A DNA stretch of 64,000 nucleotides from Planctomycetaceae bacterium (GTDB lineage: Bacteria; Planctomycetota; UBA1135; GCA-002686595): contig WYBT01000035.1 of the NCBI GenBank assembly GCA_011525785.1, forward strand, positions 62,001 through 126,000. The letters are read 5' to 3'. Shown here one piece after another: positions 1 to 64,000 of the stretch. Numbering within the stretch: the first letter of the stretch is position 1; every line of letters starts with the position of its first letter. Under the pieces are notes generated by a model. The model ran no database searches. It was not told where the DNA came from and saw only the letters and a program-made list of their open reading frames with translations. The position numbers were made by a program, and so were the translations under genes.

Positions 1-736
1 CGAACAGCTCCGTCGCGCGCACCTGCAGCCGCCAGTCGGGCGGGCCCAGCTCGAGCAGCATGCTGCTGTGCAGCGCGTCGCCCGCAGGCAGCAGCGTCGC
101 GCTCCCCAGTTCCACATCGAGCCCGCGCGCCCAGGGCTGTGCTTCGAGCTGCGTTTCGAGCTCGGCCGGGTCGGCGAGCGCGCACAGCAGGGCTTGGACG
201 GCGCCCGACTGGGGCTCGCAGGCCGCCAGGATCGCGCGCCGGCCGTCGCCTCGCGGCAGCGTCGTGATGCGCACGCCGTCGGCGCGCGTCGCACTCGAGT
301 CCAGCACGCCCCGCAGATCGAGTCCGACCGTCGCGCCCAGTTCCGCGGCGGGGTACGCGAACCGCACGCGCCACGCGTTCGGCTCGACGTCGCTGCGCTC
401 ACGCCACAGTAGCCCGCTGGTCGAGGGACAGGCCTGCGACACGAACTTCGCCTGGGCCTCGAACTCGCGCGCGTCCTGCGGCGCCCTTTCGTTCCAGCGC
501 GCCGCCATCGCGCGCGCCGTTGCCGTCAGTGCGGTGAAGCGCTGCTCGACGCTGGAGTGCAACGCCTGCGCGTGCGCTACGAAGTGCTCATGCCGGGCTT
601 CCCGCAGCCACCACGCGGACAAAACGCTCAACGCAGCGGACAAACATCCGCCGGCGAGGGCGACGAGCACGGCTTGCCGAGGCCAGCGCTCGCTCGCGGG
701 GACCGAGCTGTCTGGGAGCGCCATCGACCCGGTCAT
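1..736 (-). CDS. Membrane sensor protein with CHASE-like periplasmic domain (N-terminal part, cut by window edge)
   Basis: The frame is open from an ATG at 736 to the window edge, so about 245 N-terminal residues are visible and the C-terminus is missing. A membrane segment lies at about residues 18-42, followed by an extracytoplasmic stretch. That stretch contains a Gly-Leu-Leu-Trp segment, a Tyr-Pro pair and a later Gly-Leu-Asp-Leu, a spacing that resembles CHASE sensory domains. CHASE domains are normally followed by a second membrane segment and a histidine kinase or cyclic-di-GMP enzyme domain, which would lie outside this window. The start is 21 bp after the stop of the peroxiredoxin gene on the same strand, so co-transcription is likely. 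The gene is certainly coding; the CHASE assignment is by eye only and other periplasmic sensor folds are possible. Confidence 0.6.
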   Translation of the reverse strand, partial: MTGSMALPDSSVPASERWPRQAVLVALAGGCLSAALSVLSAWWLREARHEHFVAHAQALHSSVEQRFTALTATARAMAARWNERAPQDAREFEAQAKFVSQACPSTSGLLWRERSDVEPNAWRVRFAYPAAELGATVGLDLRGVLDSSATRADGVRITTLPRGDGRRAILAACEPQSGAVQALLCALADPAELETQLEAQPWARGLDVELGSATLLPAGDALHSSMLLELGPPDWRLQVRATELF

Positions 737-757
737 GGTAGCGCGGGGCGGCCCCGC

Positions 758-1246
758 TCACTTCCATCGCCGCAACAGCTCATCCGCCTGACCGCCGGGG
801 TCCTTGGTCTCGATGGCCTCGCGGATGCGCCCGTCGGGGCCGATCACGTAGGTGTAGCGCGCGGCGTACTTGTCCTGCGCGGTCTTGGCCGCGCCGTAGG
901 CGAGCGCGATCGCGCGGCTGCGGTCCGACAGCAGTCGGAACGAGTAGCCGTGCTTGTTCGCGAAGTCGAGCTGCTCCTGGGGCGAGTCGAAGCTCACACC
1001 CAGGATCACGGCGCCCCTGGCCTCGTAGTCGCGGATTCGATCACGGAACCCGCAGCCCTGGCGCGTTCACCCCGGCGTGTCGGCCTTGGGGTAGAACCAC
1101 AAGACGACCGTCTGGCCGACGAAGTCCGACAGCTTGACGATGCGGCCGTGCTGGTCGGGGGCTTCGAAGGGCGGGGCCACGGCGCCGACCTTCAAGAGCG
1201 GCGCATCGCCCTGGATTCGCAACGCAGCGAGGATCTTCTTCAGCAC
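758..1246 (-). CDS. bcp: Bcp/PrxQ-type peroxiredoxin with in-frame UGA at the peroxidatic cysteine (candidate selenoprotein)
   Basis: This is a thiol peroxidase of the AhpC/TSA, Bcp/PrxQ type, expected to reduce hydrogen and organic peroxides in the cytoplasm. The reading frame from a GTG at 1246 gives 162 residues, the usual family length, if the UGA at 1067-1069 is read through. That UGA is codon 60, in the motif FYPKADTPG-UGA-TRQGC, exactly where the peroxidatic Cys of the TPGCT motif belongs. The putative resolving Cys is codon 65, five residues on, as in atypical 2-Cys PrxQ. Downstream sequence (GVSFDSP, SDRS, YVIGPDG) is a well conserved peroxiredoxin C-terminal half. A conventional gene caller would report only residues 81-162, starting at 1009. 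A 15-nt perfect hairpin (743-757) follows the stop. Alternatives are a nonsense mutation or a sequencing error; the intact frame on both sides and the hairpin after the UGA favour selenocysteine. Confidence 0.8.
1031..1053 (-). promoter_or_regulatory. Candidate bacterial SECIS hairpin of the peroxiredoxin mRNA
   Basis: Thirteen nucleotides after the UGA, the minus-strand RNA can form a 7-bp stem, GCGGGUU (1053-1047) with AAUCCGC (1037-1031), around CCGUGAUCG. One further C-G pair closes a CGUGAUC loop with G in its second position. Bacterial SECIS elements lie inside the coding region just 3' of UGA, with the apical loop about 16-37 nt away and a G in the first two loop positions; both conditions are met here. 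It is inferred from sequence alone, and short hairpins are common at this GC content. Confidence 0.5.
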
Positions 1247-1295
1247 GCGGCGAGTGTAGCGAGCGCGCGCACCGACGCGGTCTGCCAGGCGCGGA

Positions 1296-3908
1296 TCAAC
1301 GCACGACGATCGCCGTGCGCTCGCCCGCGGCGACCGGCGCGTCGAAGCGCTGCGGCGAGCGCTCGAGGTCGTACACCTCGAGCCGGTACAGCCCCGGCGG
1401 CAGCGGGCCCAGCCGCGCCAGGCCCGGCTCGAAGGAACTCAACACGTCGAGCGACTTGTGCGCGCGCTCCACCAGGCCTGCGAACTCGCGCCCGGCCTGA
1501 TCGCGCAGCGAAAGCGTCGCGCGGGCGGCGGACTGCGCATCCGGGAAGCGCACGTCCACGAACCCGCCCGCAGTCAGTTCGAGGTCGAGCACGGGCGGCG
1601 AGTCGCGCGTCACCGTCACGCGCTGCGGCGTCGAGCAGAGCGTCGCGTTGCGAGCGTGGATCCACCACTCGCCCGGCGCCAGGGCCGGACCGCACAGGCC
1701 GCCCTCGGCGTCGCTCGCGCTCCACGCGAACGGCGTCAGCGGGCGGCCGTCCGCGCCGTGCACGAACAGCGATGCGAAGGCCAGCGGCGCGCCCTGCGCA
1801 TCGTGGAGGAAACCGCGGAGCAGGACGCCGCTCGCAATCCGGATCACGACGTCATCGACGGACCGTCCGTCGCGCACGTCGAGCACCGCACTCACGCTTG
1901 CGGCTGTTTTCGCGATTGCGTCCTGCTCCGCAGTGTTCGATTCGAGCTGTGCTTGCGCGCCCGCAGCGGACTTGGGCGCTTCCCGATGCACCGACAGCGA
2001 CCAGGCGCCGTCGTCGAGGAACTCGAAGGCGAACCCGCCATCGGGCCCGCTGGGTTTGGCGTCGCTGAAGCTCGAGAGCAGCGAGCGCGCGCCGCCGCGC
2101 TCACGCCGCAGACGCACGCTGGCGCCGCTCACCGGCTGGCCGTCGGCGTCGACCACGCGGCCGCGCAGCGCGCCGGTGGGCAGCTCGAAGTCGCGCGCGA
2201 GCTGTGCCTGCGCGGGGACTTCGAGCACGCGCTCGACGAAGTGGGTGCCCGCCTCGCCGAAGACCGTCAGCTTGACGAGGTAGGGACCGGGTTCGGCGAG
2301 GGCGACGCGGTAGCGCCCCTGCTCGTCGCAGCGCGCGATCCGCTGCAGCTCCAGCGCGCGCGCGCCCGGCCCGACGAATTGAAGCAGCGCGCTCTGCGCC
2401 ACGCCGCGCGCGGTCACGCGACCGGTGACGACGACCGGCTGGTCGGGCGCGCGACCGAGCTCGACGAACTCGCGCGCCCCGTCGGCGAGCTCGAGCGTGC
2501 GCTGGGCGAGGTGTTCGAAGGCCGCGACCGATCCGGGCGCGCCGAGGCGGTGCTCGGCGAGCTCCGAGTCGCTCGGGAAGCTCAGGATCGTCCAGCGTCC
2601 CGGCGCGAGCGTGTCGAAGGCGAAGGCGCCGCCTTGATCGCTGCTCGCTTCGCGCGGAGGCGCGCCGAAGTCGCTGATCAGCCGCACGGCGCGCGCCGGT
2701 GCGGGCTTGCCGTCGGGACCGAAGACCAGGCCCTCGACGCGCGCGCCGCGGCGCAGTTCGAGGAGCAGCTCGGCGGCAGTTCCAGCGGACGTCGGCGGCG
2801 AAGTGCTCGCGAGCGTGCGGCGGTCGATCCGCAGCGGAGCGCTCGGCGCGGCCGCGGAGTGGGTCGCCACCAGCTCGATCGTGGGCGCGAAACGCTGCGC
2901 CGCTGCTTCGTCGAAGCTGAAGCGTCCCGACTCGTCGGTGGTGACGGCGGAGAAGCTGGCCGGTGCGTCGCTGCGGCCCAACCACTGCGGATCGCCGGTT
3001 CCGACCCGCGCGCCGGCCGCCGGAGAACCGTCGGGCAGCACGACTCGTCCGCGCAGGACGCGCTCCGCGGCGAGTGGGCTCGAAGTAACCGCGTCAGCGC
3101 TCGCGAGCGCGTTTCGTTCGCTGTCCGTCGGCGTCGACTCGCGGGCGGGCTGTTGCGAGCTCTCCGCTTCGCTGCGCGCTTCGAGGGTGTCGGGCGCCTC
3201 GAGCGCGCTCGGGCCGTGCTCGCTCGCGCTCCACACCGCCCAGCCCAGCCAGGCGATGCCCGCGCTCAGCGCCGCCGCGATCAACGCTGTCCAGCCGGCG
3301 AACGGTTGCGCGCTCGAGGCTGCGCCGGCCGCCGCGCCGCCCGCGAGCGAGGAGCGCAGGTCGGCGAGCGCGAGCGGAGCGAGGGCCTGCGCCCAGTTGC
3401 GGCCTTCGCCGCGGTAGTCGCGTTCGAGCTTCTCGCGAAGCTTGGCGTGCGCGCGCGTGAGGCGGCTGGTGACGGTGGCGAGCGGCAGGTTCTCGACGCG
3501 CGCGATCTCGCGCGGCGGCAGATCGCCGAACCAGCGCAGCAGCACGACGCGCCGGTAGGGCTCCTCGAGCGACAGCACGCAGGCCACAAGGCGTCGCTGC
3601 GTCTCGGCCTGCTCGACCAGCTCGAGCGTCGAGGGCTGCGCCTCGGCGCGCGCGGCCCGCGGCTCGGCCCGGCTGCGCGCATCTTCCCGCCGCAGGTTCG
3701 AGACGCGCCGGTTGCGCAGCACCTTCCCGAGCCAACCCTGGGCGCGCTGCTCGTCCTCGGGCGGCCGCGCCAGCGCAGCCGCGAGCGCTTCCTGCGCCAG
3801 ATCCTCGGCCTGGTGCAGATCGCCGCCCACCAGCTCACGCGCCAGCGAACGCGCCCAGCGGGCGTGCTCGAGCAGGGCCTCAACCCGGGGGACAGCAGCG
3901 TCGCTCAT
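1296..3908 (-). CDS. ECF sigma factor fused to a membrane segment and carboxypeptidase-regulatory-like ectodomains
   Basis: The 870-residue protein begins with a complete ECF sigma-70 module: region 2 at about residues 15-80 (AEDLAQEAL, WLGKVLRNRRVSNLRRED) and region 4 at about 105-165 (LSLEEPYRRVVLLRW, PPREIARVENLPLATVTSRL). A single hydrophobic segment follows at about 203-226. The remaining 640 residues are a series of beta-sandwich modules, with repeated patterns such as GRVVLPDGSPAAGARV and GRVVDADGQPVSGASV typical of CarboxypepD_reg/Big-type domains. With the N-terminus inside, the ectodomain would be outside, giving a one-protein receptor and transcription factor. The domain family functions are known separately; the signalling model is inference. 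A paralogue with the same architecture lies at 24597-27185. The stop is 49 bp before the peroxiredoxin start, so the two may be co-transcribed. The ligand is unknown. Confidence 0.85.
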   Translation of the reverse strand: MSDAAVPRVEALLEHARWARSLARELVGGDLHQAEDLAQEALAAALARPPEDEQRAQGWLGKVLRNRRVSNLRREDARSRAEPRAARAEAQPSTLELVEQAETQRRLVACVLSLEEPYRRVVLLRWFGDLPPREIARVENLPLATVTSRLTRAHAKLREKLERDYRGEGRNWAQALAPLALADLRSSLAGGAAAGAASSAQPFAGWTALIAAALSAGIAWLGWAVWSASEHGPSALEAPDTLEARSEAESSQQPARESTPTDSERNALASADAVTSSPLAAERVLRGRVVLPDGSPAAGARVGTGDPQWLGRSDAPASFSAVTTDESGRFSFDEAAAQRFAPTIELVATHSAAAPSAPLRIDRRTLASTSPPTSAGTAAELLLELRRGARVEGLVFGPDGKPAPARAVRLISDFGAPPREASSDQGGAFAFDTLAPGRWTILSFPSDSELAEHRLGAPGSVAAFEHLAQRTLELADGAREFVELGRAPDQPVVVTGRVTARGVAQSALLQFVGPGARALELQRIARCDEQGRYRVALAEPGPYLVKLTVFGEAGTHFVERVLEVPAQAQLARDFELPTGALRGRVVDADGQPVSGASVRLRRERGGARSLLSSFSDAKPSGPDGGFAFEFLDDGAWSLSVHREAPKSAAGAQAQLESNTAEQDAIAKTAASVSAVLDVRDGRSVDDVVIRIASGVLLRGFLHDAQGAPLAFASLFVHGADGRPLTPFAWSASDAEGGLCGPALAPGEWWIHARNATLCSTPQRVTVTRDSPPVLDLELTAGGFVDVRFPDAQSAARATLSLRDQAGREFAGLVERAHKSLDVLSSFEPGLARLGPLPPGLYRLEVYDLERSPQRFDAPVAAGERTAIVVR

Positions 3909-4013
3909 CTCTCGCGCGACCTACACGCACCAGCGCGCGCGCTCCACGCACGATTCTGGCCGATTTCCGTCGGAGGGTTCCCTCCGCAGGCGTCTGCCGG
4001 CGCCCGAATCCGT

Positions 4014-4215
4014 TGAGGCGGGTTGGAGCTGGGGCGCGGCGGGCGTGGCCGCTTCCGAGCAGCGCTCGACCGGCCGGCAGACGCCGATCGAGGTGGTCGT
4101 CCGCGTAGCCGTTGTCGCCGCCGAGTGCGATCTCGCCCGTGGCCGGGCGTCATGGAGCGGCGCGCGCAAGGGAGTAGGCGACGCACTCGGCGGCTGACCG
4201 ACGCCCGGAGTCGTG
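4014..4215 (-). pseudogene. Decayed fragment of the 3' end of gcvP
   Basis: Read on the minus strand, this stretch aligns codon by codon with the end of the intact gcvP at 6456-9392. Segments matching DNGYGDKNL and then [20 protein letters not shown] are recognisable as DNGYADDHL and CRPVERCSEAATPAAPQLQPA. A one-base shift and a short deletion separate the two blocks, and the stop codon is changed from TGA to TCA. Weaker similarity continues upstream to about 4215 (the DSW region of GcvP). The fragment has the same orientation as gcvP and lies on the far side of the 4468-6138 gene, so the two form degenerate direct repeats flanking that gene. It cannot encode a functional product. Confidence 0.75.
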
Positions 4216-4467
4216 GAACGCTGCGCGCGGGCTCGCTCCGCGCTGTTGTGTTCGACGCACGACGGGTCGACCGAACGGGGCTAGGGCACGCTCGCCGAGT
4301 CACGCCGACCTCCAAGAGCGCCCACGAAACCCCCACCGCTGATGTCGGCGACGTCGATCTCCGGGGCGGCGCCCGGTGGTGTTCGATCTCCCAGCGCTGC
4401 TTGCGGGGTCGTCCCTCCGAGCGCCCGTGATTGCGAATCGCGAGCGAACGCCACGTCGCGCTGCCTT
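4216..4467. other. Intergenic stretch with no recognisable feature
   Basis: This stretch lies between the gcvP remnant and the stop of the following minus-strand gene. Short frames are open on both strands but show no protein family, signal peptide or convincing start. It may be further decayed sequence continuous with the gcvP fragment. No strong hairpin or repeat was seen. Confidence 0.4.
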
Positions 4468-6138
4468 TCAGCGCAGCACGATCGGGCTCGTCGGTCCGTC
4501 ACGCGGGACCGTGAATTCATGAGTCCCAAGCTGTTTCGCCTCGCCATCGAGCAGCATCGCCCGAAAGACGCCCGCTGGCAATTCGACGTAGGGACCCGTG
4601 GCGACGATCAGCTCGAGCGAATTCACGATGTGCACCGTGACTTCATCGGGGATGCCCGGAGGTAGCTCGAGTTCACAGTCGAAGTAGCTCGGAATCGCTA
4701 CTTCGACGTGCTGCGCCGAGGGACTGGGTTCCAGCAGGATGTATGCGGGCGCGAAGGTGTCGTACTGCGGATTGTCTCCTGAGTTCGGCTTCTGTGCGCT
4801 GATGCGAGCGACGACTTTCGATGCCGGCGTGGAGCGCCTGAGGACACCGGCGTCATCGGTGTAGACCGCGTCGTTGGTGACACAGTCCCAGACGGACGCC
4901 CCCGGTCGCCACTCGCCGAATTGGATCTGCGCGCGCACGGGTTTCCCTTGCTGGTCGAAGACCCTGATTTCCAACGGCGGTGCGACATCGAGCTCGAGGT
5001 CGCCCAGATCCAGCTCACGTCCCGGCTCGATGACGATGTGTTGCGATCGCTCAGCGCGATCTGGCGCCGAGATCGTCAAGTCGTACTCGCCTGGCAGCAG
5101 CGATTGGACCGAGAAGCCACTGAGGGGATCGATCGGAGGATTGACCGTGTCGGCTCTGTTCCTTTGGCCCACTGCGCAAACCAGGCGCGCCCGGGCGTCG
5201 ACGATCGCCGCTCTGCTGATGGGGTCGACGACCCGGCCACGCAGGGCGCCAAGCTGCGCCTCGAGCTCGTCGAGCGTCATCTCGAACGCGACCGCGTCGG
5301 CGCCGGGCGGCGCCTCCTGCCAGCCGAGGAAGTGCGAGTGAAAGGCGACTGCAACCCATGTCGATCCCACGGGGAACCGTCTCACGACGGCGACGGTGCG
5401 GGGTTCTTCGCTGCGATGGTGTGTCGAGCTGGAGATCCACGCATCGGCTCGCCCAGGGACCGCGAGTGTTGCCGGCCACTGTGCTGCAGCCTCAGGAAGG
5501 CTCGGTGCGCGCCACACGCGAAACCCCTCCTCGAACACCTGTCCCGAATCGAAACCCAATTCACGGGCTAAGTCCGAGTAGGGACGGCCATCCGTGGTGA
5601 TGACGCGCACCCGGACCCAGTTCTCCGGCCACATCACGTACCGTTCGGACACCAGCCCGCTCGTCGCGTTGATTTCCGTGGTCGTCCGAAGCGGAAGGTA
5701 TCCCTCCGCCTGAATCTCGACGCACCAGGCGCCCGTGCTCAGCGTTTCCGCTCGAAAGACGGTTTCCAGTGACGCCGCTTCGAAACAGCGTCGCTCCTGA
5801 TCTCGGCTCAAGACGATGCTCACCGGCGATTTGAGCCCAGCCCCGTGCTCCGCGTCGACGAGAAACCCGACGAGCGTGGCGCCGGCGGGATCAGTGCTCG
5901 CGGAAGGAAGAGCTGCGGCTTCGGCGGGGGCAGCATCGACTCTCTCGGAGCGCTCCGACTCCGGAAACTCTCGGAGTTCGCCGACATCGACGGATGCGGC
6001 CGGCGGGGCGCCGTGCTGGAAGGCGGCGTCAATCGGAAGCTGCGCGCGCTGTGATCGCCACAGCCAGAGCAACAACAGAATCGACCCGAACATCAAGACC
6101 ATCAGGCGCCGCAGGCGCACTCGGGAACCTGCCGCCAT
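4468..6138 (-). CDS. Membrane-anchored protein with carboxypeptidase-regulatory-like ectodomain, unknown function
   Basis: The ATG at 6138 is preferred because it is preceded by AAAGGA at suitable spacing and immediately gives a basic stretch and a hydrophobic segment (about residues 10-28). The upstream 64 codons of the open frame have no protein-like character. The protein is about 556 residues. The exterior part contains beta-sandwich motifs such as GRVVDPISRAAIVDARARL and SLLPGEYDLTISAPDRA, as in CarboxypepD_reg domains, and resembles the ectodomains of the two sigma fusions but without a sigma module. No catalytic motif is visible. It may bind a ligand, polysaccharide or surface partner. 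It sits between the gcvP remnant and gcvP, which suggests a past insertion or duplication event here. Confidence 0.75.
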   Translation of the reverse strand: MAAGSRVRLRRLMVLMFGSILLLLWLWRSQRAQLPIDAAFQHGAPPAASVDVGELREFPESERSERVDAAPAEAAALPSASTDPAGATLVGFLVDAEHGAGLKSPVSIVLSRDQERRCFEAASLETVFRAETLSTGAWCVEIQAEGYLPLRTTTEINATSGLVSERYVMWPENWVRVRVITTDGRPYSDLARELGFDSGQVFEEGFRVWRAPSLPEAAAQWPATLAVPGRADAWISSSTHHRSEEPRTVAVVRRFPVGSTWVAVAFHSHFLGWQEAPPGADAVAFEMTLDELEAQLGALRGRVVDPISRAAIVDARARLVCAVGQRNRADTVNPPIDPLSGFSVQSLLPGEYDLTISAPDRAERSQHIVIEPGRELDLGDLELDVAPPLEIRVFDQQGKPVRAQIQFGEWRPGASVWDCVTNDAVYTDDAGVLRRSTPASKVVARISAQKPNSGDNPQYDTFAPAYILLEPSPSAQHVEVAIPSYFDCELELPPGIPDEVTVHIVNSLELIVATGPYVELPAGVFRAMLLDGEAKQLGTHEFTVPRDGPTSPIVLR

Positions 6139-6455
6139 GGCTCGAGTCCTTTGGGAAGCGTGTGGGGAAGTTGGCGAGCTACGCTGGTCGGAGACGATCG
6201 CGGCCGCGCTCCGATCGAGATGGTTGCGACGTCGCGACCTTCTCTCAAGACCGACGCTGCGAGCTTCGGGTCGTCCCCGTGACCTGCGCTCGATTCGACA
6301 TGTCAAGAGCCGCAGTTCTTGGCGGGACACTCACGCTGACGAGCTTGCAGCAACAGAACGTGTGCGGCCACCGCGCTCTACGCCCGCGACGGGGCCGAAG
6401 GCTCGGCGCGCCCGAGCCGGGTGCGCCGGACGGCGGAGACGATGCGGCCGAACGC
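6139..6455. other. Intergenic region between gcvP and the downstream ectodomain gene
   Basis: This 317-bp space follows the gcvP stop and holds the 5' leader of the next minus-strand gene. Besides the hairpin at 6400-6418 and the AAAGGA ribosome-binding site just upstream of 6138, no gene or repeat could be supported. A promoter is expected here but no clear -35/-10 pair was recognised. Confidence 0.4.
6400..6418 (-). terminator. Terminator-like hairpin after gcvP
   Basis: A perfect 7-bp inverted repeat (GGCTCGG/CCGAGCC) with a 5-nt loop lies about 38 bp downstream of the gcvP stop. It has no U-tract, so intrinsic termination is uncertain and Rho-dependent ending or RNA stabilisation is equally possible. 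Confidence 0.35.
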
Positions 6456-9392
<2,937 letters not shown>

Positions 9393-9961
9393 GGGAGCGC
9401 GGTCCTGGGGCCCTGTGGACCCCCAAGTGCACGACTTCACGGGGCGAACTGCGGCGGGAGGCGTCGAGACGGTGCTCGAGGCCTGTGGGGCGAGGATTCT
9501 AGGTCTTGGGACGCGCTCCCGCGACGGGCATACGCTCGCCTCCGCCGGCAGCGACGCGCGCTGAGCTACTACTCCGCGGAGTCCTCGCGCGGCGCGACGC
9601 TGCTCCTCGAAGTAGTCGCGACAAGACCAACAGATCCGCGCGGTCGAGTGCCGCGGGGCGTGTCGGCGCTCTGGCCGACATGCCCATGGGTTGCGGCGCT
9701 CGGCCGCGCTGAGCCGCGCGAGCCGCAACCCGATCCGCCGCCTTCGTTCGTACCGCTCTGTTTTCGCCGGTGGCCGACGGCGCGCGCCGCGCCGCTCGCG
9801 GCCGTTGCGCAATCGGGAACTTGCGCGCGCGGCGCACCACTTTCGAGAACCGCGCCTTTGGTCTTTGGGCCCGCTCGCGCGGCCTCAGTAGCGTCGCCCA
9901 CGCGCCCTGGCGCGTCGCTCGGGCGCTGTTCGCTCCACCTCTGTCCCTCAGGAGTCCCACC
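9393..9961. other. Divergent intergenic region between gcvP and a cytochrome c gene
   Basis: About 570 bp separate the two divergent genes. The region should contain both promoters, but none was identified with confidence. A minus-strand frame through it contains a CWSC pair and an acidic-basic stretch, yet lacks a good start and protein-like composition. No glycine riboswitch aptamer was recognised upstream of gcvP. A ribosome-binding site AGGAG precedes the cytochrome start. Confidence 0.4.
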
Positions 9962-12064
9962 ATGCGAACCGTCCTGTCCTGCGCCCTCCTCGCGACCGCG
10001 GCCACCTGCGCCGCACTGCTGTGGCGCACCCCGCGCGCCGCGGCGCCTCAGTCCGAAGCCCCGCCGCCGCCGGCCATCGTCGGCGACGCCGAGCAGGTCA
10101 AACGCGCCTACGCGCAGTGGCGCGAGGAGTTCGAAGCCGGCCCGCGCCAGGTCGAAGTGCCCCTGGCGCAGCCCGCCGCGCACATCCGACGCCGCAGCGG
10201 GCCGGTCGGCTCGCTCACGCTCGACCTCGATCAGCACAGCGTGCTGGTCCAGGTCGAGAACGCCGTCGAGCCGATGGACGCCTGGCTGGTCGCCAACGTG
10301 GACGGGCCGCGGCGCAGCTTCCTGCCCGAGCCGGGCGACGAGTTGCGCTACCTGGGCGCGCTCGAACTCGACGGCGGCTGCGCGCAGCTCGCGACCAGCG
10401 TGGCGGGCCCGGAGTGGTCCGACATGACGCTCGACACGGTGGCGATCACGCGCCGCGGCGAGCGGCCCGACGCGCAGACGTTGCTGGTCGGCCAACCCAA
10501 CGTGTTCGAGCGCCTCTACGGCGCGGAACTGGCGGCCCGCAAGCCGCGCGAAGGCGTGCTCCTGGGCGACGGCCTGCCGCTGGCGATGATCGCGCCGCAG
10601 ATCGCGATCGGTTCGTTCGACCCGGCGGGCCAGATCCAGGCGCTGGTCGACCACGGCGAGAAGTTGTTCTTCCTGGGGACGTTCAGCGGCAACGGCCGCA
10701 CCTGCGGAACGTGCCACCCGGCGGAGAACAACCTCACGCTCGATCCGGACTTCATCGCCACGATGGACCCGCTGGACCCGCTGTTCGTCGCCGAGTTCGA
10801 CCCCAACCTCGACTCGAGCCAGAACGGCGGCCTGATGTTCGAGCAGCCGCAGCTGATGCACCAGTTCGCGCTGATCCTCGAGAACCTCGACGGCTTCGAC
10901 GATCTCGCCAATCGCTTCGTGATGCGCGCGGTGAGTCACACCTTCGCGCAGAAGGCGCAGCTCCGGCGGCCGGTCGTGGGTCAGTCCCCGCCCAAGCAGC
11001 GCCTGGGCTGGAGCGGCGACGGTTCGCCGGGCCCCGGCACGCTGCGCGAGTTCGCGGTCGGCGCCGTCACGCAGCACTTCCCGCGCACGCTGAACCGCGT
11101 TCCGGGCGTGGACTTCGTGCTGCCCTCGAGCACGCAACTCGACGCGCTCGAAGCGTTCCAGCTCGCGCTCGGACGGCAGGAGGAGGTCGAGCTCTCCAAC
11201 CCCGCTGACCCCAACTTCATCGCCTTCGAGGACGTCGACGCCGAGCAGGGCAAGCAGACCTTCCTCGGGCTGCGCTGCGGCACCTGCCACGACAACGCCG
11301 GCTCGAACTCGTTCTTCACGACCGATTTCACGGGCGTGCAGGTCGGCGATCCGTTCGCGTTCACGCTCGCCAACGGCAACTTCGACACCGGCGTCGAGAC
11401 GTTCCTCCTGAACAACCCCGACGGCACCGGTTTGCCGCGGCCCTTCGACGGCGGCTTCGGCACGCAGCCCACCGGCATGGCGCCTCCGGGCGGCCTGCCG
11501 ATCCCCGGGCCCTTCGGCGAGTTCGGCGACAACACCTTCAACACGCCCAGCGTGATCGAGTTCGCCGACACGCTGCCGGGCTTCCACAACAACATCACGG
11601 CCTCGACGCCGCTGCACCCCGACCCGGTGGTCTCGGCCGTGCTGTTCTACCGCACGGCGGAGTTCGCCAACTCCTCCGGCGGTCAGTTCGAGCCCACGCC
11701 GCTCAGCATGAGCGGCCTGGACGCCGAACTGACGGCGCGCTTCCTGCGAGCCATCAACGCGGTGCAGAACTCGCGCAACGCGCGGCGCTTCCTGCTGCGC
11801 GCGTACGACCTCGCGCTCACCAACTTCACGGCCTTCGAGCCCGTGATCCTGCGCGGCGTGGGCCTGGCGGACTTCGAAGTCGAGGACGCGCAGCAGGTGC
11901 TCGCCGGCTTCGGCTTCTCGCCCGATCCCGATCCGGCCTTCTCCGACGCGCGCGCGCTGATCGACATCGCCGAGGACCCGTTCCAGCCGATCGCGACGCG
12001 CACCGTGGCGATCAAGAAGGCCTGGTACCGCCTGCTCGACGCCGAGAACGACCTGCTGCAGTAG
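9962..12064 (+). CDS. Exported di-haem c-type cytochrome, cytochrome c peroxidase/MauG-related
   Basis: The ATG at 9962 is preceded by AGGAG and starts a signal peptide (RTVLSCALLATAATCAALL). The mature protein, about 675 residues, carries two CxxCH haem-attachment motifs, both CGTCH, at about residues 248-252 and 439-443. The surrounding sequence (QALVDHGEKLFFLGTFSGNG..C, EDVDAEQGKQTFLGLRCGTCH) resembles di-haem peroxidase/MauG-like proteins acting in the periplasm on peroxide or in electron transfer. The protein is longer than a typical 320-400-residue peroxidase, having an N-terminal domain of about 200 residues with no recognised family. The substrate is unknown. It converges with the ClC gene across a strong palindrome (12086-12125) and is probably a single-gene transcript. 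Confidence 0.8.
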   Translation: MRTVLSCALLATAATCAALLWRTPRAAAPQSEAPPPPAIVGDAEQVKRAYAQWREEFEAGPRQVEVPLAQPAAHIRRRSGPVGSLTLDLDQHSVLVQVENAVEPMDAWLVANVDGPRRSFLPEPGDELRYLGALELDGGCAQLATSVAGPEWSDMTLDTVAITRRGERPDAQTLLVGQPNVFERLYGAELAARKPREGVLLGDGLPLAMIAPQIAIGSFDPAGQIQALVDHGEKLFFLGTFSGNGRTCGTCHPAENNLTLDPDFIATMDPLDPLFVAEFDPNLDSSQNGGLMFEQPQLMHQFALILENLDGFDDLANRFVMRAVSHTFAQKAQLRRPVVGQSPPKQRLGWSGDGSPGPGTLREFAVGAVTQHFPRTLNRVPGVDFVLPSSTQLDALEAFQLALGRQEEVELSNPADPNFIAFEDVDAEQGKQTFLGLRCGTCHDNAGSNSFFTTDFTGVQVGDPFAFTLANGNFDTGVETFLLNNPDGTGLPRPFDGGFGTQPTGMAPPGGLPIPGPFGEFGDNTFNTPSVIEFADTLPGFHNNITASTPLHPDPVVSAVLFYRTAEFANSSGGQFEPTPLSMSGLDAELTARFLRAINAVQNSRNARRFLLRAYDLALTNFTAFEPVILRGVGLADFEVEDAQQVLAGFGFSPDPDPAFSDARALIDIAEDPFQPIATRTVAIKKAWYRLLDAENDLLQ

Positions 12065-12085
12065 CTCGTCTCGCTCCAACTTCGT

Positions 12086-12125
12086 GCGGCGTCCGTCGCG
12101 GGAGCGCTCCCACGGCGGACGCCGC
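12086..12125. terminator. Bidirectional terminator-like palindrome
   Basis: A 40-bp palindrome, GCGGCGTCCG to CGGACGCCGC with an inner GGGAGC/GCTCCC, sits 22 bp after the cytochrome stop and 36 bp before the stop of the convergent ClC gene. A short T-rich stretch (TTGCGTTTTC) follows on the plus strand. Its position between convergent stops suggests transcription termination in both directions. Confidence 0.6.
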
Positions 12126-12161
12126 TTGCGTTTTCGCTCGCTCGCGCGCGCCAGCGCAGCA

Positions 12162-13970
12162 TCACAGCCGCAGCGAGTCGCTGCTCTCGCTCATGCGTTT
12201 GCCGTCGGCGCGCGTCGTTTCGCTCAACGCCCGGCGGTACGCGCCGAGCACGTGCTTGCGCTCGAGCATGCCGATCACGCGCCGCGGCGTGTCGCGCTCG
12301 ACCACCGGCAGTTGCCGATAGCCCGAGATGTCCATGCGGTTCAGCGCCGCCGCCAGGGAGTCGTCGGCGAACACGGTGGCGACGTTGCGCTCGCACAGAT
12401 CGGCCGCGATCGTGAGCGCGCCCAGCGCCTCGGCCGTTTTGGCGTCGAGCACGCGCAGGTCCTGCAGCGAGAGGATTCCGATCATCTCCTCGCGCTCGTC
12501 GACCACGATGAAAGCGTTGGAACTCGACTCGCTGACCAGCGCCTGCAGCTCGAGTGCGGTCGCGTTGGCCGGGACGCTGTCGAAGCCCGGGCGCATCGCC
12601 GCGCGCACCGTGACGCTGCCCAGCGCCGATCGCTCGCGCCCGTGCGCGGGGTTGTGGATGCGCGCGAGGTCGACGCCGCGCGAGGCGAGTTCGGCTTCGT
12701 CGATCGAGTAGCGCTCGAGCCGGCGCGCGACGAACAGCGCCGCCGCCACGGCGATCAGCGTGGGCAGCACCGCGGTCGACGACGAGCCGGTCATCTCGAA
12801 CACCAGGAAGATCGAGGTCAGCGGCGCGCGCACGGTCGCCGCGAGGAACGCGCCCATGCCGACCATCGAGTAGTGCGCCGGGCTAGCGCTCGCTTCGGGG
12901 CGCCACAGGTCCGCCGCGCCGCCGACGATGCCGCCCAGCACGGCGCCGAAGCACAGCGAGGGGCCGAACACGCCGCCCGCGCCGCCCGAGCCGATCGTCA
13001 CGCTGGTGGCGACCATCTTGGCCGCCAGCAGCAGGGAGAGCCCGGCCAGCATGCTCCAGTCGCTGATGCGCTCGAGTGCGAGCAGGTTCTCGATCACTTC
13101 GTGGCCGCTGCCGAGCACGCCCACCGCCACCAGCGCGAGCACGCCCACCAGCGCTCCTCCGGCTGCGGGCCGGTACAGCGCGGGGATGTTGCTCTGACTG
13201 AAGCGGCGCTGCATCCAGAAGAACAGGCGCGAGAACCACGCGCCGAGCAGGCCGCAGAGCAGGCCCAGCACGAGGTAGTGCAGCACTTCGCTGGTCGAGG
13301 CGAGCTCGAACTGCGGCGCGTGGAACATGGGCGCGTCGCCGCGGATCGCGCGCGCCACGACCGTGGCCGAGCCCGCGGCGACGACCACGCGCACGAAGTT
13401 CTGCACGTCGTAGTTGCCCGCGAGCACGATCTCCTGCGTGAAGAACACGGCCGCGATGGGGGAGCCGTAGGCCGCGGCGACGGCCGCGCTCGAACCGCAG
13501 GCGATCATCACGCGCAGCCGGTCGCCGGCCAGTTGGCGCGCGCGGCCGATCCACGCGGCCGTTCCGCCGCCCAGCGTCGCGATCGGGCCCTCGACACCGG
13601 CCGAGCCGCCCGAGCCCAAGGTCAGCGCCGCCGCGCAGGTGCGCAGCAGCGTCGTGCGCAGGTCGATGTCGCGCGAGCGCAGGTTGACCTTCTCGAGGAA
13701 CGCCGGCATTCCGTAGCCGCCGACCTCGCTGCGCGTCCAGCGGCCCAGCGCTCCCACCGCGAGCCCGCCGAGCGCCGGCGTGGCGATCACCACGATCCAC
13801 CACAGACCGGGACCGATCGGCTCGTAGAGCGAATCGGCGCCCGACGCGAACAGTTGCTGCGAGAGGCTGATGAGCTCGCGAAACGCCACGTCCGCCAGCG
13901 CTCCCGCCGCGCCCACCGCCGCCGCCAGGAGCAGGAACTGGGTCTCCGGTTCGATGCGCAGCCGCTTCAC
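12162..13970 (-). CDS. ClC-family chloride channel/transporter with C-terminal CBS domain pair
   Basis: This is a polytopic inner-membrane anion channel or H+/Cl- exchanger. Family signatures are the GGYGMP segment (selectivity-filter GSGIP equivalent), GVEGP at about residue 125 with the gating glutamate retained, and GSGGAGGVFGPSL near residue 330. About ten hydrophobic segments span residues 8-440. Two CBS domains follow at about 475-600 (NAFIVVDEREEMIGILSLQDL and the following GYRQLPVVERD), a feature that usually binds adenine nucleotides and regulates transport. The GTG at 13970 places the first membrane segment near the N-terminus as expected; a GTG at 14042 in the same frame is an alternative. 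The retained glutamate argues for exchanger-type gating, but channel or exchanger cannot be decided from sequence. Confidence 0.9.
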   Translation of the reverse strand: MKRLRIEPETQFLLLAAAVGAAGALADVAFRELISLSQQLFASGADSLYEPIGPGLWWIVVIATPALGGLAVGALGRWTRSEVGGYGMPAFLEKVNLRSRDIDLRTTLLRTCAAALTLGSGGSAGVEGPIATLGGGTAAWIGRARQLAGDRLRVMIACGSSAAVAAAYGSPIAAVFFTQEIVLAGNYDVQNFVRVVVAAGSATVVARAIRGDAPMFHAPQFELASTSEVLHYLVLGLLCGLLGAWFSRLFFWMQRRFSQSNIPALYRPAAGGALVGVLALVAVGVLGSGHEVIENLLALERISDWSMLAGLSLLLAAKMVATSVTIGSGGAGGVFGPSLCFGAVLGGIVGGAADLWRPEASASPAHYSMVGMGAFLAATVRAPLTSIFLVFEMTGSSSTAVLPTLIAVAAALFVARRLERYSIDEAELASRGVDLARIHNPAHGRERSALGSVTVRAAMRPGFDSVPANATALELQALVSESSSNAFIVVDEREEMIGILSLQDLRVLDAKTAEALGALTIAADLCERNVATVFADDSLAAALNRMDISGYRQLPVVERDTPRRVIGMLERKHVLGAYRRALSETTRADGKRMSESSDSLRL

Positions 13971-14232
13971 ACGGCGATCGTATCGCTGTCGGCCTCCCGC
14001 GCTAACGCGCCCATCCAATTGCTTCCGCAACGATCTGGACACGCGCTGCCCCTGTTCGCGCGCTCGTTCAGACTCCGTGCGCGCAGCGACCTTGCGGTCG
14101 CGCTGAACGCCCCGTCAGCGGCGCGCGCTCGCCCCGCGCGGCGCGAGAGCGCGCACAACGCCGCGCGGCGCCTGCAGCCGCCCTCGGGACCGCTGCACAC
14201 GCCGCGCGGCTCTGCGAGGAGAACGGGAGTGA

Positions 14233-15888
14233 CTAGAAGACCGTCATCTCGACTGCGCGGCTCGCAGCGAGGCGGCGGCCCAGGCCGTCGGGGTCGACCA
14301 CGACCCACTGCGCGTAGAGCGGCGTGCCCACCAACATCGGATCGCCGCCGAGGTCGACGTTCACCGAGGCCCAGCCCTCGCCCGCGCCGACGCCGTTGAG
14401 CGCGCCGTAGCGGATGCGCTTGGTGAGCGCGTTGTTCCATTGCACGTAGAGCTGTGCGCCCTGGAAGGGAGTCGGCACGCTGCTGCCGAAGGGCCCGACC
14501 AGCAGGATCGCCGTGCGGCCGGCGTTGCCGCGGTCGATGCCGACGGTCCAACTCGAGTTGTCGAAGCTCGGCGGCTCGATGGCGGTGATGCTGGGCACGA
14601 AACCGCCAGCGCCCGCGGTGCCCACGCCGATCGGATCGGGCGTGCGCACCGACTCGGCGTAGAGCTGCGGCCGATCGAAGGGCGCGGTCTGGTTCGCGAC
14701 GCGCGGATCGGTCAGCGGGCGGCGCATGAACGCGACGAGCGCGGCCTTCTGCTGCGGATTGAGGCCGATCGGCGCGACGGCGGGCGCCTTGTTGGGCGCG
14801 TTGAAGTCGCCGCCGCGGTCGTAGAAGTCGACCACCGCTTCGAGCGTCGCGAAGCGCCCGTTGTGGAAGTACGGCGCGCGCAGCTCGACGTTCAAGAGCG
14901 AGGGCGTGCGCATGCGGCCGCGGTCGGGTTGCTGTCCGGTGACGTTGAAGCGGCCGAGGTCTTCGATCTGCGGGCGCACGCCCGTGTAGTGGAACTGGTT
15001 GTCGGTGAGCAGCGGTCCGCCGTGGCACACGTTGCAGCGCCCGATGCCGTTGAAGATCTGGCGGCCCTGGTTCTCCAGCGGGGTGAGCTGACTGCCCGGT
15101 GATCCCGGCGGAAGGCTCACGGGGGCTTGGTTCGCGATCAGCGCGCGTTCGTACGTCGCGATCGCCATGGCGACGCGCGCGGGCGTCACGCCGGCCGAGC
15201 CGAAGGCCTCGAGGAACAGCTGCTCGTAGGTGCGGCCGTTGATGTAGTTCGCGAGGGCCGGCGGCACGCTCGGCGAGAGGCGCAGCGGCGTGAGCGGCGC
15301 AATGCGCGCGGCGACTTCGCTCCAGTTCACGCCGTCGTGGCCCATCTCGGTGCCGCTGACCACTGGGCCGGCGGCCTGGCTCTCGAGCGCCGCGCCGCCG
15401 TTCAGCACGACTGCGCCCGTGACCGGATCCTCGAACACGTTGTCGGCGCGCCCGTCCCAGAACAACGACGGCGAGAACATCGCGTTGATCGCGGTCATGC
15501 TGCGCCGCGGCGTGACCTGTGCGCGTTGGCGGAAGGCCGGATCGAGCGCGAAGGTGTCGAGGTCGCTGCTGTGCACGACGCCGAGCGAGCCGAGCACGTC
15601 GTCGGGCGTGCCGAACACGCTGTCGAAGCCGGGGTGCGTGCTCGCGGCAGCCTGCGCCGCGGTGCGCGGGTCCGAGCCGCCGCCGCTGGGGATGTGGCAC
15701 GTTCCGCAGGCCGTCAGGTGGGTCGAAGAGAGCTGCTCATCCCAGAACAGCGCCTTGCCGAGGTTGGTCTTGGCCGCGCTGATCGGATTGCCGGCCGGGG
15801 GCGGAGGCGGCGGCGGGAAGCCCTGGGCGCGCGCGACTTGGGAGATCACCACACTGGCCGCGAGGCCGAAGAGCAGCTTGCGATTCAT
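14233..15888 (-). CDS. Exported di-haem cytochrome c peroxidase-like protein with extra C-terminal module
   Basis: The ATG at 15888 starts a signal peptide (KLLFGLAASVVISQVARA) followed by a proline run. Two CxxCH motifs, CGTCH at residues 61-65 and CNVCH at about 284, lie in typical CcpA/MauG context (LGKALFWDEQLSSTHLTACGTCH, GRQIFNGIGRCNVCH, SLLNVELRAPYFHNGRFATLE). The protein probably reduces hydrogen peroxide in the periplasm or performs MauG-like oxidation. About 120 residues after the peroxidase domain form a C-terminal beta-rich module (GAQLYVQWNN, GTPLYAQWVVVDPDG) like that ending other secreted proteins in this window. It differs from the 9962 cytochrome in domain arrangement and is not a recent duplicate. 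It lies downstream of the aldehyde dehydrogenase on the same strand with a 228-bp gap. Confidence 0.85.
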   Translation of the reverse strand: MNRKLLFGLAASVVISQVARAQGFPPPPPPPAGNPISAAKTNLGKALFWDEQLSSTHLTACGTCHIPSGGGSDPRTAAQAAASTHPGFDSVFGTPDDVLGSLGVVHSSDLDTFALDPAFRQRAQVTPRRSMTAINAMFSPSLFWDGRADNVFEDPVTGAVVLNGGAALESQAAGPVVSGTEMGHDGVNWSEVAARIAPLTPLRLSPSVPPALANYINGRTYEQLFLEAFGSAGVTPARVAMAIATYERALIANQAPVSLPPGSPGSQLTPLENQGRQIFNGIGRCNVCHGGPLLTDNQFHYTGVRPQIEDLGRFNVTGQQPDRGRMRTPSLLNVELRAPYFHNGRFATLEAVVDFYDRGGDFNAPNKAPAVAPIGLNPQQKAALVAFMRRPLTDPRVANQTAPFDRPQLYAESVRTPDPIGVGTAGAGGFVPSITAIEPPSFDNSSWTVGIDRGNAGRTAILLVGPFGSSVPTPFQGAQLYVQWNNALTKRIRYGALNGVGAGEGWASVNVDLGGDPMLVGTPLYAQWVVVDPDGLGRRLAASRAVEMTVF

Positions 15889-16116
15889 CGAGAGGGGGGC
15901 GCGGGGGTGTCCCGCGCAGGCGGGTCCGGTTCGGGGCGCGCAGGGCGCCTGCCACAGCACCCTCGCGCAGCCTCCGCGCGCCCGGAGCGGCACGGCGCGT
16001 GGAGTGCGTGGCCTTTGCAACGCGGCAACCGTTGCGAAGTTCCGCTGACGCTGGCCGATTCGCCGCTGGTCGCGCTCGCTTCGCGCCGGCGCGCCGACCT
16101 GACGTGCGCGTGAGCG

Positions 16117-17535
16117 TCAGCGCTGGAGCGACTGCGTGGTGAGGAACTCTTCGAGTCCGTGCACGCCGAACTCGCGGCCGTGGCCGGAGTGCTTGAAGCC
16201 CCCGAAGGGCGCGAGCAGGTTGAACTTGCCGCCGTTGATGTCGACCTGTCCTGCGCGGATGCGGCGGGCGACGCGCTCGGCGCGCGCGGCGTCGGCGCTC
16301 CACACGGCGCCGGCCAGTCCGTACTCGCTGTCGTTGGCGAGCTCGAGCGCGTGCTCGTCGCCGTCGTGGGCCAGTATCGCGAGCACCGGTCCGAAGATCT
16401 CCTCGCGCGCGATGCGCATGGTCCGCTCGACGCCGCTGAACACCGTCGGCTCGACGAACCAGCCGCGCGAGAGCTTCGCCGGCTGCGCCGCGCCTCCGCA
16501 CAGGCGCCGCGCGCCCTCGGCCTCGCCTGCGCGGATGAACTCGCGCACGCGTTCGCGCTGCGCCGCGCTCACCAGCGGCCCCAGGCGCGTGGCGGCGTCG
16601 AACGGATCTCCCAGGACGTAGCCACGCGCCGCTTCGGCGGCGAGTTCCTCGGCGCGCGCGAGTTGCGAGCGCGGCGCGATCAAGCGCGTCAACGCGCTGC
16701 AGGTCTGGCCCGAGTTGAGCAGGCATGCTCCGACGGTGCTCTTCACGGCGCGCGGCAGGTCGGCGTCGTCGAGGACGATGCTGGCGGACTTGCCGCCCAG
16801 CTCGAGGCTCACGCGCGCGAGGTTGCGCGCCGCGAGTTCGCCCACGCGCCGGCCCGCGCGCGTCGAACCCGTGAACGAGAGGGCGTCGAGCCCCGGGTGC
16901 GCGGCCAGAGCCTCGCCCGCCACGGTGCCGGCGCCGCTGACGAGGTTGAACACGCCGCGCGGCAGCCCGCACGCCTCGATCAGGCGCGCGAGCTCGAAGG
17001 CGCACAGCGGCGTCTGCTCACTGGGCTTGACCACCACGGTGCAGCCCGCAGCCAGCGCCGCGCCGACCTTGAGCACGATCTGGTGCAGCGGATAGTTCCA
17101 GGGCGTGATGCAGCCCACGACGCCGACGGGGGCGCGCAGCACGAGCGAGTTCTCGATGCGCTGTTCGAAGGCGTACTCGCTCGCCAGCTTGGCGAAGCTC
17201 GCCATGACCGCCGCCGGCAGGCCGGCCTGCACGCGCTTGGAGAACTCGTAGGGCATGCCCAGCTCGCGCGTGATGCCGCGCGCGAGTTCGTCGCGCTGCT
17301 CGCCCAGGGCTTGCGCAAGCCGCGCGAGGTGCTGCGCGCGTTCGCGGGGCGGCGTCCGTGACCAGGGCTCGAAGGCGCGGCGCGCCGCTTCGACGGCGAG
17401 CCCGACGTCGCGAGCGTCGGCCGCGGGGACGCTCCCGACGGGCTGTTCGCTGAACGGATCGAGCACGTCGATGGCTTCGCGGCCGTGCGGGGCGAGCCAC
17501 TCGCCGTCGATGTAGAGCTGCTCATGGCGCTTCAT
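16117..17535 (-). CDS. NAD(P)-dependent aldehyde dehydrogenase
   Basis: The 472-residue protein is a full-length member of the ALDH superfamily, oxidising an aldehyde to the acid (or CoA-independent semialdehyde) in the cytoplasm. Visible motifs are GCITPWNYPLHQ (cofactor and oxyanion Asn), VVKPSEQTPLCA, FTGSTRAGRRV, ELGGKSASIVLDDADL with the catalytic glutamate, and LNSGQTCSALTRL with the catalytic cysteine. The C-terminal REEIFGPVLAIL and FGGFKHSGHGREFGVHGLEEF are also present. The substrate cannot be inferred; the C-terminal pattern resembles broad-range aldehyde dehydrogenases. It is divergent from the PilZ gene across 148 bp. Confidence 0.93.
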   Translation of the reverse strand: MKRHEQLYIDGEWLAPHGREAIDVLDPFSEQPVGSVPAADARDVGLAVEAARRAFEPWSRTPPRERAQHLARLAQALGEQRDELARGITRELGMPYEFSKRVQAGLPAAVMASFAKLASEYAFEQRIENSLVLRAPVGVVGCITPWNYPLHQIVLKVGAALAAGCTVVVKPSEQTPLCAFELARLIEACGLPRGVFNLVSGAGTVAGEALAAHPGLDALSFTGSTRAGRRVGELAARNLARVSLELGGKSASIVLDDADLPRAVKSTVGACLLNSGQTCSALTRLIAPRSQLARAEELAAEAARGYVLGDPFDAATRLGPLVSAAQRERVREFIRAGEAEGARRLCGGAAQPAKLSRGWFVEPTVFSGVERTMRIAREEIFGPVLAILAHDGDEHALELANDSEYGLAGAVWSADAARAERVARRIRAGQVDINGGKFNLLAPFGGFKHSGHGREFGVHGLEEFLTTQSLQR

Positions 17536-17683
17536 GACCGGACGATACGGCGCCCGGCGGCGCGAAAAACGTTCCGCCGCGAGGTTGGCTCAAGTTGCGA
17601 GGCGCGTCCGCGCGATGCACACCAGTCCACCAGCGCTCGCACTCACCCTCCTCGATCCCTCTCCAGCGTCACAGAGCCGCGCG

Positions 17684-18448
17684 ATGTTCTTCAAGAAGAA
17701 GGCGCCCACACCCAAAGCGACCAAGACGCGGGCCGAGCAGCGGGCCCAGTACCGCAAGCGCAACAGCAAGTCGCAGGCGCTCGAGGCGACGCTGCGCGTG
17801 CCCAAGTGGGAGGCGCTGCGCGTGGAGCTGGTCGACTTGTCGGTGCGCGGCGCGTGCATTCGCATCGCCTTCGCGCAGGACCGCAACCTCAAGGCCAACG
17901 ATCTGGTTGAGCTCTCGATCGGCAGCATGATGCGCAACGAGGTGCGCACGGCGGCCCGTGTCGCGAACATCACCCGCGACGGCGAGAGCCACATCCGCTA
18001 CGGCCTGGAGTTCCTGAACATCAACAACCTCTACGCGCAGCTCGACACCTTCTACGCGCGGCATTTCAATCGCCGGCGCCACGTGCGCGTCGTGCCGACC
18101 CTCGACCGCAAGGTGCAGGTCAAGGCGCGCTGGTCGGGCGAAGAAGTTACGGGGCACGTGTTCGACATCTCGCAGTCCGGCGTGGGCATCGTGCTCAGCA
18201 AGGACAGCTCTGCGCGCGTGGCGGAGGTCGAGGTGCTCGAGCTGTCGCTCAAGCTGCCGGGCATGGAGGGCGAGCTGAGCGGCCGCGCCAAGGTGCGCCA
18301 TCGCACCGCGCTGAACCAGAACACGCTGCTGGGGCTGGAGTTCGAGCTCGACACGCCCGAGGGCTTCGCGCGCCACACCGAGGCGCTGACGGCCTTCGTC
18401 GAGCGCCGCGCGGCGGAGATGAGCCAGTGGGAGAAGGGCTGGAGTTGA
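17684..18448 (+). CDS. Tandem PilZ-domain protein, predicted cyclic-di-GMP receptor
   Basis: The ATG at 17684 precedes a very basic head (FFKKKAPTPKATKTR), and the protein is 254 residues. Two PilZ-like beta-barrels are visible. The first, about residues 30-120, has VELVDLSVRGACIRI but lacks an obvious RxxxR. The second, about 128-235, has RRRHVRV followed by DISQSGVGIVL, the RxxxR and DxSxxG motifs that bind cyclic-di-GMP. The second domain is therefore the probable ligand site and the first a degenerate partner, as in YcgR-like arrangements. No membrane segment or effector domain is present, so it probably acts through protein contacts. The next gene starts 37 bp downstream on the same strand. 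Confidence 0.85.
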   Translation: MFFKKKAPTPKATKTRAEQRAQYRKRNSKSQALEATLRVPKWEALRVELVDLSVRGACIRIAFAQDRNLKANDLVELSIGSMMRNEVRTAARVANITRDGESHIRYGLEFLNINNLYAQLDTFYARHFNRRRHVRVVPTLDRKVQVKARWSGEEVTGHVFDISQSGVGIVLSKDSSARVAEVEVLELSLKLPGMEGELSGRAKVRHRTALNQNTLLGLEFELDTPEGFARHTEALTAFVERRAAEMSQWEKGWS

Positions 18449-18485
18449 TTTCGCTGCGCGCGGCGAGGCGGTAGAACTGGCGGAC

Positions 18486-20255
18486 ATGCGTCGTCCGCTC
18501 CTCGCGCTGGGTTTCTGGGCTTTGATCGCAGCGAATTCGCCTGCGGGCGACGACGGCGAGCCCGTGGCGCTGGGCGCGCGCATCGGCGAGTTGCGCTTCG
18601 TCGACACGCGCGGCCTGCGGCGCTCCTCGGCCGAGTTCGGCGATCCGCGCGCGCTGGTGGTGATGTTCGCGACCAACGATTGCCCGCTTGCACGCCGCTA
18701 CTTGCCGCGCTTCGTCGAGCTCGAGCGCCGGCTGCGTGCGCGCGGCGCGCGCTTCGCCGTCGTGAACGTCGGTCCGCTCGACAGCGTGCAGGCCGTGGCC
18801 GAGCTGCAGGTCGAGAGCGAAGCCGCGTTCGCGTTCGTCAAGGACCTCGATGGCTCCGTGGCGCGCGCGCTCGGCGCCGAACGCACGCCGCACTTCATGG
18901 TGCTCGACGCCGAGCGCCGGCTGGTCTACCGCGGGCGCTTCGACTCGCAGTACCGCCTGGGCGGCGCCAACCCTTCCGCGGGGCGCGCGGATCTGGAGCT
19001 GGCGATCGAGGACGTGCTCGCGGGTCGCCCGGTCGAGGTCGCGCAGACCGCGGTCGAGGGCTGCGCCATCGAGGAGCTCGGCCCGCCGCTGCCGCGCCCC
19101 GAACTCACCTGGTCGCGCGACATCGCCAGCATCGTGCAGCGCGCCTGCCAGGACTGCCACCGACCGGGCGCTGTCGCGCCGTTCGCGCTGCTCACGCACG
19201 CCGACGTTCAAAAGCGCGCTGCGACCATCGCCGAAGTCGTGAGCGAGCGCCGCATGCCGCCCTGGTTCGCCTCGCCGCGCCACGGCGTGTTCGAGAACGC
19301 GCCGCAGCTCAGCGACGAAGAGCGCGACAAGCTGGTGGGGTGGGCGCTCGCGGGCGCGCCTGCGGGAGAGCTGAGCGCTGCGCCGCCGCCGCGCGAGTTC
19401 TCCACGGCCCGTTGGCGCATCGGCGAGCCCGATCTGGTGCTCGAACAGCAAAAGGACAGCGAGCTGCCCGCGGACGGCTACATCCCGTACCGCTACATCG
19501 TGTTCAGCCACGTGTTCACCGAGGACACGTGGGTCGAGGCCATCCAGGTCTCGCCCGACAACGAGCGCGTCGTGCACCACGCGAACCTGGGCTACTTCAA
19601 GCTCACCGAGTCGTTCAAGAACGAGAACTTTCTCACCGGCTACGTGCCCGGCGGCGATCCGATGCAGTGCGGTCCGGGCGTCGCGCTGCGCATCCCCGCG
19701 GGATCGTTGCTGGGCTTGCAGACGCACTTCGTCACCACCGGCAGCCCGGAGCGCGCAAAGCTCTCCGTCGCGCTGCGCTTTCCGCGCGGCAAGGTGCAGC
19801 AGCGCCTCAAGCACTTCCAGATCGCCACCACGCGCATCGAGATCCCGCCGCACGCCTGGGCGCATCCCGTGCGCGCGCTGCGGCGCTTCGAAGCCGATGC
19901 GATCGGCGTCGGGATGGTCGCGCACATGCACCTGCGCGGCCGCGACATGACCTTCACCGCGCGCTATCCGGACGAGCGCGATGAGATCTTGCTGCGCGTG
20001 CCCAACTACAACTTCGACTGGCAGCAGTCCTATCGCTGGCATCCGGGCGCGCAGCGCTTCCCCGCGGGCACGAAGGTCAACGTGCTGGCGCACTTCGACA
20101 ACTCGAAGTTCAACCCCTACAACCCCGATCCGAACGCGACCGTGCGCTGGGGCCAGCAGACGGTCGACGAGATGATGATGGGCTTTCTGTTCTACGTGGA
20201 CGAGCACGAGCGGCTGGAGCTCGAGATCGATCCCGCGACGGGCGTGGCGAAGTAG
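18486..20255 (+). CDS. Exported fusion of redoxin, c-type haem segment and copper monooxygenase-like domain
   Basis: A signal peptide (residues 1-20) is followed by a thioredoxin-fold redoxin at about 27-180, in which the active site reads TNDCPLA with a single cysteine rather than CxxC. A c-type haem motif, CQDCH at residues 221-225, follows in the context DIASIVQRACQDCH. The C-terminal 260 residues resemble the copper type II ascorbate-dependent monooxygenase fold, with VVHHANL near residue 363, THF, and MVAHMHLRGRDM near residue 480 as candidate copper ligands. The three modules suggest a periplasmic oxidase or oxygenase that takes electrons through its own haem. The domain families are known, but the reaction and substrate are not. 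It may be co-transcribed with the PilZ gene upstream. Confidence 0.8.
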   Translation: MRRPLLALGFWALIAANSPAGDDGEPVALGARIGELRFVDTRGLRRSSAEFGDPRALVVMFATNDCPLARRYLPRFVELERRLRARGARFAVVNVGPLDSVQAVAELQVESEAAFAFVKDLDGSVARALGAERTPHFMVLDAERRLVYRGRFDSQYRLGGANPSAGRADLELAIEDVLAGRPVEVAQTAVEGCAIEELGPPLPRPELTWSRDIASIVQRACQDCHRPGAVAPFALLTHADVQKRAATIAEVVSERRMPPWFASPRHGVFENAPQLSDEERDKLVGWALAGAPAGELSAAPPPREFSTARWRIGEPDLVLEQQKDSELPADGYIPYRYIVFSHVFTEDTWVEAIQVSPDNERVVHHANLGYFKLTESFKNENFLTGYVPGGDPMQCGPGVALRIPAGSLLGLQTHFVTTGSPERAKLSVALRFPRGKVQQRLKHFQIATTRIEIPPHAWAHPVRALRRFEADAIGVGMVAHMHLRGRDMTFTARYPDERDEILLRVPNYNFDWQQSYRWHPGAQRFPAGTKVNVLAHFDNSKFNPYNPDPNATVRWGQQTVDEMMMGFLFYVDEHERLELEIDPATGVAK

Positions 20256-20340
20256 GGCGGCCGGGTAGCGCGGCGCTGCGGCGCATTGCGTATGGCGCGC
20301 GGAAGCGCCGCGCACGACGGTGGGCGGCTTGGAGGACTCC

Positions 20341-21708
<1,368 letters not shown>

Positions 21709-21738
21709 TCGTACGGCGCCAGAGCAATCTGTCCCACG
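21709..21738 (+). repeat. Extra half-unit of the palindromic repeat
   Basis: A single arm with the GCCAGAGCAATCTGTCCCAC core directly follows the lyase stop codon, reading GTACGGC where the main element reads GTACGGT. It stands in direct orientation to the left arm of the complete element that begins at 21739. Confidence 0.7.
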
Positions 21739-21843
21739 CTGGTTGTACGGTGCCAGAGCAATCTGTCCCACGCCGCGCGACGCCGCGGGCGATCCGAACG
21801 CAACGGCGGCGTGGGACAGATTGCTCTGGCACCGTACAACCAG
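21739..21843. repeat. Palindromic dispersed repeat, complete copy A
   Basis: Two perfectly complementary arms of 37 nt (core GCCAGAGCAATCTGTCCCAC) flank about 31 nt of variable spacer. It fills the space between the convergent stops of the lyase gene and the vWA gene. The same arms occur at 50578-50686 and, cut by the window edge, at 63936-64000. No protein frame is credible in it. The structure resembles REP/BIME-type or small non-autonomous palindromic elements; a role as a bidirectional terminator is also possible. Confidence 0.85.
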
Positions 21844-21846
21844 CGC

Positions 21847-23931
21847 TCAGCGCGTCAGCGCACCTGCGCGACGCACCAGGTCGATGAACTCGCGCCGCCA
21901 ACCGCGTTCGTCGCGGCCCAGCGCTTCGAGCGCGAGCTGCTCGATCTGCGCGTAGGACAGCTCGCGCGTGTGCTCGGAGTCGCGCAGCTTCATCGCGAAG
22001 CCCGCCACCGCCGCCGCAAAGCGCGCGTCGAGCGGCGCTTCGCTCCAACTTGCCGCTGCGCTCGACACGGTCTTCTCGAGGAGCTGGCTCACGTCGCCAT
22101 CGGGCGCCTTGTAGCGCAGCTTCACGTGCAGCCACTCGTCGCCCCGCGCGGCCGGCGCTTCGTCGCGCGGCGTCTGGTAGCGCAGCTCGCCGACCTGCGG
22201 GAGCTCGAACGGCACGCCCACGGGCACGATCTCGTACAGCGCCGTCACCGTGTGCCCCGCGCCGATCTCGCCGGCGTCCTTGGTGTCGTCGGCGAAGTCC
22301 TGGTGCGCGAGCGCGCGGTTCTCGTAGCCGATCTGCCGCCAGGCCTGCACCCGCGCGGGATTGAACTCGATCTGGATCTTCACGTCCTTGGCGATCGTCT
22401 CGAGGGTGCCGCTGATCTGCTCCACGAGCACCTTGCGCGCTTCAGCGATCGAATCGATGTACGCGTAGGCGCCGTTGCCCTTGTCAGCGAGCTGCTCCAT
22501 CGAGGAGTCCTTCAAGTTGCCCGTGCCGAAGCCGAGCACGCTCAGGAACACGCCGCTCTTGCGCTCCTGTTCGATCAACTTCACGAGCTCGTCGCGGCTC
22601 GTCGTGCCGACGTTGAAGTCGCCGTCGGTGCACAGGAGCACGCGGTTCACGCCGCCTTCGATGAAGTGCTCGCGCGCGGTCTTGTAGGCGAGCGCGATGC
22701 CCGCGCCGCCGTTGGTCGAACCGCCCGACTCCAGGCGCTCGATCGCTTCGAGGATCGCGCCGCGCTCGCGGCCGCTGGTGGGCTCGAGCACCAGGCCTTC
22801 GCTGCCGGCGTAGACGACGATCGACACGCGGTCGCGCACGTCGAGCTGCTCGGTGAGCAGGCGCAGCGAGCGCTGCACCAGCGGCAGCTTGTCGGCGCTC
22901 GACATCGAGCCCGACACGTCGATCAGGAACACCAGGTGCGAGTCCTTGCGCTCCTGGGCGTGCACTTCGCGGCCCTTCAAGCCGACGCGCACGAGCTGGC
23001 GGCGCGCGTCCCACGGACAGGCGAACACGTCGGTCGTGACCGAGAACGGCGCCGCGCCGCTGGGCTGCGCGTAGTCGTAGTCGAAGTAGTTGACGAGCTC
23101 CTCGACGCGCACCGCGCCGGAGCTGGGCAGCGAGCCGCTCATCAAGTGGCGCCGCACGTTGGCGTAGCTCGCGGTGTCGACGTCGATCGAGAAGGTCGAG
23201 AGCGCCTCGTCGAGCGTGCGGCGGAAGATGTGCTCCGCGATCGAGTCGTACTCTTCGCTGCTTGTGCCGAACTGCTCGATCTCTCGGCGGCCGCCCCCGA
23301 CGCCGAGAATGAAGTCGCGCGCGCCGGCGGCCTCGATCGACGGTTCCGTGAGACTCGTGGCGGGTTGGTTCGCACCGGTCCCGACGTCCAAGTAGCGCCA
23401 TACGGGACCGCCCGCTGCCTCACCAGCCATCGTGTAGCCCAGCTCACGCAGCTTGGGCAGTTCATTCGAGCCCGGCGCGTTGAGTGCTTGCGACGGCCCA
23501 CGCCGCTCGATTTTGCTTGCTCCAGCGCCGTCCCGATAGAAGCGCGACTGCCAGGGCGTGATGGAAGACATCTTGTCCCAAGGCTGCGTCACGAGCAGCG
23601 TGCCGCCTGCGAAGGCCACCACGATGGCCGCGGCGAGCAGTGTCCGAACGACGCGCAAGCGATTGCCGGTCGAGGCCGTGGCCACGCGCTCGCCTCGCGC
23701 GTGCTCGACGATCGCCGCGCGCGCCGGCTCGTCCAAGCGCTCCGCAGTCGGCTCGGCGAACGCTCGCTCCACTTGCGCAACGGTCTCGCGCAGCCCCGCG
23801 ACGAACTCGCGCGCCGCGGCATCGCGCTGGAGCAGCGCTTCGACCGCGCGGCTCTCGTCCGCGTCCAACTCGCCCAACGCATACGCGCTCAAGCGCGCGT
23901 CGTCCGCATCGAAATCACTCTTGGCGACCAT
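21847..23931 (-). CDS. vWA-domain protein with anti-sigma-like head (YfbK-type)
   Basis: The 694-residue protein has three parts. The first about 75 residues (ARLSAYALGELDADESRAVEALL) look like the N-terminal sigma-binding helices of anti-sigma factors. A membrane segment follows at about 95-116. The exterior part carries a von Willebrand A domain with the metal-binding motif DVSGSMS near residue 333 and a C-terminal region (HTVTALYEIVPVG, LHVKLRYKAPDGD) as in YfbK/DUF3520 proteins. It starts 3 bp after the stop of the ECF sigma gene, after a GGGAGGG site, so the pair forms one operon. A role as the membrane-bound anti-sigma factor for that sigma is an inference. No zinc-binding HxxxCxxC motif is visible in the head. 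Confidence 0.85.
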   Translation of the reverse strand: MVAKSDFDADDARLSAYALGELDADESRAVEALLQRDAAAREFVAGLRETVAQVERAFAEPTAERLDEPARAAIVEHARGERVATASTGNRLRVVRTLLAAAIVVAFAGGTLLVTQPWDKMSSITPWQSRFYRDGAGASKIERRGPSQALNAPGSNELPKLRELGYTMAGEAAGGPVWRYLDVGTGANQPATSLTEPSIEAAGARDFILGVGGGRREIEQFGTSSEEYDSIAEHIFRRTLDEALSTFSIDVDTASYANVRRHLMSGSLPSSGAVRVEELVNYFDYDYAQPSGAAPFSVTTDVFACPWDARRQLVRVGLKGREVHAQERKDSHLVFLIDVSGSMSSADKLPLVQRSLRLLTEQLDVRDRVSIVVYAGSEGLVLEPTSGRERGAILEAIERLESGGSTNGGAGIALAYKTAREHFIEGGVNRVLLCTDGDFNVGTTSRDELVKLIEQERKSGVFLSVLGFGTGNLKDSSMEQLADKGNGAYAYIDSIAEARKVLVEQISGTLETIAKDVKIQIEFNPARVQAWRQIGYENRALAHQDFADDTKDAGEIGAGHTVTALYEIVPVGVPFELPQVGELRYQTPRDEAPAARGDEWLHVKLRYKAPDGDVSQLLEKTVSSAAASWSEAPLDARFAAAVAGFAMKLRDSEHTRELSYAQIEQLALEALGRDERGWRREFIDLVRRAGALTR

Positions 23932-23934
23932 CTC

Positions 23935-24447
23935 TCAAGCCCTCCCGTCAAGTGCGCTGGCGCCCAGGCGCTCGCGCAAGGTCTTCAATCCGGCGTGGAT
24001 CAACCAACTCACGTTGCCGAGCGTGTCCCCGGTCACCTCGGCGATCTCGCGGTACGACAGTCCGCCCGCAAAGCGCAGGTGCAGCGCCTCGCGCTGCTTC
24101 TGGGGCAAGCGCTCGATCTGCGCTCGCACCCGCGCGCTCTCGTCGCGCGTCTCGAGCTCCTCGAGTGCGCTCGACCCACCTTGATGTTCGTCCATCGAAC
24201 TCGACTCCACGCGTCCGCGACGCGCCGTCCGTCTCCCGTGGTCGAGCGCGGCATTGCGGCAGGCGGCGTACAACCACGCCGCGAGCTTGGGCTCGACTGC
24301 ACTGCGCTCCGCTTCGCACAAGCGCAGGAACACCTCCTGCGTCAGCTCCCGCGCCAGCTCCCGGTCGCCCGTCAGGCGCGCCGCGTAGCGGATCAGTCCG
24401 CGTTCGTGGCGCTCGAGGGCGGCTTGGATCCAGGCGGGTTCGTGCAT
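23935..24447 (-). CDS. ECF-type RNA polymerase sigma factor
   Basis: The 170-residue protein has the two ECF sigma regions only. Region 2 covers about residues 15-80 (YAARLTGDRELARELTQEVF, KLAAWLYAACRNAALDHGRR), and region 4 covers about 110-160 (LPQKQREALHLRF, LSYREIAEVTGDTLGNVSWL). It directs transcription of an unknown regulon, probably including its own operon. The downstream partner, a vWA protein with an anti-sigma-like head, starts 3 bp after this stop. The start ATG at 24447 lies 149 bp from the divergent sigma-fusion gene, so two sigma-controlled units share one intergenic region. Confidence 0.9.
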   Translation of the reverse strand: MHEPAWIQAALERHERGLIRYAARLTGDRELARELTQEVFLRLCEAERSAVEPKLAAWLYAACRNAALDHGRRTARRGRVESSSMDEHQGGSSALEELETRDESARVRAQIERLPQKQREALHLRFAGGLSYREIAEVTGDTLGNVSWLIHAGLKTLRERLGASALDGRA

Positions 24448-24596
24448 CGTGGGGCGTCAGCGGCTTGCGCGCCCAAACACGTTCCACAACGCGCGTTCTT
24501 GGCGGAAGTTCGAGCTTTTCGCGCCGGTCTGCGCCGCGCGGGGATTTTCTTCGCCGGGCGCCAACGCACCTCGCGCGAGCGGGGTGAGATGAGTGC

Positions 24597-27185
24597 ATGG
24601 CCGCGGAACCGTCCGTCCGACCCGAAGAGCTGCTGGCGCACGCCGGCTGGATGCGCGCGCTCGCCGGAGCGCTGCTCGCCGATCCGGACGCCGCGGACGA
24701 CGTCGTTCAGCAGGCCTGGGTCGCGGCCTGGCGGCGGCCGCCGGCTACGGACCAGCCCCTCGAACCGTGGCTGGCGCGCGTCGTGCGCAACTTCGCGAGC
24801 AAGCGTCGGCGCGGCGATGCCCGGCGGAGCGAGCACGAAGCGCGCGCGCCGAGCGGGGACCCGCCGCCGGCGCCCGAACGCACGCTCGAGCAGCTCGAAC
24901 TCCAGCGCGTGCTGGTCGACGCCGTAGCCCAACTCGACGAGCCGCTGCGCACGACGCTCGTGCTGCGCTGGTTCGACGGCCGCACGAGCGTCGAGATCGC
25001 CCGCTTGCAGCGCGTGCCGGAGGGGACGGTGCGCTGGAGGCTCAAGCGCGGACTCGAGGAGCTGCGCGAGCGCTTGGACAAGCGTTTCGGCGGCCGAGAG
25101 GCGTGGGGCGTCGTGTTCGCGCCGTTCGCCGCGCCCCTGGATCCATTCACCGCTGCGCCCACCAGCGCTGCGTCCGTTTCGAGTTCGAGCGCGGCGCCCG
25201 CCGCGACGGGAGTGCTGCTCATGGGTGCGACGGTCAAGCTCGCCGGGGCCGCGTTGGTGGTCTGCGCGGCGTCGGTGTGGTGGATGTGGGGCGAGCCCGC
25301 GACCGACGGTGCGGCCGCTGGACCTCGAGCGGGCGTCGAGCGCGCGTCGCAGGCCGCGTCGCTGGTCGACGCGCCAGCCCACGTTCAGCGAGCGGAGCTC
25401 GACTCGCCTTCTGCGCGGCCCGAAGCGAACGCCGCAGTGCTCCAAGTCCCTGCGCAGGACGCGGGCGCACGCGCCGCTGCGTCGCAAGTTCCGCCGGGAA
25501 CGCTTCAAGCGCGCTTCGTCGACGCCGCCGGCGTGCCTTGGGCAGGCGTGCAGGTCGAGTGCGAGGTCCATCCAGCTCTCTACACCGCGCGCAGCGGCGC
25601 CGACGGACGAATCGCGCTCGAAGTCCAGCTCGACGCGCCCAAGTCCCAGCGCGCCGCGCGCCTCGACGCGCACCGCCGCGGGCTCGGCTCGCTGCGCGTC
25701 GTGACCTCGATCAGCTCGGGCGAGACCAAGCACCTGGGCGATGTCGTGCTGGGCCCCGGCGCCGAGCTGAGCGGGCGCGTGGTCGATGCGCGCGGCGAGC
25801 CGCTCGCGGGCGCGCGCGTCGGGCTCGCGCCGGCTGCGCTCGAGCTGCGCGACGAGGCGGGCGTGCGCCGGAGCGGCCACGAAGCGTTCGCTGCCCACCC
25901 CGACGTCGCGAGCGACGCCGACGGGCGCTTTCGCTTCGAAGGCGTGGCAGCGGGGAGTTGGCGCGTGTGGGCGCACTCCGAGGGGCTGCGTTACGCCTGG
26001 AGCGAGGTGTTCGAGAGCGCGCCGCCGCGTGCGCTCGAGTTGCCCGAGATCGTGCTCACGGACTTCGAGGCCAGCGACCGGATCGCGGGTCGAGTGCTCG
26101 GGCCGGAGGGCGAACCGCTCGCCAGTGTGAACGTGAGGATCAGCTACACGACGCCGCGCGTGCAGGGCAGCTTCTCTCGGCTCACCGGCGCGGATGGCCG
26201 GTTCGAGCTGATCGTCGACAGCGACGCGGTGTACCGCTTCATCGCGTTGTGCCCGGAACGACGCTTCGGCGCGGCCCAGGCCGAGGGCGTGACGCCCGGC
26301 ACGCTCGACCTCGTGCTGCAGCTCAGTCAGCCGAGCTGGATCGCGCTCGACGTGAAGGCGGCCGATGGCAGCCGGCCGCGCGGTGTGACCGTGAAGCTTC
26401 TCGATCCCCAGCACTTGCACCTGCCCCAGAACCTGAACTTGGAGGGCAGCGACGCGCGCTGGTACGCACCGACGGACGGGCAGGTGCGCCTGGCCGCGCC
26501 GGGCTTCCGCTTCCAACTGGGCGTGTCCGCGCCCGATTTCCAGCCCGTCTGGCTCGGACCGTTCGAGCCGCACGCTGCGCCGTCGTCGCTGGAGGTGGTG
26601 CTGCAACCGCTGCCGCGCCTTCGCGGCGTCGTTCGCAGCGTCGACGGCCCCGTCGCGGATGCGCTGGTCCAGCCGCTGAGCCCTCGCGAGGAGGGCCAGC
26701 TCGAACTCGACGGGTTCCTCGTGCGCATGCTGCGCAGCAGCATCGGCGCCGCTCACACCGTCGCGGACGGCTCGTTCGTGATCGAGGGGAGCGGCGAAGT
26801 CTGGCTGCGCGTCACGGCCGAGGGTTTCGCACCGGCGCTCGTCGGTCCTCTGCGCATCGGCGCGAGCAGCGAATCGCTCGAGATCAAGCTGGGGCGCGGT
26901 GGCGTGATCGAAGGGCGCGTGCTGCGGGCAGATGGAAGCGCGGGCGAAGGCGCAATCGTGGGCCTGAACTGCGGCGACAGCTTCGGCCTCACCCTGCGCG
27001 CTGGCCCCGGCGGCTGGTACCGCGCCGAGCGCCTGACGCCCGGTCCGTGGCAGGTCCTGCTGCGCAGCGACGAGCTGTCCGCCGAGTCTTCGACCCTGCG
27101 TGAGTTCCCCGAGGGCTCGCCGATCGAGTGGAGCTGCCGCGTGCGTGAGGGCGAAGTCACGCGCTTCGATCTGCAGCTCGAGTGA
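24597..27185 (+). CDS. ECF sigma factor fused to a membrane segment and carboxypeptidase-regulatory-like ectodomains (second paralogue)
   Basis: The 862-residue protein has the same order of parts as the 1296-3908 product. Sigma region 2 covers about residues 15-75 (LLADPDAADDVVQQAWVAA, WLARVVRNFASKRRRGD), and region 4 about 100-160 (LDEPLRTTLVLRWFDGR, TSVEIARLQRVPEGTVRWRL). A hydrophobic segment spans about 202-231, followed by about 630 residues of CarboxypepD_reg-like repeats (GRVVDARGEPLAGARVGL, GRVLGPEGEPLASVNVRI). The start follows GGGGTGAG. Sequence identity to the other paralogue appears low outside motifs, so the duplication is old. The ectodomain is presumed extracytoplasmic and ligand-binding; how the sigma part would be released (proteolysis or membrane-bound action) is unknown. 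It converges on the amidohydrolase gene with only 12 bp between stops. Confidence 0.85.
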   Translation: MAAEPSVRPEELLAHAGWMRALAGALLADPDAADDVVQQAWVAAWRRPPATDQPLEPWLARVVRNFASKRRRGDARRSEHEARAPSGDPPPAPERTLEQLELQRVLVDAVAQLDEPLRTTLVLRWFDGRTSVEIARLQRVPEGTVRWRLKRGLEELRERLDKRFGGREAWGVVFAPFAAPLDPFTAAPTSAASVSSSSAAPAATGVLLMGATVKLAGAALVVCAASVWWMWGEPATDGAAAGPRAGVERASQAASLVDAPAHVQRAELDSPSARPEANAAVLQVPAQDAGARAAASQVPPGTLQARFVDAAGVPWAGVQVECEVHPALYTARSGADGRIALEVQLDAPKSQRAARLDAHRRGLGSLRVVTSISSGETKHLGDVVLGPGAELSGRVVDARGEPLAGARVGLAPAALELRDEAGVRRSGHEAFAAHPDVASDADGRFRFEGVAAGSWRVWAHSEGLRYAWSEVFESAPPRALELPEIVLTDFEASDRIAGRVLGPEGEPLASVNVRISYTTPRVQGSFSRLTGADGRFELIVDSDAVYRFIALCPERRFGAAQAEGVTPGTLDLVLQLSQPSWIALDVKAADGSRPRGVTVKLLDPQHLHLPQNLNLEGSDARWYAPTDGQVRLAAPGFRFQLGVSAPDFQPVWLGPFEPHAAPSSLEVVLQPLPRLRGVVRSVDGPVADALVQPLSPREEGQLELDGFLVRMLRSSIGAAHTVADGSFVIEGSGEVWLRVTAEGFAPALVGPLRIGASSESLEIKLGRGGVIEGRVLRADGSAGEGAIVGLNCGDSFGLTLRAGPGGWYRAERLTPGPWQVLLRSDELSAESSTLREFPEGSPIEWSCRVREGEVTRFDLQLE

Positions 27186-27197
27186 CGTCTCTCCGCC

Positions 27198-28097
27198 TCA
27201 ACCGAACACCGCGCGCGCGACGCGGTACGTGTTGATGTGCGCTTCGATCGTCGGCTCGATCGGATCGGCGTAGCCGCCGCCGAGCGTCGCGACCAGCGGC
27301 AAACCCAGGCGCCGCGCGAGCTCGAACACGCGCCGGTCGCGCTCGGCGAGGCCCGCGTGCGTGAGTGCGAGGCGGCCGAGCTTGTCCTGCGCCAGCGGAT
27401 CGACGCCGCCCTGGTAGAGCACGAACTGCGGCCGCGAGCGCTCGAGCGCCGCCGCGAGATGTTGGTCGAGCAGCTCGAGGTACTGCGCATCACCCGTGCC
27501 GTCCGCGAGCGGCACGTCGAGGTCGCTCGCCTGCTTGCGCAGCGGGAAGTTGCGCTCGCCGTGCATCGAGAAGGTGAACACGCGATCGTCGCCCGCGAAG
27601 ATCGCGGCCGTGCCGTCGCCCTGGTGCACGTCGAGGTCGACCACGAGCACGCGCTGCGCCGCGCCGCGTCCGAGCAGATCCAGCGCCGCGATCGCGAGGT
27701 CGTTGAACACGCAGAAGCCCGAACCTTCCGCGCGGTAGGCGTGGTGCGTGCCGCCCGCGAGCACGCCGGCGAAGCCCGTCTCGAGCGCCGCGCGAGTGGC
27801 AGCGAGCGTTCCGCCCGCGCTGGCGAGCGTGCGCCGCACGAGGCTCTCGCTCCACGGAAAGCCGATGCGCTGCAGCACCTTGCGGTCGAGCTCTCCGGCG
27901 AGAAAACCGCGCACATACGCCTCGTCGTGCGCCGCGAGCAACGCTTCGATCGGCGCGAAGGGCGCGGGCTCGAGTTCCGCGCTCGAGAGCACGCCGCGCG
28001 CCACGAGTTCGCCGCGCAAGCGCGCGTACTTGTGCATCGGGAAGCGGTGGCCCTCGGGCAGCTCGACGACTTGGTTGTCGGTGTAGTAGACGCGCAT
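27198..28097 (-). CDS. Histone deacetylase family amidohydrolase (AcuC/AphA-like)
   Basis: The 299-residue protein is a bacterial member of the zinc-dependent arginase/deacetylase superfamily, deacetylating a lysine, polyamine or other small acetylamide in the cytoplasm. The active-site motifs are intact: GGTHHAYRAEGSGFCVFNDLA (paired histidines), DLDVHQGDG (zinc Asp and His) and GGVDPL (zinc Asp). The conserved LGGGYAD near the C-terminus supplies the substrate-binding glycines. The ATG at 28097 gives the typical N-terminus (RVYYTDNQVVELPEGHRFPM). Upstream in-frame codons overlap the divergent gene and are shadow sequence. The substrate cannot be determined from sequence. Confidence 0.9.
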   Translation of the reverse strand: MRVYYTDNQVVELPEGHRFPMHKYARLRGELVARGVLSSAELEPAPFAPIEALLAAHDEAYVRGFLAGELDRKVLQRIGFPWSESLVRRTLASAGGTLAATRAALETGFAGVLAGGTHHAYRAEGSGFCVFNDLAIAALDLLGRGAAQRVLVVDLDVHQGDGTAAIFAGDDRVFTFSMHGERNFPLRKQASDLDVPLADGTGDAQYLELLDQHLAAALERSRPQFVLYQGGVDPLAQDKLGRLALTHAGLAERDRRVFELARRLGLPLVATLGGGYADPIEPTIEAHINTYRVARAVFG

Positions 28098-28205
28098 TCG
28101 CTTGTGTTTCGGCCCGCGTTGACCTTCGCAGCGCACGCTCGCGCAGATTCCACCGCGCGCCCCCGGGGCTGCGCCAGCGCGACGCGCTGCGTATGCTCGC
28201 GCGCC

Positions 28206-29930
28206 GTGTCGCGCTCTGCCTTGGTGCTCTTGATCGTGGCGTTCCTGTCCGCATGCAGCGGTGAACGCCGGCCCTCCGTCTTGCTGTTGACGCTCGACAC
28301 CACGCGCGTCGACGCGCTCGGCTGCTACGGCGCGCAGGTCAAGGTCACGCCGCACCTCGATGCGCTCGCCGCCGAGGGCGTGCGCTTCGAGTGGGCCCGC
28401 ACGGTCACGCCGACGACGCTGCCCGCGCACACCTCGATGCTCACCGGGCTGTATCCGCACCGCCACACGGTGCGCGACAACAGCTTGAGCGCCGTTCCGC
28501 AGTCCGCCGTCACCGTCGCCGAGCGCGCGCGCGCCGCGGGTTTCGCCACCGCGGCCTTCGTCTCGGCGAAAGTGCTCGACCGCGCGTTCGGGCTCGACCA
28601 GGGTTTCGAGCACTACTCGCAGCCGCCGCGCGAAAACCAGGTGGTCGGCGGGCTGGGGTTCTCGGCTCGCTCCGCCGTGACGACGGCGCAAGAGCTCATC
28701 ACCTGGCTGCGCGCGCTGCCGCCCGAGCGCGAGTTCTTCGCCTGGGCGCACTTCTTCGATCCGCATCAACCCTGGAGCGCCGAGAAGCGCTTCCTCGAGG
28801 CCGCTGGCGGCCATCCCTACCTCGCCGAAGTCGCGGCGACGGACGACGCGATCGGCCAGATCGTGGCGAGCCTGCGCGAGCTGGGCCGGCTCGACTCGAC
28901 CACCATCGTGGTGGTCGGCGATCACGGCGAGGGCCTGGGCGAGCACGGCGAGGACAGCCACGCGTACTTCGTGTTCGACACGACGCTGCGCGTGCCGTTC
29001 CTGTTGCGCCGCCACGACCGCGCGCGCGCTGGCGAAGTCGTCGAGGGCATCGTGAGCGTGGTCGACGCGGCGCCGACGATGTGCGAGGCGCTCGGCATCG
29101 CCGCGCCGCCCGATCCCGATGGTGTAAGCCTGTGGAGCGCGAGTCCTGCCCCTGAGCGCGGCGTGTACTTCGAGTCGTACTACACCTACCTGCGTTTCGG
29201 CATGGCGCCGATCGCCGGCTGGGTCGACGCCGCGGGCAAGTATGTGCACGCGCCGGCGCCGGAGTTCTACGACCCTCGGCAAGCTCCGAAGGAGCGCAAG
29301 AACCTGCTCGAACAACACGCGTCGCGCGTGGCCAGCTATCGCGAGCAGATGGCGCGCTCGCTCGCGCGGCCGGCGCTCGAAGCGGGCGCGAGCGTCACCA
29401 GCGACAGCGAACTCATGCGCAGCGTGAACGAGCTCGGATATCTGGGCGCGAGCGGCGCCACGGGGGACTTGCCCAGTCCACTGGAGGCTACCGATCGCCC
29501 CAGTCCGCACCAGCGCGCCGACGAGTTGCGCACCTGCGAGAGCGCCGAGCGCATGTTCGCGCGCGGCCGCTTCGCCGATGCGGAGCGCTTGCTCGAACAA
29601 GTGCTGCAAGGCAATCCGCGCAACACCTACGCGCTCGAGTACCTCGGGCACGCGCAGATGCGCCTGGGCAAGCTCGAAGCCGCGCGCGCAAGCCTCGAAG
29701 GCGCGCTGCAGCACGGCCCCGAGCGCGAACCGATCCTGCGCGCGCTCGGCTTCGTGCTCGAGCGACTGGGCGACAAGCCCGGCGCCGTCGCGCGCCTCAC
29801 GCGCGCCGCCGAACTCGACCCCAGCGAACTCGAGACGCTGCGCATGTTGTTGCGGCTCGCGAACGATGCGGGCGACGAAACCGCGGCCACGCGCTGGCGC
29901 GAGGCGCTGTCGCGGGCCAGTCAGCCCTGA
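28206..29930 (+). CDS. Sulfatase-fold lipoprotein with C-terminal TPR domain
   Basis: A GTG start at 28206 gives a lipoprotein signal peptide with lipobox LSAC, Cys at residue 17. Residues 22-330 form an alkaline-phosphatase-superfamily sulfatase domain, with metal-binding DTTRVDALG and GDHGEGLGEHGE. The nucleophile segment reads TPTTLPAHTSMLTG, with Thr instead of the Cys or Ser of the CxPxR sulfatase motif, so formylglycine maturation is not possible. Such proteins are often annotated as sulfatases, but a phosphoesterase or transferase activity using Thr is more consistent. Residues about 440-570 are TPR-like helices (YALEYLGHAQMRLGKLEAA) that may hold a partner. It diverges from the amidohydrolase gene and its stop is 6 bp from the convergent kinase gene. 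Confidence 0.85.
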   Translation: MSRSALVLLIVAFLSACSGERRPSVLLLTLDTTRVDALGCYGAQVKVTPHLDALAAEGVRFEWARTVTPTTLPAHTSMLTGLYPHRHTVRDNSLSAVPQSAVTVAERARAAGFATAAFVSAKVLDRAFGLDQGFEHYSQPPRENQVVGGLGFSARSAVTTAQELITWLRALPPEREFFAWAHFFDPHQPWSAEKRFLEAAGGHPYLAEVAATDDAIGQIVASLRELGRLDSTTIVVVGDHGEGLGEHGEDSHAYFVFDTTLRVPFLLRRHDRARAGEVVEGIVSVVDAAPTMCEALGIAAPPDPDGVSLWSASPAPERGVYFESYYTYLRFGMAPIAGWVDAAGKYVHAPAPEFYDPRQAPKERKNLLEQHASRVASYREQMARSLARPALEAGASVTSDSELMRSVNELGYLGASGATGDLPSPLEATDRPSPHQRADELRTCESAERMFARGRFADAERLLEQVLQGNPRNTYALEYLGHAQMRLGKLEAARASLEGALQHGPEREPILRALGFVLERLGDKPGAVARLTRAAELDPSELETLRMLLRLANDAGDETAATRWREALSRASQP

Positions 29931-29936
29931 CGGCGA

Positions 29937-31988
<2,052 letters not shown>

Positions 31989-32083
31989 GGTGGGGGGGCT
32001 CGCTGGGTCGGGTTGACCCGCGGTGCCCGAGCCGCGGAGGGAAGTTACCGAGCTGGCGAGTATTTCTGAGTTCCCAGGCGCGC

Positions 32084-32830
32084 TCACCGAGTTTCGCCGC
32101 CGGCGCGCAGGGCTTCGCGCAAGCGCAGGAGTTCGTCGTCGAGCTCGGCGGGATTGGAGAGCGTCGCCGAGACCTCGTCGCGCACCAACTCGCCCAGGCG
32201 CTTGCGCAGGCGGTGCAGCGCGACCTTGATCGAGTTCTCGCTCACGGCGAGGCGCGCGGCGACCGCGGCGTGCGGAGCGGCGTCGGGCGCTTCCGCCAGC
32301 GCCGGGAGCAGGGCCTCGAAGTGCGCGCTGCGGCCGATGCGGGCCTGCTCCGCGCCCAGGCGCTCGAGGGCGCGCTCGAGCACCGACTTGGCCCAGTGCC
32401 ACTCGAACAACAGCTCGGGCGTGCGCGGATCGGCGGGCTCGCTCGCAAAGCGCGTGTCGGCCTCGTCGGCGTCGAACGAGAGCAGCACGCGCTCTCCACC
32501 GCGCTTGAGCGCACGTCGGCGCTCGCGTTGATTCGCCGCGAAGTTGCGCAGCGCCGTCAGCAGCCACGAGCGGAAGCGTCCGCGCGCCGGATCGGCTCGC
32601 TCGAAGTCGCCGCGCTCGAGCAGCATCGCGAAGAACTGCTGCACGAGGTCGGCCGCGTCGTCGTGCGAGCTCCCGCTGCGGCGCGCGTAGGCGTACAGCG
32701 GATACCAGTACGTCCGGCACAACTCCTCGAGCGCGGCGCTGCGCGTGGCCGGGCTCTCCGCGCCCGTCGCGAGCACCACACTCCAGCGCGTCGTGCGAAA
32801 GGGTGCGTGTCGAGATTCACCGCCGCTCAC
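32084..32830 (-). CDS. ECF-type sigma factor associated with a Ser/Thr kinase
   Basis: The 248-residue protein, starting at a GTG (32830), has the N-terminal motif FRTTRWSVVLATG. This is followed by region 2 (LEELCRTYWYPLYAYARR, DLVQQFFAMLLERGDFERADPARGRFRSWL) and region 4 (LPALAEAPDAAPHAAVAARLAVSENSIKVALHRL). This extended ECF type, with a long linker (LSFDADEADTRF), is commonly found beside Hanks-type kinases in planctomycetes. The downstream kinase gene at 29937-31988 is the likely partner. No anti-sigma gene is adjacent, so phosphorylation is a plausible switch; that is inference. Confidence 0.88.
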   Translation of the reverse strand: MSGGESRHAPFRTTRWSVVLATGAESPATRSAALEELCRTYWYPLYAYARRSGSSHDDAADLVQQFFAMLLERGDFERADPARGRFRSWLLTALRNFAANQRERRRALKRGGERVLLSFDADEADTRFASEPADPRTPELLFEWHWAKSVLERALERLGAEQARIGRSAHFEALLPALAEAPDAAPHAAVAARLAVSENSIKVALHRLRKRLGELVRDEVSATLSNPAELDDELLRLREALRAGGETR

Positions 32831-33119
32831 GGCGTGAGACTAGCTCGACCTGCTCATGGGCCCGCTACGGCAAACCTCGGATCAACCTGCCGTTCAGCGC
32901 TTTCTGCGGCGCGAGGTGATCTCGAGCCGACCGGCAGGTCGCTGTTGCGGCCGCTGCGCGGCAGAACTTTGCAGGACAGGCGCTGTGGCGCAGCGCGCCG
33001 GCATCCGGAGCCGCGCACTTCGCTGTCCAACTCGAGCTGCGGCGGGCCACTTGACCGGAAGTTGCGCTCGATCTGCACGAGCGCCTTCCCGCAAGCCCGA
33101 TTCCCGTCCGAGGACTGCC

Positions 33120-34340
33120 ATGTTGCGATTGCTGACTTCGTTCTCCCGCGCCGCCGCACTCGCACTCTGCGCCGCTGCGCCGGGCCTCGCCCAGTGCGGA
33201 CTGCCCGACAGCCTCGACGGCGGGCCCTGCTGCGCGCCGGCCAGCGTCGTGCTGCCGAGCTTCCCGCAGATGGCGAACCAGAGCGCGCTGTGGCTCTGCT
33301 TCGACAACTGCGCCCCGTCGCTGCAGCGCCCGTTCTGCGCCACGATCGGCAAGCCGCTGCCGGTGAAGGTCGGCAACCAGGTGGTGTGCGGGCAGTACAG
33401 CGCGCGCATCCAGCTCAAGGACTGCGGGACCAACCTGCTGCACTGGTCGGGCGGACTGCGGCTGGACTACTCGCGCACCTGGACGGCCTCGCAGATCCCC
33501 GGCGCGCTCAACCTCACGGTCTGGCGCTTCCTGATCAACGGCGACCTGATTCCGACGAACAACGTGCCCAACACGCCGTGCGAGCGGCCCGCATCGCTCT
33601 CGCAGTATTCGCGCGTGTACTTCTCCGGGCACCTCGACTACGCCTTCGATTGCTTCAGCAACACGTGGAGCATCGCCTGGTCGCTGAACCACGAGTGCGA
33701 CGCGACGCACCACACTCAGCAGTCGGCGCGCCCCGCGCCTTCGAGCGGCTTCGACCCGGGCAAGTCGTTCTCGATCGTCGGGCCGGGGATCGGCTTCGTG
33801 CCCGCGCCCGGCGGCTCGGCGATCGCCACCGGCGCGATCTCCAGCGGCAGTCTGCGCTGGAACAACTGGGCGGCTGCGCCGGCCATCTGCACCTTCCGCG
33901 AGCCGATCGGCGGGAACGTGGTCGACTTCAATCCGTTCTGCGTGTGCTCGACCATCAACCCCGCGCTCGGTCAGTTCATCGACACGCTGATCCTCGCGCA
34001 GGGCCAGTGCGGCAGCGGGCTGTTCCCCACGCCGACCAGTCACTTCGCGCAGAAGCGCATCGGCTCGTGGACCAACCCGGCGGTGTATCCGGGCGTCCAG
34101 GACCTCTCGTTCGGCTTCGGCGAGATGGCGCTGGGCAACGGCTGCAACGGGGCCACGACCTCGGAGTGGTTCGAGGGCGCGCTCACGCTCGGCGGCTACT
34201 TCGCTGTCGACGCGCAGGGGCTCGTGCTGGGGCGGCAGTTCGTCGACCTGGAGAGCTGCAACACCTCGGCGGGCAGCGCGGCGCCCCGCATCGGCGCGCC
34301 GCACGTGAGCTACGCGCTGTTCAACTCCAACCAGCCGTAG
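33120..34340 (+). CDS. Secreted cysteine-rich protein of unknown function
   Basis: The ATG at 33120 follows GAGGAC and starts a clear signal peptide (LRLLTSFSRAAALALCAAAPGLA, cut before QCG). The mature protein is about 380 residues with many cysteines in its first half (CGLPDSLDGGPCCAP, CFDNCAP, CATIGK, CVCS), suggesting disulfides in an exported location. No catalytic motif or known domain was recognised. The last residues (GAPHVSYALFNSNQP) do not match the C-terminal module of the other secreted proteins here. It converges on a metalloprotease-like gene across a strong hairpin. Confidence 0.75.
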   Translation: MLRLLTSFSRAAALALCAAAPGLAQCGLPDSLDGGPCCAPASVVLPSFPQMANQSALWLCFDNCAPSLQRPFCATIGKPLPVKVGNQVVCGQYSARIQLKDCGTNLLHWSGGLRLDYSRTWTASQIPGALNLTVWRFLINGDLIPTNNVPNTPCERPASLSQYSRVYFSGHLDYAFDCFSNTWSIAWSLNHECDATHHTQQSARPAPSSGFDPGKSFSIVGPGIGFVPAPGGSAIATGAISSGSLRWNNWAAAPAICTFREPIGGNVVDFNPFCVCSTINPALGQFIDTLILAQGQCGSGLFPTPTSHFAQKRIGSWTNPAVYPGVQDLSFGFGEMALGNGCNGATTSEWFEGALTLGGYFAVDAQGLVLGRQFVDLESCNTSAGSAAPRIGAPHVSYALFNSNQP

Positions 34341-34371
34341 CCCGAGCGCGCTGCGCGGCGCTCCAGCTTGT

Positions 34372-34407
34372 GCGGGGCTCGCAAGCCGAGTGGCTTGCGG
34401 GCCCCGC
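34372..34407. terminator. Bidirectional terminator-like hairpin
   Basis: A long stem, GCGGGGC-T-CGCAAGCC against GGCTTGCG-G-GCCCCGC with one internal mismatch and a 4-nt loop, lies 31 bp after the secreted-protein stop and 5 bp before the stop of the convergent gene. No U-tract follows. Confidence 0.55.
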
Positions 34408-34412
34408 GTGCG

Positions 34413-36977
34413 TCAGCGAATGGCGAGCTTCGAAAGTTGCGCGTCGATCCAAGTGCGGCGCGCGCCGTCGAGGGCCTGGGCCGAGAGCTTGCCCTCGATC
34501 TCGAGTTCGGCGACGTGCAGCGAGAGTTCGCCGAGCGTCGCGAGGAACACCTGGCCGCTGCGCAGGCCGACGTTCTCGATCAGCGCGGCTTGCGAGCCGC
34601 CGATCCACATCGAGGCGTGCTGGCCGTCGTGGCGCAGCTCGATGCGGTAGAGCTGTCCGAGGTTCACGCCGTCGCGGCCGCCGCGGCATGGCGCGACACG
34701 CCGTTCGTTGGGCGTTTCGGCGACCAATGCGCTCTGATTCAGCGCGCGCAGGCTCGCGCCCATCCGATCCGCGCAGGCGCCGAGCGCGAAGCCGAACAGC
34801 GACAGTTCGACCCCTTCGCGCAGGTCCGAACGCACGCTGTAGCGGACCGTTAGGGGCGCTTCGAATTCGAGCACGTGGCGCCAGCACGAGTCGCCGTGGC
34901 CTTTGAAGCCGCCTACGGCGGGCGCGAACGTGCCGGGGTCGCCGCCCTTGCGGTGCTCCTCCCAGACCTGGTCGCGCAGCAGCTCGTCGAACACGAAGTC
35001 CTGGGTCTCGGCCTCGCTCTTGAAGCGGTAGGCGAGCTTCAACGCGCCGTTCTCGAGCTCGGTCACTTCGCCGTGCGTGAGCTCCCGCGCGCCCAGCTCC
35101 GCCGCGAGCCGCTCCAGCGCCCCCGCGGCCACTTCGTTCAACGCACTCGCGCGCTTGGAGATGAACGCGAGCTGCTTGTTCGCGCTCCACAGCGCCTCGA
35201 TCGCGGCCAAGAGCGCGCGCGCCTGTTCGGGATTCTCGGCCTTCGGCGCCGCCGCGATGTCTGCGGCTGCGAGCACCGCTGCGCCGAGCTTGGCGTGCGC
35301 GGGATAGAACTCCTCGGCGTCCTGCTTGAGCGCTTTGAACTCGCTCGAACCGGGCGCGGTCAACCGCTTCCACTTGGAGTCGCCGGCCAGCATGTAGGGA
35401 TAGAACTTGAGCAGCTCGGGCGAGCTCTCCTTGTCGGGCTTGGGCACGAGGTCGGCGAGTTGCGTGAGCCCGACCTGGGCCAGTTCGAGCTCGCGCTTCA
35501 CGCCGCCGATCTCGAGCGTCAGCTTGCCTCCGCCGAACGCGACGAGCGCGCCCTTCACGCGCTGGCCGTCGAGTTGGAGCTCCACGCGAGGCTTGTTCGG
35601 CGCGAGCTTGCTCAAGCTCGTCTCCAGCGCCGCGCTGAACTTGGCGAGGCGCTCGCGCTCGACTCGCGCGCGCGCGGCGATCGGCTCCTTGCTCGAAGAA
35701 CTCAGCTGCTCGAGTTCCGCCAGCGCTGCATCGAAAGCTCCGCGCGAAGCCCGGGCCAGAGCCGCGGCCAGTCGCTCGTCGAGTTCCTCGTCCTTCAACG
35801 CCAGCGCGCGCGCCGCCTTGGCGGGATCGGCGCGCATGCGCGACGTCGCACCTCCGCTCGAGGCGCTGCGCACGATCGGCGCGGAGGCTTCGCTGGGCAG
35901 CGGAATCGCCTTGGGATCGAAGTGCGGCCGCTGCTTCTTGATCACGGCGGCCACGTAGCGCCGGAAGCCCTCGTCGAGCTCCAAGGTCTTGAGCGGCGCG
36001 ATGGCTTGCTCGAGCGCGAGCGGCGGATCGACGCCGCGCAGCACCAGCCCGACGAACTTGCGCGCGCGCTCGGCGTGCTCGGACTGGTGCAGGAAGTGCA
36101 TGTAGGTGTGCGCCTGCGCATAGAACACGCCCAGCGCGAACTCCCAGTCCAGCGGCATCTGCTGCTGTGCGCACTGCTGGCGGATCGCCTCGACCACATC
36201 CGCGTAGCCCTTGCAGGCCACGGCCGACTTCACGGGCAGCACGTACGCGCTCGCGCGCGGGTGCAGCATCAGCGCGCCGCACAACTCGAGCGCGCGGTAG
36301 TCGAGCGCATGCTTCTCGAGGTCCTCGGGGTTCTCGAGCGTGTGGTAGGAGAGGTAGTCGGCCAGGCCTTCGTTGAAAAACGGACTCTCCGGGAGGCTCG
36401 CGAGGTTCGAGCTGTAGCGATGCTGCAGTGCGTGCACCATCTCGTGCAGCGCCGGCCGCATCTCGTGGATCAGCCCCAGGCTGTTCATCTCGCGGTAGGT
36501 GAGCGCGAAACGACGCTCCGGCGAGTAGTAGGCGCGCGCCGCGGCGAGCCCGCGCTCCTCGTTGATGTCGACGTGCTCCTTGTAGGCGTATTCGTTCGCC
36601 ACGACCGCCAGCGCGAACAGCGGCACGTTCCCGTTGTCAGCGAGCTCCAGCGGCGCCGCGTAGTCGCGCACGAAGATCGACTCGAGCTTGGTGAACCAGG
36701 GCGCGTAGCGATCGGCGAGTTCGTCGGCGTAGCCGGGCGTCTCCTTGCTCGGGCGCTGGACCACGAAAGCCAGGCCGCGCTCGACGTGCTTGCGCGACCA
36801 GGCGTAGTCGACGCGCGAGAAGTACGCGTCCTCGCCGATGGTGCGTTCGAGCTGCGCCAGGAACTCCTGACGCGCTTTGTCGCGTGGCGCGGGGTCGGTT
36901 TGGAACGCCAGGGCGGCGTTGTTCAGTGACAGGACGAGGGCGAGCGACAGGGACGCGGAGCGGAGAAGCTGGAGCAT
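34413..36977 (-). CDS. Exported HExxH metalloprotease-like protein
   Basis: The ATG at 36977 gives a signal peptide (SASLSLALVLSLNNAALAF); the protein is about 854 residues. A gluzincin-like zinc site is visible: LHEMVHALQHRYS (HExxH, about residue 180) and, downstream, FFNEGLADYLSYH with a candidate third glutamate ligand, as in DUF1570-type and similar secreted peptidases. Residues about 415-520 are alanine/glutamate-rich and probably helical. The C-terminal 200 residues (DGVNLGQLYRIELRHDGQHA) look like a concanavalin-type beta-sandwich. The cell localisation is presumably periplasmic or outside. Substrate and activity are unproven; it is one of two HExxH proteins in the window (the other at 52923-54344). 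Confidence 0.8.
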   Translation of the reverse strand: MLQLLRSASLSLALVLSLNNAALAFQTDPAPRDKARQEFLAQLERTIGEDAYFSRVDYAWSRKHVERGLAFVVQRPSKETPGYADELADRYAPWFTKLESIFVRDYAAPLELADNGNVPLFALAVVANEYAYKEHVDINEERGLAAARAYYSPERRFALTYREMNSLGLIHEMRPALHEMVHALQHRYSSNLASLPESPFFNEGLADYLSYHTLENPEDLEKHALDYRALELCGALMLHPRASAYVLPVKSAVACKGYADVVEAIRQQCAQQQMPLDWEFALGVFYAQAHTYMHFLHQSEHAERARKFVGLVLRGVDPPLALEQAIAPLKTLELDEGFRRYVAAVIKKQRPHFDPKAIPLPSEASAPIVRSASSGGATSRMRADPAKAARALALKDEELDERLAAALARASRGAFDAALAELEQLSSSSKEPIAARARVERERLAKFSAALETSLSKLAPNKPRVELQLDGQRVKGALVAFGGGKLTLEIGGVKRELELAQVGLTQLADLVPKPDKESSPELLKFYPYMLAGDSKWKRLTAPGSSEFKALKQDAEEFYPAHAKLGAAVLAAADIAAAPKAENPEQARALLAAIEALWSANKQLAFISKRASALNEVAAGALERLAAELGARELTHGEVTELENGALKLAYRFKSEAETQDFVFDELLRDQVWEEHRKGGDPGTFAPAVGGFKGHGDSCWRHVLEFEAPLTVRYSVRSDLREGVELSLFGFALGACADRMGASLRALNQSALVAETPNERRVAPCRGGRDGVNLGQLYRIELRHDGQHASMWIGGSQAALIENVGLRSGQVFLATLGELSLHVAELEIEGKLSAQALDGARRTWIDAQLSKLAIR

Positions 36978-37245
36978 GGGCGCGGAGTCGGCGGGGGACC
37001 GACGGGCGAGCAAGGGGAAACGCGAGGCGAGCGGCACGCGTACTGCGCGCCGAACTGCGCGAAGTGTAGAGCGGCTCGCGCGCCACGCCGCCGGGCGTCC
37101 ACGGTCGCTCTTGGACGACCGCCGGCGACGGGGCGGTGCGGCGAGGACGAAGCGCTGCGCGGATTCTCGCAACGTTGCAGCGTCCGGCCGGGCTCACGCA
37201 GGCGTTCGCTCGCCGACTCGACACCACCGCCCGCAGAGCCACACC

Positions 37246-37890
37246 ATGCGCGTGTTCCTCGCCGTCATCCCGTTCGTCGCTGCCGCTGCCCTGTGGTCAC
37301 GCGAGGGTGCGCTCGGTCCGCGCTCGCCCGACGCTTCGCTGCCGGTCGCTGACGCTGCCGCCGCACAGCTCAGCCTCCCCGCGCCGCAGACGTGGGAGCG
37401 CATCGTCGACGCGCTGATTGGCGAAGGACTGAACAAGGGCGAGCTCGTGCGCGCGCACTGCGGGCTCGATCAGACCGGACAGTTCCTCCCGCGCGAGCTG
37501 CCCGAACTGCGCCAACGCTTGGAACAGCTCGACGCCAGTCAGCGCGAAGCCGTGGAGCGCGTTTCGCGCGACCATCGCGACGCGCTGCTCGCACTGGCCA
37601 GCAACGCCATGGACGAGCTGCAGATCGCACTTGCGGCGGCGATCGACGCGGGCGTCGTCGAGGTCGCGCCGCTCGGGGCGCAGGGCGATGCGCACGCGCA
37701 AGTCCAGGCGCGCGCTGAGCGCCGCAAGGCCACGGCCGCGTACTCGACCACGTTCACGGTCGATGGCTGGCTCGTGTCGGTGACGCTCGACAGTCACAAC
37801 AGCCCGCGCTTCGCCCAGGCGCTGCACGAGTTCTCCACCGCACGCCAAGCGCACGACCGGGACGTGTTTCGCCTGCTCGAGACGCTCTGA
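37246..37890 (+). CDS. Exported or membrane-anchored protein of unknown function
   Basis: The ATG at 37246 starts a hydrophobic leader (VFLAVIPFVAAAALWS), and the protein is 214 residues. The rest is charged and helix-rich (QRLEQLDASQREAVERVSRDHRDALLAL), with a small C-terminal beta-rich segment (YSTTFTVDGWLVSVTLDS). No family was recognised. It diverges from the metalloprotease-like gene, with 268 bp between the starts that hold no further gene, and is followed 106 bp downstream by another secreted protein. Confidence 0.65.
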   Translation: MRVFLAVIPFVAAAALWSREGALGPRSPDASLPVADAAAAQLSLPAPQTWERIVDALIGEGLNKGELVRAHCGLDQTGQFLPRELPELRQRLEQLDASQREAVERVSRDHRDALLALASNAMDELQIALAAAIDAGVVEVAPLGAQGDAHAQVQARAERRKATAAYSTTFTVDGWLVSVTLDSHNSPRFAQALHEFSTARQAHDRDVFRLLETL

Positions 37891-37996
37891 GCCTGCGCGC
37901 CGCGCCGTTTGGCCGGCCGTCTCGTGAAGCATGCCCGGTGGCGCATTGTCGCCGGGCGGATCACCTCTTCCTCCCGACTCTTCTTCGAACACTCCC

Positions 37997-38494
37997 ATGA
38001 ACTTCAAGACAGCTCTCAACGTGCTGAGCGTGGCCGCGCTCGGCTTGGCCGCAGTCGCCAACGATGGTGTCGGCGATGACAAGGCCGGAGTCCCGTGCCC
38101 CGGCTGCGCGTTCGTCGACGCTTCGTCCCCGCCCAATCCAGGCCCCGGTCCGAACGTCTGCGGCACGGATCTGCGAATTACGGTGTTCGGCATGAGCGGC
38201 TACTGCGAACGTGCTGCGCCCGGCGCCGCGTGCCTGCCCGCCGCCGGATGCGTCACGCTGCGCGTGGTCGAGATCAAGTCGACCTGCTCGATGCGCCTGG
38301 AGTGGTATCCCTCTGGCGGAGGCGTGGGGTCGTACGGGTTCCAGCCGATCGACGGTTGGATCCTCGCTGACGCCAGCCTGCTCGGACTGGGCTGCGGCTC
38401 GCCCGCGGTGCACGGCTACTACAAGCTGATCGACGCCAAGGGTTTCTTCATCACGAACTCGTACTTCTACCGCTGCAGCGCCTGCGAGGATTGA
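37997..38494 (+). CDS. Small secreted cysteine-rich protein of unknown function
   Basis: The ATG at 37997 begins a signal peptide (NFKTALNVLSVAALGLAAVA). The mature part of about 145 residues has at least nine cysteines, including CPGC near the N-terminus and CSAC at the very end, suggesting disulfides or metal binding. Its size, leader and cysteine pattern resemble the first half of the 33120 secreted protein in style but not in detectable sequence. A GC-rich hairpin follows the stop. Confidence 0.7.
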   Translation: MNFKTALNVLSVAALGLAAVANDGVGDDKAGVPCPGCAFVDASSPPNPGPGPNVCGTDLRITVFGMSGYCERAAPGAACLPAAGCVTLRVVEIKSTCSMRLEWYPSGGGVGSYGFQPIDGWILADASLLGLGCGSPAVHGYYKLIDAKGFFITNSYFYRCSACED

Positions 38495-38520
38495 TCGACA
38501 GCGCTGCGGCGCCGAAAAGG

Positions 38521-38557
38521 CGGCGGCCGCGCGGGGAACTCTCCCCCGCGACCGCCG
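38521..38557 (+). terminator. Terminator-like hairpin after the small secreted protein gene
   Basis: CGGCGG...CGCGGGG pairs with CCCCGCG.CCGCCG around an AACTCT loop, 27 bp after the stop at 38494. The stem is nearly complete and very GC-rich, but no U-tract follows. Confidence 0.45.
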
Positions 38558-38612
38558 ACTCGCGCGCGCAGCAGCGGAACCCGGCCGCGCGGGTAGGGTT
38601 GTTGGACAGAGC

Positions 38613-39689
38613 ATGTCCGCCGCCCGAATTTGGTTCGTGGTCTTGCACTGCGTCGCGCTCGGCTGCGGCGCCAGCGCGCTTCCTCCGGGTCCCGTTGATG
38701 CGCCGCCGCTCGTTCCGACCGCGCCCGCAGCGTGGAAGGAACAGCGCGGTTCGCTCGAGATCGCGCGCTTCGACGAGACCTGGCGCGACGAGCGCCGCGG
38801 ACGCGAGCTGCCGGTGCGCATCTGGCATCCCTCGAGCGGCGACGCGCTGCCGATCGTGCTCTTCAGCCACGGCCTGGGCGGCACGCGCGAGAGCTACGCG
38901 CACCTGGGCCAGCACTGGGCCAGTCACGGCTACGTCGTCGTGCACGTGCAGCACCCCGGCAGCGACGATTCGGTGTGGCGTGGCAATCCGCGTCCGCTCG
39001 AGTCGGCGCAGCGCGCGGTCAGCGACCTCGACAACTTGATCGATCGGCCCCACGACATCAGCTTCGCGCTCGACGAGCTCGAACGCCGCGCGGAGAGCGA
39101 GAGCTGGCCCCTGCGCGCGCGCCTCGACCTCTCGCGCGTCGCCGTCGCGGGCCACTCGTTCGGGGCCTACACCGCGTTGTGCGTCGCCGGCCGCGACCTC
39201 GTCGTGCCGCTCGGCGGCGCACGCGTCTCGTTCCACGACGCGCGCATCGACTGCGCCATCGCGATGAGCCCGCAGGGCAAGGACCGCGAGCGCGCCAACC
39301 GCTCCTGGGAGCGTTTCGCTACGCCCGTGCTGCACATGACCGGCACGCGCGACGAGAGCCCGATCCGCGGCGATGCCTCGCCCGCCGAGCGCCGCATTCC
39401 GTTCGACACCATCGCGAACGCCGAGCAGTACCTGCTGATCCTCGAGGGCGCGCAGCACCACGCCTTCGGCGACTCTGCCGTAGGCCTGCGCGGCGCGCGC
39501 AACCCCGCGCACGAGCCGCTGATCCTCTCGAGCTCGACCGCCTTCCTCGACGCCTACCTGCGCGGCGACGCCAAGGCGCGCGCCTGGTTGCGCGACGGCG
39601 GCTTCGCCGCGCGCCTGGGAGAGCTCGGGACCTTCGAGTCGAAGTCTCCGGCGGCAGCCGCGCCCGCGGACGCTGGAGCGGAGAAGTAG
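38613..39689 (+). CDS. Alpha/beta hydrolase, probable lipoprotein
   Basis: The 358-residue protein has a leader ending in VALGCGAS, which fits a lipobox with Cys at about residue 19. The hydrolase fold carries PIVLFSHGLGG (oxyanion loop), the nucleophile elbow GHSFGAY near residue 185, and candidate triad Asp in GTRDESP and His in GAQHHAF. This layout resembles PAF-acetylhydrolase, chlorophyllase and dienelactone-hydrolase-like esterases of the cell envelope. The C-terminal 20 residues are low-complexity Ala/Glu. The physiological ester is unknown. Confidence 0.88.
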   Translation: MSAARIWFVVLHCVALGCGASALPPGPVDAPPLVPTAPAAWKEQRGSLEIARFDETWRDERRGRELPVRIWHPSSGDALPIVLFSHGLGGTRESYAHLGQHWASHGYVVVHVQHPGSDDSVWRGNPRPLESAQRAVSDLDNLIDRPHDISFALDELERRAESESWPLRARLDLSRVAVAGHSFGAYTALCVAGRDLVVPLGGARVSFHDARIDCAIAMSPQGKDRERANRSWERFATPVLHMTGTRDESPIRGDASPAERRIPFDTIANAEQYLLILEGAQHHAFGDSAVGLRGARNPAHEPLILSSSTAFLDAYLRGDAKARAWLRDGGFAARLGELGTFESKSPAAAAPADAGAEK

Positions 39690-39777
39690 CGCGCCCTGTT
39701 CGGCTGGCGTCCGGGCCGCGACGGCCGAATCTTTGGGGGGTAGCGCACGCCGGGGGACGCGTCGCGCGGGGCGGGGG

Positions 39778-40776
39778 TCAGGCGCTGGCGAGTCGTTCCG
39801 CGATCCGAGCCGCGAGCGTTCGGAAGTCCTCGCGGCACTTCGCGACGGCCTGGATCTGGCCGCCGCCGATGCCGTCCGCTTGCTTCAAGTCGAACATCGG
39901 CTTGCGCGCGGTGTGCGCGTACGGGGCGAGGCTGGCGAAGTGCTTGATCGTGCCCAAACAGTTGGCATCGGTTTCGATGGTCACTCCGCTGGCTGGCGAC
40001 TGATTCAGCACGAAGCGTTGGAACTCCTCGGGGATGCGCGCTGCCCAGTTCTTGAAGGCCTTTACGGGCCGGTCCGCACGGGCGAGATGCTGCTGGACGA
40101 GGTAGCCGATCGGTTGAAAAGCATGGATCGGAAGCTGAGCGTGGCGGCGCCGGAAGCTCGGCTGGGACGTGACCCGAGTCCAATCCTCGCGCCACTGGAG
40201 CAGCGTGGGGCCCACGTTCTTGAGTCCCTGCAGACTGAAGAGATCCGGAGCAACGGGAATGATGACTGCGTCGCACGCTAGGAGCGTTGCCCGATTGAGC
40301 GCGCCCAGGCTCGGGCCGACGTCGAACACGACGATGTCGGCGCCGACCTCGGCGGCGGCCATGTTGGAGAGCACGTCGAGCGCGGTGGTCACGTCGAGCG
40401 CACGCTCGTTATCGCTAGCGAAGACCTTGGGCCACTCTTCGGCGAGCGGCTGCTCGAAGCGGCCCAGGCTCAAGTGTCCCGGCAGGAGCCACAACCCGTC
40501 GGAGACCTCGCGCAGCGTCGGCGGCCGTAACTCGCCGCGACCGCGTCGCACCAGATCGACGCATGCGGCCACCGTGACTCCCGTTCGCGGCTCGTCGTCT
40601 TCCCACAGCTCGTCGAGCTGGTCCTCGTCGAGGAACACGGCTGTGAGGTTGCACTGTGGATCACAGTCGATCACGACGACGCGGCTGCCGCTCCGCGCGA
40701 ACATGTGCGCGAGGTTGAACGTGAGCGTTGTCTTTCCGACGCCGCCCTTGTTGTTGAACAACACGAGCGACTTCAA
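39778..40776 (-). CDS. ParA-family ATPase
   Basis: The 332-residue protein has the deviant Walker A motif KGGVGKTT at residues about 10-18, the A' site VVVIDCDPQCNLT, and Walker B VVFDVGPSLG near residue 150. ParA/Soj/MinD ATPases dimerise on nucleotide and position DNA or protein cargo. The start is a TTG at 40776, sharing the four bases TTGA with the stop of the upstream AlbA_2 gene, so translation is coupled. There is no ParB or parS-like site nearby, which argues against chromosome or plasmid partition. The adjacent AlbA_2/ATPase protein suggests a two-gene functional unit, perhaps an acquired or defensive module; that is inference. Confidence 0.88.
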   Translation of the reverse strand: MKSLVLFNNKGGVGKTTLTFNLAHMFARSGSRVVVIDCDPQCNLTAVFLDEDQLDELWEDDEPRTGVTVAACVDLVRRGRGELRPPTLREVSDGLWLLPGHLSLGRFEQPLAEEWPKVFASDNERALDVTTALDVLSNMAAAEVGADIVVFDVGPSLGALNRATLLACDAVIIPVAPDLFSLQGLKNVGPTLLQWREDWTRVTSQPSFRRRHAQLPIHAFQPIGYLVQQHLARADRPVKAFKNWAARIPEEFQRFVLNQSPASGVTIETDANCLGTIKHFASLAPYAHTARKPMFDLKQADGIGGGQIQAVAKCREDFRTLAARIAERLASA

Positions 40777-41948
40777 CTGCGGGCCCTCAGGATCAGCCGT
40801 GTGAACCCGTCGGTCTCGACCTCGAGCGGAGGGTTGCCGTTGCGTTCGAGGTGCTTGCGCACCCGCCGCACTCCTCGGCCCAATTGCTGCACGTATCCAA
40901 GCTCGACAAGCAGGCGTGTCAGGGTCGGGTTGCGGTAGTCGGAGTGCTCGCCGAACTCGCCCTCACTCGCGCGACCGAACGGACCGCCGGGATTGGAGAG
41001 CTCGATGCGATCGTCGTACCACTCCACGCGCGCCGGGGCGTGCGTTCCCTCGTAGATCCGATGCTGGAGCAGATTGCGGGCCGCTTCCTTCAGGGCGTCG
41101 GGCGGGTAGTCCGGCAAGAAGGACTCCACCACGCCCTCCGAGCGCGCTGCGCTGGATGCGAGATTGGCGTCGAGTTGCGCCCAGAGCGTTTCGAGCTGTC
41201 GCGGCACAGGGCCTGAGATCGACTTGCGCGACGCCACCGGGCTGTCCGAGTCGACGCCGCCGAAGCGAACGAACTCGACGCGCGCCCCCGGCAGGAATCG
41301 CTGAGGATCGACGCCATACGCCAAGAGGGCCGCAGCATTGGGGCGCCATGCACCGTCGCGGAGTGCGCCGAGTTGCCGATGGGAGAGCCAGGATTCGAAG
41401 GGCTGCAGCGTCTCCGAGTCGTCCTCTATGCGTGCGACGTCGTACTCCGCTCGCAGCGTCGACGCGTCCAGGTCCGCGATCGTCGCGTCCAGCACCAACC
41501 GCTGGTCGAACGGACGCTGGTTCTCCGGGCGTCGCTCTCGCAGTCTCGCCAGGTCGGCCGGCGTTGCGCGCCGCGTGGTTGTTCCCTGACGGATGTACTC
41601 GTGGCCGTCGTACGCGACCACCGGCGGAACTGGATAGGGGTCAACCGTGATGACGAGCAGTGACTGCCCGCCTGTGGTCCACTCGCGTAGGTCGAAAACG
41701 GGCGTCGGCATGATCTTGGTCGAACGCAGCCAGTTCGAAACGCGCTGCTGAAGCTCATCGCCATCGGCCGCCTTGCCCAGGCCCAGCGCCCTGCCGCGCT
41801 TGTCGAGACCGACCACGACGTAACCGGGCTGGCGGGAATCGCCGAAGTCATTGGCCATGGCCACCACGGCCTGGCAGATCCCGGTCTGGTCGGTCGGGGA
41901 ACTCTTCCACTCGACGCGATCGGATTCTGATCTCAGGAGGTGTTCCAT
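40773..41948 (-). CDS. AlbA_2/Schlafen-type domain protein with GHKL-like C-terminus
   Basis: The 391-residue protein starts at an ATG (41948) chosen to begin the AlbA_2 domain at its expected N-terminus (SESDRVEWKSS). That domain covers about residues 1-140 and includes VVAMANDFGDSRQPGYVVVGL and GHEYIRQGTTTRRAT. The C-terminal region, about 230-380, contains EAARNLLQHRIYEG and RIELSNPGGPFG, motifs of the HATPase_c_4 domain. Proteins of this type are often called ATP-dependent helicase RecG-like or putative transcriptional regulators, and some belong to anti-phage modules. It forms a coupled pair with the ParA gene downstream. No neighbouring integrase or att site was seen. Confidence 0.85.
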   Translation of the reverse strand: MEHLLRSESDRVEWKSSPTDQTGICQAVVAMANDFGDSRQPGYVVVGLDKRGRALGLGKAADGDELQQRVSNWLRSTKIMPTPVFDLREWTTGGQSLLVITVDPYPVPPVVAYDGHEYIRQGTTTRRATPADLARLRERRPENQRPFDQRLVLDATIADLDASTLRAEYDVARIEDDSETLQPFESWLSHRQLGALRDGAWRPNAAALLAYGVDPQRFLPGARVEFVRFGGVDSDSPVASRKSISGPVPRQLETLWAQLDANLASSAARSEGVVESFLPDYPPDALKEAARNLLQHRIYEGTHAPARVEWYDDRIELSNPGGPFGRASEGEFGEHSDYRNPTLTRLLVELGYVQQLGRGVRRVRKHLERNGNPPLEVETDGFTRLILRARS

Positions 41949-42033
41949 CGCGGCGCGAAATCTACCCGATGGAACTTCGCGAACGAGGCGTGGACTACGC
42001 CGCAACGCCCGGCGGCTCTGCCGCCCCTCGCCC

Positions 42034-43848
42034 CTAATCCCCGCCGTCGTCCTCGCCGCCGCCCAGCACCGCCAGGAAGGCCTTCTGCGGGATGTCGACG
42101 TTGCCGATCTGGCGCATGCGGCGCTTGCCCTCTTTCTGCTTCTCGAGCAGCTTGCGCTTGCGGGTCACGTCGCCGCCGTAGCACTTGGCGGTGACGTCTT
42201 TGCGCAGGGCGGAGATGTTCTCGCGCGCGATGATGCGGCTGTCGATGGCGGCCTGGAGCGCGATCTCGAACAGGTGGCGCGGGATCTCTTTGCGCATGCG
42301 CTTGATGATCGCGCGGCCGCGGTACTCGGCCTGGTCCTTGTGGACGATGCAGGTGAGCGCGTCGACTTCCTTGCCGTTCACGAGGATGCGCAGCTTGGCG
42401 AGGTTCGAGGGCTTGTAGCCGCTGATCTCGTACATCAGCGTCCCGTAGCCGCGCGTCGAGCTCTTCAGCTTGTCGAAGAAGTCGTAGATGATCTCGCCCA
42501 GCGGGATGTCGTAGACCAGCTGCACGCGCGTGGGGGAGAGGTGGTCCTGGCGCACGAAGTCGCCGCGGTGATCGGCGGCGATCTTCATCACGTTCCCGAT
42601 GTACTCGGCGGGCGTCATGATCGTGACGCGCGCGAAGGGCTCGAGGATCTCCTCGTACTTGTCGCCGGTCGGCAGCTGACCGGGCGAGTGGATTTCCTTT
42701 TGCGAGCCGTCGTGCAGCACGATCCGGTACGTGACCGTCGGCGCGGTCTGGATCATGTCGAGGTCGTGCTCGCGCTCGAGGCGCTCCTGCACGATCTCCA
42801 TGTGCAACAGGCCGAGGAAGCCGCAGCGGAAGCCGAAGCCGAGCGCTTCGCTGGTGACGGCCTCGAAGCTGAACGAGCTGTCGGACAAGGACAGCGTCGC
42901 CAGGCCCTCGCGCAGGCTCTCGAAATCCCCCGTATTGGTGGGGAAGAAGTCCGCGTAGACCATGTGGATCGGCGGACGGTAGCCGGGGAGCATCTCGACC
43001 TTCGGTCCCTTGTAGACCGTCATCGTGTCGCCGATGCGCACGTCGCCGAGTTGCTTGATGTTGGAGATGAAGTAGCCCACCTCGCCGGGCCCCAGCTCGC
43101 CCGAGCGCTTCATCGACGGCGTGAAGCGTCCGATCTCGATCGCCTCGTACACCTTGTCGGTGCCGAGCATGTGGATCATCTGCTTCTCTTTGATCGCGCC
43201 GTCGACCACGCGCAGGTAGACGATGATCCCGCGGTACTCGTCGTACTGCGCGTCGAAGATCAGCGCGCGCAACGGGTCGCTGGCCTTGCCTTCGGGCGCG
43301 GGGATCTTCTCGCAGATCTCGTCGAGCAACTCGGGCACGCCCAGACCGCTCTTGGCGCTCACGCCGAGCGCCGCGGTGGCGTCGATGCCGATCGAGTTCT
43401 CGATCTCTTCCTTGACGACCTCGGGCCGCGCGTGCGGCAGGTCGATCTTGTTGATCACCGGCAGCACTTCGAGGTTGCCCTCGACGGCGAGGTAGGCGTT
43501 GGCGACCGTCTGCGCCTCGACGCCCTGGCTCGCGTCGACGAGCAGCAGCGCGCCTTCGCACGCTTGTAGAGCCTTCTGAACTTCGTAGTTGAAGTCGACG
43601 TGGCCCGGCGTGTCGATCAGGTTGAGCTCGTAACGCTCGCCGTTGTGCGTGTGGTAGACGGTCACGGCGCTGGCCTTGATCGTGATGCCGCGCTCGCGCT
43701 CGAGGTCCATCGAGTCGAGCAGCTGCGCCTTCATGTCGCGCTTTTGGACCGAGCCCGTGATCTCCAGCAGGCGGTCCGCCAGCGTGGACTTGCCGTGGTC
43801 GATGTGCGCGATGATCGCGAAGTTGCGGATGAGGCGGGTGTCGTGCAC
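42034..43848 (-). CDS. lepA: Elongation factor 4 (LepA)
   Basis: This is a ribosomal back-translocating GTPase of 604 residues, the normal length. It starts at GTG 43848. The GTPase motifs are AHIDHGKST (P-loop), GITIKAS (switch I), DTPGH and NKIDL. The domain II/III core (GGFRCGFLG-like FGFRCGFLGLLHMEI) and the LepA C-terminal domain (GYKPSNLAKLRILVNGKEVDALTCIV and KAKCYGGDVTRKRKLLEKQKEGK-like) are present. A highly conserved single-copy gene, it gives the best anchor for phylogenetic placement. lepB is not adjacent. An 85-bp space separates it from the AlbA_2 start on the same strand. Confidence 0.98.
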   Translation of the reverse strand: MHDTRLIRNFAIIAHIDHGKSTLADRLLEITGSVQKRDMKAQLLDSMDLERERGITIKASAVTVYHTHNGERYELNLIDTPGHVDFNYEVQKALQACEGALLLVDASQGVEAQTVANAYLAVEGNLEVLPVINKIDLPHARPEVVKEEIENSIGIDATAALGVSAKSGLGVPELLDEICEKIPAPEGKASDPLRALIFDAQYDEYRGIIVYLRVVDGAIKEKQMIHMLGTDKVYEAIEIGRFTPSMKRSGELGPGEVGYFISNIKQLGDVRIGDTMTVYKGPKVEMLPGYRPPIHMVYADFFPTNTGDFESLREGLATLSLSDSSFSFEAVTSEALGFGFRCGFLGLLHMEIVQERLEREHDLDMIQTAPTVTYRIVLHDGSQKEIHSPGQLPTGDKYEEILEPFARVTIMTPAEYIGNVMKIAADHRGDFVRQDHLSPTRVQLVYDIPLGEIIYDFFDKLKSSTRGYGTLMYEISGYKPSNLAKLRILVNGKEVDALTCIVHKDQAEYRGRAIIKRMRKEIPRHLFEIALQAAIDSRIIARENISALRKDVTAKCYGGDVTRKRKLLEKQKEGKRRMRQIGNVDIPQKAFLAVLGGGEDDGGD

Positions 43849-44032
43849 GGCGTACCGGGGGCCAGCTTCGGAGGGGGCGGCCGAACGCTGGGGGCGAAGA
43901 GTATACGCGCCGGGTCGAGGCGCGCGGCGGCTCAGGCGCGGCGCGGCCCGAAAGGTCTGTCACGGAACGCACGCAGGCGCCGTACGCCCGCCCGTTCCGT
44001 CTGACCGCCTCACTCAACTCCGCGCAAGCACC

Positions 44033-45112
44033 ATGCAACGATCCTGCACGCTCCTGTTCGCCACCGCCGCTCTCGCCGCGTCCGCCGCCGCCCAAGGCGC
44101 CGTCTACACCAGTTCCAACTCGGCCGCCGGCAACGAAGTGCTCGCCTTCGCGCGCAGCGGCGGAATGCTCGCGCCCGCTGGCGTCTGTTCGACTGGCGGC
44201 CTCGGCGCCGGCAGCGGCCTGGGCTCGCAGGGAGCTGTGACGCTCTCGCGCGACGGCCGCTTCCTGCTCGTCGCCAACGCCGGCTCGAACGACGTGAGCG
44301 TGCTGCGCGTCACGCCGATGGGGCTGCAGCTCACCGATCGGGAGAGCTCGCAGGGCATGCGGCCCACCTCGGTCGCCATCGGCGGCGAGCTGGTGTACGT
44401 GCTCAACGCCGGCATGCAGCCGAGCGTGAGCGGCTACCAGCTCGACAACAATGGGGATCTCGCGCCGATCGCGGGCTCGTTCGCGTTGCTGTCGATGGGT
44501 TCCGCGCCCGCGCAGGTCGGGCTCGCGCCCGGCGGCCAACAGATCATCGTGACCGAGCGCGCCACGAACTTGATCGACCTGTTCCCGGTGCTCCCCGGCG
44601 GGGCCCTCGGCTCGCCGCAGCAGATCGCCTCGGCCGGCGCGACGCCCTTTGGCTTCGACTTCGGCCGCAACAACGTGCTGATCGTGTCCGAGGCCGCGGG
44701 CGGCGCGGCGAACGCGAGCACGGTGAGCTCGTACGCAATCGCGCCGCTCGCGCTCAACGTGGTCAGCCCCGCGGTTCCGACGACGGAGTCCGCAGCCTGC
44801 TGGATCATCATGGCGCGCAACCGCCGCTACGCGTACACGACCAACACGGCGAGCGGCACGGTCACCGGATATCGCGTGTCGCCTACGAACGGCGCCTTGA
44901 TGCGTCTGGACTTCGACGGTGTGACCGGCGATCTGGGCGCCGGGGCCAATCCGCTCGACGGCGGGGTCTCGCAAGACGGCAAGTACATGTTCGTGCTCTC
45001 GCCGGCCACGGGCGAGATCGCGGTGTTCTTCGTGCGCGCCAACGGCTCGCTCGAGAAGCTCCCCAGCCAACTCGGCTTGCCGAGCACGGCTTACGGCCTG
45101 GCGGCGCGGTGA
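44033..45112 (+). CDS. Secreted beta-propeller protein, lactonase-like
   Basis: The ATG at 44033 gives a signal peptide (SCTLLFATAALAASAAAQG) and a mature protein of about 340 residues. Repeated blades with the pattern GAVTLSRDGRFLLVANAGSN, AQVGLAPGGQQIIVTERA and GGVSQDGKYMFVLSPATG identify a seven-bladed propeller of the 6-phosphogluconolactonase/surface-layer YVTN type. Enzymatic activity is uncertain, as conserved metal residues cannot be placed by eye. The start lies 184 bp from the divergent lepA start. Confidence 0.85.
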   Translation: MQRSCTLLFATAALAASAAAQGAVYTSSNSAAGNEVLAFARSGGMLAPAGVCSTGGLGAGSGLGSQGAVTLSRDGRFLLVANAGSNDVSVLRVTPMGLQLTDRESSQGMRPTSVAIGGELVYVLNAGMQPSVSGYQLDNNGDLAPIAGSFALLSMGSAPAQVGLAPGGQQIIVTERATNLIDLFPVLPGGALGSPQQIASAGATPFGFDFGRNNVLIVSEAAGGAANASTVSSYAIAPLALNVVSPAVPTTESAACWIIMARNRRYAYTTNTASGTVTGYRVSPTNGALMRLDFDGVTGDLGAGANPLDGGVSQDGKYMFVLSPATGEIAVFFVRANGSLEKLPSQLGLPSTAYGLAAR

Positions 45113-45131
45113 ACGCGCGCAGCTGCCGGGC

Positions 45132-45815
45132 ATGTTCGCGAGCCTGTACCGTGCGCGCTCCGGCGCGAGCGTGAACAGCGATCCTGAGAGCAACAGCCAT
45201 GCGCCCGCTCGTCGCTCGATTGCGAGCGCCGAGCGGGCCTCGTCGTTCGGATTCGAGCTCGCCGAGCGGCGGGCGCTCGCCAGCGGCGAGCCCGAGTTGC
45301 TCGGCCAGCTCTTCGACCGCTCGTTCGAACGCGTGCACGCCTACCTCGCGCGCATGGTGAACGACCCGCACGTCGCAGAGGATCTGGCGCAGGAGACCTT
45401 CCTGCGCGTGCAGCGCGGACTGAAGACCTACCGGCCCGAGCTGGCGCTGCGACCGTGGCTGTTCACCGTCGCGAGCAACGTGCTGCGCGATCACTTCGCG
45501 GCGCGGCGCAGCGCGACGGTCGGGCTCGACGACGTCGATGCGGACGCGAGCGAACTGACGGCCGCGCAAGAGGGCCCCGTCGTTCGTGTGGAACGAGGTG
45601 AACGCGCGCTGGCGACTCGCCAGGCGCTGCAGTCCCTGTCCGAGCAGGCGCGAGCGGTGCTCGTGCTGCGACACTACGAAGCCCTCAGTTTTCCCGAGAT
45701 CGCCGCCGCGCTGCGCATTTCCGAGGACACCGCCCGCCAGCGCCACGTGCGCGCGCTCCAGCGCCTGCGCGTGCTGCTCGCCGACTTCGCCCCCGACTCC
45801 GGAGGCGCCGCATGA
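45132..45815 (+). CDS. ECF-type sigma factor
   Basis: The 227-residue protein has region 2 at about residues 55-115 (ELLGQLFDRSFERVHAYLARMV, DPHVAEDLAQETFLRVQRGLK, LRPWLFTVASNVLRDHF) and region 4 at about 160-215 (LSEQARAVLVLRHYEALSFPEIAAALRISEDTARQRHVRAL). About 40 residues of a low-conservation head precede region 2; GTG 45171 is an alternative start. It overlaps the following FecR-like gene by the ATGA tetranucleotide, a classic sigma/anti-sigma operon arrangement, and starts 19 bp after the propeller gene stop. Confidence 0.9.
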   Translation: MFASLYRARSGASVNSDPESNSHAPARRSIASAERASSFGFELAERRALASGEPELLGQLFDRSFERVHAYLARMVNDPHVAEDLAQETFLRVQRGLKTYRPELALRPWLFTVASNVLRDHFAARRSATVGLDDVDADASELTAAQEGPVVRVERGERALATRQALQSLSEQARAVLVLRHYEALSFPEIAAALRISEDTARQRHVRALQRLRVLLADFAPDSGGAA

Positions 45816-46693
45816 CCCCCAGAGCCGAACTTCCCGACGAAGAACCGACGCCGCCGTGGCTGGCCGATGCGCTCGACGAGCTACGCGTTCCTGCCCCGCG
45901 GCCGGAGTTGCGCGACTCGCTGCGCGCGCGCTTCGTCGGAGTTCAAGGCGCACAGCGTGCGCTCGAGGACGTTCAGCCGCGCGAGCCCGCTGAGGCGCCC
46001 GCGCTGCGACGTTCCACGCGTCGCACGCGCGGCGCGGCTTCGGCGACTCCGCCCCGGCGTTGGCGTGCGGGCTTGCTGCTCTTGACCGGTCTCGTCGCAG
46101 CTTCGCTCGTGCTCTGGATGTTGCGGCCCAAGGCGCTTCCGCGCGTCGAACTCGTCGACAGCGCCCTCGCCAGCCTCACGCTCGACGGCCAGCCGGCGCT
46201 CGAGCACGAATTCGAGCGCCTGCTGCTCGGCGGCGCGCGCGTGCGAACCGCGCAGACGCCCGCACGCGTGCGCGTCGACGGAGTGGCGCTGATCGAGCTC
46301 GCGCCCAACTCGGAGCTGGTCCTCACGCCCTGGAGTGAGGCCGGCGGCGGCGAGGCGCGCATCGAACTCGCGCGCGGCGGAGTGCGCGTAGCGACCGCGC
46401 CGGACTTTGCTCCGCGCAAGCTGACGGTGCTCGCGCCCGACGCGCAGATCGCGATCGTCGGCACCGAGTTCGGCGTGGACGTGCTGGACGGGGTCGGCAC
46501 GTGCGTGTGCTGCACGCACGGCGCGATCGAGGTGCGTCCGCGCGGCCGCGAGCAGGCCGAGCGCGTGCTGGCCGGCGGCATGTCGTTCTGCTTCAGCTCC
46601 GGCGAGGCGCCGATGCTGGGGGCCGTCAAGGACGACCACGCGGCCGAGGTCGTCGCGCTGCGCCGCTTCGCCTGGCCCGCCGCGAAGCGCTGA
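45812..46693 (+). CDS. FecR-domain putative anti-sigma factor
   Basis: The 293-residue protein has a cytoplasmic head of about 85 residues, a membrane segment at about 88-106 (GLLLLTGLVAASLVLWML), and an exterior FecR-type domain (GARVRTAQTPARVRVDGVAL, ARIELARGGVRVAT, AQIAIVGTEFGVDVLDGVGT). It is therefore expected to hold or activate the sigma factor encoded just before it. The unusual CVCCTHG in the FecR domain adds three cysteines in four residues, a possible redox or metal-sensing site. The sigma link is based on the overlapping gene pair and the family's known role. Confidence 0.87.
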   Translation: MTPRAELPDEEPTPPWLADALDELRVPAPRPELRDSLRARFVGVQGAQRALEDVQPREPAEAPALRRSTRRTRGAASATPPRRWRAGLLLLTGLVAASLVLWMLRPKALPRVELVDSALASLTLDGQPALEHEFERLLLGGARVRTAQTPARVRVDGVALIELAPNSELVLTPWSEAGGGEARIELARGGVRVATAPDFAPRKLTVLAPDAQIAIVGTEFGVDVLDGVGTCVCCTHGAIEVRPRGREQAERVLAGGMSFCFSSGEAPMLGAVKDDHAAEVVALRRFAWPAAKR

Positions 46694-46880
46694 GCGCAAC
46701 GCCTGTCCGCGCTCGTTCGTTGCGGCGGTTGGAAATTGGGTCACAAGGCAGCGGCGGGCGCTTCGAGTTCCCTGCTTGTCCGAGCGACCGTGCGCTCAAC
46801 GGGCACAAAAGGGGCTCGATTTGTCGGCGCCGAGCGCCACGCTACGCTCGCCCAGGCGCTTCCGACCGGGCGCCGAGCTC

Positions 46881-48065
46881 ATGAAGACCACACTTGCCGC
46901 CGTCTCTGCCACGCTCGCGCTAGCGGTATGCGCCGCCGCCCAGTCGACACCGCCGCCGCCCTCATCCGGGCTGGAAGTGCGCTTTTGCCCGGAGGCCGTG
47001 GCTCGAACCTACCCGCTCGACTCCACGCGCGGTGTGCAGAGTTTGCTGTTGCAGAATGCGCTGGTCGTCAACCACGGCGCGCCGGTCAAGCTCGAGTCCA
47101 TCGAGATCGCACTGATGCGCGGGACTGACGCGCTGGACAGCCGGTTGATCAGCGGCCCCGCGCTCGACGTCGCCGCCAAGAACGGCGCCGCACTGCAGGC
47201 CTCGGGCGCGCTCGAAGCCTTCAGCTTCCAGTTCTGCAGCGGCCGACTGCTGAACGGGGCCAAGCTGGCGGACGACCTCGTGCTCGAGACTGGCGAAGCG
47301 CTCCTCATCATGCAGCAGCCCTTCTCGTGGAGCGGCGAGCGCGACGCGGTGCGGGTCTCGGCGCGCAGCCTCCGCGGCGAAGAGACCGTGACAGGCCGCG
47401 CCGCCATCCCGATCGACGGGACGAGCTCCAAGACGCGCTTTCGCTTCCCGCTGAAGTCGGGGACCTGGCTGGTGGCCGCGGGCGCGAGCTTCCACACCAC
47501 CCATCGCTGGGCCGTGCCCGAGGAGTTCGCGCTCGACATCGTTCAGCTCGGCCCGAACCAACGCAGCTACCGCACCGATGGCGCCGCGCACGTCGACTTC
47601 TTCGCGTACGGCGCGGAGGTCGTGGCAGCCGCTGACGGAACGGTCGCGCAGGTCATCACCGGCGGCAAGGAGCACCCTCCCATGCTGCGCCGACCGGGCG
47701 AGAGCATCGACGACTACTACGCGCGCATCGGCGCCCAGCAGTCCGAGAACTTGAAGGGCGGACCGAGCGGCGTGATCGGCGACGGCGTCGTCATCGACCA
47801 CGGCAACGGCGAGTACTCGCTCTACGCGCACCTGAAGCCCGGCAGCGTCACCGTGCGCGCCGGGCAGGCGGTGAAGTCGGGCGCCACGATCGGTCGGCTC
47901 GGTTCGTCCGGCAACTCGACCGAGGCGCACCTGCACTTCCAGGTCGGCGACAAGCCCTCGGCCCTCGAGTGCGCCGGCATCGTTCCGACCTTCGTCGGCC
48001 TCGAGATCGCCAACTCGGATGGCCCGCGGCCGCTGCAATCGGGCGATCTGGTGGTTGTGCCCTGA
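46881..48065 (+). CDS. Secreted M23-type peptidase-like protein
   Basis: The ATG at 46881 (after a GGCGCCGAG leader) starts a signal peptide (TLAAVSATLALAVCAAAQ). The mature protein is about 375 residues. The C-terminal M23/LytM domain keeps the zinc and catalytic residues: HTTHRWAVPEEFALDIVQL (His and Asp), YSLYAHL and AHLHFQV (the HxH pair), with the intervening GDGVVIDHGNGEYS. The N-terminal 200 residues have no recognised family. M23 enzymes cut peptidoglycan peptides or serve as sensors; catalysis is plausible because the motif is intact. A 187-bp gap with no gene separates it from the FecR gene. Confidence 0.85.
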   Translation: MKTTLAAVSATLALAVCAAAQSTPPPPSSGLEVRFCPEAVARTYPLDSTRGVQSLLLQNALVVNHGAPVKLESIEIALMRGTDALDSRLISGPALDVAAKNGAALQASGALEAFSFQFCSGRLLNGAKLADDLVLETGEALLIMQQPFSWSGERDAVRVSARSLRGEETVTGRAAIPIDGTSSKTRFRFPLKSGTWLVAAGASFHTTHRWAVPEEFALDIVQLGPNQRSYRTDGAAHVDFFAYGAEVVAAADGTVAQVITGGKEHPPMLRRPGESIDDYYARIGAQQSENLKGGPSGVIGDGVVIDHGNGEYSLYAHLKPGSVTVRAGQAVKSGATIGRLGSSGNSTEAHLHFQVGDKPSALECAGIVPTFVGLEIANSDGPRPLQSGDLVVVP

Positions 48066-48112
48066 GCGGCGACGGCGCGGGCTCGCGAACAAGTCGCGCC
48101 AGGTGAGTGCGC

Positions 48113-48736
48113 TCACGCGCCCGGTCGCACGACCAGCGCCGGCAGCGCGTCGAGCAGCAGGCGCAGCGCGCGGCCGCGGTGGCTGATCGCGAGCTTCTCC
48201 GCCGGCGCCAGTTCGGCGAAGCCGCGGCCCGTTTGCTCGAAGCCCGGCTCGGTGAACAGGAACAGCGGGTCGTAGCCGAAGTCGCCGTCGCCGCGCGGAG
48301 CGTGGAGGATGCGGCCGCGCGCGTGGCCTTGGACCTCGAGCGCCAGGCTGCCGTCCGGCCGCGCGAGCGCCAGGGCGCAGGTGAAGCGCGCGCTGCGGCG
48401 CTCGTCGGGGAAGCTCGCCAGGCGTTCGAGCAGCAGCCGGTTGTTCGCCGCGTCGTCGCCGTGCACGCCGGCGAAGCGCGCGCTGAGCACGCCCGGCGCG
48501 CCGTCGAGCGCGTCGACCTCCAGGCCGGAATCATCCGCCAGCGCCCACAGGCCGCTCACGCGCGCGGCGCTCAGCGCCTTCTTGGCCGCGTTGCCGCGAA
48601 AGCTCGGCGCGTCCTCGACGACGTCCTCGATGCCGCCGACGTCGGCGGGCAGCACCACCTCGAACGACAGCGGCGCCAGCGCGGCGGCGAACTCGCGGTG
48701 CTTCTTCTTGTTGTGGCTCGCCAGCAGCAGTTTCAT
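48113..48736 (-). CDS. rdgB: Non-canonical purine NTP pyrophosphatase (RdgB/HAM1)
   Basis: This cytoplasmic house-cleaning enzyme hydrolyses ITP, dITP and XTP to monophosphates. The 207-residue protein has all family motifs: SHNKKKHREF at the N-terminus, FRGNAAKKA, DDSGLEVDAL, GARFAG-like SARFAGVHGDD, GFGYDPLF-like DFGYDPLF, and ISHRGRALR at the C-terminus. The ATG at 48736 is preferred because it starts MKLLLASHN; longer upstream sequence in the frame is antisense to the sialidase-like gene. It converges with the M23 gene and is divergent from the sialidase-like gene across 48 bp. Confidence 0.95.
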   Translation of the reverse strand: MKLLLASHNKKKHREFAAALAPLSFEVVLPADVGGIEDVVEDAPSFRGNAAKKALSAARVSGLWALADDSGLEVDALDGAPGVLSARFAGVHGDDAANNRLLLERLASFPDERRSARFTCALALARPDGSLALEVQGHARGRILHAPRGDGDFGYDPLFLFTEPGFEQTGRGFAELAPAEKLAISHRGRALRLLLDALPALVVRPGA

Positions 48737-48784
48737 GGTCGCGTACTCCGCGCGGCGCAGGATAGCGTGCGCGTCACATCCAGC

Positions 48785-49888
48785 ATGATCGCAGCACTGC
48801 TCCTCGCGCTCCAAGCCGCCCCGCCCGCCCAGCTCACGACGGCGATGCTCGACCTCCCGCGCGAGCGCTGGATCGAGATCGATCGCGAGCCGCAGCAGTA
48901 CCTCGGGCATCCGACGACGGTCGTGCTCGACGACGGTGTGAGCGTCCTGTGCGTGTATCCCAAGGGGCACGGCAAGGGCGCGATCCAGCTCAAGCGCAGC
49001 GCCGACGGCGGGCAGAGCTGGTCGGAGCGGCTCGCGACGCCCGCGAGCTGGGAGACGAGTCAGGAAACGCCGACGCTCCACCGCGTGAGTCGAGCGGATG
49101 GCAAGACGCGCTTGCTGTTGTTTTCCGGCCTCAAGCCGATCCGCCAGGCGCGCTCGGACGACGGCGGCGCGAGTTGGAGCGAGCTCGAGCCGATCGGCGA
49201 GTTCGGCGGCATCGTGGCGATGGCCTCGCTGGAGCAGTTCGACGACGGGCGCTTGATGGCCTTCTTCCACGACGACGGGCGTTTCATCGGCGAGGGCGTG
49301 AAGCTCGACGACGGACACAAGTTCCACGTGTTCGTGACCGAGTCGAAGGACTGCGGGGCGACGTGGAGCGCGCCGCGCGCGATCGCCAGCCGCGCTGACG
49401 TCGATCTGTGTGAGCCGGGAGTGTTGCGCTCGCCCGACGGAAAGCGACTCGTCGCGCTGCTGCGCGAAAACCGCCGCGTGCAGCGCTCGTTCTTCATTGC
49501 GTCCGACGATCGGGGCGCGAGCTGGAGCGAGCCGGCGCAGCTCTCGCCCGAGCTCACGGGCGATCGACACGTCGCGCGCTACGCGGACGACGGCCGACTC
49601 GTGATCGCGCTGCGCGACATGTTCTCGGGCAGCCCCAGTCGCGGCGATTGGCTGCTGTGGGTCGGAACGTTCGAGGATGTGGTCAACGCGAAGCCGGGCG
49701 CCTACCGCGTGCGCTTGGGCGACAACCAGAACGCCTGGGACAGCGCCTACTGCGGGCTCGAGCGCCTCGCCGACGGCACGATGTTGTGCGTGACGTACGG
49801 TCACTGGGACAAGGACGCGCCGCCGTGGATCGTGGGCGTGCGCTTCAAGCTCGAGGAGTTCGACGCGCGTCTGGGCGCCGGGCGTTGA
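48785..49888 (+). CDS. Sialidase-like protein with four Asp-box repeats
   Basis: The ATG at 48785 gives 367 residues with a short leader (IAALLLALQAAP) that may be a signal peptide. Four Asp-box motifs (SxDxGxxW) are visible: SADGGQSW, SDDGGASW, SKDCGATW and SDDRGASW. Together with the RIP-like head they define the six-bladed exo-alpha-sialidase/BNR fold (GH33-like). It may cleave sialic acids or related sugars from glycans, but the arginine triad of true sialidases could not be placed by eye. It overlaps the following HAD gene by one base (TGATG) and is translationally coupled to it. Confidence 0.82.
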   Translation: MIAALLLALQAAPPAQLTTAMLDLPRERWIEIDREPQQYLGHPTTVVLDDGVSVLCVYPKGHGKGAIQLKRSADGGQSWSERLATPASWETSQETPTLHRVSRADGKTRLLLFSGLKPIRQARSDDGGASWSELEPIGEFGGIVAMASLEQFDDGRLMAFFHDDGRFIGEGVKLDDGHKFHVFVTESKDCGATWSAPRAIASRADVDLCEPGVLRSPDGKRLVALLRENRRVQRSFFIASDDRGASWSEPAQLSPELTGDRHVARYADDGRLVIALRDMFSGSPSRGDWLLWVGTFEDVVNAKPGAYRVRLGDNQNAWDSAYCGLERLADGTMLCVTYGHWDKDAPPWIVGVRFKLEEFDARLGAGR

Positions 49889-50553
49889 TGGGCGCGCACT
49901 CCGCAAGCTCGCGCGCGCCGCTCGAAGCGGTCTTGTTCGACCTCGACGGCACGCTGATCGACTCGATCGAGCTGATCCGCCAGTCGTACGCGCACACCTT
50001 GCGTGCACACCGCGACTTCGAGCCGCCGATGGAGTTCTGGCTGCAGGGGCTGGGCCGGCCGCTGCGCTGGCAGTTCGCGCACTTCACGCAGGATGCGAGC
50101 GAGATCGAGGCCATGGTCGCGACCTACCGCGCGTTCAACCTCGCGCACCACGATGCGATGGTCACGGCCTTCCCCGGCGCCGTGGCGGCCGTGCAGCGAC
50201 TGCACGAGCGCGGAGTCAAGCTCGCGATCGTGACGAGCAAGATGCGCGCAGGCGCGCGGCGCGGGCTCGAGCACTGCGGCTTCGGCGCGCTGTTCGAGGT
50301 GATCGTCGGCGCCGACGATGTCAGTGACCACAAGCCGCACCCCGCGCCGGTGCTGCGCGCGCTCGAGCAGCTCGGTGTGACGGCGGAGCGCGCCGTGATG
50401 GTCGGCGACTCGCCGCACGATCTCGCGTCAGGCCGCTCCGCGGGCGCGCGCACGGCCGCCGTTGCCTGGGGTCCGTTCCCGCGCGAGCAGCTGCTCGCCA
50501 CCGAACCGGACTGGTGGCTCGAGACGCCCGAGCGGATCGCCTCGTTGGGGTGA
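49888..50553 (+). CDS. HAD-superfamily phosphatase (phosphoglycolate phosphatase/PpaX-like)
   Basis: The 221-residue protein has the four HAD motifs: DLDGTLIDS (nucleophile Asp), TSKM (Ser/Thr), the Lys of DHKPHPAP, and GDSPHDL (acidic pair). The cap domain of about 70 residues is the C1 helical type typical of phosphoglycolate phosphatase and pyrophosphatase PpaX. It probably removes phosphate from a small metabolite in the cytoplasm. The start shares one base with the stop of the sialidase-like gene. The natural substrate cannot be deduced. Confidence 0.9.
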   Translation: MGAHSASSRAPLEAVLFDLDGTLIDSIELIRQSYAHTLRAHRDFEPPMEFWLQGLGRPLRWQFAHFTQDASEIEAMVATYRAFNLAHHDAMVTAFPGAVAAVQRLHERGVKLAIVTSKMRAGARRGLEHCGFGALFEVIVGADDVSDHKPHPAPVLRALEQLGVTAERAVMVGDSPHDLASGRSAGARTAAVAWGPFPREQLLATEPDWWLETPERIASLG

Positions 50554-50577
50554 GCTTGCGGCGCTCGCGCGCGGCGG

Positions 50578-50686
50578 CGTTGGTTGTACGGTGCCAGAGC
50601 AATCTGTCCCACGCCGCGCGACGCACCGGGCGTCCCGACCGCACCGGCGGCGTGGGACAGATTGCTCGGGCACCGTACAACCAACG
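50578..50686. repeat. Palindromic dispersed repeat, complete copy B
   Basis: Two arms of about 39 nt with one mismatched pair flank about 31 nt of spacer. The arms are nearly identical to copy A at 21739-21843, whereas the spacers differ at several positions. As in copy A, it lies between two convergent genes, here the HAD phosphatase and the secreted protein. Confidence 0.85.
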
Positions 50687-50704
50687 CGAGCTTCAACTCG
50701 CGAA

Positions 50705-50801
50705 CAGAGTTACGCGACCCGCTCGGCCTTGGGTTACGGACAGACGATGAACTCCAGCCCGTTCGAGAGGTTGGTGGTCTTCACGGCCGGCGGGTCGCGG
50801 A
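50705..50801 (-). repeat. Direct duplicate of the 3' end of the downstream-lying secreted-protein gene
   Basis: This 97-bp block matches 50896-50992 with four differences, in the same orientation. The 50896-50992 copy is the actual gene end and includes its last 22 codons (NLSNGLEFIVCP) and stop. The block thus represents a detached second copy of the C-terminal coding end, 191 bp downstream of the original. It is not preceded by a start and makes no separate protein. Confidence 0.85.
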
Positions 50802-50813
50802 GGTAAGCCTCGT

Positions 50814-50895
50814 TTCGTCTGCGCCTCGCGCAGACGAATCCGGGCTGCCCTTTGGCAGCCCGGAAGAGGATCCCGAGCGAGCGCTAGCTCGCTCG
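50814..50895. repeat. Three consecutive perfect hairpins
   Basis: Within 82 bp there are three perfect inverted repeats: 11 bp at 50814-50838 (TTCGTCTGCGC, loop CTC), 10 bp at 50840-50863 (CCGGGCTGCC, loop CTTT) and 9 bp at 50874-50895 (CGAGCGAGC, loop GCTA). They lie between the two copies of the gene-end duplication. They may end transcription of the secreted-protein gene or mark a recombination product. Confidence 0.7.
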
Positions 50896-50924
50896 CAGAG
50901 TTACGCGACCCGCTCGGCCGCGGG

Positions 50925-52748
50925 TTACGGACAGACGATGAACTCCAGCCCGTTCGAAAGGTTGGTGGTCTTCACCGCCGGCGGGTCGCGGAACCAGGCC
51001 TGCGCCCAGACCACGTCGCCGCCCGAGAACGGATTGCCCAGCGAGCCGGGGTTGGCGAAGCGGTAGGCGTTCCAGTCTTGGCTGAAGCTGCCGTCGCACG
51101 CGCCGAACGTGCCGCCGCTCGACTGCGAGCCCATGCGCTGCGTCGGAGTCTTCACGCACAGGAAGCTGTTGCCGCCCGCGCCCCAGGCGGCCGCGGTGGG
51201 ACCGCTGACGCCGTAGAAGAAGAGGCCCGCGCGTTGTCCTTCGACGTTGGCCACGGCCATCGTGAAGCCGGAGCTTGCGCTCGCGCTCGCCGTGCCGCTG
51301 CCGGAGATCGACGGCACGCAGCCGTTCGAAGTCGTGCCCGCGGTGCAGTAGACCGTCGTCGTGCCGCACTGCGGCACGAGCGCAACGCGGAACAACGCGT
51401 CGGGCGTCCCGAACGCCGGCAGCGAGCCGAGGTCCGAGCCGAACCCGTCGTTGAGCGAGGCGATGAAGAACAGCACGTTGGTGTCGCTCAACGCGAGGTC
51501 GTTGGCCTGGAAGCAGGCCAGCGCCGGATTGCCGCGGCCCAGGAACGCGCCGTCGTCGAACGCACCGTTGCCGTCGACGTCGACCGGGTCACCTTCGCGC
51601 GCGACCACCGTTCCGTTCCAGATCAGCACTTCGTTGGCGGCCGCGTTGGCGTTGTCGGTGTTCGTCATGAGCACCCAGTCGCCCGCGGCGTTGCCGCTGA
51701 AGCCGAAGAAGGTGTCGCCGAGGTTCTCCGACCCCGAGATCGGGTCGCCCGTCTTCGCGATCAGCACGCCGTTGCGCACGGCCCAGTCCGGCGCGCCCGA
51801 GCCCGTGCTCGAGTTGTCGCGGCCGCGCGCGAACCAGTCGCCGTTGGCGGCGATCTGCTGGTCGAAGATCGAGCCGCAGATCATCGTCGAACCGGGCACG
51901 AGCTGGCCCACTTCGATCACGACGCGGCCGTCGTACACGAGCACATCCGTGCCCGAGCCGCCGTCGACGCGCTCGCCAGCGGCGATCCAGTGCAGCCCGT
52001 CCGGCGAGCTGTAGAAGCTGTTCGAGTCGAGCGTGTCCCACTGGACCGTCCCCGTGCCGGCGAAGTCGGTCACCGAGGTCTGGTTGGTCTGATGGAACAT
52101 CGCGCGGTCGTAGAAGATCGCCGGGCGCTTAGTGGTCGAGATGTTGCCGATGGTCGAGTCCTGCGCTCCGACGCGGCCGTCGTCGAGCAAGTGGATCGAG
52201 CCGATCGAGTTGCCCACGATCTCGTCGCCGCTGGGATTGGCGACGATGTCGACCAGGCCGGTGTAGAGGTCGCCCATCTGCGTCGGGATGGTCCAGGTCG
52301 AACCGTCCCACACCAGCACCTTCTGGAACACGCTCGCCAGGCCGCCGCGCGCGCGCAGCGAGAGCGCAAACCGATTGAGGCTGTTGAAGCGCCCCAGTCC
52401 GCTGCCGAGGAAGTCGACGAGCTCACCCGGAGCGCCGGCGGGCACGGGCTGGCCCTCTTGCAGGAACATGGTCCCGCTCACGCCGCCGCCCTTGAGCAGG
52501 ATGATCTCTTCGGAACTGCCCTGTTGCGTGCGGGCCGAGAGCACCCAGGTCGAGGCGTCGGGGCTCAACACGAAGGTCTCGATCGAGCGGAAGTTGGTGA
52601 CGACCGGAGCTCCGGCGAGGTTGAGTGCGCCGGGCACGACCGACTTGGCGCTGGCGGGGATTTCGCAGTAGACGACTTCGAGCGTCTGCGCACTGGCTGC
52701 GGAGCACAGGGCGGCCGCGGCGAGCGCGATGGAGAGGCGTTGGTTCAT
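50925..52748 (-). CDS. Large secreted protein with the shared C-terminal module, unknown function
   Basis: The ATG at 52748 begins a signal peptide (NQRLSIALAAAALCSAASA), and the protein is 607 residues. The central 440 residues are beta-rich with recurring segments such as VLVWDGSTWTIPTQMGD, VLVYDGRVVIEVGQLVPG and VLIWNGTVVAREGDPVDV, suggesting degenerate propeller-like repeats. The last about 145 residues form the module seen at the ends of other exported proteins here (GTASASASSGFTMAVANVEGQ, SLGNPFSGGDVVWAQAWFRD, NLSNGLEFIVCP). No enzyme motif was recognised. Its final 22 codons are repeated at 50705-50801. Confidence 0.85.
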   Translation of the reverse strand: MNQRLSIALAAAALCSAASAQTLEVVYCEIPASAKSVVPGALNLAGAPVVTNFRSIETFVLSPDASTWVLSARTQQGSSEEIILLKGGGVSGTMFLQEGQPVPAGAPGELVDFLGSGLGRFNSLNRFALSLRARGGLASVFQKVLVWDGSTWTIPTQMGDLYTGLVDIVANPSGDEIVGNSIGSIHLLDDGRVGAQDSTIGNISTTKRPAIFYDRAMFHQTNQTSVTDFAGTGTVQWDTLDSNSFYSSPDGLHWIAAGERVDGGSGTDVLVYDGRVVIEVGQLVPGSTMICGSIFDQQIAANGDWFARGRDNSSTGSGAPDWAVRNGVLIAKTGDPISGSENLGDTFFGFSGNAAGDWVLMTNTDNANAAANEVLIWNGTVVAREGDPVDVDGNGAFDDGAFLGRGNPALACFQANDLALSDTNVLFFIASLNDGFGSDLGSLPAFGTPDALFRVALVPQCGTTTVYCTAGTTSNGCVPSISGSGTASASASSGFTMAVANVEGQRAGLFFYGVSGPTAAAWGAGGNSFLCVKTPTQRMGSQSSGGTFGACDGSFSQDWNAYRFANPGSLGNPFSGGDVVWAQAWFRDPPAVKTTNLSNGLEFIVCP

Positions 52749-52922
52749 GGAGTGTCGGCTTGAGATGGAGGAAACGCGAACTCAGAAGGCTCGGCGCTCG
52801 GGCGCACGCCGCTGGGGGACCCAAGGAGGCTAACCCGGACCGCTTGCAGTGGCGAAGTCGACTACACTCCGCCCCTGCGGGCGAGGGGCCGCGCAGGCCA
52901 CCTGGTGGTGAGGTAAGCGCCG

Positions 52923-54344
52923 ATGAACGCCGTCCGTTCCGTCTGGTTCCTGATTCTCTTCGCCTGGATCGCGTGGACGCCGCGCGCCGCCGCCGCGCAG
53001 CACGAGTTGCGCACGCGTGTCGACCCGCGCGTCGAGTTGCTGAGCGCCGTGGCGCGCCTGGCGGGTCTGCGCGAGTTCAACATGGCCAATTCGCGCTCGC
53101 CCTACTCCGAGCGGGTCGAGGCGCGCCTCTCGACGCTGAAGGAGCACGCCGCCGTAGCGACGCTGCGCGAGCTGCACACGCAGCACGGCGTGTCGTACGA
53201 CGCGATCCCCAGTCTCGCAGTGCACCTCGACGGGCTCGAGCGCCTGGCGCTGCTCGCGCCGTTCGAGCCGCGACCCGAGCGCCTCGACGCGCGCTGGGAG
53301 CGCACGTTGACCGAGCGCTTCCTGGTCGAGCTGCGCGAGTTCGCCGCGCAGGCCGAGTTCGCGCGCTTCATCGAATCCGAGCGCGAGTTCTTCGCCCAAG
53401 TCGAGCAGCGCCTCCACACGACGCTCAGCCGCAGCCGCGCGCTGAGCTGGTTCGACGAGTTCTTCGGCGCCAAGCCCGGCGCGCAGTACGTGGCCATCGC
53501 GGGCCTGTTGTGCGGCGGCGGCAACTACGGCGTCGGCGTGCGCCTGCCCGGTGCGCCCGAGCAGGTCACGCCGGTCTTCGGCTGCTGGAAGTTCGACGCG
53601 CAGGGCCTGCCGGTGTTCGACGAGGGCTACCTGCCGCTCTACATCCACGAGCTGTGCCACACCTACACCAACCCGTTCGTCGACCGGCACGAGCCGCAGC
53701 TGCGCGCGGCCGCCGAGCGCATCTACGCGAGCTGCGCTTCGAAGATGGCGCCGCAGGGCTACGGCAACGGACGCACGGTGCTGTACGAGTCGCTGGTGCG
53801 AGCGTGCGTCGTGCGCTGTCGTGCGGCGCTCGAAGGCGAGTCCGCGGAGCGCGAGCAGCTCGAGAGCGAGCACGGCCGCCACTTCGTGTGGACGGGCGAG
53901 CTGGCGCGCCTGCTGCGCCAGTACGAAACGGGCCGCGAAGCCTGGCCGAACTTCGAAGCCTTCATGCCGAAGGTGATCGAGTTCTTCGCGACCTACGCGG
54001 AGCGTCTTCCGGCGGCGGAGATCGTCGCTCCCAAGCTCGTCGGCAGCACGCCGTCGAACGGAGCCGAGTCCGTCGACCCGTCGCTGACGGAGCTGGTGTT
54101 CGAGTTCGACCAGCCCATGCGCGACCAGAGCTGGTCGATCGTCGGCCGGCCCGAGGAGCAGCCCAAGATCGTCGGGAAGCTCGCCTACGACGCCGCGCGC
54201 AAGCGCTTGCGCGTGCCGGTGGCGCTCGAGCCCGGCCGCGAATATCGCTTCTCGCTCAACAGCGAGCGCTTCGCGGGCTTCGTGAGCGAGTCGGGCTCGA
54301 AACTCGAGCCCGTGGCGTTCCGCTTCAGCACCGCCGCGCGCTGA
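52923..54344 (+). CDS. Exported HExxH protein with C-terminal Ig-like domain (DUF4932-like)
   Basis: The ATG at 52923, after GAGGTAAG, gives a signal peptide (SVWFLILFAWIAWTPRAAAA) and a 473-residue protein. A zinc-peptidase-like site, LYIHELCHTYTNPF (HExxH near residue 242), sits in a domain resembling DUF4932. Residues about 378-470 (PSNGAESVDPSLTELVFEFDQPM, LEPGREYRFSLNSE) form a bacterial Ig-like (Big_5) domain. It may be an envelope metalloprotease. A third zinc ligand could not be placed, so activity is unproven. Its stop is 4 bp from the stop of the convergent CHAT gene. Confidence 0.82.
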   Translation: MNAVRSVWFLILFAWIAWTPRAAAAQHELRTRVDPRVELLSAVARLAGLREFNMANSRSPYSERVEARLSTLKEHAAVATLRELHTQHGVSYDAIPSLAVHLDGLERLALLAPFEPRPERLDARWERTLTERFLVELREFAAQAEFARFIESEREFFAQVEQRLHTTLSRSRALSWFDEFFGAKPGAQYVAIAGLLCGGGNYGVGVRLPGAPEQVTPVFGCWKFDAQGLPVFDEGYLPLYIHELCHTYTNPFVDRHEPQLRAAAERIYASCASKMAPQGYGNGRTVLYESLVRACVVRCRAALEGESAEREQLESEHGRHFVWTGELARLLRQYETGREAWPNFEAFMPKVIEFFATYAERLPAAEIVAPKLVGSTPSNGAESVDPSLTELVFEFDQPMRDQSWSIVGRPEEQPKIVGKLAYDAARKRLRVPVALEPGREYRFSLNSERFAGFVSESGSKLEPVAFRFSTAAR

Positions 54345-54348
54345 ACAC

Positions 54349-57300
54349 TCACTGCGAGCTGAGCACCCAGCCCGCCCAGTCGCGCAGCGGCGCGCGGCGT
54401 TCGCGCAGCTTGCGCTTGGCCCGCCAGAGCGCCTGCGCGACGTCGAGCCGCTCTTCCCACAGGCCCGCGTAGAAGGCCAGCATCAACTCGCGCGCTGCGG
54501 CGTCGTCGACCTTCCACAGCGAGGTGATCACGAACTGCGCACCCGCGGCGTGCAGCGCCTTCTGGAACGAGGCGACGCCCTGCCCCGCGCTCGCCACGCC
54601 CACGTGCGTGTCGCAGGCCGATAGCACCACCAGTTCGCACGAGCGCAGATCGAGCAGGGCGAGTTCGTCCGCCGTGAGCAGGCCGTCGCGGCGGCTCGTG
54701 TCGTTGGCGCCGGCCAGCGCGAGCCCGCACAACGTCAGCGGCGAGCGCTCGGCCAGCCGCTCGGCCCCAGCGGGTCGTTGCGCGCTCTCGAGGGCGAAGA
54801 AGCCGTGCGTGGCGACGTGCAGGTGCGTCGCGCCGTCCAGCGCAGCGAGGAAGTTGGCGCTCGTCGCGTCGCGCTCGCTGAGCAGCACGCTCGCCGCGCG
54901 CGCGCCTTCGCTCGCGGAATTGCTCGCGGAGTCGTGGGCGCGCTCGAACAGCTCCGCCACGCCGTCGATCTCGTCCTGGGTCTCCCACAGCGGCGCGAAG
55001 CTGGGGCGCGCGAGCCCCGCGAGGCGCAAGCTCGTCGGCGCAACATCTTCCGCGCCGCCGTTGTCCGACTCGTCCGCGCTGCTCGACTCGTAGTCGACGC
55101 CGCCCAACGCGACGAGCTTGGGCGCGAGGCCCTGCGCGCGCCGCGCCGACGCGCCGACGTGCGCTGCGGAGCCGACGGTGACCACGCGCACGCGCTCGCC
55201 CAGCAACACGTTTTCCTCCAGGGGCAGGGCCTCGAGCGCGAGCAGGTGCAGTTCGTCGTCGAGCGCTACGCGCCAGCGCGTGGCGCCGTCGAGCGCGGCG
55301 CGCAGCGGGTCGATCAGCAGTTCGCGCAGTCGCGCGCCGCAGGCCGCGAGATCGCCGCGCTCGTCGCGCGCCGCGAGTCGCCAGGCGCGGCAGGCCTCTG
55401 CGATCGGCGCCAGCTCGCCCAGGTCGAAGCGGCGCACGCGGCCGTCGCTGCGCAGCACGAAGGCGTTCAGGCGCGCTTCGCGTGGAGCAGTAAGCGGCGC
55501 GGACAGCGCGCGCTGGTCGAGCCGCCAGTACGCCACGAGCGCCTCGCCCTCCGCCAACGTGCGCGCCCACTCGCGTGCGCCGGCGTCGGCGAGCGCCGGG
55601 GCGTCCGGCTCGTCCGCGAGAGCTTCGCGCAGCGCCTCTTCCGCGCGCCGTCGCGCTTCGATGGCCGCGTCGAGCTGCGCGGGAGCGATCGACTGCGCCG
55701 CCAGGCTCGCGACCGCGCGCGCCGCGCGCAGCGCCTCGCGCCGCAGGGCTTCGTGGCTCTCGCGCTCGCTCGCGCCGCGCGCGCGCCAGGCGCGCAGCAG
55801 GCTGGTGCCGATGGCGCGGGCGCCTTCGCACAGCTCGAAGACCGCCCGTTCGTTGTCTGCGGCGCGCTCCTCCGAGCTGGTCGCGTCGAGCAGCGTCACG
55901 CCGTCCGACACGAGCCTCGACCAGTGCCGCTGCGCGTGCTCGGCATCGTGCATGGTGAACAGCGCGGCGCAACGCGCGAAGTAGGCCCGCGTCTGCTGGG
56001 CGGCGGCTTCGGCGAGCTCGCGCGCGCCGTCGCGCGCCTGGGTCTTGACGCGCAGTGCGCCCACCAGCTGGCGTGTCTCGGCGAGGTCGGGGTTCTCGAA
56101 CGGGAAGGCGCGCTCGGCGAATCCCAGCGCCTCCTCAGCGGCGGCCAGAGCCTGTGCGTCGCGCCCCAGTGCGCGCAGGGCGTGCGCTGCGGTCAATCGC
56201 AGCCGCCAGGACATGCTCGCATCGCTGCGCGAGGCGCGTGCGCGACGCTCGAACTGTTGTTCGACGCGCTCGAGGGCCTCTGCGGCGCGGCCAGTGGCGA
56301 TCCAGGCCTCCGCCAAGTTGACCGTAGGCTGGTCAGACTGATCGCTCTCGATGTAGGGCGTGCGCTCCAGCGAAGCCATGACCTCTTCGAGTTCGCTCGC
56401 CGCGCGCGACGCGTCGCCCAGCGCCAAGCGCACCACCGCGCGATTGCCGCGCGCGTGGATGTGCTCGATGTTGTCGAGCGGAAGCCGCGCCGCCATGGCG
56501 GCGCAGCGGCGCTCGTGCAGCTCGAGCGAGCGCGAGTTCTCGCCCATCGCGTTCAAGACCGCCGCGAGGTTGTTCAGCACTCCCAGCGTCAGGTCGTGGT
56601 CGGGCGGGCACAGCCGCTCGATCGAGGCCAGTGCTGCGCGCTGCAGTTCGAGCGCCTCCGGCAGCTCGCCCAGTTCGTTCAGCAGCGCGCCGAAGTCGCT
56701 CTTGAACAGGGCCAGGCGCAGTTCGTCGAAGCCCGCGATGGCCTCGGCCTCGGAGAGCGCCTGACGGAAGAGCTCGGCCGCGCGCTCGAGGTTGCGCGCC
56801 GAGGCGTACGACTGCGCCAACGTGTAGCGCACGATGGGGATGTTGACGTGGCCCGGCGGATAGCAGATCAGGGCGAGGCGCAGCGCCTCTTCGCACGCCT
56901 CGCACGCCGCCTGCGCCGCGCCGCCGGAGCGCAGCGCCTGGCAAACGGTGAGTTGAACCTCGCCCCAGGCCTCGCTGGTCAGCGGGTACAGCCCGCGCAT
57001 GGCCTCGCGGCGCGCCATGGTCGCGCGCGAGAAGCTCTCGAAGTCGCTCCAGTCGACGGCGCGTCGGCCCAATTGGAGCAACGCCACGTGCAAGCCCGCG
57101 CTCTCGTGCGTGCGAGCGAGTTCGCAGCACGCCTCGATGCTGGCGGTGACCGCCTTCGCGGCCTCGAGCCGGCGACCCGCGTCATCCAGCTTCAAGGCCT
57201 CCCTCAGCACCGCCTGCGCTTGCAGCTCGACCTGTTCGGTGGCCTGCGTCTCGGGCAGCTCGCGGATGCACAGCTCGAACGCGCCGCTCGCCTGCGGATC

Positions 57301-57606
57301 CTTGGCGCGCACTTCGATCGACAGGCGCTCGCCCAGGCCTTCGCTGGGGAAGCGCAACCAGGGATTGCGCGCGCCGCCCGTGTCGTCGTCCTCGAGCGCG
57401 GGGCCGCGCTCGCGTCGGACGGTCAGCTCGAGGTCCAGTTGCTCGCTCTGCGCCCAGACGGAGAACTGGCCGCGGATGCTGGTCACGTGCTCGAGACGGA
57501 GCACGCCGCCGGGCGCCAGCGACTCGCTCCGATCGAGCCTGAGCGCGCGCGCCAGCCCATCGGACTGGGGCGCGGCTGCGAGCGCCAAGAGAAGTGCGGC
57601 CAGCAT
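54349..57606 (-). CDS. TPR protein with C-terminal CHAT protease-like domain
   Basis: The ATG at 57606 is chosen because it starts a leader-like segment (LAALLLALAAAPQSDG); ATG 57642 is in frame too. The protein is about 1,085 residues. TPR repeats occupy about residues 130-500 (YTLAQSYASARNLERAAELF, LGVLNNLAAVLNAMGENSRSLEL). The C-terminal 380 residues contain the CHAT (caspase HetF-associated) domain with the catalytic pair THLHVATHGFF (His) and ELVVLSACDTHVG (Cys). CHAT proteins are caspase-like proteases, several of which act in bacterial immunity or programmed death. It faces the kinase-TPR gene head-to-head across 80 bp. The leader suggests export or membrane association, unusual for a defence protease. 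Confidence 0.87.
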   Translation of the reverse strand: MLAALLLALAAAPQSDGLARALRLDRSESLAPGGVLRLEHVTSIRGQFSVWAQSEQLDLELTVRRERGPALEDDDTGGARNPWLRFPSEGLGERLSIEVRAKDPQASGAFELCIRELPETQATEQVELQAQAVLREALKLDDAGRRLEAAKAVTASIEACCELARTHESAGLHVALLQLGRRAVDWSDFESFSRATMARREAMRGLYPLTSEAWGEVQLTVCQALRSGGAAQAACEACEEALRLALICYPPGHVNIPIVRYTLAQSYASARNLERAAELFRQALSEAEAIAGFDELRLALFKSDFGALLNELGELPEALELQRAALASIERLCPPDHDLTLGVLNNLAAVLNAMGENSRSLELHERRCAAMAARLPLDNIEHIHARGNRAVVRLALGDASRAASELEEVMASLERTPYIESDQSDQPTVNLAEAWIATGRAAEALERVEQQFERRARASRSDASMSWRLRLTAAHALRALGRDAQALAAAEEALGFAERAFPFENPDLAETRQLVGALRVKTQARDGARELAEAAAQQTRAYFARCAALFTMHDAEHAQRHWSRLVSDGVTLLDATSSEERAADNERAVFELCEGARAIGTSLLRAWRARGASERESHEALRREALRAARAVASLAAQSIAPAQLDAAIEARRRAEEALREALADEPDAPALADAGAREWARTLAEGEALVAYWRLDQRALSAPLTAPREARLNAFVLRSDGRVRRFDLGELAPIAEACRAWRLAARDERGDLAACGARLRELLIDPLRAALDGATRWRVALDDELHLLALEALPLEENVLLGERVRVVTVGSAAHVGASARRAQGLAPKLVALGGVDYESSSADESDNGGAEDVAPTSLRLAGLARPSFAPLWETQDEIDGVAELFERAHDSASNSASEGARAASVLLSERDATSANFLAALDGATHLHVATHGFFALESAQRPAGAERLAERSPLTLCGLALAGANDTSRRDGLLTADELALLDLRSCELVVLSACDTHVGVASAGQGVASFQKALHAAGAQFVITSLWKVDDAAARELMLAFYAGLWEERLDVAQALWRAKRKLRERRAPLRDWAGWVLSSQ

Positions 57607-57686
57607 GTCTTTGGAAATCGTAATCGCGCCGCTGGCTAGCATTGCGAGCTGTACGACACGCCCGCCTCCCGACCGGCTTGCCGCCC
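57607..57686. promoter_or_regulatory. Shared divergent promoter region of the CHAT and kinase genes
   Basis: Only 80 bp separate the two divergent starts, and the first part is clearly lower in GC than its surroundings (GGAAATCGTAATC). Both promoters must lie here or inside the genes, so the two are likely co-regulated. No specific -35/-10 boxes or operator palindrome were identified. Confidence 0.4.
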
Positions 57687-60656
57687 ATGGATCGATCCCC
57701 GCCGTCTTCTGTCCAACCCGCCGAGGAACTGTTCTTCGAGTTCCTCGAGCTGCGCGAACGCGGCGAAGCGGCGGACTTCGAACTGTTCTGCGCGCGCCAC
57801 CCCCAGCTCGAAGCGCAGCTGCGGGAACTCCAGTCCGCCCACGCGCAACTTGTCGAGGTCGCCTCGCGACTGGGGCAAGGGCGCGGCGAGCGCAGCGGCG
57901 CCAGGGCCGACGCCGGAGAGGCGGGTGGGCCGTGGGCGCGCGTCGTGGCTCGACTCAGCGCTCGCGCGCGCGACGGCGAGCGCTACGAGGTCAAAGGGCC
58001 GATCAACCGCGGCGGCATGGGCGTGATCTACGAGGTCTACGACCGCGACCTGCGCCGCAAGCTCGCGATGAAGGTCGTGCGCGACAGCGGCGTCGACGCG
58101 CGCGCCTTCGCCTCCAAGCTGGGTCGCTTCCTCGAGGAGGCTCAGGTCACCGGTCAGCTCGAGCACCCCGGCATCGTGCCAATCCACGACCTGGGTGTGG
58201 ACGCGCTGGGACGCGTGTACTTCACCATGAAGCTGGTCGACGGCAAGCACCTGCGCGAAGTGTTCGAGCTGGCGCGCAAGGGCCTCGAAGGCTGGACCGA
58301 GATGCGCGTCCTGCAGGCCCTGTTGCGCGTGTGCGAGGCGGTCGAGTTCGCGCACTCGCGCGGCGTGATCCACCGCGACCTCAAGCCCGAGAACATCATG
58401 GTGGGGCGCTTTGGCGAGACCTACGTGATGGACTGGGGGCTGGCGAAGCTGCGCGCACAGCTGGAGCAGGCCGAGCGCGCCGTGAGTTCCGACCGACGCG
58501 ACGCCGTGCACGACTCGAGCTCGGCCAGCATGTACACGCACGAAGGCCAGGGCGTGGGCACGCCGAGCTACATGCCGCCCGAGCAAGCGCTGGGACGCCT
58601 CGATGAGGTCGACGAGCGTTCGGACGTGTACGCGCTCGGCGCGATCCTCTACCACCTGATCGCGGGCCGCGCGCCGTACTCGACGCCGGGCGAGCTCGTG
58701 GCTGGCGCGGAGCTGCTCGCACGCGTGATCGCCGGACCGCCGCAGGCGCTGGCCGAGCTCGCGCCCGACGCGGCGAGCGAGCTGGTGGCGATCGCCGACA
58801 AGGCCATGTCGCGCTCGCGAGGCGCGCGCTACGGATCGGTGCGCGACTTCGCGGACGACCTGCGCGCGTACACCGAGGGCCGCGTGGTGCGCGCGCATCG
58901 CACCGGCGTCGTCGTCGAGCTGCGCAAGTGGATCGCGCGCAACCGCGCGCTCGCCGCGGCGCTCGCGCTGGCGCTGGTGGGCGGACTGGCGACCGCGGGC
59001 GTCGAGTGGCGGCGCACGATCGAGGCCGCGCAGTCGCAGCTGGCGACCAGCCGACTGGAGGCCGAGCGCAGCGCCGAACGCGAGCGGCTGCTGCGCGAAC
59101 AGTCGCTCGCCGCGGAGCTCGCCACCGCCGACATGGCCGCCCAGCGCGGCGCGTGGGAGGAGGTGCTGGCCGCGGTGGGGCGGGCGCGGGAGCGCGGGCA
59201 CGCCGACGAGGCGGATGCGCTGTGCCGCGAGGTCGAGGCCTGGATCGCGCAGTCGCACGGCGAGCTCGCCGACGCCGGGCTCGCGCGCCTGGCTGAGATG
59301 CCGTTGAGCGGCGCGTCCCAGGCGCGTGCGCTGGTGCTGCGGGCGATGCGCTTGGCGACGACGACCGGACGACAGGAGGAGTGCATCGCGGTCGCCACGC
59401 AGGCGCTGGCGGCGGGCGCGAGTGGCGCGGATCGCGCCTTCGTCCAAGCGTTGCTGGCGCCGACGACGGACGGGGCGCTCGCGCACCTGAAGGCGGCCTT
59501 GGAGATTCAGCCCTACCACAGCCTCGCCAACGACCTGTTGATGAGCCTGTTGATCCTCTCCGGTCGCTACGACGAGGCGCTCGAGCAGTCCGCCCAGTTC
59601 GCGCGCCTGTATCCCGACGACCCGCGGCCGCACTCGGGGCTGGCCGTGTCGCTGCTCATGCTCGGGCGGCGCGACGAAGCGCTCGCGGAGTTGGAGCGCG
59701 CACGCGAGGGGCTCGACGCGGACGCGGCCTCGAGTCTCGCAGGCATGGTCGAGATGCTGATCGCCTTCGGCGATGCGCCGCCCGACTCGCTGCTCGACGG
59801 TTCGCTCCTGTTCCGAATGATGCCGCTCGTCCAGCGCGCGGCCGGTGTCGCTTCCCAAGCGCAGAACAGCTCGGGTCAGCTCACCAGTTTCAGCCTGGTC
59901 TCGCTCAGCGGCGCATTCGGCGGCTTCATCGACTGCATGCTCGAGAACGGCCAGCCGCGCGACGCGCTCTCCGCTGTGATGGCGCTCGCGACTTCGCTGC
60001 GGCTCGATCCGCAGCGCGTGCTGCGCTGCGTGGACGTCGCGTTGCGCCACCACGAGAACGGCTTTCTGTACTTCCTCGCGGCGCTCTCGCACGCCGAGCT
60101 GCCTGCACCTGCGGGAAGCGAACTCGAGCACCACCGCAAGACGCTCGAGTACTGGGAGAAAGCCGTGCAGACGCCTTCGACGCTGCCCCAGACGCGGCGC
60201 ATCTCCGCCGTGGCTCGCACCTTGCTCGAAGAACGCCTGGCGCGCCAGTTCGGCGACGAAGCGGCGCGGGAGCGAGTGCGCGAGCGCGGCGTCGAATTCC
60301 TCGAGGTCGAGCAGCCCGGTCCGCTCGAGAGCAGGCTGATGGCCGGTGTCGCACTCGACGCGGGTCGGCCGGAGCTGGCCATGCAGATCGTCGAGCGCGC
60401 GCGCGCCCTGCACCCCGCGGATCCCGAGCTGCAACTCGAGCGCGGCCGGGTGCTGGCCGCCAATGGCCGCTTCGCTGACGGACTGGCGCAATTCGACGAG
60501 TTGCTGGCGCCGGATCCGGCGGCGGAGAAGAGCAAGATGAAGCGCCGCGCGCTCGAGGAGCGGCAGGCGCGCGTGCGTGCGGCCCGCGAGCGAGCGTTGG
60601 CCGACTGGCAGGTGTGGAACGAGCGTTCGGCGCAGGCGCTCGACGCCGCGCGCTGA
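57687..60656 (+). CDS. Hanks-type Ser/Thr protein kinase with membrane segment and TPR ectodomain
   Basis: The ATG at 57687 is chosen; ATG 57642 is in frame but adds an unlike head. The protein is 989 residues. The kinase domain (about residues 95-390) has GGMGVIYEVYD, AMKVV, HRDLKPENIMV near 229 and a DWGLAK in place of DFG, a change frequent in planctomycete and related kinases. The activation end reads GTPSYMPPEQ. A membrane segment spans about 418-437, followed by about 550 residues of TPR-like helices (LEIQPYHSLANDLLMSLLIL, GLAVSLLMLGRRDEALAEL) presumably outside the membrane. It is therefore a transmembrane receptor kinase. Its partner may be the divergent CHAT/TPR protein. Confidence 0.88.
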   Translation: MDRSPPSSVQPAEELFFEFLELRERGEAADFELFCARHPQLEAQLRELQSAHAQLVEVASRLGQGRGERSGARADAGEAGGPWARVVARLSARARDGERYEVKGPINRGGMGVIYEVYDRDLRRKLAMKVVRDSGVDARAFASKLGRFLEEAQVTGQLEHPGIVPIHDLGVDALGRVYFTMKLVDGKHLREVFELARKGLEGWTEMRVLQALLRVCEAVEFAHSRGVIHRDLKPENIMVGRFGETYVMDWGLAKLRAQLEQAERAVSSDRRDAVHDSSSASMYTHEGQGVGTPSYMPPEQALGRLDEVDERSDVYALGAILYHLIAGRAPYSTPGELVAGAELLARVIAGPPQALAELAPDAASELVAIADKAMSRSRGARYGSVRDFADDLRAYTEGRVVRAHRTGVVVELRKWIARNRALAAALALALVGGLATAGVEWRRTIEAAQSQLATSRLEAERSAERERLLREQSLAAELATADMAAQRGAWEEVLAAVGRARERGHADEADALCREVEAWIAQSHGELADAGLARLAEMPLSGASQARALVLRAMRLATTTGRQEECIAVATQALAAGASGADRAFVQALLAPTTDGALAHLKAALEIQPYHSLANDLLMSLLILSGRYDEALEQSAQFARLYPDDPRPHSGLAVSLLMLGRRDEALAELERAREGLDADAASSLAGMVEMLIAFGDAPPDSLLDGSLLFRMMPLVQRAAGVASQAQNSSGQLTSFSLVSLSGAFGGFIDCMLENGQPRDALSAVMALATSLRLDPQRVLRCVDVALRHHENGFLYFLAALSHAELPAPAGSELEHHRKTLEYWEKAVQTPSTLPQTRRISAVARTLLEERLARQFGDEAARERVRERGVEFLEVEQPGPLESRLMAGVALDAGRPELAMQIVERARALHPADPELQLERGRVLAANGRFADGLAQFDELLAPDPAAEKSKMKRRALEERQARVRAARERALADWQVWNERSAQALDAAR

Positions 60657-60704
60657 AGCCGGAGCGCGGCTGGCGGTGTGCTAGATTGCGTGTTCGCGAG
60701 CCCC

Positions 60705-61655
60705 ATGAGCGACACGCAGAAGTCCAGCGCCGGCGCGGCCCACAAGCCGCCGCAGATCGCCATCCGCAGCCCCAAGCCGCAGTGGCTGAAGGTGCCGCTG
60801 CCGGGCGGCGAGGGCTACGCGAAGCTCAAGACGCTCACGCAGGAGCTCAAGCTCAACACCGTCTGCCAGGAAGCGCGCTGCCCCAACATCGGCGAGTGCT
60901 GGAAGGGCGACAACGCGACCATGACGATCATGGTGCTGGGCGACGAGTGCACGCGCCGCTGCCGCTTCTGCGCGGTCAAGACGGTGATGAAGGCGGCGCC
61001 GCCCGACCCCGACGAGCCCGCGCACGTGGGCCAGGCGATCGCGGCGATGAACCTGGGCTACGTGGTGATCACTTCGGTCGATCGCGACGATCTGCCCGAC
61101 GGCGGTTCAGCCCACTACGCGCGCTGCATCGCCGAGATCCGCGCGCGCGCGCCGCGCACCGTGGTCGAGACGCTGATCCCCGACTACCAGGGCCGCGACC
61201 TTGCGACGCTCATGTCCGCCGCGCCTGATGTGCTCGCGCACAACGTCGAAGTCGTCGACCGTCTGCAGCGCAAGATCCGCGACCCGCGCTGCTCGTTCGA
61301 GCGCTCGCTCGAGACGCTGCGCGGCGCCAAGCGCGAACTCCCCGGCGTGATCACCAAGTCGTCGATCATGCTCGGACTGGGCGAGACGCACGACGAGGTC
61401 GTCGAGTCGATGCAGCGCCTGCGCGATGCGGGCGTCGAGCTGCTCACGCTCGGTCAGTACCTGCGCCCGACGCCGCAGCACGCGCCCGTGCGCGAGTGGG
61501 TGACGCCCGAGCGTTTCCTCGATCTGCAGATGCTCGGCGAGAAGATGGGCTTTCTGTACGTGGCCTCGGGCCCGCTGGTGCGCTCGAGCTACAAGGCCGG
61601 CGAGTTCTTCGCGGCCAAGCTGGTGCGCGAGCGGCGCGCCGCAGCCAGCGCCTGA
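60705..61655 (+). CDS. lipA: Lipoyl synthase
   Basis: LipA is a radical-SAM enzyme that inserts two sulfurs into octanoylated carrier proteins. The 316-residue protein has both iron-sulfur sites: the auxiliary cluster CQEARCPNIGEC and the radical-SAM CTRRCRFC. The C-terminal RSSYKAGE contains the essential serine motif. The ATG at 60705 gives the family's normal length; ATG 60678 is in frame. Its product is needed for lipoyl-dependent enzymes, including the glycine cleavage H protein served by GcvP. lipB is not adjacent. It follows the kinase gene by 48 bp on the same strand, so read-through is possible. Confidence 0.97.
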   Translation: MSDTQKSSAGAAHKPPQIAIRSPKPQWLKVPLPGGEGYAKLKTLTQELKLNTVCQEARCPNIGECWKGDNATMTIMVLGDECTRRCRFCAVKTVMKAAPPDPDEPAHVGQAIAAMNLGYVVITSVDRDDLPDGGSAHYARCIAEIRARAPRTVVETLIPDYQGRDLATLMSAAPDVLAHNVEVVDRLQRKIRDPRCSFERSLETLRGAKRELPGVITKSSIMLGLGETHDEVVESMQRLRDAGVELLTLGQYLRPTPQHAPVREWVTPERFLDLQMLGEKMGFLYVASGPLVRSSYKAGEFFAAKLVRERRAAASA

Positions 61656-61725
61656 CGCGCGGCCGCTCAGCGGGCGCGCGCGGCAGTGACGCCTCGCTCC
61701 TGCGCTGCTAGTTCGCCACCACTCG

Positions 61726-61756
61726 GCCGATCGTCCGCTCGCAGTCGACGATCGGC
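61726..61756. promoter_or_regulatory. Inverted repeat in the leader of the following gene
   Basis: A perfect 10-bp inverted repeat (GCCGATCGTC/GACGATCGGC, 11 nt apart) lies 21-51 bp upstream of the 61777 start codon. This position fits an operator or a leader hairpin. No regulator can be named. Confidence 0.4.
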
Positions 61757-61776
61757 GCCAACTGCGGAGAACCCTC

Positions 61777-62946
61777 ATGAAGCTGCCTGTGCGACTCCTG
61801 ATCGCTTCCCTGCTCTCCTTCGCCGCGACCGCTCTCCCCGCCGCTGCGCAAATCGTGGCTTCGTCGAACTTCGACGACCCGGCGGCGGGGCTGTGGCACA
61901 TCGACGTCACCAGCGGCGACCGCACGTTGCTCTCTACGGACTGGGGGCAGTCGGTGGCCGTCGACCACGTGGGGGGACGTGTGTTGTTCGCCCGCGGCTA
62001 CGAATTGCTGTCGTGGAACTACGGCGGCGGACTGAACAGCGCATCAGTCCTGGGGACGGTGCGGTCTGCCGGCGGCAGCCCCATCTTCCTCACCGGACTG
62101 GCCTATGGCGGCGGACGGTTGTATGGCGCCACCACCGACCGTCGGGTGTGGGAGATCTCGACCTCCACCCTGAGTGCGGGAGCCACGCCGGTGGTCAACT
62201 TCATCGGATTCGTCTGGGGCCTTTCCTACGATTCCGCCACTGGGCTTTTCCATGTGGCCGAGGAGGTCGGGACTGCGCCGTATCGAATCGACATCCACGC
62301 CGTCGATCTGAACGGTGGCGGCGCGCCAAGCTTCGTCAGGCGCCTTACGAGCTGGCAGGGCGCCAATGCGTGCGTCTACGGAGGCATTGCCTATGCCATG
62401 GGCCCCTACGGCGTTTGGATCAGTCGCCACGATCTCGTCTCCGGCGTCGAAGATGAGAAGGCGCTGCGCGCTCCATGGGGCGTTGGCTACGCCGACTGCG
62501 GGTCGGAGTACGCGCCTGGTCTCGTGCCACCCTCGGGAGTCGCCGTCTTTTGCGAGCCATCCACTCAGGCTAGTTCCGTTTCCCCGCACCCGATTGGTGT
62601 TCCCAGCGCGAGCGCTGGCTCGGGCTTCGCTCTGCGGCACGTACGGGTTTACGGGGGCGCGCGGGTGCAGCCGCACTTCTCGTTCTCCGGACGTTCGCCG
62701 TCGCCACTTCCGGCCGGCTACCGCTGTCTGAATCCCCCGGTGTTTCGCTTGCCGCCCGCGGTTTTGCCGGGGAACGCCAACGTGGCTTTCGACTGGGAGG
62801 TGGACTTCAACGCCGTGATAGCCAATGGCGTGCATCCGGCCTTGGTCGCGGGTCAGACAGTCTGGTTCCAGGCATCGCTCCGCGCACCCATCTACGGGCC
62901 CTCCTTCGTCTTCCCCCCTGCGGTCGAGTTCACGATTCTCCCGTGA
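61777..62946 (+). CDS. Secreted protein with propeller-like body and the shared C-terminal module
   Basis: The ATG at 61777, after GGAGAACC, gives a signal peptide (LLIASLLSFAATALPAAAQ) and a 389-residue protein. The first 220 residues of the mature part are beta-rich (GLWHIDVTSGDRTLLST, GLAYGGGRLYGATTD, GLSYDSATGLFHVAEE), like a small propeller. The C-terminal part (about residues 265-389: GVPSASAGSGFALRHVRV, HPALVAGQTVWFQASLR, PAVEFTILP) matches the module at the end of the 50925-52748 protein. No enzymatic motif is visible. It is probably at the cell surface or released. Confidence 0.85.
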   Translation: MKLPVRLLIASLLSFAATALPAAAQIVASSNFDDPAAGLWHIDVTSGDRTLLSTDWGQSVAVDHVGGRVLFARGYELLSWNYGGGLNSASVLGTVRSAGGSPIFLTGLAYGGGRLYGATTDRRVWEISTSTLSAGATPVVNFIGFVWGLSYDSATGLFHVAEEVGTAPYRIDIHAVDLNGGGAPSFVRRLTSWQGANACVYGGIAYAMGPYGVWISRHDLVSGVEDEKALRAPWGVGYADCGSEYAPGLVPPSGVAVFCEPSTQASSVSPHPIGVPSASAGSGFALRHVRVYGGARVQPHFSFSGRSPSPLPAGYRCLNPPVFRLPPAVLPGNANVAFDWEVDFNAVIANGVHPALVAGQTVWFQASLRAPIYGPSFVFPPAVEFTILP

Positions 62947-63007
62947 ACGTGGCGAGTTCTGGCGGCCAGAAGGGGACTTGGCGAACGTGTGGCCCGTTCC
63001 GCCGCAA

Positions 63008-63931
63008 TTAGGCCTGCGCGCGCAGCTTCTTGACGAGCTTCACCGCGCCGAGCACCAGCGCGCCGGCGGCGATGCCGACCAGGCCGCTCGTAGCCGCGGA
63101 CCCCGCTGACTCGGCGAGGCTCCCGAAGCCCTCGAGCGCGTGGTGCACGAAGCCTTCCAGGCCCGGGATCGCGTGCGCGAGGATGCCGCCGCCCACGAGG
63201 AACATCGCGATCGTTCCGAGCACGCCGAGCAGCTTCATCAGGCGCGGCGCGAAGGCCAGGATCGCGCTGCCCAGCGCGCGTTGGGCCGCTGCCGCGCCGC
63301 CGCCCGTGCGCGCGCGCAGCCACAGGCCGGCGTCGTCGAGCTTCACGATGCCCGCGACCAGGCCGTAGACGCCGATCGTCATCACCAAGCTGATCGCGAC
63401 GAGCACTCCCGCGCGCCGCGCGAAGTCCGCGTCGCCGACGGCGCCGAGCGAGATCACGATGATCTCGGCCGAGAGCACGAAGTCCGTGCGCACCGCGCCC
63501 TTGATCTTGTCCTTCTCGAAGGCGACGAGGTCGACCGCGGGGTTCGAGACGGCCTTGGCGAGTTCGGCGTGGTGCGCCGCCTCTTCGCCGCGGTGCGGGA
63601 AGAGCTTGTGCACGACCTTCTCGAAGCCCTCGAAGCACAGGAACGCGCCGCCGAGCATCAAGAGCGGCTGGATCGCCCACGGCGCGACGGCGCTGATCCC
63701 CAGCGCGGCGGGCACGAGAATCGCCTTGTTGACCAGCGAGCCCTTGGCGACTGCCCACACGACGGGCAGCTCGCGGTCCGCGTTGACGCCGGCGACTTGC
63801 TCCGCGTTGAGCGCGAGGTCATCGCCGAGCACTCCGGCGGTCTTCTTCGTCGCGACCTTGGTCATCGCGGCGACGTCGTCGAGGAGCGACGCGATGTCGT
63901 CGAGCAGTGCGAGCAGACTCGTTCCGGCCAT
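63008..63931 (-). CDS. DUF808-family polytopic membrane protein (YedI-like)
   Basis: The ATG at 63931 gives 307 residues. The family head AGTSLLALLDDIASLLDDVAAMTKVATKKTAGVLGDDLA is very well conserved, and five to six hydrophobic segments follow (NKAILVPAALGISAVAPW, IQPLLMLGGAFLCFEGFEKV, AGVLVAISLVMTIGVYGLVAG, LGVLGTIAMFLVGGGILAHA). The function of the family is unknown; it may transport or stabilise the envelope. The start codon lies 4 bp from an arm of the palindromic repeat, and no ribosome-binding site is seen in the sequence between. Confidence 0.9.
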   Translation of the reverse strand: MAGTSLLALLDDIASLLDDVAAMTKVATKKTAGVLGDDLALNAEQVAGVNADRELPVVWAVAKGSLVNKAILVPAALGISAVAPWAIQPLLMLGGAFLCFEGFEKVVHKLFPHRGEEAAHHAELAKAVSNPAVDLVAFEKDKIKGAVRTDFVLSAEIIVISLGAVGDADFARRAGVLVAISLVMTIGVYGLVAGIVKLDDAGLWLRARTGGGAAAAQRALGSAILAFAPRLMKLLGVLGTIAMFLVGGGILAHAIPGLEGFVHHALEGFGSLAESAGSAATSGLVGIAAGALVLGAVKLVKKLRAQA

Positions 63932-63935
63932 CGCG

Positions 63936-64000
63936 TGGTTGTACCGTGCCAGAGCAATCTGTCCCACGCCGCCGTTGCTCACGGGCTGCCCGGAACTCTT
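63936..64000. repeat. Palindromic dispersed repeat, copy C (cut by window edge)
   Basis: One arm (63936-63971, GTACCGT instead of GTACGGT, otherwise the same core GCCAGAGCAATCTGTCCCAC) and 29 nt of spacer are present before the window ends. The second arm is expected just beyond the edge. It sits directly upstream of the DUF808 start codon, unlike copies A and B. Confidence 0.65.

Follow-up and report, generated by a model that had tools for sequence, protein, structure and literature searches.

A GTAC-tagged palindromic repeat family in Planctomycetota with arms resembling the ends of RAYT-type transposons

The window, the whole 64-kb stretch of DNA analysed here, holds two complete palindromes, a third that is truncated where the window stops, and a single additional arm. 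The features at these loci are as follows (positions in the window).

20320–21708, plus strand: beta-eliminating lyase (tryptophanase-like), neighbour of copy 1; its end is the start of the extra arm
21708–21739, plus strand: extra half-unit (one arm) in direct orientation, its first base being the final one of the stop codon upstream (repeat search, 94%; open reading frame end at 21708)
21737–21776, plus strand: copy 1, left arm, with the GTAC tag at 21745–21748 and the core at 21752–21771 (repeat and core search)
21777–21805, no strand: copy 1, spacer of 29 nt (repeat search)
21806–21845, minus strand: copy 1, right arm, with the core at 21811–21830 and the GTAC tag at 21834–21837 (repeat and core search)
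21847–23931, minus strand: VWA domain/YfbK-like protein, neighbour of copy 1, with its 3' end towards the element
50577–50687, no strand: copy 2, with 41-nt arms, 98% complementary, and a 29-nt spacer (repeat search)
63936–64000, plus strand: copy 3, with its left arm and a portion of its spacer; the site is also occupied in a sister genome (L220:14363)

Both complete palindromes have arms of 40–41 nt and a 29-nt spacer. The initial annotation had described copy 1 as a 105-bp element with 37-nt perfect arms; the palindrome is real, but its arms are slightly longer (40 nt, 100% complementary, 29 nt apart) and the whole measures 109 bp. The arm in direct orientation before it was recovered as well (94% identical to the next arm), as were the near-identical arms noted elsewhere, namely copy 2 (50577–50617 and 50647–50687) and copy 3, whose right core lies outside the window at G000:C29:126007–126026. 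The spacers had been said to differ, but they are not unrelated: their length is constant and they are recognisably similar to one another. Within the window, the arm core GCCAGAGCAATCTGTCCCAC gave six matches against 0.01 expected, and the 105-nt strand of copy 1 had a fold energy of -58.4 kcal/mol (z = -14.6). Palindromes of this kind lie far outside what chance would produce. An Rfam search of the window returned no family match.

We then counted the arm core across the window's genome (G000; a 6.8-Mb assembly in 63 contigs, about 91% complete), allowing up to two mismatches and using the reversed pattern as control. The count proposed by the initial annotation came to 104 cores, with 0 for the control, forming about 48 elements. 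Most cores were paired, plus then minus, at a spacing of 59 in 44 cases and of 58 in three, and additional arms had the same direction as the adjoining arm. The initial annotation would have been refuted had the window held the only copies, with none in relatives; kin families were instead found in the sister species and in other genera. G001, of the same genus, carries a sister family with core GCCAGAGCAATTTGTCYCAC, a spacing of 49 and a spacer that is often itself palindromic, together with collapsed 20-nt palindromes GTTGTACGGCGCCGTACAAC. The 14-nt arm head TACGGTGCCAGAGC had 66 copies in G000, 97 in G001, 60 in G006, 22 in G026 and 10 in G037 (control 0 in all five) and was absent from 111 of 121 genomes, and the core was absent from all 59 other relatives searched. 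Viral contigs yielded no match to the pattern, and a match in a Bacteroidetes contig (L185) was rejected as a chance coding match. The window's genome also contains a palindrome with the head TACGGTGCCAGAGC and a different arm tail, AAAGTTTCCACGTTAGC (L347/L385, G000:C7:44832–44927), a third subfamily there. Several contig breaks of this assembly fall at elements (L114/L116, at the end of C58 and the start of C61; L094/L105, at the ends of C28 and C36), and overlap together with the contiguous G001 loci L159 and L184 suggests joins of those contigs.

Covariation between arms was evaluated over 39 arm positions in 45 G000 and 61 G001 elements, with 2000 permutations. Arm mismatches were 0.96 within an element versus 2.97 between elements in G000, and 2.03 versus 6.48 in G001; 0 of 2000 permutations matched in either genome. 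Among more than 100 elements GTAC and GCCAGAGCAA were nearly invariant, the tag reading GTAC in 90 of 90 G000 arms, while variation fell on the outer stem and on positions -3 and -1, mostly on both arms at once. Position -8 in G001, for example, showed 23 double versus 4 single changes. In the majority of G000 copies the stem extends some 8 nt outward from GTAC before pairing is lost. G.T mismatches were as frequent as A.C mismatches (39 vs 38) and thus give no sign of RNA pairing. A single arm on its own folded no better than its shuffles (z of 0.35 and -1.13). The resulting map separates bases probably read by a protein from bases that would need pairing alone. Two elements, L108:4096 and L081:5689, have unique, non-consensus outer stems that take in a gene's stop codon on one side; the opposite side mirrors this sequence perfectly, as though an inverted copy of the flanking DNA had been made. 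The unique extension at L108:4096 is 11 nt long.

Comparison with G001 showed sites occupied in both species: L101:4088/L119:4026, L114 and L116/L159:5260, L094 and L105/L184:7326, L110:4021/L122:3985, and window copy 3/L220:14363. Other sites were empty or held remnants in one species, and several G000 elements were absent from the matching G001 place. The recent spread proposed in the initial annotation is therefore partly borne out, but several positions predate the divergence of the two species. At the shared sites the arms differ between species. The spacer is clearly homologous at some of them (L184). At others the copy in G001 has that genome's shorter type of spacer, which requires a past conversion or re-insertion. 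It would go too far to call concerted evolution universal, as the ATCTG core, the older form, persists in the G001 copy at the site of window copy 3. Alignments of empty sites were too diverged to define any target duplication, and inspection of the listed copies revealed no direct target repeats at element edges.

To place the elements relative to genes, we used a simple hexamer-based gene finder written for this analysis. The median distance to a gene's 3' end was 6 nt in G001 and 14.5 nt in G000, versus 48.5 and 30 nt to a 5' end; elements lie near genes on both sides because the gaps are short. The convergent intergenic setting reported for copy 1 is correct (the lyase ends at 21708 and the VWA/YfbK-like gene at 21847) but untypical of the family: a check of flanking-gene orientation showed no preference for convergent genes, the 44 G000 cases including 9 divergent and 7 convergent settings, like the background. 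No T-run of an intrinsic terminator followed the stem in the listed copies inspected.

As in the initial annotation, no transposase gene was seen beside the window copies, though a RAYT-like gene adjoins a copy elsewhere in the genome. Pfam Y1_Tnp matched one gene in G000; the single unlinked transposase that this model alone implied was corrected by the more specific NCBIfam model NF047646, which gave four matches in G000, with E-values of 1.4e-13 and 3.4e-13 for the RAYT-like genes at scores under the curated cut-off (51 vs 80 bits). One of these, RAYT-A (E 1.4e-13), which the Pfam model had missed, is a 331-aa RAYT-like HUH protein (L103:2956–3951, minus strand), and upstream of the gene, 69 nt away from its start, stands a family element (L103:4020–4121). 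The gene stands beside one complete dimer on one side, not between two arms, and we estimate the chance adjacency of a RAYT gene and a family copy at about 2% per RAYT gene. RAYT-A is 41–52% identical to related proteins of other genera. Eight aligned RAYT proteins have HFHLL and RYID (RYID..NP) motifs in common, with invariant HUH and Tyr columns, and a long C-terminal region of about 180 aa, in which the best helix-turn-helix match was weak (HTH_23, E 0.13). In G001, which has at least as many copies, the B-type RAYT alone was found (assembly 89% complete), and the place corresponding to that of RAYT-A lacks this gene. A direct repeat of about 85 bp around RAYT-A was considered as a target duplication, but a truncated paralogue is the better reading, since the neighbouring gene stands twice in tandem in the sister genome.

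The ends of related transposase genes connect more directly to the arms. RAYT-B of G000 lies between 29-nt inverted repeats, GGTACAGAGCCAGGCTCCCCCGCCAACTC. The RAYT of G006, a genome from another genus, lies between TGTTGAATACGGTGCCAGAGCACTTT ends that carry the head TACGGTGCCAGAGC as the family arms do, and about 30 dispersed dimers of its arms occur in G006. Together, these ends and dimers are the strongest evidence that the family's arms are transposon ends, and the proposal in the initial annotation of RAYT-mobilised elements gains support both from them and from the RAYT-like gene adjoining a G000 copy. Related RAYTs of five genera have inverted RTACSGWGYC ends, about 1.2 kb apart for several:

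G006: ATACGGTGCCAGAGCACTTT
G015: ATACGGAGTCAGGCTCC
G009 and G012: ATACGGAGTCGCACACC
G005: GTACGGTGTCGCACACC

Dispersed inverted dimers were found in G000, G001, G006, G026 and G037.

Several further loci bear on the related forms. The RAYT-B region (L031:758–1989, L133/L309) is 96% identical between the species, versus about 75–90% for much of the matched sequence. A contig end in G001 (C64:158690–158920, L253) carries tandem truncated 5' parts of RAYT-B, each beginning GGGTACAGAGCC, and L255 (G000:C54:251937–252033) is a palindromic element of the B type; the heads of its GTACGGAGCCAGGCTC arms match the RAYT-B gene ends. G037, of the same order, has 70 RAYT-like matches and palindromic elements with the head TACGGTGCCAGAGC and GAACGTACGG ends (L349, L383). 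Nested symmetric palindromes (L376 in G006:C74, L375, L327) form an element within an element with the outer stems still paired, reaching 355 bp in L376 and 100-nt arms in L327.

Very probably, then, the family consists of non-autonomous mobile hairpins, each made of two arms of a RAYT/TIRYT-type transposon set head to head round a short spacer. Alongside the observed architecture, copy number, covariation, RAYT linkage and shared and unshared sites, we infer binding, cutting, a single-strand intermediate, movement and the identity of the RAYT that serves this family. A replication fork would expose an element as a single strand, and this strand would fold up as a single long hairpin. Working in trans, a HUH tyrosine transposase of the RAYT type would read the GTAC tag and GCCAGAGCAA, with the other stem positions needing pairing alone, and would cut next to the tag; the strand would then be joined at another place, in most cases an intergenic one. 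Incomplete events would account for the extra arms and the truncated tandem units. A GGTTGTACGGCGCCGTACAACC scar would be a sign of activity.

A host function would be a different explanation: a long RNA hairpin at gene ends, acting as terminator or in mRNA protection, selected and secondarily spread. The short median distances to gene 3' ends (6 nt in G001, 14.5 nt in G000), the pairing kept by double changes and the sites retained in both species would suit it. It is nevertheless improbable, given the lack of an orientation preference in G000 (9 divergent, 7 convergent of 44), of T-runs following the stems of the listed copies and, with G.T and A.C mismatches equal (39, 38), of any sign of RNA pairing; the link to transposase ends would also be left unexplained. 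Slightly less probable again is that the elements are relics of dead mobile elements, their arms kept identical by template switching or conversion with no protein reading the sequence. That changes fall on both arms even in the unique-sequence outer stems (L108:4096, L081:5689), that collapsed palindromes GTTGTACGGCGCCGTACAAC occur in G001 and that arms of the sister species differ at shared sites all agree with it. Conversion of this kind does not account for GTAC and GCCAGAGCAA staying nearly invariant in more than 100 elements while -3 and -1 vary freely, nor for the copies at unshared sites or the same head on RAYT ends in another genus. The terminal inverted repeats and small size recall an ordinary MITE moved by a DDE transposase, the gene for which would have gone undetected, but the arms agree with the ends found on HUH RAYT genes and no direct target repeats were noticed at element edges, making this very unlikely.

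The mobile-hairpin reading places these elements in a new lineage of a known bacterial mobile repeat type, and their best class is a TIR-dimer family of TIRYT transposons that works like REPINs. In the work of Di Nocera et al. (2013; PMC3733652), long terminal inverted repeats flank RAYT-like genes (TIRYTs, TIRtrons), and the TIR families are moderately abundant and often form dimers; most TIRYT genes were placed in subclass 2.1, with longer proteins (PMC6006769). Shared with our elements are RAYT-like HUH proteins extended at the C-terminus, long inverted repeats that bear no relation to GTAG REPs, and dimers. A gene between inverted repeats that are family members, the mark of TIR dimers, was found for the G006 RAYT and for RAYT-B of G000. 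In contrast, the ends here read RTACSGWGYC rather than the reported GGGGWSAS, the elements occur in one order of Planctomycetota, RAYT-A lies beside one dimer, not between arms, and the C-terminal helix-turn-helix of subclass 2.1 is no more than weakly suggested (HTH_23, E 0.13).

REPINs, for which Bertels and Rainey (2011; PMC3116915) reported compensatory changes across the hairpin, are likewise inverted doublets with conserved ends, a looser spacer, fixed spacing, a mainly intergenic location, compensatory changes and a RAYT near a copy. They differ in carrying GTAG (GTRG) at the foot of the hairpin where our elements carry GTAC, in numbering hundreds of copies rather than about 48, and in that one arm alone forms no stable hairpin here. 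The REP/BIME-like character suggested in the initial annotation needs changing, the repeat unit being the inverted pair and TIR dimers being closer; strict REP/REPIN membership fails, and without GTAG tags or single-arm hairpins we do not file the family as REPIN. E. coli REP/BIME elements and TnpA-REP (PDB 4ER8; sequence similarity only E 0.023) share a tetranucleotide tag and a tyrosine transposase with HUH and YI..NP motifs, whereas GTAG and a bulged 20–40-nt hairpin per unit are lacking here.

The family bears on how REP-type palindromes arise and on whether RAYT proteins really move them, as one Planctomycetota order offers a transposase-bearing form and short dimers with the same ends, and two sister species offer shared sites with diverged arms. 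A tentative and rather doubtful extension is that GTAC-headed RAYTs differ in recognition from REP systems, reading GTAC-N-G-N-GCCAGAGCAA alone in a long, almost perfect stem and checking pairing elsewhere, and that insertion or replication copies flanking DNA inverted to the other side, so that palindromes would grow, nest (as at L108:4096, L376 and L327) and found new repeat families. In one RAYT system, a change from GTAG to GTAC moves cleavage to GA or GT (PMC8266576), and this guide rule gives a direct prediction of cut sites for the present GTAC elements. GGTT and GATC adjoin GTAC here, a testable coincidence with the rule and not evidence for it.
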